Assembly: GCA_037833965.1 (NCBI GenBank) | Contig: AP031353.1 | Location: 19,346,501-19,410,500 of the forward strand | Source: Marchantia polymorpha subsp. ruderalis | Taxonomy: Eukaryota > Streptophyta > Marchantiopsida > Marchantiales > Marchantiaceae | Reading direction: 5' to 3' | DNA: 64,000 bases | In this document: piece after piece, positions 1-64,000 of the stretch | How the letters are laid out: the number at the start of each line of letters is the position of its first letter | How positions within the stretch are numbered: the first letter of the stretch is position 1 | Program-made: the position numbers and the translations under genes | The notes under the pieces: model-generated | The model's database searches: none | Told to the model about the DNA's origin: nothing | Seen by the model: the letters and a program-made list of their open reading frames with translations, nothing else

Positions 1-1700
1 CTGGATGTCTTTGTTCCTTCTTCTGTACATCTCCAATCGAGTGATTTTATTAAGTCATGATAATACTCGAATGAGTTTAAAGACTTACATACTTGACCTT
101 CTGTTTGCTGATTTTCCTGGTCTATTGCAACCCTGTTTACCGAGAGCGACGCGATGCGCGATGCACGCCTCGACCTTGACCACCGTAGTCTACTACAGGG
201 CATCAACAAAGCTGTTGATCCAAGGAACTACTTTAATGACCTGGGCCAAGTTACCACTCCAGCACAAGGCACTCTACGGATTTGGTAGACATGAGGTGCT
301 CTGACTGCATTCTCAAATACTATAAGATCCGTTGCCGTCGATGACAACAGCGATCAAATTTTTCTTCTTCCAATAGCTTGATTTCTATCCCCAATTTTCT
401 TTCCCATTGAGCAAAACGTGACGCGCTTATGGTAGTCAGCATCGGTCGGTGGGCTCAGCAGCAGCAGAGTTTGTCCTCGGCCAAAACGTGGCGTTCCTAC
501 GGACAACAGACTCCTGGACTCTTAGTGTGGTCGCTGTCGGAGAACAATTCGCCTCGTGGTGATGGGCTCCTCCCAATGATGTGTTAAGAAAGACTTACGA
601 CCACGTCTAACTACCGACGCGTACATTTGTCTCTGCAAACTTGGAATACCGCTGAGGCTAGGTTTTCAAAGTTGGGATACTGCTAATTGTTTGAATCTGA
701 ATATGAGCTTAGAAATCCAGAATTGAAGTAAAATCAATCTATTTCTGTTGATGAAGCGAGGCATGTAGTATATGTGTACGCAAAATCCACAATCAAAAAT
801 ACATTGTCAGGAGTTGTCTTGACAGACTGCTTGGTGTGCAATGCTGGCCATCTTGTTCAGCCAATAATATATGTCCCACAAAAAAGCTTTCCCAAAACTA
901 TGGCATAATGACAACTTGTTTGAGTTGACTCTTACTTTTGACCGAACATCACCTTTGTCTGTGATCTATCCAAAAGGTGGACATCACCATGTAATAAGCA
1001 ATAACAAAGAACATGCATGCACGTTGCATAGTAATTTGGGTGTTGACGGTGAGCTAACTTCCTGCTGTTGCATATTGACTGCGTGACTGCCCATCGGATA
1101 TTTTCCATCATTTGGGGTCATTTAGGGTCATCATACTGATTTATTCTTCAGTGTCTGTTTACGTGTTCCTAGATTTAATTTAACAGTTAACCCTCTGTAA
1201 TTCAGCATACAGGTCTGTCTTAGAGCGAACATACATGGAATAGTCACTTTCAGTTTCTCTGACAGGTAGAAGTAGAGGAAAATGGGATTAGTCCTAATCT
1301 AAAATGCTGCATTTAGTTAACGGTAATCAAAAGTCCAAGACAGCACCGTTCGACCGTAAGAAAGGCATTTAAGGTTGATGAAAGCTTGAAAGAAACAACT
1401 TCTGCTACTGCTAGTCAGTGAAGGCTTGTGATGATTGATCTGGCTTCAATTGGCTTGGTCCGCGTTGTGCAGGAAACTGGGTCATGCTCTTCACGTTATA
1501 CCGACAGATCCTCTTCTTCCAATTGGGTGATGTACAGATATGGATTACAGCGAGAGAGTCCAGACATTTCATCGCCTTTGTATCGAGCTCGTGGCATGGC
1601 TGCGCATACATACACGCTCAATGATTCCTAAAAAGCGACTGGTGGTTGGGAGTTAGAAGGAGGAGAGATTTAACAGGCTTGTCGTCATCCGAGGGAGCGA
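1..1700. other. No supported gene; short unassignable ORFs
   Basis: Only short overlapping ORFs on both strands occur here, for example an ATG ORF at 871-1086 (+, 71 codons) and one at 1618-1845 (-, 75 codons, hydrophobic N-terminus). None shows a recognisable domain or splice structure. I see no tRNA or repeat that I can name in this stretch. Confidence 0.5.
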
Positions 1701-1807
1701 TATATAAGGGCGAGCGATGCATTCTGTCCCTAGACGTCTCTTCCAAATAGTGGGCGAACAACAATACGCCAGTAGCGCCAGGGATCACTTCGAGAACAGA
1801 GTATAAA
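1701..1807 (+). promoter_or_regulatory. Two candidate TATA boxes upstream of the 261-aa gene
   Basis: TATATAAG lies at 1701-1708 and TATAAA at 1802-1807, about 300 and 200 bp before the ATG at 2006. A plant TATA box normally lies about 30 bp before the start of transcription, so either would give a 5' leader of roughly 170-275 nt. This is inferred from position only; AT-rich DNA yields chance matches. Confidence 0.3.
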
Positions 1808-2005
1808 GCAGTTGCAAGGCCACGAAGTAACAACAGATAAGACATTTTGATCGGATGCTTGCAAGTCGAAACGAACACTCAATTTGAAGAGCAGGTATCA
1901 TTGATTTGGACTGATTCGTCTTTATTATACAGAATATATCGTCTGAAATCCATCCGATAGACAGAGAATCTCAAAGTCTGTTTGTGGAGACACTCGCGAA
2001 TTACC

Positions 2006-2791
2006 ATGGAAACTATGAGGAGATCATACAGCGGGAAAGGCTATGGAGAGGCTCGGAGATTGGAAAGGCGAAACGCGATGAAGAACATAATTTATGACCT
2101 TCGATCTCTAGAAGCCAGAAGGACCTTAGATTCAGATACTTCGTTTCATGACGAGTCGGAATCGTCAAGCCTTTCTCGAAAGAACTGGTCGTTGGATGAT
2201 TCTAGAGTACTGGGAAATAGCTGCCAGGAGAAGATGACCGCCAGATGTATGCATCTGGGCATTCCTGGACCTGCATACCTGGGAATAAGTCAAGATGATT
2301 GGGCCGCTGCAAAATGGCACGCTTCAGGTGGAGCCTCTGCTGGCGACTCTACTCTATCCGTTACACGCGAAGACCCTTCTGAATTCATCGAACGGAGGAA
2401 GATCGAAGAGTCGAGGACCACTGAATTTGAAGGAGGCAAGTATTCTGCACTAGATGAGAGAAGTCACACCGCCCACAGTTTCCCAGTGCCAACGCAGCAG
2501 AACTCTGAAGTTGAAGCTGCGGCTCCCACTTCATCCGATCCCGAAGCATCAAGTTTTACTTTTCCAGTTCCTACGCTGCAGATACAGGGGCCCCGAAGTG
2601 AGCCAGTCCAAGACTCGGACATTGCCGAAACTCGTACGCCAAGAATTGTAGTCTCGCTTTGGGAATCAACCTCGACTTTGACCTGGAGCTCATCTACTGA
2701 TGGTAACCCTGGATCGATCCGCGAGGTCGTTGGTTACGCCGGAGCAGAAAAGTTACAGGAGCAAAGAAGTTTCAAGATGAAGCAAGATTGA
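2006..2791 (+). CDS. Hypothetical Ser/Glu-rich protein, 261 aa
   Basis: A single open frame of 261 codons starts at the first in-frame ATG (2006) and ends with TGA. I do not recognise the family. The protein is hydrophilic and looks mostly disordered: a basic N-terminus (RRLERR near residues 19-24), a Ser-rich stretch with acidic residues (DESESSSLSRK, about 49-59), one better-ordered stretch around MHLGIPGPAYLGISQDDWAAAKW (about 82-104), and a charged C-terminus. A short motif is used twice, HSFPVPTQQ and FTFPVPTLQ, about 35 residues apart. There is no signal peptide or membrane segment. Length and amino-acid composition favour a real gene over chance, but it could be the last exon of a longer gene, because the frame is open for eight codons upstream of the ATG. 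The neighbours give no functional hint. Confidence 0.45.
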   Translation: METMRRSYSGKGYGEARRLERRNAMKNIIYDLRSLEARRTLDSDTSFHDESESSSLSRKNWSLDDSRVLGNSCQEKMTARCMHLGIPGPAYLGISQDDWAAAKWHASGGASAGDSTLSVTREDPSEFIERRKIEESRTTEFEGGKYSALDERSHTAHSFPVPTQQNSEVEAAAPTSSDPEASSFTFPVPTLQIQGPRSEPVQDSDIAETRTPRIVVSLWESTSTLTWSSSTDGNPGSIREVVGYAGAEKLQEQRSFKMKQD

Positions 2792-4380
2792 GCGACAGGA
2801 AGATGCGGCTGCTAAATCCCGACCTCCTGTATCGGTTCAATCCACCTCGCCCGAGGTTTGACAAATTGTAACTCACGACTTCCCGATAGATTCAGATCCT
2901 AAATAGATTTGTACGTATCTTTGATGGGCGTCACTATTTGATTGAAGGACTCTGTGGTTTAGATGGCAGACATGTAGCGGAAGTAATTCTCCCATTTGAA
3001 ACATTTTTCTGAACGCCACAAGTTCCTTGAGGTGCAGTAGAGTTCAGATGTGTTCAGTATAAGGCTTATACAGTAGCCGCTACTGTTTTGGCTCCACTTA
3101 TCAGTCTTCTATGTCACACAAGTAGAAAATTTAAGCAGTAAACTTCGCTTCTGCTTTGGCATGGTTTAAGAAACAATGGCATGAGTAAAATTCTACAACC
3201 AAAAGATAGATTACTTTTATAGGTGTGATCTGTGAACACTTGCAAGTGCATTCTGAGAATAGTTACATGCATAGTCTGCATCCGCTTATACTTCGGGGCA
3301 GCCTCGACAATTATGTGGAAATGGTTACACTCATCAAACACAATCATTTTTTAAAGCAAGGAATAGTAAGTAGGAAGATTTTTCTTCCATGGTTTGAAAG
3401 ATGCTTGTATCTGAGCCTGTGTATAATATAAAAGCATTGGGTTGCACCACATCATAGAGGAAATTACTTGACGGGATCCATAGGAACACAAATAGGTTAC
3501 TGGACCCATCACCCATAGTTTTACCCGATAGGATCCCAACGATGGAAAACTTCAACAATGTTCTAATATAGACGATGAGGGGAGGCCGCGGATCAAAAGA
3601 TATATTTTTCAATGCAATAAAAGGTTGTAGGAGTTGGTGAATTTTGAGACGCTATGTGGTGTGGGTTGTGTTCTGTCAGTTGTTTGTTTGTGAGCTGCGA
3701 CAAGAAGCAGTGTAGGTATCAAATTGGTGACATTTTGTTGGAAAGTGAGCACCGGGGATCATTGAAGGTCGTCAAGAGATCATAAAAACAAAGAAAAGAG
3801 AAAGAAAAGAGGATAAGGTTTGGAGTTGTTAGTTTGTTGAGGCTTTGTTGTCGTCAGATTAGTGCTCACTCGAGTATATCGGTGCTCTTTATGATAGTTG
3901 TGAGTTTGTAACCATGAAGCGGTCGTTTAAGGTATGTTTGGGATGATGATCGGGCTTCTCACCATTTTGAACATCGGAATTGTTTTTGCGGCCACTGCCA
4001 CGATCGTCATCTAAGTGTTCCTGGAACCTCCTCCCAGTAGGAGCGGATGGCTTTTCTTGTCATTGTCACTTGTCTTTGCTCTTGCTGGGATGTTCGGCAG
4101 TTGCGCTGCCAAGTCGGATTGAAACACGCTTCACATCACATCAAAAGAAATGATATTCGGTCCTATGTTAGTGCTTGGACTCCTGTTCGCCTCGCGTGGA
4201 TCTCAAGGTCATCTGCGCAGTTGGTCGCATAATAGGAGCATAGATGAAACCAAGTTGGAACTTCCAAGCGATCACTTTCCCACAATATACCCCTAGCATG
4301 CAGTTACATGAATTTATTTTAGAACTTGGTGAAGTGTGAAGTAGGTGGGATCCATGGGGTAAAACGCCTCGTGATGGATC
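2792..4380. other. No gene recognised
   Basis: Only short, mutually overlapping ORFs on both strands. A purine-rich run (AAAACAAAGAAAAGAGAAAG-like) lies near 3784-3812. I can assign no coding or RNA feature. Confidence 0.5.
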
Positions 4381-4389
4381 CCAATAAAT

Positions 4390-5060
4390 GGTAAATAGAT
4401 CAAACCCGTGGGACTCAAAGGGTCAAAAGGCAAAAAAAATAACACAATACAACCCCAAATTAAGAGAGAACCAAAAGAATACCCTAGCTAGTGCCTAGAG
4501 CGAAAACTAATAACATTACTCATGAAAAAATCTAAATCATAAGACTCAAGCTATAATAAAAACTAAAAATTTTCAACAAGTTTATGGTACAGTCTAATAC
4601 CTTTATATCTAGTACAAATAAATAACACATGCTCTTCATACTCAACTTTTCTCCTATCACATAGATTACAATTACATTCACTACTTTCAATATTCAACCA
4701 AAGCACTTCCTCAAGTCCAAGAATATGAGATATTGTTCTATGACGAACAATAATATGACGAAAAGATATAGAGATATCTGAGAATAAACTAGTTGTATTA
4801 TAATGAAGTCTCATCAAGTGATTTTCTCCCACATCATACATGGTTCTATTCTCTTCTTTTTGCTTCCAACAAGTTAACGAAACTTGAAATAAAGTTTGAA
4901 ATTGAAAGATTTCAATTGAAAGTTACACTCATAGTCAAGGAGAATTGTGAAGTTTATGCTATTTCACTTTTAGCTTCTTTGCGAATATAAATTGCTTGCT
5001 AGACCTTGAAGTCTGTTTTATAAAATTCAAAATCTGCGTACTAAGGTCGTGCAATAGTAC
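4390..5060 (-). mobile_element. LINE-like retrotransposon relic (reverse-transcriptase zinc-binding tail)
   Basis: This is an AT-rich island in less AT-rich flanks. An open frame at 4563-4841 (-) encodes a tail with CNLC, nine residues, H, four residues, C (CNLCDRRKVEYEEHVLFIC), followed by TRYKGIRL. That spacing matches the zinc-binding segment after reverse transcriptase in many non-LTR elements and related proteins, where C-x2-C is followed by an E-x-H-x-L/V-F-x-x-C stretch and a Y-x-x-I/L-R. The preceding part (SFRHIIVRHRTISHILGLE) sits where those proteins have a basic helix before the zinc motif. No upstream reverse-transcriptase core is readable, so this is a 3' fragment of a dead copy. 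The assignment rests on motif pattern alone. Confidence 0.5.
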
Positions 5061-6016
5061 TACGTATTATTTTAAGGAGATGAGAAAATCATACACTACA
5101 TCGCTCAACTTCCTGTGGTGGACGTCGAAAGGGAGGTGTCCTCACAGTTGCGGAATCGTCTACCACTGTCAAAATGCCAAATTCTGCACTAGCTACCATC
5201 AGTGCACCATTTCCATGAAGCGATCCTGATCAAAGACCGAAGGGAGAAGCCAAAAATTTGGATCAAACCGGACCAACGAACAGTTGTAAAAACTGTTGTT
5301 TTGGCAGGAATATAGTAGCCCCCACAGTTATAGCCTGAAAGTTGAACCATGGCAGAGGCCGTGGAATCGGACTTGGCATCCGGTGATTATCGGTTAGACG
5401 GCTTGAAGAATGGGCTTCTTAGAGAAAGTAGGAATCTGATACGGGTCGCATTCTGCCAACAACGATAGAAATTTCATCTTGAAGCCTTTTTCAGCAGCCG
5501 TGGGTCGAAGGAGCAAAAGAAGTGTTCATTCCGCGCTCGTAGCACTAGTCACTCTTCCAGCAACCATCAACTCCTGCAAAGATTATAAAAACAAAATCTG
5601 TGCTTGAAACTTCCACAAAGAGATTGTTAACATGCTTCAGTCCAGTTTGATCCTGGATATGCATTGATCTCACTTATTTACTGTGATCAGGACCAGCCTC
5701 ATGTTTAGGTTGCAGCCATTTCTTCACACAAGCATAAATCTGGGGAATTATGTAGTATAGCTCCTTAGCATAAACACCATATAGCGTAATCAGCACGTGG
5801 AGTAGCTCTACCACGTATTATCCGAAATCTGATGTCTGGATCTACTGGTTTCTAGTAGATTAATATAATTTTGTTCACAATCAGCGGAAAAAGTGGTCCC
5901 TGTCAAAAGAGAATTGGCACAAGGCCAATAAAGAGCTAGTTGCGTAGATGATATGAAAGAGTTTCATGAGACTGGATGCTAGAGTGAGATCCATCAGAAT
6001 AAGCCGCTCAATTTTT
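5061..6016. other. No gene recognised
   Basis: Non-coding by inspection: frequent stops in all frames, no tRNA-like or long inverted repeat seen. Confidence 0.5.
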
Positions 6017-6391
6017 TTAGACAAAGAAGACTGAATTTGGGTAAGGATTTCGATTGACCAGGAGAGCGATAGTATCTTCCGACTCCTTATATCTCTCGCG
6101 ATGAGTCAGAAGGATATCAACGAAGTACCTTCGTCGTTGTTCTCCACCTTTTCCTCCGGCAAGTTCATCCGCATAATTCATTTGTTTAATTTTCAATTTT
6201 GGACAAGACCTGGCGGGTGTAGACGCTCCACGCGTAGGAACTGGTCCGCCACCTTGAAGGCTGGAAATGGTTCCAGATGCATTTTGGCGATCTCTTCGTA
6301 GTCTCTCCGTTGAGATAATCTCAGAGGCAGCGCCATCTGCGAACCTCTTCCCGAAGAGCATAGAAGCCAGACGCACAGTTGTCAGGAGCAT
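6017..6391 (-). CDS. Hypothetical protein, 124 aa, doubtful
   Basis: An ATG-initiated frame of 124 codons. The protein is basic, begins with a short hydrophobic stretch (MLLTTVRLASMLFGKRF), has a Gly/Pro/Arg-rich middle (GGGPVPTRGASTPARS) and an Arg/Glu-rich tail before NRNPYPNSVFFV. I recognise no family. The amphipathic, Ser/Arg-bearing N-terminus could resemble an organelle transit peptide, but that is weak inference. The opposite strand is also open over part of it (6267-6500), as happens by chance in moderately GC-rich DNA. It may be a small lineage-specific gene or a spurious ORF. Confidence 0.25.
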   Translation of the reverse strand: MLLTTVRLASMLFGKRFADGAASEIISTERLRRDRQNASGTISSLQGGGPVPTRGASTPARSCPKLKIKQMNYADELAGGKGGEQRRRYFVDILLTHRERYKESEDTIALLVNRNPYPNSVFFV

Positions 6392-9376
6392 CGCCCATCC
6401 ACTGAGTCCCCTGCATGAGCTTTCAACGAGATTGCTCGCAAGGTGTTCGCCATATCATCCTATCGAAGCTGCACGAGACTATTCAAGCACAAGAAGTTGA
6501 ACTCTAGAGCTGTAAGTGCGTTTTTTCTCAGAATCAATTTAGACTTTTCATTTCCAGCTTAAAGTAATCAGTAAACTTGATGATGAAGTTGGTATTGGAG
6601 TATTGAAGATCATGACATCGTGCAGCTGTGCGCTGATCTGTTATTATAGAGTTGCATCCGAGGGAGATGAATACGTGTAAACTATTTATGACAGTGAGTT
6701 AGTCATGGACCCTTAACCCATCATTCCATACAAAGAGAATATCAACAATACTGCTAACGATAATTGTCTCAACTCTAACTACTTATATGAATTGAAGATA
6801 TATCGGACCAGGTGATACGTATCTCCACGACACAAGAGGAGGCAAAATTTGGCTCTGGCTTCTTTTTTGTAGAAACGACAAGGGAAGGTCAGTAAGTTAG
6901 TAAGTTAGTCCCCAATATGAAAATACCTGTAAGTTTTGTTAGTAATAGAATAGATGAGTGGAAATTAAAAAACGTCGGGAATTTCTTTCGAAGAGTGTCT
7001 CACTGCTCCGGATTGTTGCGGTCTTATTTTTTTGAAATGGAGAATACAACTATAAACCAATTACATTTGTTTCGAAGTCCACCTCACCTTTCTTTATGGA
7101 GCTGATATGTGTAATTTGTCTGTTTTGTGAAGAGGGGTCGTTGCACTTTCCCAATGGAAGAGGAATGTGACACACTGATGTCATCTGCATCACAGGGAAC
7201 ATGTAGACGTTTGCCTGAGCTCATGATTATCGAACGAAAGAAATCTCGAACTTGTAGATACTCTCAAGGTGTGCTGCTGTTTACATGCACAGGTCATTTG
7301 ATAAGTGACCCAGGCCATGAAGGAGGAGGTAGGCTCTTTTAGAGAATGTTGGGAACTCCCCTCTTTCGGAGAGCATTTAGATCGGAGGAGAAGGGGCTGG
7401 TAAAGTCCAAGAGTTTGGCTTAACGCTAGAGCAGGTACAATTGAGCAATTTTTACTTGTGTATCGTTCTGCTTGAAGCCCGATTAATTTATGGTCTTTCG
7501 AATATACCGCAGGATGACGATAGTCCTTTGATGAAGTTGAAGCCACCATTAATATATTCCTCCGATACAAATGCGAGCGACCTGAACATCGACGGCCCGC
7601 ATGTTTCTCCACCACAGTTGCCAGGAATCGAGGCGAACACTTCCCCATCCATCAAATTTAACCTCAGCTCCGATATCATCCAGTCTGGCTCTCCGTTAAA
7701 GCCAGACCTCTTCGTTAAATTCAGCAATCTATAACTCAGCCAAAAAGCCGAAAATTCAGCTGTAAATCTGCTCCACCGCGACGTATGGCAACTGCTATCA
7801 GCTTCGGATCCCAGTTTTCTGAAGTGTCGGACACACATACGGCTGTAGCAACAGTAATAATGCACATCGAGGAGTTGGACTGGAAAAAAGTGGACAGAAA
7901 AATAAAGTGGCTAATTATCTTTGAGGATGTTTTGCACCCATCCAGGTTTTGATGCACAATGCCAAAGTTTTCCCGGCTCTGCAGCTAGACGACTCCAGGA
8001 TATACGGGAAGCAGGAGACACAAAGTAGCTGGCTACCCCAAGCGAAACACCTGGTTCGTTTACATCAGCCTTGGATCCTCTGTCAGAAAGGGATGGAGAA
8101 GAATGATGAAGAGAAGGTAGTGACAGGCGTCTTAGAATAGGATGGCCGATTCTTGTTCTGCGGTAAATACGGGAAGAAGCTCCTCATTCTGTTTTTACGG
8201 GCCCTTCAGGTGAACAGAAGGTGACAGAAGTAGGTCTTCCTGTAGCAGAATTCGCCATGAAACCTGTCATGCGATGAACAGCCCTTTACCAGACAGAGTC
8301 GGTGGACATTGGGGAGCAAGAGGATGACGAAGACCCTAAAGATGAAATTTCTTTAATGAGACGACGACAAACTCGACTTATCATTGGAGTGCACTCAAGC
8401 TACTAGACTAGAAATAGATAACAAGGATACAGCAGAAGAAGTTTTGAGTGCCACAACAGAAGCCATTTCCAGCAGATCCAAAGGTATGAAGAAGACGGCT
8501 CACAACACGAAAGGTATAGCGTGGGAAGTCAAAATCGATGCCGGTTATGAGACTTTGGTCGGTTTGCAGTTGTCCGCCTCTGGGGTTATGGAGACGACGA
8601 ACGTGACCACTGAAAACAGATTCCTCCGTCAAGTTGCCTCTGGTATCCTTAACATCAACAGCCTTCTGCTTGGTTTCGAGTTCCAGAATCGGACACACTT
8701 CTGGGTTTAGCGCAAGTACTTACCCTCCGCTCTAACATTCTGACTTGTGGATCTCAGGGAATCAAAAATGGCCCGTTTCTGGTGGTGTCATGTCTCCTCT
8801 TCGTCTCGAGATTTAGAAGGACTGGGCTTCTCTTGATTTTAAGAACGGTGCGACAGCTTCTACCAGAAGCAGCAGCCGGAATTTTTAGTGAAAACAGGTG
8901 CTCGTGTCGGCGGGATCTCCATCTACAAATGAAGGTGAACCCAGAGGAACTGGCATTGAGAGCAGACGTTTCTTTGGTTGTGGGAGCCGTAGGTCGGACT
9001 CGCCATGGCTATTGAAATCTGCTTGGAGGACAGGAATGGCACGCAGTATTTGCTACAGAACTTTATGTTGTATCATTCATTTCTCACATGGAAAAGTGAA
9101 AGAAGCTCGCGACATCTGACCAAATGGATTGTGTCGGAATCTTAACGCCTACTTATAACATTGTGTTTACATTTGGCGCCACGAGAACGGCTTTTCTAAT
9201 CCAGAGAACGAATTGTAGACGAAAATCCGATCAGTCAATTCGATATAACTGTTCTATGAAGTTATACCCTTTTGTTCGTACAGTCAGGCCAGGAAGATTT
9301 GAAAGGTTCGGGAGTAAGCCAATGCATGTCAGTATGGCTGTGTTGCATGGTGGGAAAGCTAACCTACATATAGGTT

Positions 9377-9405
9377 AGAAGGAATGCATGTACTGCATTC
9401 CTTCT
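9377..9405. repeat. Perfect 12-bp hairpin, 5-nt loop, followed by T-run
   Basis: AGAAGGAATGCA (9377-9388), loop TGTAC, TGCATTCCTTCT (9394-9405), then TTTTT. A smaller inverted repeat, AACCTA-cata-TAGGTT, sits just before it at 9361-9376. The arms are fully complementary. No coding context is known. Confidence 0.8.
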
Positions 9406-9700
9406 TTTTTGGGGAACTCGGTTACTAGCTGTCTTGGCTTGTAACTTTACACGAATGGTGTTCAGTAGCTCCCATCGTTCTTTTCACTTCATGTTTTTCT
9501 GAAAGCTAAAATCACCGTCCAAATTCATGTCTGACTGGGAAATGACCATGTGTACTGCAGTCACTTAGTTATAAGTGGACTTCAACCATAAAAGAGAGCT
9601 ACAAAAGTTGGCCTTTTCTCTGCCTTGTCAGAATGTCCACAGAAGCAGTACAGTATTCTTCTGACTTCAGACAAAGTGAACAGAGTTTTTCACCGTTATC

Positions 9701-9720
9701 TGCTTGTCTGCAGACAAGCA
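9701..9720. repeat. Perfect 20-bp palindrome
   Basis: TGCTTGTCTGCAGACAAGCA is its own reverse complement with no spacer. It lies inside two overlapping opposite-strand ORFs that I do not believe are genes. Confidence 0.85.
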
Positions 9721-10464
9721 AAGGACCAAAATGCACGAGATGGAATAATGCTGACTGAGCTGAGTCCCCTCTCGTATACAGGTCATGGTCGCCAGGTTGA
9801 GGCGAACTGTCGTGAAGGCAGAGCTGAATCGAAGCTTCAGAGCGGACCAATTTCAAGAGCCATAACACAGAATTCAGATGTTCGGGTACTATACAACCTC
9901 TCTTTTGACATAGCGTGGCATGGTTTTGCGTGTCTGTGCATGGCTGGCCAAGGCTAATGTGGTTGTGAGGGCAGGACGACGAGGGCACAATCAATTCTGG
10001 ACCTTCTCCTCACAGCCTTCATCGTCTCTTGAGCTGAAATTTATTGAACAAGGACAAGGATACCGTTAGCAGTCTTCGTTCCTTCTCGTAAACATGTACT
10101 TCACAGGCCTGGAAAACGCTGACCATGCTCATAACTGAATCTACAATGCTCGACCGACTGTTGTTGACGTAATTCAACTCTCGCTCGCTAATCTGGCAGT
10201 ACTTTCCTACAGAGAAGGGCAGCAATGATGATGTGAAGTGGATCCCTAGAGCTTAGTCATCCATCCATCCAACACAGCAGTCGCAGGCCTGCGCGTTGCC
10301 TGCCTCGTGACCAAATCCACTTGGAGTGACACTCTGTAAAGTGCTCATCTGTCCAGTAACAAAACTAGAATAACGTGGCTCAAACAGATGTAGAAAGTGC
10401 TGAAAGTTCGGGGAAGTGAGACGGAGACAGAGATCTGCGTCATAAGGTTGCGATCAGGACGGGA

Positions 10465-12090
10465 TTAGGACAAATTTTGGATTTGGTAGACGGATCGAGG
10501 TCTCAGAGAAGCATCCAAAGGCAGCTTCATCTGATTGATTACTCCGAACTCCGAGGAGGAGGTTTCGTCGAAGGGCTTGGGCTTCCCTTCGAAGGCCGGC
10601 AACACGTCAAAAGACTGCAAAATTTTGGCGATCAGGATCTGAGCTTTGTGAGTCACGAGTCCCTGCCCGGGAGAGAACCTGCGGATGCCGCCGAGCACAT
10701 CGGACTGCAGCTGAATCTTCTCGGGCTCCTCATGCTCCTCGTCTAGGTCGGCGAAATGTCGCTCCGGGCGGAACTCGAAGGGGCTGTCCCAGACATTGGG
10801 GTCCGTATACACTGCAGGAATGTGAGCGATGACGGTAGTTCCTGCAGGCAGATGGTACATGCCGTCGCTCACATCCAGAGGCTTGGTGGTCGTGTGCGGC
10901 AGAGTGAGCATGACGGGATGGTTCACGCGCTGCGTCTCCTTCACCACGGCCTTGAGGTACGGCATCTTCTCGATGTCGCTCTCGGAGATGTTCTTGCTGT
11001 CGCCCACGACGCGGTCAATCTCGGCCTGGATCATGGCCTGCATGTCGGGGCGGTAGATCAACTGGCCCAGCGCCCATTCCACCGTCGTCGAGGTGCTGTC
11101 CGTGGCGGTGAGCATGATCTCGCTCAGGATCCACGTGATCTCGCGATCCGTGAGCCGGTCCTCGCCCTGCAGATTGCACAGAACGTCGAGGAAACTATGC
11201 ATCAGGTTCGACCTCTTCTGGTCCTTGGGCTGGAAGCGCTTGCGGATGATTCCCACCGTCTGGACGCAGCATTCCTCCGCGCGCTTGGAGCTCTCCGCGA
11301 ACTCGATGTCCGCCATCGTGTCCGGCATCTCGCGCAGCACGGGCAGGTAGTCGGAGAATCGGCTGGAAATCCCTAGCCTCACCACGTCCTTGAACGCCGT
11401 GAGCAGCCGCACCAGCTGGTGGTCCATGAGCCCGGTCGACAAATCGACGACGCTGCCGAAGCAAGTCGTGAAGAGAAGGTCCAGAATTCCGAACCGCAGA
11501 TGGGACCGCGCGTTGACGACGAAGCACTTATTCGTCGACGCCTCCTGCTTCAGATTCTCCATCATCACGGCCAGAACGTGGTCCCGGTTGGACTCGCGCA
11601 GAGGCCGAAAAGACGTCTTGCTGCTCGTGCTCATCAGGTACGACGACAGGATCCTTCGCAGTCGTCGCCACTGCGGGCTTTTGTGCGGCGGAATGTTCAC
11701 GTACCGCCGGTACCCTGTGGCCGATTCGCCCATGCTCACCGCTCCGCCGTGCAGCATCCTGCCTGGCCTGGACTCGAATGTGTCGGGAGGGTTCTTGGAC
11801 GAGAAGAGCTCCTGCACGACCTGCGCCGAGGTGATGATCACGGTCGGGTGCGAGCCCACCCACAGCGCCATCACCCCGCCGTAGTTGTCACAGACCTTGG
11901 CCAGCATTCGGCACGGGCTCGGCCCCAGCTGCAGCGCGTTGCCGAACACTGGCCACGGGCGAGGCCCCGGCGGCAGGCGCTTGGCGGGCCTGTTGTGCGC
12001 GATCTGCAGGGCCAGCTTCGTGCCATGGACCACGACCACCACGCCGATGATCGCCCCCAGACTCAGTTTCACGCCGTCTTTGAGATTCAT
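10465..12090 (-). CDS. Cytochrome P450-like protein lacking the heme-ligand cysteine, 541 aa
   Basis: A single-exon P450 fold. From the ATG at 12090: N-terminal membrane anchor (about residues 9-31), proline hinge PPGP (40-43), C-helix WRRLR (W141, R145), I-helix TATDST (about 328-333), K-helix ETQR (E385, R388), and FRPERHF (R444). The heme loop reads LGGIRRFSPGQG: against the family signature F-x-x-G-x-R-x-C-x-G, F is L, G is I, and the thiolate cysteine is serine (residue 473, codon TCT at 10672-10674), while R and the last G remain. The length is normal for plant clan-71 (A-type) enzymes, which are ER-anchored monooxygenases; I cannot name a CYP family. The open frame also extends upstream to a GTG at 12105 without a better ATG. 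Without the cysteine, normal oxygen activation is unlikely; a non-oxygenase role, a recent pseudogene, or a sequencing error are the alternatives. Confidence 0.9.
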   Translation of the reverse strand: MNLKDGVKLSLGAIIGVVVVVHGTKLALQIAHNRPAKRLPPGPRPWPVFGNALQLGPSPCRMLAKVCDNYGGVMALWVGSHPTVIITSAQVVQELFSSKNPPDTFESRPGRMLHGGAVSMGESATGYRRYVNIPPHKSPQWRRLRRILSSYLMSTSSKTSFRPLRESNRDHVLAVMMENLKQEASTNKCFVVNARSHLRFGILDLLFTTCFGSVVDLSTGLMDHQLVRLLTAFKDVVRLGISSRFSDYLPVLREMPDTMADIEFAESSKRAEECCVQTVGIIRKRFQPKDQKRSNLMHSFLDVLCNLQGEDRLTDREITWILSEIMLTATDSTSTTVEWALGQLIYRPDMQAMIQAEIDRVVGDSKNISESDIEKMPYLKAVVKETQRVNHPVMLTLPHTTTKPLDVSDGMYHLPAGTTVIAHIPAVYTDPNVWDSPFEFRPERHFADLDEEHEEPEKIQLQSDVLGGIRRFSPGQGLVTHKAQILIAKILQSFDVLPAFEGKPKPFDETSSSEFGVINQMKLPLDASLRPRSVYQIQNLS

Positions 12091-12570
12091 CTCGCCCCCG
12101 CTCACGACATCTCCAGTCCTCGAGCAGGCCGATGGCTTCGTCTTCGCTCGCGCGCTCCACCATCAGACGCCACCAACTTCGTCATCGCGCATTCGTTCTT
12201 GCCATTCGTCCTCCTCCCGACCTGGGCTCATGTGCTCGTCCTCGACAGGAACCGCGTCATTGCTCCAATTGATGGCCCGGCCAATCACGGCGCCCCTCGT
12301 TCTTGTGCCTGGTCACGATTGCTGAGGCTCGTCCGGGCGAATTCCATTTCGCAGTCCTCTAAGCTGAGAAGCAGCCCGATGCGATGGCCGACAGTGGAAT
12401 CGCTCGGGACTCGGAGGTGCTCGAAGGCTTAGCTTCGATGTAGACGGTTGAGCTCGGAAGAATGCTGCAGGACCAAATCGATCTCCGCTGACGTGAACAG
12501 CAGGTACGGGGCTGGCCGCATCCAGTAGCGAGGGAGAAGACGAGAGACCGGAGGAACTGCGTCCGCTGTG
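12091..12570 (-). promoter_or_regulatory. GC-rich leader region of the P450 with upstream ATGs
   Basis: The GC-rich DNA of the P450 gene continues about 400 bp upstream. On the minus strand a two-codon minimal uORF (ATG TCG TGA, 12110-12102) ends 11 nt before the chosen start, and a second ATG at 12163 opens an overlapping frame that runs into the P450 coding region out of frame. If transcribed, these would be expected to lower translation of the main frame. No TATA box is evident. The 5' end of the transcript is not visible from sequence. Confidence 0.3.
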
Positions 12571-13414
12571 ATCACCACTTCTTGCTCAGGTCGCGAGAGA
12601 TGCGAGGTGAGTGATGGGCCTGATGATTCTTCCCCGGACTCAATCTTGTCGCGTGTAGGTCAAGGCCTCGACGCCTGCAAATCCCTAAAGACGTAAAGCC
12701 AACTTTCGACTCGGTCGGATTTAACCGACCAGACAATGCTGCTTTGAGAAATCTGAGAACGCTGGGCAAGAGATTTCGATTTTTCGAGAATGGATTGGCT
12801 TCAAATCTGAGCCTATTCATGGTGTGCGGTGGTATGAGGTTTTTGAGTTCCACTGTTCCATAAGAACAGTGATGCTAAAAGAACATTGTCGTCGTCACAT
12901 TCGGACCTCCCGCGTTGATGCTTGACTTTCCCGATTCTGCATGATTCTATCGGAGAAGATGGGCTTGTGTTGATCGACCTTCGGACTATTGGCAGTTCAC
13001 GAGTGGGCGTGCGGGGCCGATGTTGACGGTCGAGCAAGCACACTGGTTAAAGGGGACCCTTGGCAGCAGTTGTTCACAACCTCGTCACCTCTCAAATGAG
13101 AGAAGACAAATTTCATTTGCTTTCGTTGACATTGTGGCAAGTGGAGATTCACTTAGCCTTGGAAGGAAGAGAAAAGTTCTTACAGAGTTTCGAAACCTTC
13201 GGAGGAGATGCAAGACACTTATTGCGCAATTCAATGAGACCAGTGTGTGGCCAACGTAAGTCATCCGGGTTGAGGCAAACTGCATCGGAAGGTTCAGACA
13301 TCTGAAGCGGAAATGTTTAGGCTCCTCCTAGAGGTGTAGTAGTTTCATTTGTAACGGGTTGTAAGTGATTTAGCTTTTTTTCGTCTGTTTGCAAACAAAC
13401 ATCCAGTGAAAGGG

Positions 13415-13422
13415 AAAAACCA

Positions 13423-13458
<36 letters not shown>

Positions 13459-13466
13459 TGGTTTTT
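13415..13466. repeat. (TA)n microsatellite inside an inverted repeat
   Basis: AAAAACCAGTGT leads into about 16 TA units and then ACACACTGGTTTTT, the near-complement of the left side. The whole 52 bp can fold into one long hairpin. The inverted flanks suggest a foldback or MITE core that expanded, not a plain microsatellite. Confidence 0.8.
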
Positions 13467-13499
13467 TAATGTTTTAGCTTACGTACGTTATTCCTTCTG

Positions 13500-13528
13500 G
13501 ACATTGTCTGACCCTGTCAGACAATGTC
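13500..13528. repeat. Perfect 13-bp hairpin, 3-nt loop
   Basis: GACATTGTCTGAC (13500-13512), CCT, GTCAGACAATGTC (13516-13528). A further partial copy, GTCAGACATTGTTT, follows at about 13536-13549, so the motif occurs three times in 50 bp. Confidence 0.85.
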
Positions 13529-14260
13529 ATTTTTCGTCAGACATTGTTTCGTTTGGAAAAAAAATGTCTCGGTCCGCCGACACTCTTCTGCTCGTATTGT
13601 ACAATGGTGAATAAAAGACATATCAACTCCAATAACGTGATAGAAATCGCTAAGTATCTAAAGTGTCCTTGTACGATCATAACTCAGAAATTCAGATATG
13701 GGTCAATCACAAACGTCATTTATCCTGGAATCAACCGTTCGGTCACCTTTCAGTTGTTAATCGAGCTCGCAGCTTTCACATCCTGTATTCTAATACCACA
13801 TAGTTCTGTTCTTCGAGAACAAACATGCTACATAGAGTGAACCCAGTATCATTGCTGTATTCATCGCAGACTGTCCGTGCCCACTTCGCAATCAAATCCT
13901 TTCCAACCTCCATGTTTCTACACTTTAGCCTCAAGACCAGATTTTATGATTCATCCATACAATGAAACTGCCACGTAATCTTCAGGAGACGATGATATCA
14001 TCTTCGTGACTTTATTTGCTGTAACTGGAGCAATAAATGTTCTGAAGAAGCTTAGCTACTGTGAACATGACATTTGACGCAGACGCAACTCTGTTCTAGA
14101 GAATGGTGTTTGGTCCTATTTTACATGATGGTACAAAAATAACTACACCTTGTGGAGGAACCGCAATCATAAAAAAAAATGAACTTTCTAGGCTGAAAGC
14201 GGTGAAGTATAGAATGCGTCCAGACCTAAGAAGAACTGCTAAGAGACAAGAAGAACGTGT

Positions 14261-16623
14261 CTACTTGGCAAGCTTTATGTTTCCAATCATCCCTCTGATT
14301 GCTGAATACGTACCTACAGATCCTGTAATAATCCCGATGAACACAACAACAATTAGTACAGGATATTCTGCTGATGATATTCCCCCTGCTCGACCGTATA
14401 TTTGTAGGTAACACAAGCAAGGAAGGATGACCGCCACCGAGATACTCAAAAAAGATCCAATGAAGCCCATCATCAGGCCGAAGAAGGGAATCGCAAGTGC
14501 GACTACGATTGTGCTTAAAACGAGGAGACTTCTAATACAGACAGATCCCACCATGAATTGCTTGGACTTTGGAGACCAGGGCAAAAACTCTTCCAAGGCT
14601 ACTGCAAGTGGGGTAATGGTCAATGCAAACTTGGCGAAGGGGTTCACGAGAATAATCCATATTGCGATTCTAGAGGAGATCAAAGTCTTTGGCAAATTTA
14701 GAGTGACTTGCGATTCCACTTCGTCTCCAAACATGGTGTAGCCCATGACTCCTACGCCTCCATACATGATGGTAACGGCAGTAAAGCAGACGATAAGCAC
14801 CTGCCGTAAAAACCATGAAAGATATTAGTTGCGTCCCCAGTAACGATGACCAATAGAAAATTATGCAGTTGATTGGTCTTCCATTGCACTGAAAATGAGG
14901 CTCAAGAAGAAACCTCAGAAACAGGTTAGTAATACATACCCAGACTAAGACCACCCAATTTCTCAAAGACAAACCTAATGAAACCACGGACCTGCATTCC
15001 ATGCAGTGCAGAAAGACTGCTGCTCTCAACAAAGAAGACCTGCTAGGTTCGGAGTAGAACAGACATACCTTTGAAAATTGCTCTTGGTTTTTCATGGATC
15101 TGTAGATGCTGGGGAAAACGGCATGCCCACAGAAGCAGAATGCACATATCCCCACGGCAACTGGAAGTCCACTGAAATTTACAAGAGTTCCCGTATGACT
15201 GAACCCTACACCTTCAAAGGCTCCCACATATCCCACTGTGGATAATATCGCCAAGACTGCTATCACTCCTCCGGCTGATATGTACGACAAGACGCCCAAA
15301 TCCCGTAACCACACCGTCGGCATAAAGATGAGTCCTGAAAAGATGATGTACAATTGATGCGCACTGATTCTCGAATTGCCAATGTTGACGTCCGTGAATG
15401 GGAAAATATTGGCCAGATTATCTCCTTCCATTATCAGGTACTCCACCGTAACGCAGTAGAGTTCGAAGTACAGCATTATGGAGACCAGTAACCGTCCTTT
15501 CCGCCCAAAGGCTGCTTGGCCAATATCTGGGTAGGAGACAATTGAAGGGTCTGCGTCCAGGCACTTTCGAAGAAGGATCCCTGTGTAAAGACATATGACA
15601 GCGAACAATAGAAGAAAGCCCAAAGTAGACCAACCTCCCTGCGAGAGAGCGTATGGTGTGGACAAAATTCCAACTCCTGACAAAGAGGAAACGCAGGAAT
15701 TAGAATGTACTGATTTATGTTGCCGCTCATCATTGGGATGACATCGACTGTAGTCCTGACACCTACACATATGGACGATGCACGCAATCTAACAATGTAG
15801 ACAGCCAAAGTAAATCCGATACAATGACATCTCAAATCTAGAGGGAGACTGATGTTAGCCATGGCTCCCAAATCCACGCATCTTACGAGGAAGAACCACA
15901 ATCCAAAACCAATACGTCCAGGTTGACAGTTTCCACCTTGAAGCTAACACGTTGAAACATGTGCCAGATACTAGACGGCAACGCAGGGGCCATGATCATT
16001 ACTATACCTGCAAGAACATTCGTTCCATTCAAGCAGGCCTGCACGAATGAACTCTCGCCTCCCACAAGCACCTTGTCATCTTCTTCTCTAACGTCTGCTG
16101 CTTCATTCGCGACCAGAGATTGCTCGTCCTCTTTGATGGAACGACTTCTTGAATATCCAAGTTTCCCGCTCGTCCTCGCAGACGCACTCCGTAGCAAGGG
16201 CTCCTTCAGAGGGTCATCCCACTTTGAATGCAGGAGCACAGATTCTTTGGAATCCGCGTCCAATTGGTCAGCGCTGATACTATCGCCATTCAAGTTCGCG
16301 TCACAAACTTCCTCACGATACTTCCCGCTAAGCGAGCGACTGTATATTTCCATCTGTCTTTCAAAGCTTTGAGGCCACAGAGCGCCTCTTCTTGAAAGAG
16401 AAGATGAAACACGAGACAGCGCCGAAGGTGATCTCCCGAAACTTGCCTTTATGGGAATCGCATCGGCTTGCGCCAAACGATGCTCGGGTATTAGATTGAG
16501 ATGCGGCACCTCGTCGCCATCCCGTGGAGGAATGTCAGCACTTTCTGCCCGTCCTCCACACTGTGTAGAAGAACTGTTCGTGTTGCCGTTGCCAAGTTCT
16601 GGCACATTGTCTTCTTCACTCAT
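14261..16623 (-). CDS. AVT1-type vacuolar amino-acid transporter (AAAP family), 587 aa, three exons
   Basis: Exons on the minus strand: 16623-16008, 15676-15069, 14800-14261. Donors GTATAG and GTATGT and acceptors TTTGTCAG and CGGCAG join in frame to 587 codons. Residues 1 to about 190 form a hydrophilic Ser-rich cytosolic tail (SRVSSSLSRR, EEDDKVLVGG), typical of plant AVT1 proteins. The remainder is the 11-helix amino-acid/auxin permease fold, opening with LNGTNVLAGVGILSTPYALS, the conserved unwound first helix that binds substrate. Later landmarks are YFELYCVTVEYLI, CAFCFCGHAVFPSIYRSM and GVMGYTMFGDEVESQVTLNLP. AVT1 members exchange neutral amino acids across the tonoplast using the proton gradient. 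The first intron falls exactly within the GVG motif codon. The start is the only ATG consistent with the conserved tail. Nothing looks broken. Confidence 0.93.
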
Positions 16624-17699
16624 CTTGAAATTTATAACAAAAATCGTGAGTTCTGCCGGATCACAGAGTTAACAGAGCCAATGATTGTCACCAAATGTGC
16701 AAGTGGAGGAACACTGCAGAGTTTGCCTACATTGTCCGCACAGGACCGGTTTGTAAGCCACACTTTACTCGCACCAGTAAGTGAGGTAATCAGGAGGAAG
16801 TCTGGATCGAATAAGTGACAATGAGGTTTTCCTCCACTACGTGCGTCGCATGATGATCTAAGGTCTCCCCATCAACAAATGCGCCCTCGAATCCGACATC
16901 CAAACTTCGCTGATCTTAACGAGCCCGCAGAGTGAACCACAATCACCTCAGACGTCCGTAACCTGCCGTGAACACAATTCCAGCTCATAAGTCCAGGTGC
17001 AATGCTCAGAGTTCGTATCGTGAACCTCAAATGTCAAAGACCAGCCAGCCCTCAGCATTCATACTCTCTCCTAATTTCCCGCCGACAACCCCTGGCATGT
17101 GGGAAGTGCCAATCTGCGGCAAATCATCCCGTCATCGACCATATATTGCAATGGATATGACTCCTAGAGCTAAGAGATGAAATCCCTGCTGCGTCGAGTG
17201 AAGACAACAGATTCACACGCACGCACTGATGACGAAAGTAACAGATCTGACGCTCGTCCAGACCTGAAGAGAGGGCAGGCGCCCACCACGTTGCACAACG
17301 TTGTTCAGGTTGGACTATTACGTTAGGCAGTCGTCGACTGGTAGGGTGGAAGACGGACAGCGCACTCTCTGCATATAGAGCACACCGCGCCTTGACTCTC
17401 GACTGAGTAGAGCTCATGGTAGGTCGAGAAGAGGTCCAGGCCTACACGGTTACTCTGGTGCAGTCTGTAAGATTCCGGGGATTAGCTCGTTTGCCAAAAG
17501 ACCCGTGTCCTCCAGAAGATCTGCCGCAGTGCCCTTTACGAAGCCCCGATGAGCGTCCAGGACTCACGTGGATTTAAATGCAGAGTAAAGGAATCCACAG
17601 TTCGCTTTCATGAGTGAAAATCGGGCCCAGCAGCAGACCCTGCCACCAGACACGACGAGGAGGGCAGTCCAAGCGCCTCCCCCAAGGGCAAAACACGCT
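16624..17699. other. Upstream region of the AVT1-like gene
   Basis: About 1.1 kb between the AVT1-like start and the tRNA. It should contain the AVT1-like promoter and leader on the minus strand. No TATA box stands out. Only short ORFs occur (16968-17180 +, 17124-17417 -), none recognised. Confidence 0.4.
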
Positions 17700-17772
17700 C
17701 GCGCCAGATAGGGGTCGAACCTATGACTTTCTGCTTAGGAAACAGACGCTCTATCCACTGAGCTACAGGCGC
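17700..17772 (-). tRNA. tRNA-Arg (anticodon CCU)
   Basis: Read on the minus strand, a complete 73-nt cloverleaf: acceptor GCGCCTG / CTGGCGC plus discriminator G (one T-T mismatch, which I recall also in the plant homologue), D arm with GCTCAGTGGATAGAGC, anticodon stem TCTGT / GCAGA with loop TTCCTAA giving anticodon CCT, and T arm ATAGG-TTCGACC-CCTAT. The A box (TAGCTCAGTGG) and B box (GGTTCGACCCC) are intact, so it should be transcribed by RNA polymerase III. It decodes AGG. No intron. Very close to the flowering-plant tRNA-Arg(CCU) as I remember it. Confidence 0.96.
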
Positions 17773-18800
17773 CGCGTGCAAGCATATGGAAGCCTACTAC
17801 TCAGAATCTTAAACAAACTTCTAGGAATAATTGAGCACGAGTTTTATTATCTGTGTCCAAGCACAGAGATATTAAACTCGAGGTTACCCCACTTCAGCGT
17901 CTAGCACTTCTCGGCCTTTCGTTCCAAAGTCAATCTCTAAACAATTTTATCCGAAGACGATCAGAAATATAATAACATGAGACTTCTACAGACCACGACA
18001 ATTGTCGAATAAATGTGGAAAGCATGTCACTCTGTTGAAGGACAGCGTGCGAAATCTAGCACCGTCACGTGCCGTGTATGCTGACGAAGAGGAGGCAGCT
18101 GCAAGAACCGTAAGATCTACTCACTCACGACGAACGATGATGTGGCCTCCTAAAATGATACTCGTACTCCTTAAAGGGACGGTGATGTCAGAAGGCCTCA
18201 CCGTCGCCGTATGAGACAACGGACGAAGCGACACTTGGTTCATGCTGACGTTCATAAACATGAGCAGATGTGACAAACGTCTATACGAGCGAACACAGAA
18301 TTGACAAAACGACATGAGAATTGGGCCGACCACGTCTTTGAAAAGCCAAAATGTTCTTACGGGCAATTGCAGCCTAAATAACATGCTATCTACAATCTTA
18401 CACCCCCAGCAACATAAAAGCTCGAACTCAACAGGAACGACTGAAATTAACGTAGAATCCACTGAACACCCCACTGTTCAATCACTTCCATGACACTCGA
18501 TCGATCCACGAAACGTATTTACACTCTTTCCTTCAGACGAAGCTTGTTGTTCAGCAAGAAATTCTAAAAAGCACGTTCATATCCTACCTAAAGAATTCGC
18601 TGGACAGTCTGAGGTGATGATCTACAGCCACCTCATGTCAGCCCTCATGAACGAACGACTTGAAATAAGTCACCACCGCGCTTACACCAAAAGAACAGTA
18701 GTTCTTTTGAATTACCTGGACGCTGAAAACACCCATTACGGAGCTCGAAGCAAGTTTGCCTCGCACTTATTACATGCAACATGCACGTGCTGCACGAGAT

Positions 18801-18825
18801 TATCTGGTCAATACGTGACCAGATA
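18801..18825. repeat. Perfect 10-bp hairpin, 5-nt loop
   Basis: TATCTGGTCA, ATACG, TGACCAGATA. The arms are fully complementary. Confidence 0.8.
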
Positions 18826-21279
18826 GTCGAAAAGACGCTCGATACTATGCAGTGATCCGAAATCCAGGGCCAGGCTCTGGGCATACTCCCAACTGCCGTT
18901 CTCGAGTCAGAAGGCGGTAGGACCGATACACATTCTCAGACCTTCCCCCAAAATAAATAGAAAAGAGTTTGCACCTAAACATCTCATGACCCCGACTGGT
19001 CACAAGCTTCGCACAGGCCCCCACCACACAAGACAACCCCGATGTCTACCGCGCATACTGTTGCGGGACGCCGCTCGCAGCCGATAAAACCCCCGGCCTA
19101 TCGCTGCTTCTTTTGAAACTGGTTTGTTGAGTCGAAAGTTTTGGAGCGACACGAGTGCTCGCGTTCTCAGATGAGCATGACTAGCGGCAAGACCAGGAAT
19201 GAGAGATCTATCGAGACAAGTGCTCTCTCGTACCCGACCCGACCCGACGGTCGCTCCTCTCACAATCCAAGCCGTTCCAACACCAAACCATGCAATGAAG
19301 CTCAGCTCCATTTCATGAGCTTCGCTGCATGGTAGCACCCCCGAGAGCATCCAAACCTCCAGAGTGGACAAGTCTTACGAAACAGTCTCCAAGTGGAAGG
19401 ATGTTAGTAGAAAATGAAGGAAACAGTTGACCTGAATCAACATTGAAAGGAGGAAGGCTGCGACATTTTGAATTGAATGTTAGACACCGGTGTACATCAC
19501 CAAATCGGGACATGTTGGGAATCTTATGATCGACAAAAGTCGTTTATAAGACGCCACCCGTCGACGCTTTGGAAATAGCTTTCCAGATCAAGACTTGGAA
19601 ATACATACGATTGTACCCGACAATAGAGGTCAGGTGGATGGACAAAGAGCTTGTTCAGACTCCTGGACTCAAACTCATCTATAGGGCTCCTGGCATCAAA
19701 AGTTGGATGTGTTACATAACTATGCAAGATGACAATCGGTGAACAGGAGAACATTTTCGAGCCAACAGTCCATGATGGATCAAACATAAGTATATATATT
19801 CATTGTCGTCCGTTTATTCTCACGCAAAATCACGCAATGATGTAACCGACTTACAGGCTTTCGAGTCTCCTGTGCTCGTCTGCCGAATTGTATCGAGCGT
19901 AAGCTGCAGCAGAATCGGAAATAGGAATTAGAGAAGGTCTCTCTTCTCCTCGTACTTCAACAGGAAGCTCAAATGACTTCAGGATTTGAAGGTCCTTGCA
20001 GTGTTGATCAACTGGAGACAACCAATTACTCGTATTCCAGTTCTGGGTGTCCAGAGTCCTGAGGCTCATATCTGCTTAAAGGCACGGGTTCCGTCAGTAT
20101 ATATACGCAGACAATATCACCTTCTCCTTGTCAGGAAGCTGTGTGGTTCATTTGTAAGAGATATGCATATAAAAAAGCTCTGAATATAATAATGTGGTTC
20201 AGCACATAACACAACCAGGACCACAATCACAGGAGATCCTTAGGACAGAATTGGATTGCATGGATACCTATGATCCTTTCTCTCCATCCTCCGAGGCCGT
20301 GAGTGTGGTGAGAGAAATATTTTCCCTCTCGGAGCTTCTACATTCTTCTGGGTCCACTCTCGTGATACACTCGAGCTCCGCGCCTCCAGATTACTTACAC
20401 TTTTGCCCGGCCCCACTAAGACTGACAACTGAATAGCTGACCAGAAGTCTCCGACTGAAATATCATAAATTTAATTTTATCTAATTCCAACAGAAAGATT
20501 GAGCCAAATTCCATTGATTTCATTCGTTGTTTGTAATTGCAAATGTTTGAGAATCCAGCAACCCCTGCTAACTGCAGCTATCAAGATTGACCTGATAGGA
20601 CTTCACCTCCGCCTTCGGAAACTATGAGCACCGGACATGCAATACTAAGAGTATGAGAATGGCCATCCCAGTCCAGGACTTCACGTAAGTAGGCTTCAGA
20701 TTTAGCCATGGAGTTGTGATTTGTGTCTATTTTTACCAGACAATCTCGGATCTCGTGTGTCATGACCGAATCCTTCAAATTTTCGTTATTGACGTAATAT
20801 GCCTCGCATGTGGAGGCCAGGAGTATTCATGGGGAGAAAAGAAGCCCCTTTCTTTGTCTGAGAGTGCCCAAGGCATCCCCGAATCTTGCAGGGCGGCTAA
20901 ACTCCAAATATAAGACCTCGCCAAAAAACGACGACCATTTTAAAAAACGAACCCACATTAGCATTTGAGTTTGTAATTACGTTGTAATCAGAAAATTCAG
21001 AAGAAATCGAAAAAAACAAACCAAAGGAAGACATCGTAGAAAAAAATATATACATAGTGAAACAACTACAAGGCCCAGCTTGCTTGTAAAATCGATCAAG
21101 GCCAGAAAGAGGTGTTCCATCAAGTGTTAGGCACCGAGCAAATAATTACGATTTAAGGAAGCAGAAATCCAGTTCTCTGGAACTCTGCACTAAGAACATA
21201 AATAAGAAACAGCAATCATTAAAAAAGAAATTCCCTATAGTCTCCATGCACACTTCTGGCCGCCATTCTGTGGCCGCCA

Positions 21280-21460
21280 AAGGCATGTGACGAAAACAAA
21301 ATTTTAAAAAAAAGGTGCGCAGCCCCTCTTTTTTCCCTTGTGGTTCCGAAGGAAACTTCTGTGGCTTTCCACCGCCCGAAGGGTTTTCAGCCACATTTAT
21401 TTCAAGCAAGGGGGGCTACCAGCGGTAGAGGCCCGTACGGCCGAATAGTAACAGAAATAC
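21280..21460. other. GC-rich patch of unknown origin
   Basis: A sharp GC-rich patch within A/T-rich flanks. The minus strand contains nested stems with UUCG-type turns (GTGGCT...AGCCAC enclosing CCCTTCGGG, and a second TTCCTTCGGAA) followed by GGGGCTGCGCACC and nine T residues. This could be a structured RNA ending at a polymerase III-type T-run, or an organelle-derived insert; I matched it to no RNA I know. A minus-strand ORF (21146-21409) reads NPSGGGKPQKFPSEPQGKKE, probably incidental. Confidence 0.25.
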
Positions 21461-22553
21461 AGGCCTGAAACACGCACATTAAAATTCTGCCCAGGACAGC
21501 AAGGAAGTGTGTACACCATTATTCTAAGTCTGTTACATCCGCAGATAAGACTACGGCAACTGGGGTGAAAGACTGGACCTACTAAATGTCATTGTACTTT
21601 CTCAGGTTCATCTTAACGACATACCGTTCTAATCATGGAGGGTAATGTCCAGTGATCTGGTTTGACACACACCCTACCATGTGAAGTTGTGTACATAATA
21701 ACAGGCTGCAACCACTACACTTTCTGTCATCGTATGGAAAAGGACTTTTTCTGTACTTAACTACGATGAAAGGAGTCGTCTATTGTACCACTGAACATCA
21801 CATCCTCCAATCATATTGCTATATGATTCTTCTTTCGAATTCATACCACTGAAGAGATATTCGTATTATACGCGACCTCAGCATTTGGGCCCAATGACAT
21901 CTTAACCGTAGTGAGAGGAAAATGATCAAGAAGAGGAGTTTTTTTTTTCCTTTTCTCTTTGTGCCACGTAATTGTATTACTGAATATAAGGAAAAGATAC
22001 AGCACGATGATCACCCAGGACTACATAATGTTCCATGTTACAGAAGCTAAGTTGGAAATAATACGATCCTTTAAATAAAGGACGGCAAAACTCAAATTCC
22101 ATGATAGAAGGAAATAATATGTATCTCTTTCTAGAAAGTACGAGTTGTTGCAATCAGAAGAAGGCAAAGGCTTTAGGATATATTTCTTTGGACGATTTGT
22201 TGTTTGTAGAACAGAGTCATCTAAACGATGTGAAAGCATGAAATGAAGTACATACCAGTGGGATGCTTTTGAGGCATGGCTCCATCTTCCGCGTTTAGTT
22301 TCCTCACATAGCGTCTACCGTACTTTAGGTTATTTTATGTGGATGGGTCTTTTCTTGATTCTCACTTGGTCTACTTACCTTCTTGTGCTACTTTACATCC
22401 GACGTCATGCCTTTTTGTCTTAAAATTTCTCTTAGCTTAACTACTGTTAATTAGCTCATGAGTCGACGAGATCTTCTCGTAAACAGTGAAAAGAAAAACA
22501 AATTTCGGAGTCCACAATTCTCTTGTGCTCTAAAGCACCTAGTTCTGCAACGG

Positions 22554-22592
22554 AACACTGTACTTGCTCTAGTTTAGAGCAAGTACAGTGTT
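22554..22592. repeat. Perfect 18-bp hairpin, 3-nt loop
   Basis: Left arm AACACTGTACTTGCTCTA (22554-22571), loop GTT, right arm TAGAGCAAGTACAGTGTT (22575-22592), 18 of 18 paired. Too short for a typical plant miRNA precursor. Confidence 0.9.
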
Positions 22593-23531
22593 ATTAGTAT
22601 TCTCATTTTCAAGATGACCAAATCCTTGTGAATATTATTCTGAAGCGGCAAAATAAAGAATCGAGATTTAAATATTCAAGGAAAAAGGCATCGAACATCT
22701 ATGTATTGAGGATATGAATAATATCTATATTGGATTGCAAATCGAAACATTTATATCGCAAAAACACTTTCACTTTTACTTGAATACAGTCAACTTGTGG
22801 TTGTGATATTTGGTAGGACCATCATGAGAGGTGTTTACAAACGCTAGATGAAGACTCAGTCCCCACTTGATGACAACGATCACCACTTCGTTCAAGAAAG
22901 CAAATGCACGAACGCAAATTTTATGCCGAAATTATAAAGAAAAAAGGAAAAGGGAAGCATTGGGGAGACGCTAAATGCATAAAAAAATGAGAACGATGAA
23001 ATAAGTGCAAGACAACAAATATCGTCGAAAACTTGAAATGGAAAATAAGACTCCGATGCCAGATTTGCACAAAGAACATATTCATGGTTGAATGAATGTG
23101 ATCCCTGGAAAAACATCTTAGCATAGGTCACCTTCGGGAGTCAATGTCAAACTCCAAAAACCTGGAGATGAGTCTGAAAAGGCCTTCCAAAGGATAGCCA
23201 ACGCATGAAAACAATGGGGTTTATCGTCATCGACATTTGCTGACGATAACCAGTAATAAATATCAAGGTAGATGTGCTTGTCTCGCCGTGTGGAGTCGTT
23301 GTTATCAAGGTTGTATGCTAAAGCCTCGGGTATGGGTTAATGGGGATGACCAAGTCTCAAAGGTCAAAGATGAGAAAGACTTTACGGAATTCGTAATGAA
23401 AATAAGAGAAAAAATACGTAATTAAATGTATTTGATATATGAAAAAAGTACATATAAGGGTACAGGTGATTTTGAACAACGACGAAGCTATTACCCTAAG
23501 CAGCTACAATGGATACTGATCCTGAAGTTGG

Positions 23532-23560
23532 ATTCTAGAACGTTTGCCACGTTCTAGAAT
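23532..23560. repeat. Perfect 12-bp hairpin, 5-nt loop
   Basis: ATTCTAGAACGT, loop TTGCC, ACGTTCTAGAAT; 12 of 12 paired. Confidence 0.85.
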
Positions 23561-23742
23561 TTCTTAAACATACTAGATATATATAAGTATTGTATATTAT
23601 GATAATGGCAACGAATACCATAATACCAAGTAAATGTCTTATTGTATGTACCAGGTGCAAGAAGACCTTACTCAATTTCTTTCATGTACTACATGGACAG
23701 AAGTTTTGACATCCCAGTCAACTTCAACATACTTGTTACATA

Positions 23743-24498
23743 GTTAAACCTCCCAATAGTGACATATTTTGGTATTTGGTACTTGGGTTTTACGTCACTA
23801 TTGCAAGGTGTCACTCACAAGAGTAAAGTGCGTATAATCTCCTAATAGTAACATACATTGGTGTTACCATTAAATGTCATTGTTGGGAGGTGCATAATTT
23901 TAATTTAACCTCCTAATAGTAACATACAAGGAGTTGGGGTTAGATGTCACTATTGGGAGGTGTCAATTAAGAAAATTAAAGTTTCATTGATTTCTTATCG
24001 TGCATTGCATCAACCCTAAGATATTCTATAAATTTGTTGTTTGGTTTCAAAATGGCCTTCATTTCCACATCTGTATGGTCAACATGGACATTGTAATTAC
24101 ATTTAAATTTAGATTAATACACACACATCTGAGTGAAACAATTAATGATAATATATGTAGCAAATTATGGGTCTAGGGTTAAAACCTAAACCCTTAGTTA
24201 AATCCAGAAAGTGTGAATTGTTGAGATATACCTTTAAATATATTTATGCCACATTTTTGTAGTCTCATAACTATGTATTGTGATAATGATAGAAATTTTT
24301 ATTTTGAAATTACGTTTGAAATTGTCACTATTGTATAGTATGTACGTTATCAATAATAACGTTACGTCACTATTGGAAATAGTGATGTATCGTTATTATT
24401 GAGCAGATTTACGCATTAGAAACTAATGGTTATGGGATTTTACGTCACTAACGAGAGTATGTCACTCATAAGAGGTGACACTATCGGGAGATTTAACT
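23743..24498. mobile_element. Nest of MITE-like inverted repeats (AACCTCCCAATAGTGACATA family)
   Basis: Three forward copies (23747-23766, 23836-23855, 23907-23926) alternate with inverse copies (23791-23810, 23873-23892, 23942-23961), and a final inverse copy (24475-24497) mirrors the outer left end (GTTAAACCTCCC against GTTAAATCTCCC). Near 24351-24401 a further palindrome combines CAATAATAACG arms with an inner ACGTCACTATT stem. The segment TTTTACGTCACTA is repeated at 23788 and 24438. Short, non-coding, inverted-repeat units with this kind of terminus resemble non-autonomous Tc1/mariner or pogo derivatives, apparently inserted next to or into each other. No transposase is encoded. The family name is inferred. 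Confidence 0.6.
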
Positions 24499-25450
24499 TT
24501 GTATAGTCATCTTATGTAAGTATTTGTAAAACTGTTCCATTTGTAGGACTTGAGAAATGAGCATACAATACGTTTTCTATACTCTACGTATTACCTTTCA
24601 AATCTTATGTACGAAAGAGGCTTACAGTATTGATTTAGTGAACTGGAAATTGTCGGGGATAAACTTATGCGGATCATAGGCTCACAATGTGGGAGAATGT
24701 CGTGTACATTCCCCCTGTTGGCCGACTCTGTCCTACGTCAAGGAAAAGGTAAGCAGATTTTCCACCGGACGTTGTGCGTCTATCGAAGCAGCCGCCTGTG
24801 GTGATCGCAAGGTGTAGATTCTCGCGCCCAAGCGGCAACTCCTGAACCGTCCGATCCCCGGTCATCCCACATCCAACAAGTGGACATGGGATTTACCGGT
24901 GCCGGCGAACCCAAGCCGGTAAGGACAAGATTCAGACCGGTTGGAAGGAAATAGTTTCAAAATCTGTGACTCGATGTCACGCTCCCTTTAACAACATGGA
25001 CCATTAAGCTCGGAAGATGTCCTGAGCCGCCAGATTGATTCCAACGGCGGAGATGAACTCAGTGAGATTGAGCCAGAGATGTCCTGTACGACATCTCAGG
25101 CACAGCACTTTTCTCGGGAGCAGGTAATTTCTCTCTGCTAAAGATAGCTGTTCGATATTGACACGTTGGAGGACTTCTGACCAGCTGGAAGACCTTTAGA
25201 AGGTTTGTCGGAACCATCAAATACAGTAATCCATGTCCCACTACGTACCTAACGGCTTGTCCTCACCATGCACAGCAGCGCACATCGGCAGTACACAATC
25301 TATCACGGGCATTTGTCGTCTTAGAACCAATGGAACTGCGCAACCACGTAATCATTAGATCAAGAGTAAAAGTGTTACCGGCCCGACTGTTTGGTGTTGT
25401 AGATCAAGTTCTTCATTTACAGTGGAAACTCACCGGTCTAAAAGAGGAGA
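24499..25450. other. Less AT-rich island between transposon relics
   Basis: From about 24660 to 25450 the base composition is clearly less AT-rich than on either side. Short minus-strand ORFs (24674-24865, 25059-25241) are not recognised. A sequence TGTGGGAGAATGT at 24690-24702 resembles a copia polypurine tract next to an LTR start, so the island may be a solo LTR or insert, but I found no matching second end. Confidence 0.25.
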
Positions 25451-25499
25451 CGCGGATATAAATAGCAAAATATAGGTTATGTGTATAAAATATTATACA

Positions 25500-27288
25500 C
25501 TATAAATCAAAATCAAATGGTGAAAAATAAGATATTAATTAAGAGATTGCGGACGGCAATTTTAAAATATAATAAAAGACTAGATTTAGAAAATACCTCA
25601 AAGGAATATCAAAATATACCAAAAGCAAGAAGCTTTTTCACACAAAATTTGGAATGATATTTGAAATGAAAAAATTGAAAGAAGTAACACTAAAAGTGAT
25701 AATTGGAATTAGTTTTGAAAATCAAAAGAGTAGGTACAACTTGTGTTGACAAAAGTGAGAGAAAATGTGGAAAAGTTTTCTATATATAATGCTAGAAAGC
25801 TACTGGAAATTTTAACATTCAAATGAGAGAAGTACTTCAAAATTGAAATATGTGCATCAACACCCATATCATATGTCACGTCCAAGACTCAAGGATGGCA
25901 AGAATTTATATCAAGAGATTGAATTAAGTCTAGATATAAATCATTAGAAAGTAATACAGTAATTTGTTAGAAATGTGATAAGAGTGGCCACATTTAAAAG
26001 TAATGTTGTATGAAGATCAAAAAATATTGATAATATTTTAGGAAATTTGGCTAAAATTTTATGGCTTATTATTCTAAATGTTTACATGGATGATATATTC
26101 ATTTTGAACAAAAAATAATCCAACATCATCAAATGCAAAAATCAACTGAAGTGTGAATTTAAGATTAAAAAGTGAGTAACTTATGTAACGATATGATAGC
26201 TATGAGCAAGCTGGATATGTAGCAATCGCGGAAGCAATAAAAAAAGCTACAGTATACACTCGCTTAAGTCCGCAACTTGATCCGAAAGATCTGGTGCTGA
26301 CTTAACTGAGATGCGGACCTAAGGAAGATTAGGGTTAATTCAAAGGAAGATTAGAGTTAGCACATATAAAACACAGTTTCGAGTTTATCTGCAAAGATGA
26401 GAGTACATGTGGTGAAACGTAAAGGTTAGGACCAACGTCTGAATGACCGTCAGAGAATGGAAATTATCACTGTATTGGAGCAATCCAAATAGTGGACTAA
26501 TTGAAGCATTGCTCATCAATACGATGTTGACAAGAATGTTATTCCAAAATTGAAAGCAAGCAACGATGATTCAGAGCTATTCAAAAATACTTTTCTTGAA
26601 AGTATCAAACAAGCAATGGGTGCCGTACTTGTTCATGAGTCTATCATTGAATCCGAAGACGATGAACCTGAACCAACCTTGGCTCACAACAACATTGAAT
26701 ATCGCAATGTTATACTTCAATCTTTAGAGAGTGTAATCAGTCTCGATGTCAATATGAGTGACCTAAAATCTTTGCCATATTTGTCATCCGACCATATAAA
26801 TCAGGCTCAGGCAGCACTATTCAAAGTCTGTAGCATTTTACAAACTGGATGATCCGCGATAGTTCGGGAGCGAATTGAAAATAATTCCGATATTCTGTAA
26901 AATATACTCTTGATATTGATCAAGGAATTTTGTGTTGTGAAGTGCGGACTTAATTGGGATGCGGCTTAAATGAATGCAGACTCAAGCGAGTGTTTACTGT
27001 ATGTGGTTGAAGAAATTTATTAATGAGATAATATGGAAACAAGATGTTGTCAATTTTCCTTATGAACAGTAGTTACATTTTGCTACAAATCAAATGTTGG
27101 ACAGCAAAATGAATCACATTGACATCGAGATTCATTATATAAACGTTGAAATTTTTGATAAAAATATTGAGCTAGTGAAGATTGACAATATATTCAATCT
27201 ATCTGATTTGTTGATCAAAATTGTTTTTCTGGAGAGTTTTAGTAAAAATTATGTTACCTTGCAAGTTTTGCATAAGGAGCACAAGTAG
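25500..27288 (+). mobile_element. Ty1/copia retrotransposon relic, interrupted by a pogo-type element
   Basis: Collinear copia pieces are readable on the plus strand between stops: a gag zinc knuckle at about 25974-26012 (C, x, K-C-D-K-S-G-H-I, then a later C, two positions now stops), the reverse-transcriptase signature Y-M-D-D at 26083-26094, the RNase H-side segment AGYVAIAEAIKKA ending at 26249, and, beyond the pogo insert, WLKKF, then NQMLDSKMNHIDIEIHYI and a terminal stretch ending HKEHK at 27288. Protease, integrase and most of the polymerase are missing. The C-terminal part is clearly the same family as the copy at 55-57 kb. Dead by deletions and stops. No LTRs identified. Confidence 0.8.
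26250..26999 (+). mobile_element. 750-bp pogo/Tigger-like DNA transposon, internally deleted
   Basis: Terminal inverted repeats at 26250-26274 and 26975-26999 begin CAGTATACACTCGCTTAAGT and match at 22 of 25 positions. TA flanks both ends (26248-26249, 27000-27001), the target duplication of Tc1/mariner/pogo elements. Subterminal direct copies of GACTTAA-x-TG-x-GATGCGG lie at about 26302 and 26947. One frame from ATG 26397 to the stop at 26852 encodes a basic start, a psq/CENP-B-like helix-turn-helix (QRMEIITVLEQSK, SIAHQYDVDKNVI) and an acidic tail, but no DDE catalytic domain. Stops at 26427, 26490 and 26502 break the helix-turn-helix. It is therefore a non-autonomous deletion derivative, sitting inside the copia relic. 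Confidence 0.85.
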
Positions 27289-30200
27289 AATTTAGTATCA
27301 ATTTTTGTTATCTCCATAATTTTTTTTAATATATTTTATTTTGGCTAGGATTTAGTTCTTGTTAGCTCTAATTTAAAGACAAAACTTTTTAAGGTTCATC
27401 TAAGTTGTAACTTTGTGAGTTTTTATCTAAAATTTTATGTAGATTAATTGTATGGAAAATCTGTCCGCAATTCATGAGATAAGGGAATGATTTTAAATAT
27501 TAATTCATGTTCAACCTACACTCAGTTAGTTGAATCATAAAATTTTTATAATTGAGCTACTGAGCTTAATGAAAACTTCTTGGTTAAATTTTGTTGTTTA
27601 CTATAAAACAAAAATGCCAACACACAAATATTTTTATATTTATTTCAGAAGGGTATTTTGATTCTTGTGAGCATAGTCAAATTATGTTTGCGTTTTCAAT
27701 GAATGCTCTTGATGGCGTTGTGTGTTTTTGAATGCAAATTTGTGATTTTGTATTTTTATGAATAACTTTCAATATTTGATATCAAATATATACACATTAC
27801 TGATTTCTTTTGAAAAACTCAATTTTGTTCAAATCAATGTAGATCATGATAATTTTTAAGTTATTTTATCACTTCAAGCTTCTCATTTTAAAAATTTATC
27901 AATTAAAGGTATGCTTAAAAATGTACAAATTTATTATCATCAAATTCATATATGATTAAATTGTATAGAATTGTATCTGCAAAAATTTTGATATAAAAAT
28001 GTAAAAATATAAATCATGTTTCTTTTAATTATTAAGAACAACTAAAGCATTATAAATATTATATTGAATGAATTTTTGAAATAAATATCATCAATTTTTA
28101 TCTTATCTTGTGAGCCAAAAATTAAAAGTATGAATGATATCAAAATATAAAATAAGGGTTTAGATAGTCATGTTCATTTCAAAACTTCATACATATTTAT
28201 AAATCTTACAACTTAAAAAATGACACTATGAATCAAAATTGTCTCATATTGATTAAATTTGCCCTTTTTGAGTACATACAGCTTTGCAGTAATGAGCATA
28301 TATTGCATATATTTTCAATTAATGCTTCTTATTCAATTAATGTATCTATATGTGAGTATATGATATACATTTTCCTAGTATTTTTAACTATTAATATTTT
28401 TTTGCAGATTTTTTCCTTCACTTGCAGACGTATTAAGGTTTGCATGAATCATGATATTATTGAATTAAGATGTTCAAGTTCGGGATACAACATTTGACCC
28501 TAAGATAGATATCTTGTGGCTAGGAATATGGAAACTAACAATGATTCAAACAAGTGTTCTTTCTTTTTCTGACTTGTGAGATATCTCAGATCTGTGATTG
28601 TACAATAATTTATGCTTGAATTATTTTCGTCTTACATTTTTCTTGTAATACAAAAATCTACATTTTAGCTTGATGAAACAAGGTTGCATGATCTTCATTC
28701 ATTATTAGTGCATTTGGTACTTTTTATAATCATTAGATATTTTGTACGCTGATGTTTATATAAATATATATGTCTTTTTAGCTCAACGAACCATTGAAAA
28801 AGCCTTGTTTTCTACAGCACATTACATTTTTTGTAACATTTATGAGGGTCTGTCTTGTCATGATCTATCCATTTTCATGTTTGAAATTGTTTGATGTGTC
28901 TAGCAATTGAAAATGTTAAGATTATAAATCCATTTGGTTATTGAAGCATACATTGTGGTTATTAATTCTACGACTGAAATTATTTCAAAAAGTATGATCG
29001 TCCATCCGATCGTAGGGAAAGAGAGTGTGCCAACAACAACCGGATCTCTCAATAAATAAACACGAAGAGATGTCAATTATTTGATACTCTAGTTTTGATG
29101 TGAATGAATGCTCAAGAGCCCAAGGTACTATATGGTTACAATGTCTTCAACTTGTATGTATTATATTTTATGAAAAGTATGACAATGGCTAGATAATATC
29201 ACAGGTAGATGCATTGAATCAGATGATGAATGTGTATACTCATTCATTTTTTTCACTTTGTTTGACACCAAGTTTTCACTGCTATGCTATTCGAGTAGAC
29301 CTAAGTCACATTTCTACATGTTTGAATTGACATTTTGACTCCAAAATAGTGTTTTCAACATTTTGTTATCTTGACGGAGCCCCCCTGCGAATACTTCTAA
29401 TTTATACTCAAGGTGTCTTACCCATCCATCTTCATGTATGTAGTGTTGGCATTACATTTTTTTGTGTACATTTTTTGTGACAAGTGCCCCATGTTCCAAA
29501 ACTTATGTGTCAGAGGAGTATGTGAACCACACGTTCTTTCAGAGATAGCTCGGCATGCCACGTCAAATTAAGATTAGTGTCTCGTGGGACAAATCATAAG
29601 CAAACCATTGCTGATCTGCCACTATTTGGCAGGCGAATAGAATTTTGATAGCCAGCTTAAATTAGCAGGAGATAGAAATGCTCCTTCCCAAGACTAGTCA
29701 CAGCATGTGGCGGGCCCTCTCGGTCTGTCCGTAGGGTGGCAAACACCAGTACATCTATATGTGGAGATTTTACTTACACGATACGGCAGAATACATAGTC
29801 TCGACTTAGTGGGGTGTTTACTGTAAAAGTACTTTCGTGATACAGTAAGCCAGTCAGACATACAAGGCTTTGCCTTGGCAAAATACATGTTACGCTTATA
29901 TGATGCTGACGTCTCCATTTTATCAACAAAGTTTTCTGCCATGTGGCACACATCAAAGTCAAAACTGGATCTGACCAAAGTTTGGTCAAATCCAGTTTTG
30001 ACGGTATTTATTGTAAAGTACAGAATCAGTGACCTGGTAACAATGTAGACAGCTATATTGACAAACCTTGCGACTTCACATTCTATTGAAACTTATTATA
30101 CAGGTGATATATGTATGTGTACTCAAGCAAACGACTGTTCCTCAACATTCTTGGTAGGACTATTTTACATAATTCACAAAGACTCAATGTGATGTCAGGA

Positions 30201-32170
30201 CGCTGATTGAAACTGCGAGTTGTACCTGGGAAGCTGAGTCAGAAACTATAAACGCGAAAAGATTGACATGTTTTATATGTTTATTTTCACTTGACTCATG
30301 CTTTACACGTGACAAAATGCTCGAATGAAAAAGGTAGAGGCAAATATCTCCTCCGTCCAAATGAAACGCATGATTCACACGAGGTGGCATATGAATTGAA
30401 AACTAGACATCAATCATCATCATTGGAGAATAAAAAAGGCAGACGGGACAAAGCAATTCAAAGACCAAAAATATGATTGATAAGGTATATACAATGAAAA
30501 TATTCAAAATCTTGTTATAAAAAATACATTGTGCTAGAAAATCTACATATTCTGTTCAATACTCTCAACACCCATCGACAGAAGCTCTTCCTAGACGGGA
30601 AAACTAGAATATCCTCAAATGTAATCTAGCAGTCTTCCAACTTTAACTCGCGTGAGAAATTCAAGCTCATCCACTGAACCTCGCGCTGAACGCTGGATAA
30701 TGAACCTAGCAATCTTCCTAACAACAAATCATGATTATGAATTGTAAAATTTCAAATTGTTCAATTTCTCAGTAAACAACTAAGAGCAATTTTATCTTCG
30801 AGTTCAATGCCATATTGTATCGTAACAAGTTCTTAGGCTTAACCTGCATGCTTATGGTGGTTATCTCTCGATTGAAGAACACAAAAAGATTAGCTCACGT
30901 AATTTCGGACGAGAAGTGGGTTCATGACTAGACTTCCAGCCCAATATTATATTGTAGGTTTAGGCATATACATCAAGGTGTTTGCATGGGGTGCAAGGTG
31001 GTCCTACCAGATGAGTAACAGACAGTTACATATCAATCACAGTTGCTATAGCAATTTTGCATTGACATCAAATCTTATCACAATGTTTGTAATCAGCTAT
31101 ATTTCCCACATCATTTTTTTAGTTTGAGATTTTGAACATCTTTACTATTATGTAATTGTTAATTTTTAGATTACATTGAAATTACATTAAGATGTGAAAT
31201 AATTCATTTGTTATGGGTACTTTAATGTCTTACAAAATACATTTAAAACAGGGTATAACACTCTATTTGTTGCCAATTGAACAAAAACTTAATTTTTTTT
31301 ATGTATCAACAACGTGCTCTATATTTATTCAAAATTGGTTGTCATTTTACGTGTTAAATATGTTATTTTTATTATACTCCAACTCATTTTTCTTTATATT
31401 ACAATCAACTGATTTGCAACATTCATTTATTCTAAGATAATGAAATTATCTATTGATTTGATACATTCATCTACATATTCATTAATCAAGAATAACTTTT
31501 TAATTAATTTACATGAAAAATGTATTGATAGAATGTTGTTAACTCTTCATGACGCTATTAAGATGTGATTTTTTCATTACCACCTCTACAGATAATTCAC
31601 ATATGGAGAGGTTGACTCATAATAATTAAAAAAATAAAGTTTTTGTTCAAAATATAATGATTTGAAGTGGGTTTAATTGTGATTCATCCTAAATCACATT
31701 TAATTTCATAAATTTTAATAACCAAAATTTTTTAGATAATAAACTATGTTGATTCTTTTATATTATTCTTTTCTACCATTGAAACTCTATGTAAATAATG
31801 TGTATTTCAACAAGTTTGTCAAAGCTTTCAATTACATGTACATGTATAGTAGATGTTTCTACTTTTTTTTATCAATATATGAAATCTACATCAAATAATA
31901 TGTAGTGAATACTCTACAGATCATTAATATTTTTTTAAAATAAAAAAACATAGTGTGTATAATAATTATTTGTTTCCGTATCAATCGATATCTTGTGTAT
32001 CATGATAATATTGACATCTACTATTTAAGGTACTACATGCACCTAGTTGACTTTCACATCTTTTTGCTCGGTTACCGTGAATAGAATATCCTCCGAGAAT
32101 GTGTACTTGGAGTCAATGACTTCCTACTTTGTATAGGCTTCCGACGCTTGGCTTGCACAAACTAGGATAT
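27289..32170. other. AT-rich gene-free interval
   Basis: Very AT-rich DNA with short ORFs only (for example 28228-28497 +, 29694-29978 -, 30291-30476 +). The first few hundred bases continue the 3' part of the copia relic: they resemble the stretch after the copia stop at 56463. The remainder looks like decayed repeat DNA. A near-perfect foldback at 29958-30002 is listed separately. Confidence 0.5.
29958..30002. repeat. 22-bp foldback, single mismatch, 1-nt loop
   Basis: Left arm starts GTCAAAACTGGATCTGACCA (29958-29979), central G, right arm TTTGGTCAAATCCAGTTTTG onwards (29981-30002). 21 of 22 pairs are complementary. Confidence 0.85.
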
Positions 32171-32171
32171 T

Positions 32172-32490
32172 TCTTTCATTTAAAGCTGACTTTCAACTAT
32201 TTAAGTTGACTACCAGTTCAACAAACTTTGACGTCACGTATCTGACCATGTAGTCACCTGCACATCACACCATTATAGTATTTCACATTCACTCTTTTGA
32301 AGCAGTTGAATGCTGCATTTAGGAGATTACTTTCATTTTCAGCTGACTTTTCAGCTAGTTTTGCCTCCCTTAAACTTGACCACCATATCAACACACTTTG
32401 ATGTCACGTGTCTGACAATGTAGTCACCTGCCCATCACCTCGTTATAGTATCTCACATTCATTCTAATGAACCAGTTGAATGCTGCATAT
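32172..32490. repeat. Diverged tandem duplication, two units of about 160-170 bp
   Basis: Unit 1 (about 32172-32320) and unit 2 (about 32330-32490) share, in the same order, AGCTGACTTT, CAACA-ACTTTGA-GTCACGT, TCTGAC-ATGTAGTCACCTGC, TTATAGTAT-TCACATTCA and AGTTGAATGCTGCAT. The spacing is 170 bp over most of the length and 157 bp at the start because of small indels. A possible third, truncated start (TAGTTGACTTTCACATC) lies at about 32044. No coding potential. Confidence 0.75.
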
Positions 32491-33692
32491 GTCATCAATC
32501 ATGTGAAGGTGCATGAAATCGCATGACATCTGCTCACTAGTTTTGAGCAATAGTTTTGTATGAAATCTAAGTAGGTACAGATGTCGTGTATGGGCCATTA
32601 GCCTCTTGCGCCCATGATCTGCAGTGTGCTCGCCACAGCATCTGTACACTCCAGTTAGTGCATTCAGCTTTGAATTAGGTAATCAAATCGAAGATGCAAA
32701 TGATTTTTTCGTAACACCACCTCCACTGAGATTATACAGCTCATTTAGAATCCGTTCACTGACCAGGAATATTCCACCGGGTACATCGTGCATGCTTTCA
32801 TAATTTCCTTTTGATACAGCTCAGTATGAAAAGAGTCTTTTCTCATTATCGATTCGATAACCTGATCCAAAGCGTTTCCTTTAGATAGTGTGAAAAGAGT
32901 CTTTCTACTCTGCTAGTGTGTACTAGATACTACGCTTGAACACCTAGAATTACAGGCTGAGATCCTAAAAGTTATTCAAGAAGAATACGCAGGTAGTCAG
33001 AGTAACAATAATGTCTCTAGAACTAGAAGACTTCTTAGGAAGACCGCTCGTCCTTGCCTTAGGTTGAAGACCCGAACTAGGAAGTATGCAAGGAATGTAC
33101 CTCTTCTCCATCCGATAATGTCACATGGAAGAAAACTATTTTCAACACTAATTTTAAGCAAAACAGCTCTTGCAGGACCTTTAGCACACTGAGAGCTGCT
33201 GGATAAGAAGCAGTATCCCACGCAACATTAATTATATCCAAACAAATCTACTTGTGCGACCTGAACGGAATGAGAGCCATAACGATAAAATATGTTCCTA
33301 GAACATCAAGCCAAGATAATTTGCTAGACTATGTTTCTAAACGGCTGCTGTACTGAACAATATAAGAAATTTACCGCTGTATATTCCGCTAGATTATCTA
33401 ACGCGAGATGCATATTCAAGAGAATGTTGGTGAAATAAACGAGTAGAATCATCTGAATAAAATATCACGTTTCCATATTCTGAATTCCCCGCAAAATACT
33501 ACGATTAATAACACTTGGGACTCTACAAATATGGAAGTGAATATAGATTCCAATAACAAGCAATATGCAAGACTAAACTCCTTGCTTTCTTAGCAAACAC
33601 ATGAAGAAAGCAGAGATTGTAAAATGTGATATTCGCCTGTACTGGCCTAAGGATAATTGACTCTGCGATTGGACTACTAGTGCAATAAAATA
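32491..33692. other. No gene recognised
   Basis: Short ORFs only (32464-32649 -, 32997-33221 -). Nothing assignable. Confidence 0.45.
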
Positions 33693-33766
33693 ATTTTAGT
33701 GGTCAAATTCTTGCTTGAGGTGCAAGAGATCCCAAGTTCGATTGTGGGGAACGCCCAGTTGGAGAT
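33693..33766 (+). pseudogene. tRNA-Pro-like relic or SINE head
   Basis: The plus strand reads TTTAGTGGTCAAATTCTTGC, then TTGAGGT, then GCAAGAGATCCCAAGTTCGA and TTGTGGGGAACGCCC. It aligns end to end with plant tRNA-Pro: the A box is degraded, the anticodon stem CTTGC/GCAAG is intact, the loop is TTGAGGT instead of a proline loop, and the T arm has mismatches. The 5' acceptor strand is lost, so this is not a functional tRNA. A tRNA-derived SINE is the likeliest source. Confidence 0.65.
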
Positions 33767-35500
33767 AGAGAGTTCTCCAAGATCGAAAATCAATGAGAAG
33801 ATAAATACATAAACAAAGACGTAAGAGATTGACTTAAGGAAAAGAAATAATCATACATGTACGTTCAAGAAAAAATTCACATGAACAACTTTTTCGATTG
33901 AAGTGGTATATAGTTCAAACAAAGTTCCTGTACCTGATAAATATTTATATTGACGCAATAGCCTAAAGCACGCCAAGTCGAATGCCAACCTCATTATCTC
34001 TAAGCTCATGAACTCTGTATAATCTTAATCGTCCATATGCTTCACCAATCGTATACTCCATACACGCAGCCACATTCAATGCAAACCGTTATCAACAATC
34101 TCGTGAATGATAGGAACACACAACAAACCAGTAGTTTTAGATATTGAAGACACTTAAATTCAAAAAAATATTAAGTTCTGTTAGTGCTAAGTGCTAAACA
34201 TTTTCTGAATAACCTAAAGCCTCTCTCCTTCAATAATGTTCTTGTGTTTTCCAACACTAATTATCCCCATTCTGCATCATATCGGTTTGAGTGACTAAGA
34301 TACAGAGTTTACGCATTAAGCGCTAGAAAGACATGTGCTCACAAAAAATAGAAGGGTCGTAACTTAACCTGAAGTAACACATTCAGGAGAACATCCACAA
34401 TACGACAGGTACATTTCAAGATCTATGAGACTTCTGACCCGCTGTACATCCACAGCAGTTTGCACAGATTCTATAAATTATGTACATCCAGGAGTTTAGA
34501 TCCTAACATTTTCCTCTCTTTACCATTGTCGATTGTACTTAACCAGTACAGTCCGATGCATCTAAGGAGTGGCCACCACATACAAGAGGTGAATGGGGAC
34601 TCCAGTGGGTGGTATGTTCTTGCCTAAAATCATTTTCACAATAATCAGTCTGCCTGTTGTTTAGACTACTGTTGAAGTCCCTATAGATCATTCTCTATGA
34701 CATGGGATTTGTTGCCCTATGTCATGGCTTGGTTGCATCCACAACCGCACGAGATTTAGCCTTTGATGAAAAAGGCACCTATCAAAACGTCAGATATAAT
34801 TTTCTGAACATCTATCCTTGCAAGACTCAAAAGAGAAGGGGCTGATAATTAAGATTCAATAGATAGAACTTGAGGACCTTTATTTTATACACTATCTGCT
34901 TCCTTTCATCAAGGCTCAACACCCTCTCTTTCTGCTCGTAGTTTCTGATTGATTTGTAAACAGATCTTGCTCTTCAAAGCAGAGAATGACTGACATCGAC
35001 AAACAAGACCTCATTTACATAAGGCACTTGTTTACTCCTCACTCCTGTTCAAATTGACTCCGAAAGAGATGCAAAAAGTCTCTTTCGTAAAATGGCCAAA
35101 AATTCAGTACTTTACAAAAAAAAATGGCGGATTCAATGTACAGAAGTCAAACAAGCCCTCGAAGATACACCAGCTGAAAACGGATGCCAACACTTCAAAG
35201 TTCACTGCACAACATAAGCTAAACTGTTAGTAATGGACTGTTTGAGTAAAAACATCGACTCGCTAGTAAAGTCTAGGTATTTTTCGATTATAGCTAAAGG
35301 AAAAGTGCTTATTGTGAAACTATCGAAGTACGCATCGACAATGAGAACGATATGGACAATAATTTCATAAAATTGCGCTGACTGTACCAGCGATTCAATC
35401 TTCTTAAATCTACATCAAGAAAACAAAATTGATAATACTAGGAATCCGCATGCAGGAGATCATTTCCTTCGAATAAAAATATTCTTACCTTAAATAATCT
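33767..35500. other. No gene recognised; downstream flank of MFS gene
   Basis: Frequent stops in all frames. The 3' UTR of the MFS gene (minus strand) should lie immediately below 35501. Confidence 0.45.
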
Positions 35501-37751
35501 TCAAAGCTGATCATCCTTAGGCAGCATTCGAACAGTCTCACCTGCAACGTCCCTTGAAACGTTGTCACTATCATGCTTCCTCTGCTCATCTTCTACATCC
35601 TCCACATCTTCTAGTGGCTGATGCTGTGAATCTTTGGAATTGAAAACATCCAGTCGGATGTGGGTATCTGATTGGAATTGCATGTTCGACTCACGAACTC
35701 TGTCACGATCATCAGGATACGTCCAGTAAAGAAGTGTGTAGATAGAAGAACACAAAACAAATGGTATGCCGGTTGACGTATAAAGTGCTTTGGCCAACGC
35801 TACGGCATTCGACCTGTCAGTAGCTAATCTACCATCACCTGATGGAGGTGGAACATAACCATACAAATTTTCGGCGAGCAGGCCAACTATGGGAGGGGCA
35901 AACGATGCAAGAACTGTCTCAAAAGCTCTATCCAACGCATACACATTCGTTCTGGACTTTTCCGGAACAATCTCCGCAAAAATAGGCCTGTGTACAAAAC
36001 AATACATTCCGTAAGATATACTTGTTGACAGTTTTTAGTCCTTGTGTCAAGATTCACAAACCTTGCAATCGTAACAAACAATACAATATTACAGAGTGAA
36101 CAAACTAAAACACCTGTCCATACTAACCTAAGCAAGTTAAAAAATTAAAAAATCATAAGGGGAGGTGTAAGCAGCATCACCCATTAGTAGCAGAACCATT
36201 CCAAGATATGCATAGTCCCATAATGAAGAAGGCCAATCCATGAACTACTGGTGTCGAAGGATCCGAAGGAAGGAGAAGAAGCAGGACTGCTCCAAGGGGA
36301 ACCCCTAGACCAGCACTGATTTGTGAGAGCATAATTCGACCTGTATTAGGAAGTCTGATGGACAAACGATCTCCAGCCCAACCACCAAAAAGAGCTCCAA
36401 TAGAACAAGCCACAACAAAGCAGCCCATGAGAGCAGCAGTCATTGTGTGGGAAAATCCTACAAGCTCCAACCACATAGGGGCAAATGCAAGTGCAGCCCA
36501 AGGAAATGACCCAGCAACGCCTTGTGCTACGAACACTTGGAAGGATTTCACATGTAACACGCTTTTTGTATCGAGCCATATCTCCTTCAAGTTGTCCATA
36601 AAAGTTCGATCTTTGAATGCCCTATGATCAATATAGCTCAAAGAGTTCAGAAAAACTTCCATAGTTTGTAAAATGTTCATAAAACGTCACAGTATTGTAA
36701 CTGGACAAGCCAGACTTACCTACTGCACACTTAGATTAAAACACGTAGAGCTGAATTTCAGAAAACATGGTTTAGCTTTTCAATGTGAACTTACAAAAAA
36801 AATATAATACCTCAAACAATGCAAACTTACTTGGAGACAAGAGTTCCGGAGAATTGAGGGTCGACTGCATATGAGTACACAAGACCTGCAACTATCATAC
36901 TCAAGAAGGCCACTAAATGGAATGCCATCCTCCATCCGTCAATGCCTAAAATTTCTGTGCTCGCCATGAGAACAGCAAAAAAACCACCCAGCATAGATCC
37001 AACGTTTCCAGCCACCATGAGCCAACCAAAACCTTTGCCTCGGTTTGTTTCGTCTGTTGCATCTGCTACCATTGACTGTATAGAAGGGACCACTACCGCT
37101 AGACCTATTCCATTCAGTGCCCTGGATAGAGCCACCTGCATCCACCAGCATCAAAGTCAATCCTTCTTTCTGGAATCGACGAGAAGGAGCAACTAAAGGT
37201 GTAGAAGAACGTATACTATGCAGATTCTCAAGAAATGAGGTGTCATCAGCTTGTCAGTCAGCTGATTCTCTTCTGATGGAAGAGATTGGCACATTCCTAG
37301 TCCAAGATTCCTTTGACTACATGGTGCTAAATACTTGAAATATGAGACAGTCCAGTGTTTTCATACACATTTTAAGACTTATCACTTATAAGTAAAAAGT
37401 AGAGATGAGTTTAAACAGTTGACGAGATCAAGAAAGATGACCAACCTCGGAAAAGGTTTCTGAAATTCCGACAAAGAAAGTGGCAACAGCCCACATGACA
37501 GCTCCACCAGCAATTATGCTTGCCCTGTTGTAATGTTGGGCTAAAAAACCCGCTAATGGTGCGCACAAAGCCTGCATTAGGGATCTAACAAGTGTGAGGC
37601 TACCCAGCGCAGATGGGCTTGCATTGAGTGCTATACCTATCTCTCTGTAAACAGAGGGTAAAAGAGCCTCATCTGCTCTCTCCAGTATGGAAGCCAAGCA
37701 CACGAGCACCAAGCTCCGCATCCTCACATCCTTCCACCACCAGGGTGCCAT
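35501..37751 (-). CDS. UNE2-like major facilitator superfamily transporter, 512 aa, four exons
   Basis: Exons on the minus strand: 37751-37446, 37135-36831, 36621-36181, 35987-35501. Donors GTTGGT, GTAAGT, GTGATG and acceptors GATGCAG, TGATCATAG, GTACACAG join in frame to 512 codons. The product is a 12-helix MFS carrier of the plant family that includes Arabidopsis UNE2 (At1g78130). Landmarks: LERADEALLPSVYREIG and SALGSLTLVRSL in helix 1-2, the loop HYNRASII, VALSRALNGIGLAVVVPSIQ in exon 2, FPWAALAFAPMWLELVGFSH and the motif-A-like GGWAGDRLSIRLPNTGRI in exon 3, and PIFAEIVPEKSRTNVYALDR in exon 4. The last 70 or so residues form a hydrophilic acidic tail. The substrate of the family is not established to my knowledge. 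No defect seen. A possible extra 5' exon (37924-38006) is discussed in the findings. Confidence 0.93.
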
Positions 37752-38006
37752 CCTTACGGCAAAGATAAGTCCAATCTAACCACAATTTAAGCCGTACTCG
37801 TTGAGTTGGATTTTCAGAGAGATGTGGAGCGCTAACTGGCAGTCTGAGCTGCTTGGACTGCCGTCATCGCCAACCTGCCGAATCATTGAGAATCATCTGC
37901 AAATTCCAACAGCTAGAACACACCTCTCTCGTACACAAATCTCTGAATCCAGATGAGAAATCTCGTTGATCGAACCGTCCGATCTGCCAATTTCAATCCT
38001 TGACAT

Positions 38007-39400
38007 AATTCCCCCTTCAGAACGAAAATATGAACCATGTAGTTCTGCAGTCTTATCCTGCTGAACCTGATCTAATACTCTCAACTCGTACCCTCCGAAC
38101 GAAGAGTTCTCGCCACGCTGATTTCCTACATGAAAGAGCCCAATGAACGAACACCTTGCAGAACGATAGCAAGGAAATTCGTAATACTGTATCTAGTTAT
38201 ACATGCATTGGAGCTTTCTGGCTTTCGATGTCGACAAGATCAGTCTCGATGATATTATGTAAAGACAATAACAGGAACGCTCCACTCGCCAACTATCCAA
38301 AGCTGTGGCGAGGGTAGCGATTGACCACCTGAGAACTTATGCACATGTGCTTTGGTGTCCCCTCGAGGTTTATAGGTTTGTCATTGAGCCTTTGTCTCCT
38401 CTTCCCTCTCCTCTTCCTCCCTCAATTTGCACATCTCGGTTTATTATACGCTTTTCGAAGTCATACTCCTCCCTGTGGGGGCGGTCGTCCTCCTCATACC
38501 CGGCTTCTCCTAGCTAATATCAAAGCTGGCAGGCATTCAAGAACCAACACGTACGTCCCTTCCTCGGAACAAACCCCACGCATCCGCACACAATTCCAGG
38601 CGTGAACCATTCGCATCCTGTGCAGTGGACCTGCCATACTCTTCTCTGCAAATAAGCGGCCACCTTCTGGAAGCCATCTAGCGTCTGGACACCTGTCGTG
38701 GCCTTCTTCCATGGAAGCCTTATAAATAGCAGACAAAGCACGCATTGGTGAGAAAAAGCGCTGAGCATATTCGTTTAGTGGTCTACAATCCCCTGATCTT
38801 TAGCTGCGGGTCGGATCTTTTTCGGTCTTTCTTGCTCGATCGTGGGAATCGGTGGGATATCAGGCATTCAAAATAATAATTCGCCTTTAAATTGTCTACA
38901 CAGCCCTTCTGTCCAGGTCCTATGAGCACATTACATTGCCAGCTTCTTGCATGGTCTCTCGATGGTCGACAGTTTCCTTATGCTGAGTGTCAAGGGCATT
39001 GGACGACGACCAAGCCCTACAGGCCCCGCCTTCCAGGATTCCATCCTCCATGTCTGTCACTGACTCGGACAGCGTCGCCCCGCACCTTTCTGTTCTAGCC
39101 GGCAGACATCTTCCTGTTCGCGGCTCCTCCGCCAGATTTCCTCCCGTTTCTCCTCCACTCTCGTGATTTCCCGGCTACTTTCCCCCGAAGGTTTCCTTCA
39201 CTGATTCCTGAACTCTTCACAGTTCGCCGCTTTCCTCCTTGTATTCTTACCCGGTGTACTTCTTCCTTCCCGGTAAGATCGAAATCCTTCCGGTTCGTGG
39301 ACTGTGCTCTCCTGCGGTAAAGAGGGAAATCCCGCGGAATATAGCACAAATCGGTATTGGAACCGGCAGTAGATGACGGGCGAAACCGCCCGGGTCCTTA
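38007..39400. other. Upstream region of MFS gene; pyrimidine-rich tracts
   Basis: The plus strand is pyrimidine-rich at 38386-38430 and 39100-39260 (purine-rich on the MFS coding strand). Overlapping short ORFs occur on both strands, including 39095-39349 (-), a Lys/Arg/Gly-rich frame I do not recognise. The MFS promoter should lie in this region. Confidence 0.35.
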
Positions 39401-40257
39401 TTCTTTTTGCTTTCTACGTGCACACTACATTATTGGAATAGATGAAGTTGGTGAAATTGTTCAGTTTATGTACACAGGAAGCATATGTATGTGGTTAAAA
39501 TACACCGAAGTTTCATCATTAGTCCACCAGCAGGTCTTATGGCTTCATTACATTGGATGAACATAGCCTGAATGTTGAATGTCTGGTGAGCCGGCAGTTC
39601 ACAGTTCATGAGTATCGCGTCCCCACGTCGACTCACTCCGAAAGAGTTTACGAAGGATTTTATGAAGGAAGGCATGCGAATGGAGTTAGTCCAAGGGACC
39701 GACCCCAGCACTGGCTGGGTTAGGACGAATTTCATATAGGGCGTTTGTACAACTACTACTTGTATATTATTGTGTTCATAGTGTTAGGTACATGCATGAA
39801 CTTTGGATACTTCTGAAGAGCGTGATTTGTTGCATAAGTATTTTTTTATTATCTCAACATACGGTTGTGTAAAATTGTCAATTTTTCATGTCTTTATATT
39901 ATATGCTGCTTTATCACTTAGCCTCCGTATGAAAGAAAGATGGCTATTTTAACCTGGAAAGTGATAGTACTTTAAGTAGCATACATACAAGTCATCAACA
40001 TGATCATTATTTTAAAAATCGGAAATAAAATAAAATTGAATAGAATTTTAAAGCAATTATTTATGCCACAAAAAATTGTAATTTAAAAATTTTGCTAAAT
40101 TTGGAACAAATTTTTTTTCAAAATAAATTAGAATAAAAACAAATATTATAGTTTGAAATAGTAGATGCAACACAAGATTATATACCTTGTTTAATTTTTC
40201 TAGTGCATATTTATTATGTGTAATCTTGATTTAAAACTTTCACATATTATGATGACA

Positions 40258-40280
40258 TATAGTCAATATTATTGACTATA
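40258..40280. repeat. Perfect 11-bp hairpin, 1-nt centre
   Basis: TATAGTCAATA, T, TATTGACTATA; arms fully complementary. Confidence 0.85.
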
Positions 40281-41490
40281 CATGCTAAAATTTGATTGAA
40301 ATCAAGCATGTTAAAAATTGAAAAAATATAAAAACATTCAAAAAAAATTGGTACTTGAAAAATGTAAATTTGTTCAAAATTTTCAAATATTAATAGATTG
40401 ATGTTGCAAGATAGATATAGTGTGCGGCTAGTTATACTTCAGTTTAGGTTAATTATTCCTCATCTTACAATAATCTATAAAAGGGAATTATGTGATTGGT
40501 TAGAGTGAAACAAAATAACTTGAAAGGTTCTGTTGTAGCCATTGAACTCTAGATTTATTACATCGCATCGTCTTATTTTGCATTTGGTTTCAATTACATG
40601 GCGGAAGTACATGAACAAGACCAAGCCTTTCAATGCCCTCTTTTACTTTGGATTTTCATCAAAAATTGCATCAACAAAGAAAAGAGTGAATTCTAAATGG
40701 AAAGCTCAGATGTCCACGGCGAATCTAAAATGAGAGATAACTAACCGCTACCTAAATATAATGTGTATATGTTGAATAAATTAAAAAAAAAATTCTTTCA
40801 TTGAAACGCTATGCAAAGAGACAGAGCAAATTTATCTATCACAAACTCAAATAGTTTCTAAATAAATTATATTTCTATTCATTTTGATATTATGAATATT
40901 ATGAATACTTCATATAATCATCACATAATGCTTTAAGAAATTCATCAATAAGGAGTCAAACAAGGTGATGTACACTCTTGTAGTAGGGGAGCTCGCCAAG
41001 TCTTTCACGCTTCCAGTCGGTGTTGGAGATCAGAAACATGTGTTGGGTCATGATGGAGGAAAAAGCATGATCTTGAATGGATCATGTGTGCCCATTAAGG
41101 ATTCAAAGGGCTTAAGGATGATTCATATGGCTTATCTATGATAACTAAGTAAGTAAGCTTATTTAAGTCTTATGTAAGATTATCTACTACTTAGATTAAT
41201 TTATAATTACGTGAGGAGTTTTTAAAGAGTTTTTGACGTGTGAACACCGACCACACGGTACTAACGAGTCTGCAACTTCATGACACACAAGAAAGTGCAC
41301 GCTTGGACGGGTTTCAACAAGGTTTTTTTTTTTAAATCACTTTGTGGACAGCGCGTCAAGTGCCACAAATGTGATGTCGATGTTTCTATCGTTTCAACAT
41401 CCTTCGAATCGCATAATCACTCTTGTCGGTATGAGCTATCCCGCAGTTTGATCGCATCGTAGTGTTTGAGCATTCCTGATGGTGCTTCAC

Positions 41491-41538
41491 GAGAACAAAT
41501 GTTGCCATTGGCTGATGCCAATGGCAACATTTGTTCTC
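41491..41538. repeat. Perfect 22-bp hairpin, 4-nt loop
   Basis: Left arm begins GAGAACAAATGTTGCCATTG (41491-41512), loop TGAT (41513-41516), right arm GCCAATGGCAACATTTGTTC onwards (41517-41538). All 22 pairs match. It sits within the decayed region at 41.2-42.2 kb. Confidence 0.95.
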
Positions 41539-42469
41539 AGACGATCGTTCATGGCAGCGATTCAAATGAACTGTCTTCTGATCCATGACCTTTGCATATT
41601 GCTATTACCTCTTCTTCCAGTCTCTGGCGCTGGTCGACAGTTGCGTTTGAGTCTAATCCAAAGCGCATGCGCCAACTCGGTTTTTGTGAAGAGACTCATG
41701 GCGAGCCCTATTTGATGATCTCATAGAAGAGTAGCGAGGTTGACAAGCACTTTGCGCTCAGCATTCATCGAAACAAGAAAGCTTTCAACACTTGCAACAA
41801 TCAAGATCACATGAAGGCGATTTCAACCCTGTCGTGCAATGTCTATTCCATGCCCATGCCAAAGTTGATTGCTAGACGTCTCCTCGACGCCTCATTTGAC
41901 TACAAATCAAGGATGACTTTTATTGTGATCCACAAATGGACTAGTGCAAAAATGTTCATTGACGCGGCAAGCAACATCAAGGGATGTTCTGTCCAAATTG
42001 TCATGTTGATTTCTAATAAATGCCCGTTCTTTTTGGGGCAAATCCAAGTCAAGCTCAAGTGCGAGAAGGCGTCGCACATTGCTTTTATCATCCGCAAGGC
42101 ACACACACATTTGCTTCATCAGCTAAATCATAAATGAATGTGGCTGGCGTACCGCTAAAACTTGTGCAACCAGATGATCGCAATGTGTTGTGAATTGCCG
42201 TTTGACGAGTTGATCATCGTCTATGGTTGCCGTACTCACATGTGCAACAACTTCACTCCGTACATGTGCTTTAAATTTACTTAGAAGCTTTAAATGAAGG
42301 AATCAAAGTAAGTAAGGTAGCAAGGAAGTTGATCAATAATCCGAATATCAATATATCCAAAGGACTTAAATTAGATAAAAAAAAGTAGTATTGAAAGATA
42401 CGACACAAGTGACAAATTCAATAGTGTGATTGACCAAAAATGATTTGCATGAAATTTTGAGTAACAAGA

Positions 42470-42690
42470 TACTACACTGTCAAATATGATAGAAATTATG
42501 ATTATTTGCTTTGGAGATTACAAATCAAAAGCAAATTGGAAGCTATGTGTTTGAACAAAATGTTGATGTCGAAATACTTCATTTTCAAGAATGATGATCG
42601 GAAAGATCTCAAAAAAATAGGATGTGAATATTGTTATACTACAAAAAGTTATTTGAATATATGCATCATGTTTGACACTTTCTATTGAAA
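42470..42690 (+). mobile_element. Ty1/copia gag fragment
   Basis: The frame at 42506-42688 and just upstream reads YDYLLWRLQIKSKLEAMCLN. This matches the conserved start of plant copia Gag (a W-x-x-x-M/I-x-x-x-L-x-x-x-x-L pattern after an N-Y-x-x-W site). No other copia domain follows. It may belong to the same family as the other two relics in this window. Confidence 0.55.
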
Positions 42691-43179
42691 CTTCATTCTT
42701 TGCAAGGTCATACTATGTATCATTTGATTGATGATAAATCAAGATTTGTGTGGAACTAAACAATAAAATTTTAAGTACACACATAAAAATAAAAATAAAA
42801 TTACAATGGTATTTTTACTTTATTAATTTTAATTTTTTTTAGATGATATAATTTTTTTTCTTGATATCTTAGATTTAAAATCAAAATATTTTTTTATATT
42901 TTATACTTATTTTTTCACACATAGTTTTTATATATTTACAACTTCCATGAAAGTCTAATTGAAGATTAAGATTTTGAAACAAAATTAGAAACAATCACTC
43001 CTAATATCATGATGGTTTATATTCTACAATAAACTATATTTTTATTATCTTTAATGAAACAATGTTAGAGAATATCCCGAACCAATCAATCATATAAATT
43101 CTGGATCGCGATGATATGCTTCATACATTAGATTGCATTAATAAGTAAGACGAAAAGTACAAGGAACTCCGAAAAGAAG

Positions 43180-43635
43180 TTACGATTTGTAGTGCTCAAA
43201 ATTTCTCTTCTTGTTCTTTAAATTTACCTTGAGAATGCAAGCTCCTCTTATCGCAAAATGAGACATACGAGAGTGATGAAATAGATGACTAGAGGTTGGT
43301 GTGTTTGCTATGAGAGATGATTGAGCAGTGGTTTGGTACGCGAAGGAAGTGAAGAGAATACGAAGTACTAGGGAAGGATTGCTGCAATAATGATGATCAT
43401 GTCGTAGCAATTTGAACGCAATCTTCCGTGTGTATTTGACTCGAAGGCAAATCATGGGACGGTCAAATCGTACAAGATTCAGACAATAGTGTAGTTGATC
43501 ACTCGTGAGATCAGTTAATTTGCAATTGCTCAAAGGAATGCATTTTTCAGACTTATTTAATGCTTTGTTTGCAAGGTGAAAAGAGTCCGATACGCCAAAA
43601 CGGATGTTTGTGGTTGCTTTTTTTTTCTTGGTCAT
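43180..43635 (-). CDS. Hypothetical ORF, 151 aa, doubtful
   Basis: An ATG-initiated frame of 151 codons starting MTKKKKATTNIRF, rich in Lys, Ser, His and Leu. I recognise no domain. The ORF at 43560-43763 (+) overlaps only its first 25 codons on the opposite strand. It may be a chance ORF in repeat-derived DNA; I would not treat it as a gene without transcript support. Confidence 0.15.
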   Translation of the reverse strand: MTKKKKATTNIRFGVSDSFHLANKALNKSEKCIPLSNCKLTDLTSDQLHYCLNLVRFDRPMICLRVKYTRKIAFKLLRHDHHYCSNPSLVLRILFTSFAYQTTAQSSLIANTPTSSHLFHHSRMSHFAIRGACILKVNLKNKKRNFEHYKS

Positions 43636-43763
43636 GGAAGCCGTGTGTGGTGGCTTCGGGTGTTACAAATTTGGATGATTCATTTAGATTGAAGCAGGTT
43701 AAGGAACCAGTGGGAACTATGATTACATTTGCGAGTGATTATATTATTCTCTTGGATATCTAG

Positions 43764-46700
43764 TTTTACATTTGCTTTCAACACCTCCGATGTAATGGAG
43801 AGCTTGTTTGAGAATTTTTTGTTTCAACTTTATGTTTCTTGGATATTCCAAGAAGCACCACTGTCATCTCAATTTACATATATGGTGATGTCATCAAAGA
43901 AATGATCAAGTTTTCATGCTGGATGAAAATTTTAGGGTTTTGAGTGCTCAAAATTTCTCTACATTTCGGATTTTAGGGTCTATTTAGAAGTACACGACGT
44001 AACTTGCGCAAGTTTTTTTACAATAGATTGTCATGTAAGTTTCAGTCACCGTAGTGAGAGGCAAATCACATATTGTTGACGTCGAGTCTGCATGCAGTGT
44101 GCTTTTTTATGTTCTTGTAATTTTGCACGCGAAACATAAATTTTGCACGCGAAACATATTATTCGCTTATTAAGAAGTGATGATGATGTAATAACATGAA
44201 AACCATATTTTCTTAAAAATAATTTCTCTTTTCTCTCACATTTTGCTAACAGCCTTATTATTATTATGGTATAGGATACTCATTCTAAATCTTCTTAGCT
44301 TCATGATTGTATTTCTTTTTATATATTGTTTAAAGAACCAACGCCAACTTTTGCCGAAGGTAAAAATCTGGTTGAATGAAGAAATAGCAAATTGTCATAA
44401 GACTGATGTTATCGTCCAGCCTATAAAATAATTAAAATTCTCTCATAACCTCTTTAGAAAGCTCACTAGCATGAAATTTATAATTGGTAATCTCAATTTA
44501 CTCCATATAAGACATTGTGAACAATATGAGATCATCTTGATGTGCTTGACTCGTATTTATTACTCATATATGAGTGTAAAAGATTTCTGGCAGCAATTAT
44601 TCAATATAACTTGTTGTTGCTCCAGATATTAAAATATAACAACATAAATTGTACATTGATTAAAGATGTGATGTTTGTTATGATTCAAGATGATGAAACA
44701 AGCATTGATTTGTCTTGTAATCCACTCAAATTATAACATAAAATTAACACTTATTATTATTTTGCAAAAAACTAGATATACTGAACATATTTAGAATATT
44801 ACAAATTCTAGATATGAGATATGACAGATTGATAATCAATTTGAAAAGACCAGTTTAATGGTGGATTATTTTATATTTTTACGATTTAACAAGTGTGAAA
44901 TGAATAGTTTAACATCTTAGTTCATATCCTACTCAAAAGTTGGGAATCAAGAGCATTAATGAAAATGTTGTGATTAGATATTCCAGATTGTAGCTAGAAA
45001 TAAAAATCTACTTGGATTAGAGGAATAAGGATTATGATCAAGATAGAAGCTACCTCTATGTATTGCAGACTTTATCAAAAAATATTTATCTTTCTTACTC
45101 TAGCTTTGACTTTACATGTAGCTATTAATGCCAATTGCAACACATCAGTGATAGAAAAGCTTACTTCGATAAAGTACATGTAAATCATTTTTTTTTGAGA
45201 TATTGTTGTAACTTATTTTATCTATAGTACACGCGTTGTCGTAGAAATAGCATTGACAAATACAATATATAGAACATCAATCATATTAGTTGATGACTCT
45301 TTCGATAGTTGTGGAGCTTTAGATGGTTTTGACAAGATGTTCATGTAGTACATACTTTACATTGTGATGCATTTGGATTCTAATACAAGTCTAACTGTAT
45401 GGTTTCATCCATATAATACTTCATGAAATGTTCGTACCATTTTGGGTTTATTTTTTCTCTCAAAGGTTCCAATCAAGTTTATGCATATTTCATTTGATAC
45501 CTTATTAATTTTTGTATATGCCAGTCTAGTATAATAAATGTGTATACTGCAGTCTGTGTATACAATTTGTAAGAAATGAATTGAATCTTAGAAACTCAAC
45601 TGCAAAAAACATAATAAGGACTTTTTTGTAGTGTATGCAATTTGTACAAATGAAGACTTACATACAATAATCGACAATAGAAGGGAGGATGTCGAGACAT
45701 TGCATACTTTGGGGAAGCCCCATTCAGAAAGTTTTGTCTAGAGAATACAAAGTGAAAATTTTTGAAATCTTCTAGTTTGGAAAGTTAGACACCCTTTGAC
45801 GATTAAGGAAAAATCTTCCAGACTTCTGCGGAAGTCACTGCAAGTCTACTACTCTAGAACAAGTCAAACTTTACTACTGCGGCAAAAGGCTCGAGCGAAC
45901 AAGAAACTGCAGTGGCAGGAGGCTTTCAGTCACCTCGTGCACATGTTCTTGCTTTATCGGACCGATATTCTGCAGGTCAATTTCTCATCTTATTGTCCAC
46001 CCTCTTACCGCGGATTGACAACACGATCTTTGAGCTCAGCCTTTGAACAATGTCAGTGTTGCAAGAAATTGAATATAATGTGCGATAGAACTGGAAGTCG
46101 TCACGATAATGTGAATTGCCAAGGCCAAGGAACCTCGTTGGCCAGAAAGGTTTCTGCATACGATTGCATGTGGGAATATCCATCTGAAATGTTGCTGTCT
46201 GTGCGCTACTGGTACTCAAAAGACAGCTTAAAAACTGAAACTGAAAAACACAGCGGAGTGGCAATAATATCGGCTACAGATCATGACTATCTGTCAGCAA
46301 ATTGCACTTAATTTTGCGCGCAGTATCTTGAGTGATTGGCAAACATGTGAATAACTCCCAAATCGGGCTGACTCCAGAATTTCTTCCGTCAGGCTCATCA
46401 TCAACTCTTGTCTACTCAACTCGATTTGCAAGTATCACGGCAAGACGAGAGACCTTGGGATGAGGTCCACCTAAACAGACAATCCCGGCGGTTGCTTAAG
46501 GTTACGATATTCCCCACAAAGATGCCTGTAAAACAGAGACAAAGACAGTTTTGAGACGCTCTTGAAACTTTCTAGCTATTCAAGCTGTAAATCAAACACC
46601 AGGAGCTCACCGATCTCCACAGCATCACTGTTTGAGCATTGATTCTCTCAAGTGATCAAAACTCCCGATGTCGTAGTTGACTAGGAGACTCCCCTTCCAC

Positions 46701-47050
46701 AGCACGAAATAGAAGCAGGTGCTCTGTACTCGTACTATCTTCTAAGAGACATACATTTCTGAGTATGGAATCAGGTGCTGGTGTTTAGGATCCATTGGCC
46801 TTGGGATCCTTATGAGTTCATGAGCCTTATCTTCCCTGATAATTAAAAAATTAGAAAATATCGATGAACGAGAAGACACGAGTTAACGGTTGCCGCGAAA
46901 CCACATGAGTCAGATGCACGTTCATATCGTCCAACTACAAGCCCAGAATCTCCGTGGGGTTCTCACACTCGGCGGAGACTTTATAAAACTTGGCGGTACC
47001 CCATGGAATCCCACAAAGACTACTTCAAGGGATCTACTGACAGGATGTAA
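43764..47050. other. AT-rich interval then mixed DNA, no supported gene
   Basis: AT-rich to about 45.8 kb, with short ORFs. At 45796-46311 (+) a frame of 171 codons is open but begins with TTG and has no recognisable domain. A 20-bp tandem repeat at 44121-44160 is listed separately. Confidence 0.4.
44121..44160. repeat. 20-bp unit, two tandem copies
   Basis: TTTTGCACGCGAAACATAAA is followed directly by TTTTGCACGCGAAACATATT; the copies match at 18 of 20 positions. Confidence 0.85.
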
Positions 47051-47563
47051 GGGCTGAAAGAAGAGGACATTTCAGAAAAGATGAGTTCCGTCATCCAGAG
47101 ATTCCCGCTCATCTACTCACTCTTAATGCACATGGGCATTACTCTCAATCTTCAGGCTCGTCAGAAGCTTTCTTCGGTCAACTTCCCCTTGCAGTAAGAA
47201 ACGATTCGAGAGTGGATGTCTTTTACTACTTCATCGATGTCTCGAGTGGATGAAGTTGTAAGTGTCGAACTTCTACTGCAGAAGTCCGACAGCGATGCTA
47301 GCATGATGATGCAGCCCCTGGAATCTGGACCTAGCCTCTCCGGGTGTTTTATTGACCTGTTGAACACAGAGTGCTTGACACGTACGCACTTGTGGGACCT
47401 ACTGAAAGAATACATTAAGGCTCATGCCATTTGTACGGTGATTCCACCTATTGTTTGCGATTCTGCAATACTCAAGAGTAATCTGATTGCATCATTTAAA
47501 GAAGAGTCCGTGGACGTTCATTCAACAAGTATTTGCATAATCTTTGAATGCTGGATTTTATAG
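47051..47563 (+). pseudogene. Possible mTERF-like fragment, weak
   Basis: From 47051 the frame reads GLKEEDISEKMSSVIQRFPL and continues to a TAA at 47195. The same frame then resumes at ATG 47216 for 115 codons. G-L-x-x-E-D-I followed by a V-I-x-R-F-P motif recalls the mTERF repeat of plant organelle proteins (helix, then R-x-P-x-L). A good splice donor, CA-GTAAGA, overlaps the TAA, so the first part could instead be an exon. The match covers about one repeat, and a TAA lies directly before it. I rate this as suggestive only. Confidence 0.2.
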
Positions 47564-48440
47564 TGAATCAACCCCACGCAATCACTCTCCAATACGGAGA
47601 GTCCAAGTGCTCTGACAAAATTCAAGCCGGGATGTTGTATGAACGAGAAATTTTTCTCCGTAAATTTCCAAATATATGAACTGAATGTCTACTTCCTTCT
47701 AGGTTTCAACACGATCCATAACCTGTACTGGGAGTTATCCTCGACTCTCAATCAGCGGTAACGAATGAGTTCACAACAGGACAACCTGATGCAGTTCAAC
47801 AGAAAAGATGCAGATTCCAGAGCCAATAATCCAAAGCATGACTTGTACTCATCTTTCTGCGTGATTACAGTGGCCTGACGCTCAACTAGGTGTGTAGAGT
47901 ACATCTTAAATGATTGCTGGTCGAGCTAAAGTCATTTTATCCCGTAGTTGTTGAAAGAGAGGAGAGCTATTGCTTGGAGTTTCAGTTCCTGGGACTCTTT
48001 TGCACAACGTAGGGTCATCCTCCTTGAAAATCCTCTCCCTTACGAGAAGTCTACTTTGCAGCTTGGCATTACATTCTTGAGCATCATGAGAACACAAACA
48101 GGACAAGTGACACTCAGCAGTTCTACTGATCGGGTGGGCGCCACTGATCTGTATTATCCTACACTTTGCGTAGATTTCAGGTATATGCATTTGCAATCCC
48201 GAGGTGTTGCTCAACTAACTCAACGGATTCATTGTCAACATAAAATGTCCAAATTTGTTGAGCAGGAGTTTCTTCGGTTGTTCTCGCGAGAAGACGTTTG
48301 GGCTCCCTCTACGTAGACCCTCCTCACATGCTACGCTCACTGCTTTCAAGAACCGATTCATGAAAACATGCACGAGACCGTAGAGCTCGAGCTCTCATCG
48401 CCACCTGAGGACGTAATCCACAACTCTTGGCCTTCTCATC
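47564..48440. other. No gene recognised
   Basis: Overlapping ORFs at 47948-48316 (+) and 47906-48214 (-) have no recognisable domain. Confidence 0.4.
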
Positions 48441-50660
48441 ATCTTCCATGCTTTAGACCAACTAGGCTGGGAGTTGAACCACTAACCTACACTATAATCC
48501 AATCAGATAGTTCCCTCTCTAGCGGAGGGAAATGATTGCATCCAAGTACACTCTGAGGAGATGCCACTAGGTTTCAAAAGCTTGGAGTCCACTTTTCTAC
48601 CTAGACACATGGAAAATGTTATTCGAAATTCAGACCTGACTCCGCCTACGGCTTCAACATGGAGTTGCCGGTTGCATTATTCTCCAACTGACTCATCTCC
48701 CACAGAACCTTCGTCTGCAAGTCGGCTATTTAGCTGACAGGACACATGAACGTGGTATGGCCAAATGTATTATTCTCTTACTGACTCTCTCATTGATAGA
48801 CTTCGTAGTCCCTTGCAGTCGGATTCGAAAACTGACACGCATGACGTGAACATGGAGTGCTCAAATGCTGTCATCAGGGGACTGCCCTTTGGGATGTACA
48901 AAGGGATAGCCTTCAAGCTCGAGGCCCCATCAGTAAGAGATGGACATATTATGCACATGGGGAAAACTTTGTACGACCTTCGGATTAGAGCTCGAAGCCG
49001 CAGTCTCGCCCACGCGAAAGATAAGCTCACAGCCGGATAAACAGCTTAACAGCTTAACAGCTACTGAAGACAAACATGGAACATGCTGGTATATTTATAC
49101 TAATTGTAGTCGGCTTTACAAATGCGCAATTGATAGATATCATCTCTTATGAGAACGTGCAGTGTAATTCCGTGTTTGACATGTTATCAGCTCATGAGAG
49201 GCTACAGTTAGAATCTTCTCGATTTTGCCTAATGAGGCCATTCCCATTCCATGTACAAAAACAGGCTTAGTGTTCAGGAGCCTCTGTCTAAATCCATCGC
49301 AACGTTGACAGGCAGATCTTCAATTGGATATTCAGTAGTTCTCACAAAACACATCGCAGCAACAACCCAGGGCTTCATCCACATCTCATAAAACTTGGTT
49401 AGTCTGGCAGGGCTCCTGACTTTGGTTCGCTTCAGCAAAGACTCCGGCAAACGATGGTTGCCAGCTCTCCATTTATTCTACGAAGTCAAAGCCTGTGATT
49501 TAGCAGATAACAGCAGAAAAACATAACTCGTTTGCTGGACTTTAAGGCTTGTCTTAACGTTCAAGATCCTTAGGTCTATGGGCCTTTCTTAGCATAGCAC
49601 AGGATGCCATCCTGTGCTTAGAAATGCCCATAGACCTCATCTAGAGGATTGGGATACGTACTGAACCTACGAATTATACTGAACAAGTCATGGTGCAATC
49701 TGACTGTTAAAGTTGCAACAAATGTTGGGTTAGGAGAGGAACCAAGATCGAACCAGCTCCATTTTGGCATTCAAACCTGCCAACTGAACTACAAATTAAT
49801 GAAGTTAGATGTCCAAATTTCCCGACCCGTGGACCAAACGTTCCTGTAAGATATGGACTCATCATGTATACAACTTGTGTTTCAAATGGACAACGTGGAC
49901 CGCGGAGACAAGGATTGAACTCCAAACCACGATAAGAAGTCTGTAGCCAGAGCGAAAAAGCAAGTGATCATCTCTAGGCACAGAAGACAAGCGACTAAAC
50001 ATTGAGTATATTCATTCGTGATTCTCTAAAACTATGTGATGCAGTTCAGCGCTTGTGTACAGAAAGCAGAGATTAGGTCTATGGAGACCAACTCTCATAT
50101 GCGACCTGCGACGGTAAACAACACAGTCAAACTGAATGGTCGTTGTCTGTTGCATGGTGCAAACCGTTTGACCTTCGATTAAGCTTAGAGAGCGGTGCTA
50201 AGCTTATCAATAAAGGAAGCGCAATGTCAACAAGTCAGTCCAAACAAAAGGTAAAGAAAATCGTCGTCTTGTGTTTTGTGGGACACGGACAGTTCGACCT
50301 CGCTCGTCAAAAGCATCAGGCTCTACCGATGGATTAGTCAGATACCTACTTGAGGAGACAGAATTTGAGCAACTGAGGGACCAAGATCGAACCACTAAGC
50401 TATGAAGCTATCGAACTGTGCAAGCATGGACGAAGAGGCTACAGATAACAGCGCAGCCGGCTTGTGACCTTGTATCCACAATCTAGACGATAGAATGGAT
50501 AGGGCAGGGACCCTTCGAGTAGTCGTCGTGGCACTAGTTGTGTCAGTTCTTTCGGTGTGTACAGCGACACCTCAGAGAGAGAATCTTTCTGCTGAACCCC
50601 CGCCTTTAAGGGACCGAAGTGGTATCACTTTCTGAGTTCCGAAATCGAACAATGGTCTGC
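48440..50660 (-). repeat. Cluster of tRNA-derived, SINE-like sequences
   Basis: On the minus strand, B-box-like sequences (consensus GGTTCRANYCC) recur: GTTAGTGGTTCAACTCCCAG (near 48475), GAGCTGGTTCGATCTTGGTT (near 49745), GGAGTTCAATCCTTGTCTCC (near 49912), GCTTAGTGGTTCGATCTTGG (near 50390) and TTGTTCGATTTCGGAAC (near 50645). The 49745 copy also has a good A box, TAGTTCAGTTGGCAGG, at tRNA spacing (about 37 nt). The 49745 and 50390 copies share TGGTTCGATCTTGGT exactly. Repeated degenerate tRNA heads in one orientation are what tRNA-derived SINEs leave. None folds as an intact tRNA, and the tails and ends are not defined. Confidence 0.5.
49571..49636. repeat. Long foldback, about 30-bp arms
   Basis: AGGTCTATGGGC at the left end pairs with GCCCATAGACCT at the right end (49571-49636). 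The inner arms pair through TTTCT/AGAAA to CACAGGATG-c-CATCCTGTG at the centre, with one mismatch and small bulges. It lies in the SINE-like cluster. Confidence 0.85.
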
Positions 50661-53600
50661 ATGAAGCTTCTTTCTCCTTTTGTTCAATGATCGCAGAACA
50701 GCAACCGCTTCACATTGACAGGAAAGGAATCAAAGCTTTTCTTCAGTGGCTCCATCTTTTCAGATCTAAGCTGATACATAATCACGTTGCGTGGAGCTTT
50801 AGTTTTTCTGATTTTCATTCACCATCATCATTACAAGAGGACAGAAAGCGAGCTCAGAGAGGTGAAAGGAATGCAGTTCGATACTACTCGAACGCGAGGG
50901 GACGAAAAATTCGATAATCCAATGCAGAATAAAAGTGGTAATCCAAGCTATCAGACTGCTCCGGAGACACCAGAAGTAATCTGAAGCTATTTCCTACTTC
51001 CTCATCAGGCTCCAGACTGCCAGGCGATTGTAAACCTGACAATCCAAGACTTATCTCATGGTCGAGATTGTCCAATTACTGTACTTCAGACAGATGAGTA
51101 GGAGAGACCTTAATATATGAAATCAGCGAAAGAACCTTCTTGGTGCTTCAGGTGGTAAATTTGGTACTGGTATCAACTCCATTTCTTCCATACAGAGGTT
51201 TATAAGAGGTTTTGTGAGCTGATTCATAACCGGTGGACAGACTACTCTCTGTCAGATGCCTTTCAGTTGTCAAAGATGTGGACTGTGAAGACGCTACAAG
51301 CATCATCTAAGGTTCGCTCCGACATTTGAATCTAGACTCGTCATTGCGGTGTGGGAAGTACAATCCACCTACTTTTTACAGCAAGTTCCTAGAGGACTGC
51401 CGGATCAATCGAAATCCATGGCGCGTGACCTTTCACATTAGATTCTTTTCTATCAGATTGCACAAAAAGCACTCGAGCAGAGAGGCTAGATACGTCCAAC
51501 GATTGTATTCTCGCTGTTGCGACGGTCGTAACCAGTAGAATGTAATCTGAGGAATCTGAATTTTGCCCACTCTCGTAGGGACAAGTGTTCAACGACCATA
51601 CTATGTGTAGTCATTTGCCTTTGCTACGGCCCTGACGTTGGAAGTTCAAGTGTCCAGAAGAATCCAGAACCCAGCAAAGTGACGGTTCTTTCGCAAAGGT
51701 CTCAGCAGGGGGAATCTACAGGAGCACTTTTCGCAATCGCTTTCTGTGTAGACATCTTTCTGCCCTGCCATACGTACGAGTGATAGTGAATAAACGAAGT
51801 AGTAGATGAAGGAGGTCTATGAGTCACATCGATCTGAGTCCACTAAGGCTAGAAGTCTCATGTCCTTATTAAAACAATCTCGTTGGTAAGGATCTCAGAT
51901 GAATTTCGGCCTCAGTGTTCAAGGCAATGTCGGCAGTCATAAATGTTCGTTAGTTCGTTAAGAGAAGCCTAGCACGCATTGACGTGTTTATTCTTTCAAA
52001 GCCAACCTCGTAGGGACAAATCTTTCCCGGGTCCAATCTTCAGCACGAAATTGAATGGGCAATGAAGAATGCCTATTCTTGAGATGAGAACAAACAAATT
52101 AAATTATACAAACCACAGCCGACATCTTGATGAAGCTGTTACTCCATGAAACTGCAATATGCAACCGACATTACCAATCAACGTATTTAATCCTCTGATC
52201 GTAGGCCCGGACATGGCAGCCGAGTTCATGGTAAATTGAGGATCGGACAAATTTCTGACTGGTGGAGTAAATTGACGACGCCAAGGAAGCGATCGAGGCT
52301 TGCTTTTATGAATGCATTAGCATCAAAAGAACTAAGAGTTATTGCATGAATACGAGAAAGCTCGCCGACAGGACACTGAAGTGACAGTTTTCTCGTGGAA
52401 AAAGAAAAAAACGATCAACTGCATGCAGCCGACAGAGCACACTCAGGAGAGTGTTTGTTGATGTTGCATATGTGCTTCATAAAACTCCGATACTCCAGTC
52501 AAACTTCCATATCAACCAGAGAATGTGACTCACTTTTTGACCCTTGCTTGATGAAGAAAGTCAAGGATTTGTTTCTGTGGGATAATTTTGTCAAAGCATG
52601 TACCGCCAACACTTCACCTCCACTGACAGCTTCCTTTTTAGGTAGGGAAGTGCAGGCGCATCATCCTTTGTCCTCCCGCGTGGGATGATGTGCCTACTCT
52701 TCCATCTTGACAATATCCATGGTCCGGACGAGTAACAGTAAAAAACAAATATTCAACAACTCACACACATATGTCTCTGTTGGTCAATATTGAGCTTGTG
52801 TGGTGATAGCAGTGGATACTAATTAACTAAGGAGAACTAACGAGTTTGCAGTTTAATAAATGTGCACGTTACCTAGACCTCTCTGACTGAAAGTGATGGT
52901 GTCACTCTGGAATTACTCTTCCGGAGAGAAAAACAGGTGAACACTCCACAGACTAATGATGAGAGCTGATGAGAGCGAAATACTATGTGACTTCAGCAAT
53001 CCTGGAGGCAGAGTGTCACATCGATGGACGCCTTGCATAAGTCTAAGAGGGTGGTTCAATGACATGCACATGGTCAAGCAGTTTAGTTTGCCGAGAAATG
53101 AAATACCATACATGACTTTGATTCTTGCCCTCCCAAGTAGAGACCAACAGTGAACTATCGGAATCACCAGACAGTTGCTCGAAAGCTCACCAAAAAGCTT
53201 ATGCTACGGGAAAGTATCTATAGCGAGTAAAGACTCCAGGTTTTTGTCACCCTAACAGGAAGAGGAATGACAGGTTTTGATGTCATCAAAAGGGACCGAA
53301 GGAGCTATTCGACCAAAGCGTTCTTACACACGATTCCAACGTAAAGGAAAACCGACCTCTTGCACACCAGCACCAGGGACTTATCATCGAACGAAGATGA
53401 CGAAGCTAAGCCACCTGCAGCAGTACTCCAGATGACTGCTCAAGCCTTTTTTGATAAATGCACACCTACCTATAACTTTAACGGACCAAATGATATAGCA
53501 ATCGCTCACAGACGATCTCATCACAACTCCACGAGGGAAGTTGTCTGACTAAGATATTAATAGATTACAGAGTGGTCAACATTCTGAAAGTCGGACCAGT

Positions 53601-55056
53601 AGAACTTTCAAAGGCCAGATCTCTCACGAGACCTATATTTGAGCCTTACGTATGGAAATATGAAAGTAACCTCAAGTGCATTCACGATCAACGAATTACG
53701 AGGTCGCGGAGAAATCACGGAGCGCATTAAATCAAGTAACCTGTCGGAACGAGGTTATCAAGCTTTGTCACGATTCTCCGTTGATTCTATGTACCAACAA
53801 CGCATGGCACCAGACTTTGTAGGTATTAGTAGCCAAACATTAGACTATCGGGAGGCCGCATTATCAAAGACGGCACTTAGCAGTTGCAAGTGGTGTGACC
53901 CAAAAAGTGCCTTGTTCAGGCTACCTCCTACTTGCTTGTACCATTTCGATGATGTATTTCTGATATAGCAGAAGAGTTTCTTTCAGCTCATGAGACCACT
54001 TCTATCTAACAGAGCTGATTAACCGCACCAAACGAACATGCAATTCATGATTTTAAGTTACCTGCAAGTAATCTTTGTTGATCTGTATCAATATAATGCT
54101 TACGCGATATGCATGGTCAAGCTCCTGAGGAAAAATATCCTTTCGATTTTAAGTATTAAGTATAACACTCCAAATGATGAGAACTACACTCGTTAAACAC
54201 TTTTGGCTCTTACAACATGCCACCTAATCCATGTAAAGATTTAACAAAGCAGTGTGTGGTCCTGATATGAACAGGTACACGCTATCACGGCAGAGCAAGC
54301 TCTTGCACAAGCTAGCTTGTAACTTCGTTCGAGGTGACATCGTCTTATTTGCCATCCCATGCAAGTATGATCTGTTGTTCACCTGACAGTGAGCTGACAT
54401 ATGGCTAAGGTGAGGACTTGTTTGGTCTCTTCAGAAGTACTTGACGGCCAGGAAATTTGTTCTTCTTGCCGTTCTTTATAGGGACCACCGTTCAACTACC
54501 TCCATGCTATTTGATGTCCTTTGAGCACATTTAAGGATAAAGATCAGTATCTGGCTTCTCTTAAATCCTTGTAAAAGCCTCCGCAAGGTATGCCTGGTGA
54601 TGCAAGTTTGCTCAAACTGGCCTCGGAGGAGCAAAGCATGATGGAGACAATAGAACCTTACAGATTCTAGAACGGGCAACGTCAAAACGTACAAAACAAT
54701 GTGAGAAATATGTAGATCGAAGTACTTTGTTTTGGGTCAGATATCTTCAGATATTTGCACAAAATCCGGGTTGTTCGACCTTTTCTTCCATGATTTGTGG
54801 ATGATGGTTGAACTTTAGACCCGATGTCGAAGCAGCTACAGTAGCTCGTTGCTTGGGCATTACTAAATGCGGAATAAATGCGGAATACTCTAAACCCCTA
54901 TGATTCCATGAAGATTCTACTGATCTCAAATCTTGTGACTGACTGCAAACAAGATTAGCATGATTTTCTAGAAATATCCCTCTAGAAACTCCCACTGTAT
55001 ATTCGTTCAGTAAGAGGAGCCTTGGAATCTGATTAAGTTCTTTTCTAATTCCCTCT
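50661..55056. other. No supported gene
   Basis: Many short ORFs on both strands, the longest recognisable as open frames being 52395-52688 (+), 53360-53548 (+) and 53639-53968 (+). None shows a domain. A weak inverted repeat (GGCGCATCATCC / GGATGATGTGCC) lies at about 52648-52693. Confidence 0.45.
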
Positions 55057-55061
55057 TAAAA

Positions 55062-55301
55062 TGTTAGATAATTCAAGTCGAACATTAACTCTGGTTATTT
55101 TAACCTGGGTTTAGGGTTTTGCCTAGGTTTAGGGTTTTCTGTTTACATCTATATGGATGTCATAGTTTGCCTCAAAAAAAACTTTAGGTTTTAGGGTGAC
55201 TCGGCTGGATGTAGTCCAGCCGAATCATGTACATGTGTTCATAATCAAGTATATATCGTGTAGTGTTTTTTTTATTTTATTTATCGTTTATTTATTTTAC
55301 A
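55062..55301 (+). repeat. 5' LTR of copia element
   Basis: Starts TGTTAGATAATTCAAGTCGA and ends TTTTACA. It contains the shared core GCCTAGGTTTAGGGTTTT. Directly after it, ATTGGCACCTTAG is a plausible degraded primer-binding site (copia usually has TGGTATCAGAGC). A 12-bp near-perfect hairpin (55198-55226) lies inside. Confidence 0.75.
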
Positions 55302-56533
55302 ATTGGCACCTTAGTCAAGTTTCTTTTGCATTCGTAATTTAGAATTTCATGGAGCGGCAGAATGTGGAAATACAACTGTAGTATCTGCTCGCTTGTAAGA
55401 TTCAAGAAAACTCGTAGAAGAAAATTTGATTTTGATTCTAGCATGTAGAAAAGAGCTGAAAGCGACTGAATTGCGTCAATCTCTTTAACACGATGAGTCT
55501 CTGTTTTTTATACATGATATGCTCATTTTAAGTAAGAATTAATTTTATATTGACAGATGCAAAATTCAACTGAAGTTTGTATTCAAAACAAAGAATTTGA
55601 TTAATCTTAGAATATATTGTATATGGATGAACATAGGAATTTGAAGAATTAAAGATTATGGTTGAATCAACGCAAGTATGTTAAAAGATTGTTTTATATG
55701 TTTATAATGAAAGACTTCAAAGAAGCATAAATCCTTTTGGTAACACATTTTGAATTTTTGCAGCATGTTAAATTGATATCATTGGATAGAAAAAAATGTA
55801 ATCATTTTTTTATGACAAAGTTGTGGACAAACTCATGTATTTGATGGTATGTCCAAAGCATGGACAGAGCTATGAATCTACTTGTCAAATCCATGAAATT
55901 TAGCTTGGAAAACAATGAATTGGATTACTTAATATTCTTTAGATGCCAAAGGAATATTAAGAAATATAGTAAATTATTTGATGATTTTTGAGACAATGTT
56001 AAATCCTTGCTATGCTACGTTGATGCTAACTATAGCATACAAAATCTAGACAAGAAGAAATTAACAATTGAAAATATATTTATATTTGATAATGTATGCA
56101 TTAGTTGAATAGCTTTTTTGCAAAAATGCATAATTTTGTTCATAATATAAGTTGAATATATAACTATGGCATATAACAGCAAAATAAGTTGCTTGATTTC
56201 TTAGGCTTGTCATTTAGATTGGATTGAAACAAGATTGTGATAGCCAAAATGTGTTACATTTTACTGCAAATCAAATGTTGGACAATAAGATGAAACTCAT
56301 TGATTTCAGATTTATTACAGATACAATTTCTAATAAAAATATTGAATCAATCAAGAATGACGATAAATTCAATATTGTTGATGTTTTGACCAAAGTTTTT
56401 TCTTTGAAAACTTTTAGCAAACATTGTATTAATAAGGAAATTTTGCATGAAGAGCACAAGTAAATTTTACTAAAATTTTTTGTCATCTCTATATATTCAT
56501 ACTCAATCATCTTTTGCACAAAGTATACTTAAT

Positions 56534-56561
56534 AACTTAATCATTTGCATATGATTAAGTT
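56534..56561. repeat. Perfect 11-bp hairpin, 6-nt loop
   Basis: AACTTAATCAT, TTGCAT, ATGATTAAGTT; it lies between the copia coding remnant and the 3' LTR. Confidence 0.8.
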
Positions 56562-56671
56562 ACACTTAACTCTAAGATAAGGAAGGATATATGTTACGTT
56601 TCCACCTTTGTTTTGGTGCAAAATTATTATATGGAATTTAGATTATCAAGTCTCCACTAACATGAGTTAAA

Positions 56672-56754
56672 GGAGAGATAACTCAAGTCAAAAGTTAACT
56701 CTATTTATTTCAACTTTGGGCTAGAATTTCGCCTAGGTTTAGGGTAATTTATTA

Positions 56755-56789
<35 letters not shown>

Positions 56790-56939
56790 TGGTCGAGACT
56801 GGCCTTGAATAATGTTTAAGGTTTTCAGCAAAACTTGTTGTTCCTGTGGACGTAGCCGAGCCAAGGCGAACTAGATATATGTCGACGTAGTATCTATCTC
56901 CTTGTGGTCTTTTTGTGTTTCTCGGTTCTCAATTTTACA
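56672..56939 (+). repeat. 3' LTR of copia element
   Basis: Starts near GGAGAGATAACTCAAGTCAA, matching the 5' LTR after its first bases, shares GCCTAGGTTTAGGG, and ends TTTTACA. An (AT)n expansion at about 56757-56786 distinguishes it from the 5' copy. The LTR pair is strongly diverged, implying an old insertion. Confidence 0.75.
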
Positions 56940-56944
56940 TAAAA

Positions 56945-59900
56945 ATTTCATAATGCTATATTTCTTCCTTTAATGTTCCTAGATTCTATTCTTTATCATT
57001 TTATTTCATGCTTTACTTCAAACATCACAGCCCCTTATTGATTATGGAAAAACGTTACCATACGTCTTGCTAGCTGGATACTCCCAAATAATGTACAATC
57101 GTTTTACAAGAGGTCACATTAGTGAAATTCTCAAAAGTAATGAATCAATATTCTTTTAGAATGTTGTTTTAATATAGAGTTGTCAGTATGTTTAACACTT
57201 ACAAGGATGTCCTAGCCTCATGGAATAAAGCCCACTTGAAAGCCATCACCACTGTGCACTAGTGCAATCTGTCAAGAGGAGTGCCTATCGGTGATACCTT
57301 TCTTTCGCTTACGGTTATGTCTAACTTTTTCAAACCAGTTCATCCATGTGCTTGGTCCTGTGGATAGAGCATAGATTGACTTGAGATCCCGAAGAATCTG
57401 TCACTTGCTAGATCTGACAATTGACCACATCGCTCTGCCTGCTAATGTTCTTCCACGTCCTCTCCGGAGTCTACATAGTAGTTTATATACAATAATGCTG
57501 AATGTATGAGGAGACTCAGCGTATAAGATAAGGGAAGAGGATATATCTATACAGTGTGGACGTTATTTGAGTGATAAACCTTGTTATCCTCCATATCTGG
57601 TTCCATACAGAGCTATTTGCATCTTTTGAATCAGGTTGGGTATTGACATGACAAGACACGTACTCAGTGACTATGAACGAAGTGTATCATCATTCTCACA
57701 TCGAGGAAAGGGAAGGTGTAGAGGGTGAGTTCGTAGTGACCTAATCGAGACTCTTACTTCAATTTGAATTTACTGCATGCAGAGCACTCTTATTAACTCC
57801 CTCCCTCCCTCCCTCCTTCCCTCCTACAAGAGAAGTGCTTGAGATCCTTGTGATTGATCAGTTTGAATGATTCAAGCACAGGGTCCCAGAAAAAGTTCGC
57901 CAAAAGCTTCCAGCCGATATCGAATTTGAATTTGCTAATTCGACAAAAACAATCTTATGCCTACCGATTCGAGTTGCGTTTGGATGGAACCAGACATATT
58001 AGACACATTCATTGAACCACCGTCTATTTGCAGTCATCTTACTAATGTTGGACGTTCTGGATTTCTGCAGTTGTGGCAGTCTATTTGTCATTTCCTTTGC
58101 CAAAGACAGAGAAATTAAAAGGATGAGACCTGCATGTGTTTCACTGGTCGCTGACAGTTATAAAGTTCTTCACTTAACTAAGCTGAGAGTTTGGGTCGAG
58201 TAAAGGGATTTGATTCGAAATGCACCCGGACAGTGAATTTACTATCACTGGCAGTCTTTTCCATGGTTTGGAGTGTTCGTCGTTTAATGGTGAAGGAGGT
58301 CACGTCAACGAGGAAAGGATGTACAGCAGGTCCCTGACACTTGCACAAGAGGTTTGTACACCAGCTGTAAGACAATGACATACGTGTCCTGTGAATGGGC
58401 AATATTTGGGGTGATCGATTGAGATAAATATGTCTGAGGTACATCTTGAATGAACTGACAACCGACATTAGCAGAAGTGTTCTACACTTCACGTAATGAA
58501 AATGTCATCTGATGCGGTGCTCAAGTGGATATTGTCCCTTTCACACCAGAGGAGAAACCAAGGGGAGCACAAAGACTCGCTCAACGCTGACAATTACGAG
58601 AGATTCCATGACACCATTCTATGCGCTAACAAGTCGTAAGCCAGAGCAAAGCATTCTCAAGTGCTACTGAAATATGTTATCGAAATTTCGGCACAGATCA
58701 TCCTAGAAGCCCAAGCAGAACAATTGAGTGGACGTGAAATTTGTGAATGTGTTTTTCAGCCGAGATTAAACTCCTATAGTTTTTAACGGCTCTCGTGTGT
58801 AAGCCTCGTGAGCTCGACCTCACCGTCCTAACAACAGACGCTGAAATGACAAAAAAGCATACTCAGAACTCCCTGACACTGGCACACTCCTTAATACGAG
58901 TTAGCCTTGTGAAGTGAATCTTTCATCCAGAGTTCACCTCACCAACAAAGTCCTCGATTCACTGGGCTCTAGATTCTACGCGACGTCAACAAGCTCATAC
59001 ACCTTCTAGATTGCATTGCTTCAGTTAATAGTACTTTACACGATCAGGACATCCAGCAACTAACAAAGTTTGGAAATTAATGTGCAACAAGGAATGTTTG
59101 ACTTACTGAAACCGGGTTAATGCAAGGTGTTGTTAGCAAGCATTTATCTCCTTGATCGTGTCTGATTTCGGTCAACCGGAGAAGTTGCCCACTAGAGATG
59201 CCTTATCATGTCCTACATTACGGCTAATCTCAAGGACTGTTTATACATGATCTACGATTAAGGAATCAATGATGACGACTGCTTTCTTAAGTTAGCAGCT
59301 CACTCAACCGGGTAACCAGGACGAGTCTATAGACCCTGAAGACCCTGAAGACCCTCGACGGTCAAAAGAGTGCGCCAAATGTAGCGAGACTGTGAATGGG
59401 TCCGAGCCGTATTCGCGTCACAATCCAAGCGTCAGACGGCTAAGCACGGACGGAAGTGGAATCTCTGTTCACATATGTGAAGTTCCATTACGCTAAGTAA
59501 TCGGGTCAACTCATTATAATGCGATCGGGCAGCATAAAGCCTCCTCTCGGTCCACTGCTGTCATTGCTCGTGACAGCGCAGGTTAGCCCTGTTCGTCCTC
59601 ATAGCCATATCTGGCAGTTTCGTCAAGTCGCCATCAGCAGGTTTAACTTCTATCAGATGGACCCGTTTAACGCCAAGTCGGGTAAGTGCTCCTCCGATTC
59701 TTTTATTCTGTTTTGTACTCTATCCTGTCTACTAGAAAGCTACAGAAGAATGAGTTAGGTACCAGTTACCGCAACGACGTGTAATCTACACCAATGAACT
59801 CTCCCTTTACAAAAGTAGTTAGCACGGACTGCACAGGTATACGAAGGCCCTGTAATTCGCAACTGGATGGAGAAATACTAGTCTTTAGGCTCTCGTCTCT

Positions 59901-60688
59901 GAGTTGTAAGCAACACATCTCGTCGGTCAAAGAATGAAAAGCGAGCTTGACTCTAGGACCGAAGTATGGATCAAGCTAGAAGTATATCAAAAATGTAATT
60001 TTTTGTTGGAGAGAAGCAGACGAATATGAAGAAGCCTCGTACTGTAAGTATGAGTAGCGGTTGATAGCCACCTCCCTATGATTGCATAGAGGGGTGTACA
60101 ATTCACAACTGCTGCTTATTCTGTTACGCCTTTGTCAAACCACCTGCATTAGGAGACAAAAACAGCCCCTCACGCAAGCAATATTATAAACAAAAATTTG
60201 AAATTTAGATTAGAGATTAAGTTTGAACAATTTTAAAGCTTGGATTGAATTTCATGCTTATGGACCGTTTCGTTACCAACTCCGAATGTGCTGAGACAAA
60301 GTACCCGCTCTGTGGGAGGTTTCAAATATAAGGTTATAATAGTTTGCGTCATGTGAGTGAAAATTAGAATTTGCAGCGGAAGGCTGGATCCGCACTCGCC
60401 TTTTGTTGCTCTTTTGATATTCTGGTGCTTGCAGTCGAAACTGGTGGCTGCGCAGTCTCCGGATTCCTGATGCAAGAAGCGGCTGCACGACCGTCCAGAT
60501 GTTGACGGTGGCGTGCAGCCACGTGATGTCTTGGTCCCTTTTCGCAGTTTCACGTTGCTTGTACTTTCCTGTTCCAGATGCCTAGGATCCCATAAGATTC
60601 TCCGTTGTCAGTCTCCAAAAGTATTGCAGGTGCATTATAAAATATGACGAGTGATCGATGTTTTGGAAGGAAAAAGTTATGGATGTGA
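56945..60688. other. No supported gene
   Basis: Short ORFs only. Contains a CCCT/CCTT simple repeat at about 57798-57825 and a short tandem GACCCTGAA/GACCCTGAA at about 59334-59355. Confidence 0.45.
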
Positions 60689-61105
60689 AGACATGCTTGG
60701 TTCTTCAGAGCCTTCGGTCTTTGTACACTAACTTGGAATCTTGGAGTAAAATCAAGGTGGCCATGGCCCAAAGTTTGGTCACCTGAAACCGAGGACTCAG
60801 GTGGAGTTTTCTTTGCATTGGATTCACAGGATCTGGACTTGGATATGCTTGCATTTTCCGAGGATTACTGCAACTTACAACTCAACAAGGACCCTCGTTG
60901 GGTGCTCAATTTTCTTCTCCGTGTGGTTTGTTCACCTACCTCAGGTCATTACAGGAATTGCGCCTCTTGGAACATCATATATACGTCTTTAGCGTATAGA
61001 CATTTTTTACTCACGTCACTTGTTTTCCCGCTATTTATCGACTTGTTTGCTTCAGATTTTTCGGTAAGCCAGAACGTAAATTTCCTCTTTGGTGGAATGA
61101 AATAA
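60689..61105 (+). CDS. Open frame of 138 codons without early ATG, possible exon
   Basis: The frame is open from a TGA at 60686 to a stop at 61105. Its middle reads ALDSQDLDLDMLAFSEDYCN and LNKDPRWVLNFLLRVVCSPT, which looks protein-like, and CAG-GTCATT at about 60943 could be a splice donor. An equally protein-like frame runs antisense at 60550-60771 (contains PKHRSLVIFYNAPAILLETD). I recognise neither. At most one can be a real exon, and both may be relics. Confidence 0.2.
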   Translation, partial: RHAWFFRAFGLCTLTWNLGVKSRWPWPKVWSPETEDSGGVFFALDSQDLDLDMLAFSEDYCNLQLNKDPRWVLNFLLRVVCSPTSGHYRNCASWNIIYTSLAYRHFLLTSLVFPLFIDLFASDFSVSQNVNFLFGGMK

Positions 61106-64000
61106 ATAGAAATGGCTAACTTCTGCTAGTTCGTGTTCCTAATGAAAGAAATGACATGAAAAGCCAAGATTATTTCTAATGATAAAATAGACATTTTCTA
61201 AATTCCTGTTTTGAATTATTGTTACGCTTTTAGGTGATTGATTTAAAGCTTCAACTCGGAAAACTACTTGAAATCTTGATATCTGATTAATTTCCCCCCA
61301 TCCATTTCAAAGGTCCTTACTATCACGAACGACAGAACCAGAGGGTAACATGAGGCTCAGCATTGTGAAACTCAAATACTGTCGTTCTTGTGGAGATCCT
61401 GGAAGTAAACACATGTTTGTTAGAAATTGAAATACCATCTCGTTGTATCAGGGAGCTCAGCTTGTTGAACTATATGTACCTTTGAGATATGAGAGGTGAT
61501 TTACCAACTTAGTCCGAAAACAAACAAATGCTTTAACAGGTGTAGGTGGGTTATCTGAGAATTATGATCACTTTGTGTGATGGCTATCTTTTGCCATTAT
61601 CATTAGGAGAGAGGAGTCAGCTTGCAGCGCTTTTCTTTTGGCATTTCGCGTTCAGACTGTTTTTCTTCAGTCAGAACTGCTGTAGTGAATCATGGCAAGA
61701 CTTTGAAGAGGCTCAGGTTTCTTTAGCTCTAATGATTCCAAGGTATCCATTGCATCAAATATTGTGCAATAATGACTTCAAGCCGAATCACCAACACAAG
61801 ACCTTCACATACTGAATTCCCTGATGGACTACCTTATCCCTAGCGACGAATGGTCTTCCATGAATGGCATAAACATGAATGGCATTATCAAGAAAAAACA
61901 TACTAGCACCAAAACATTGTCTTTTCATAATCTGTGAAGTTTTTTCCACAAGCATGAGATGACAGGAAAAACCGTTTGACGCTGAAAATCATGGACCTCT
62001 CCATACCCAACATAGTGAATGGCAAAGTTCTTGCAGAATGTAAGTCATTCCCAACACAGACACATCTAACAGCCATGGAATATAACATGTTTATGGGAAA
62101 CTACCAGTGTACGGTCCTCAAGTCTTGACTACAATGGCGACAGGTGGCAAATTGAAGATGGCCCCATGCTCTGAAGATCCTATCGCAAGGCAGAAGGAAC
62201 AAGGTCATGATTTATATTCTTAGCATTAACACTACCTTACAAATACCCACTGACTTCAACTCTAAGCTAGCCACGTATTGGTGACCTATTCCGATAGCTT
62301 TGCCTTGGTGAGCCAAATTCAGCCAAGGCATGTCGTACTTTATTTCTTCTGAAGAAAGACATAACTACTGTGCCCCCTGTACTTCTGCAGTAAATCGTAC
62401 TTGGGCAGATTAGGAACCACCTGGTTACTACAGAGACCGCTGAATTAGCTTTGGCCTCGCCACTTCGAGACAGAGTACCTAGCGCAAATTAAGTAGACAT
62501 GCGGCATTCAGGCCTTCAGACTGGATAGTATCTGACACGGATCATTCTCGAATCCTTCGCAAAAGATTCCATATCGATGGTCCCATGGCTCCTTCCATGG
62601 TGTATGCTGCCGTGGTTAACCACTAAACTCGTTGAGATTTTAAATTCTTGTGGGTTTGGACGCTGTTCACTTCCGTGTAGTACTCTTACCTCTATAATCG
62701 TAAGCATCATGAAGTCAACAGAATAAGTAAGTTGTTTGTTGCCGCAGATGATGACAAGCATTCTGCTGTGGTCCTTTGGGGTTCTGGGGTGGAATGATCT
62801 GATCCACAGTTATGCATTAATAGGGTCCTGGGTGTACCATGAAATTGAAACGCAGTTATTTGAAAAATCCAACTACTGAGTACGATAGATTGCTCCCTGT
62901 CAACAAAGGCACCTTAGTCTTCTCCAGTTTTCCAGTTCCATCGGAGTGGGATTTGAGGTATATCTAATGATTGAAACGTTTCAAACGTTGTAAGTTCAAG
63001 AAATGATGGAAGCCAAGCACGGTTTTACTATTTTATGCTTTTTGAAAAGAACTGGGCTGCTGGTAAAGTTATTAGTCGATGGTATTAATTGAAAGCATCT
63101 GGAGGATATGAACATGCTTGCTTCAGACACATTCAATATAAAAAGTTCAGTTGTCTTGATAATCAGGAGTACAGTAATTTGAATCTAAGCTCAAGACATG
63201 CAGCGCGCGTGTACATGCTCACCTACTGACTGCAGATAAGTTTATGGCAGAGGGAAGTCTGATGGTACTAATTCACTTGAAACTGCGTCAAGCCCTTGCT
63301 GGTTGAAAAGTTCTTGAGACACTAAAGCGAACACGTAAACTGATTCATCAACAAAGTGCCTGGATTCAAGGAATAACAACTGAGACCCTTTCGTCATCAT
63401 GCACTGTTCAGCTTCACCAAAACCTAGGACTTAGCTGGAAATCCATGACCAGTCGCGCCTTGTATCATCATGCAATCAGCAGAGGGGGGAATGAGTGCTA
63501 ATCAGGGCATGGCTTGTTTACAAGGTATATTCACCTCTCCATGTACCTGGAAGTAAGGCCATCGGAAGACTGTCGTGCTTACAATATGAGGTGGAAATGG
63601 GTCATCGATCGCATTAGAATGGTCAATAAGCCTTTTTGCTTCTGATGAGATGCGGTTTGGACCTTCCTCAAAGGGAGTGTCTTGCATGGTTGTACCTCAA
63701 ATCCAATAAGTCACCTCTCTTCGACATGATACTGTTTGCAGTGAGAAGGTCCTTTTGTTTTACTTGACGTATACTTCACTGGACATAATTTTGAGTTAAT
63801 TAGAATAGGAGATATCTAGATTCACAACAAGGTTTCAACAATGGTATGCAGTGTAGAACCCTATAGGAAAACCGCAGAAGCCAGGGTATCAATCTGGATT
63901 TCAAAAGGAAAGAAGATGATTTGATGCTTCTGGTACGATAGCAGTTGGTAGACCCAGATTCGATTGTCCACGCATGATATTTAGCAGCTTTCCACCATAA
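61106..64000. other. No supported gene
   Basis: Short ORFs only: 61546-61815 (+) contains SWQDFEEAQVSLALMIPRY, faintly like the RNase H entry of gypsy elements (W, x, F-E, A-L, P), and 62516-62761 (-) is open from an ATG for 81 codons. Neither can be assigned. Confidence 0.4.

Follow-up and report, generated by a model that had tools for sequence, protein, structure and literature searches.

The window analysed here is a stretch of 64,000 nucleotides on contig 4 of the nine-contig, 241-Mb Marchantia polymorpha genome. It contains a P450-like reading frame on the minus strand, from an ATG at 12090 to a TAA at 10467-10465. Translation showed that the frame is uninterrupted over 541 codons, as the first-pass annotation had reported. 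The frame and its features are as follows.

10468..12090, minus strand (stop 10465-10467): P450-fold open frame, P450 domain without intron (Pfam, PDB sequence match, translation)
11995..12075, minus strand: membrane-anchor-like N-terminal helix, residues 6-32 (sequence, and a helix predicted in a low-confidence part of the structure model)
11962..11973, minus strand: Pro-rich hinge PPGP, residues 40-43 (conserved positions 41, 43, 47 and 50 kept)
11656..11670, minus strand: C-helix WxxxR, W141 to R145 (sequence; R145 kept, shared with 38 of 40 others)
11095..11109, minus strand: oxygen site of the I-helix, residues 328-332, reading TATDS instead of AGxDT (alignments to 5ylw and paralogues)
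10927..10938, minus strand: K-helix ExxR, E385-T-Q-R388 (E385 and R388 kept, as in 45 of 45 others reaching these columns)
10756..10767, minus strand: PERH (residues 442-445) at the PERF motif (R444 kept, as in 68 of 68 others; F445 changed to H, with F in 67 of 68 others)
10666..10695, minus strand: degenerate heme loop LGGIRRFSPG, residues 466-475 (translation, profile alignment, genome loop survey)
10672..10674, minus strand: Ser473 codon TCT at the heme-thiolate cysteine position (C in 89 of 89 other loops read in the genome)

The AATAAA consensus of polyadenylation signals is found on the minus strand at 10040-10045, about 420 bases 3' of the stop codon, and is a possible poly(A) signal.

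The whole PF00067 (Pfam p450) domain is represented in the protein: residues 40-514 match positions 1-450 of the 462-position profile (2.9e-72; 244.4 bits against a cut-off of 22.8). The top PDB sequence match of the 541-codon frame is ferruginol synthase (5ylw, E 4.1e-49). The protein also has the P450 fold, and both its ancestry and its fold make it a P450. The structure model has a mean pLDDT of 60.5, and residues 466-472 fall below 50. Its alignment included 9 of the 12 distant bacterial P450s that a search with another query had returned from genome_contigs; no relatives of the protein were found in viral_contigs. The N-terminal helix (residues 6-32) suggests a membrane role, and the protein would be located at the ER.

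The spacings between the I-helix, ExxR, PERF and heme motifs, counted in the translation, are 51, 53 and 20 residues. These values are included among the motif spacings of soybean A-type P450s (PMC9048032). The first-pass annotation had listed the WxxxR, ExxR, PERF and I-helix motifs as kept. This is correct for WxxxR and ExxR; the other two read PERH and TATDS. Both variants have precedents in working families: PERH is normal in soybean CYP703 and CYP79, and Ala occupies the second I-helix position in soybean CYP703 (AATDTS) and CYP73 (PMC9048032). Therefore, neither was counted as decay.

The heme loop is the main departure. The minus-strand codons from 10695 to 10666 read CTC GGC GGC ATC CGC AGG TTC TCT CCC GGG, which translates as L-G-G-I-R-R-F-S-P-G. 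Codons and profile alignment agree that the F, G and C positions of the FxxGxRxCxG signature are occupied by L466, I469 and S473, and the serine first proposed at the heme-thiolate position is present in the current assembly. To reach L, I and S from F, G and C takes at least four base changes over three codons, so that a single-base error is not the whole explanation of the loop, as had been argued from the letters. A splice form that imports a cysteine-bearing loop had been allowed for; it is not supported. The strict loop pattern gave no match in the six frames of the window (an intron-split loop would escape the pattern), and the profile search returned the P450 frame only above threshold, with no second P450 piece. 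A relaxed pattern gave three matches besides the loop itself. One of these, LGEGLRMCIG at 18951 on the minus strand, contains a cysteine; it was rejected, being upstream of the gene, with no P450 profile match listed there. No alternative cysteine-bearing exon was seen in the window.

Heme loops were also read across the same genome, from the P450 matches of genome searches, after duplicate loci and antisense artefacts were dropped. Ninety distinct loops were obtained, 89 besides the present one, with one search contributing the best 92 of its 366 candidates. The 89 others have Cys and Phe in every case and Gly in 88. Among the 90 loops read, the present one alone lacks Cys and alone lacks Phe, which makes its departure more than a matter of chance. 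Gly is also missing from one of the two P450 loops of L049 (C3:20753600-20761700), which reads FDARRRRCVG, with Gly replaced by R and Cys kept. For the partial match C7:10928395, no heme loop was found in the 1.2 kb examined. The M. polymorpha genome has been described as 225.8 Mb with 115 CYP proteins, and, according to a figure legend of the same paper, the heme cysteine shows absolute conservation across a plant alignment (PMC9937507). The residue is called invariant in P450s in PMC3990721, and it appears in every soybean family row of Tables 1 and 2 of PMC9048032. No plant P450 without the heme cysteine was found in the open-access literature searched, which does not imply its absence from print.

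Conservation of the rest of the protein was assessed at 26 profile columns that are at least 95% conserved among up to 68 other P450s, with at least 25 letters each. L049, L022 and duplicate loci were dropped from this set, and 13 divergent non-A-type sequences were left out. The protein keeps 20 of the 26 columns, including 15 of 15 before residue 411. The six departures all lie from residue 411 on: G411M, F445H, F466L, G469I, C473S, and one C-terminal column that is gapped. In the leave-one-out comparison, 26 other sequences each lose at most four of 24-27 conserved columns. The protein is the most degenerate of the 27 sequences counted, with its losses at the heme-proximal end.

Base composition changes towards the same end of the gene. 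Its GC3, 0.835, lies above the range of 0.593-0.825 found for ten other P450s encoded in a single frame. The GC content of the window is 0.41, and that of the 510 bases upstream of the gene is 0.606; the high GC3 is therefore partly regional, since the 5' flank is itself GC-rich. Over the last 90 codons GC3 is 0.70, down from 0.86. This fall of 0.16 exceeds that of all eight paralogues, four of which fall by 0.05-0.12; either decay or chance may account for it.

A DNA search of the genome returned this gene only, and it is single copy by that search. At the protein level, seven genomic matches extend over nearly its full length, at 26-32% identity. Of 82 assembled P450s, the 44 that had sufficient aligned columns were placed in a FastTree phylogeny; the gene itself is included in either number. 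The gene groups with the pairs L004/L005 and L006/L007 (support 0.81), and then with the CYP78-like L024 (0.94). By sequence, it belongs to this tree group, which we take to be the CYP71 clan; genes presumed to be CYP73-, CYP98- and CYP78-like were recognised in the genome by their motifs. Its terminal branch (1.5) is the longest of the 44, followed by that of L008 (1.35). The long branch and the number of conserved columns lost may reflect relaxed constraint.

These five genes of the same genome are the closest to it by tree. L004 to L007 match it at 27-32% identity over near full length, and L024 in two exons at 25% and 35%. An intronless P450 domain is common to the gene and several other full-length P450s of the genome, L004 to L007 among them. 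However, all five of these relatives carry the heme cysteine, unlike the present gene. L006 (1387-2931) and L007 (1405-2949) keep the cysteine and read ASSLS and SGSHT in the I-helix, where L004 reads GGTDT; the usual acid-alcohol pair is missing. Oxygen-activation residues therefore also drift in the tree clade of the gene. Orthology with CYP703 was considered and rejected: identity to an approximate query sequence of Arabidopsis CYP703A2 is 30% over 414 columns, and the gene was the 24th row in the genome for that query. Despite this, its PERH and I-helix Ala are CYP703-like.

Of the features of a heme-thiolate P450, the ExxR pair (E385, R388) is present; the axial cysteine (here Ser473) and the loop Phe and Gly are absent. 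As judged from its sequence, the protein lacks what defines a heme-thiolate P450, and the name monooxygenase should be avoided for it. It probably does not work as a normal oxidising enzyme; the gene may be a relic put to another use, or one that died recently. With the thiolate missing, ordinary monooxygenation is not expected; in CYP2B4, according to the review PMC9820634, C436S abolishes monooxygenation and gives NADPH oxidase activity.

P450 homologues without the cysteine are already known from bacteria and oomycetes. EryCII and DesVIII are bacterial homologues that naturally lack the thiolate cysteine and act as partners and activators of glycosyltransferases (PMC3391682). They resemble the present protein in this lack; EryCII, however, also lacks heme and parts of several helices, whereas the present protein has its full length and begins with an anchor-like segment. 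It scores 20.1 bits against the cut-off of 343 for their family, TIGR04515, and was rejected as a member, although it may work in a similar way. Six oomycete CYP5619D sequences are also reported to lack the cysteine (PMC5919972). They are eukaryotic, and are likened to the present protein by description; unlike it, they are part of an oomycete P450 fusion-protein family. A putative catalytically inactive P450 complex has been described in a bacterium (PMC11574762), in a passage that does not mention its cysteine.

We favour, at a little short of even confidence, a P450-fold protein that no longer serves in monooxygenation and has a retained role in binding or scaffolding. The analogy is that EryCII and DesVIII were kept for another job without the cysteine, which CYP5619D also lacks. 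This is a third option beside the conserved serine P450 and the fresh pseudogene considered in the first-pass annotation. A CYP71-clan protein with an anchor-like N-terminus would have left monooxygenation. The sequence shows that the hinge, WxxxR, ExxR and an open frame are kept, and that the thiolate cysteine and two more loop residues are lost. Without the thiolate, the usual ferryl oxidant presumably could not form. A role without catalysis might then explain its retention: at the ER membrane, it may bind a partner enzyme, a small molecule or heme, possibly in the manner in which EryCII and DesVIII activate glycosyltransferases. If the rest of the protein is kept without the cysteine, the gene would be a natural test of what a thiolate-free P450 fold can be used for; a fresh pseudogene would be ordinary. 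Against the retained protein we count the loss of 6 of 26 conserved columns, the longest branch, the fall in GC3, the weak structure model, and that no partner of a known kind was seen among the eight other ORFs scanned.

Several of these observations suit a recently dead gene, which is a real possibility although we hold it with limited confidence. An odd working P450 would have lost its cysteine recently, and neutral drift would have been too short for stops or frameshifts to appear. The gene has the longest terminal branch of the 44 and the most conserved columns lost among the 27 sequences counted, and its GC3 is lowest in the last 90 codons. Decay was simulated from the present sequence with substitutions only (1500 runs per point, indels ignored). 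The probability of no stop was 0.77, 0.61, 0.41 and 0.26 at 0.5, 1, 2 and 3% neutral divergence, and 0.15, 0.09, 0.03 and 0.009 at 4, 5, 7.5 and 10%. The persistence of an open frame of such length at 1% and 2% is consistent with a recent death. For changes at two or more of the other four conserved sites in the loop, the probability was 0, 0, 0.009 and 0.026 at 0.5, 1, 2 and 3%, and 0.033, 0.059, 0.115 and 0.177 at 4, 5, 7.5 and 10%. The product of the two simulated chances, treated as independent, peaks at 0.0067. Because it stays below 1%, it is unlikely that the remainder of the loop was lost only after the death of the gene; this argues against a recent death if every loop change is placed after it.

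Soybean CYP74 lacks the loop Phe and Gly with Cys kept (PMC9048032, Table 2), and so the Phe and Gly of the present gene may have changed before its death. It counts against the retained protein that C473S may be the only recent change, F466L and G469I having appeared while the enzyme still worked. Set against a recent death are the 89 other loops read in the genome, of which 89 have the Phe and 88 the Gly, and the 15 of 15 conserved positions kept before residue 411.

A heme enzyme ligated by serine is unlikely. Ser473 or water would be the fifth ligand, and electrons would come from the reductase. The chemistry would be of another kind: NADPH might be oxidised and peroxide released, for instance, or the protein might catalyse an isomerase- or lyase-type reaction that requires no thiolate-driven ferryl. 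R145 and R471, which we take to be heme-propionate contact positions in P450s, are kept, together with the D331-S332 acid-alcohol pair and ExxR, which speaks for such an enzyme. Serine at the ligand position is also found in CYP2B4 C436S, an oxidase, and in P450BM3 C400S, in which carbene and nitrene transfer is improved (PMC9820634). However, both are laboratory variants, whereas in the present protein the loop Phe and Gly beside the ligand are also lost. Moreover, mutants of the invariant Cys, Glu or Arg are inactive and misfolded in most CYPs (PMC3990721). It is very unlikely that the protein is a heme-loaded, naturally serine-ligated plant P450 under selection for a reaction or a signalling role with which a thiolate would interfere, for example the production of peroxide at the ER with electrons from the reductase. 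Such a plant case would show whether nature already uses the serine ligand of the engineers. An assembly error at the serine codon is highly improbable, for although TCT differs by one base from a true TGT, the L and I substitutions would stay unexplained.

Besides the P450 frame, the window contains 12 other ORFs of at least 150 aa, eight of which were scanned with profiles. Transporter matches were obtained in three and no match in five. No partner of a known kind, such as a glycosyltransferase, was found among these eight; a plant partner need not adjoin the gene. The ORF at 15883-16623 has no profile match. At 14261-15770 on the minus strand, two ORFs overlap in different frames. Their matches to the amino acid transporter family Aa_trans (PF01490) complement each other, and they therefore look like exons of one gene. 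A weak major facilitator match (MFS_1; E 9.9e-08; 31.7 bits, below the cut-off of 33.4) is found at 36177-36680 on the minus strand; this ORF is perhaps one exon of a transporter gene.
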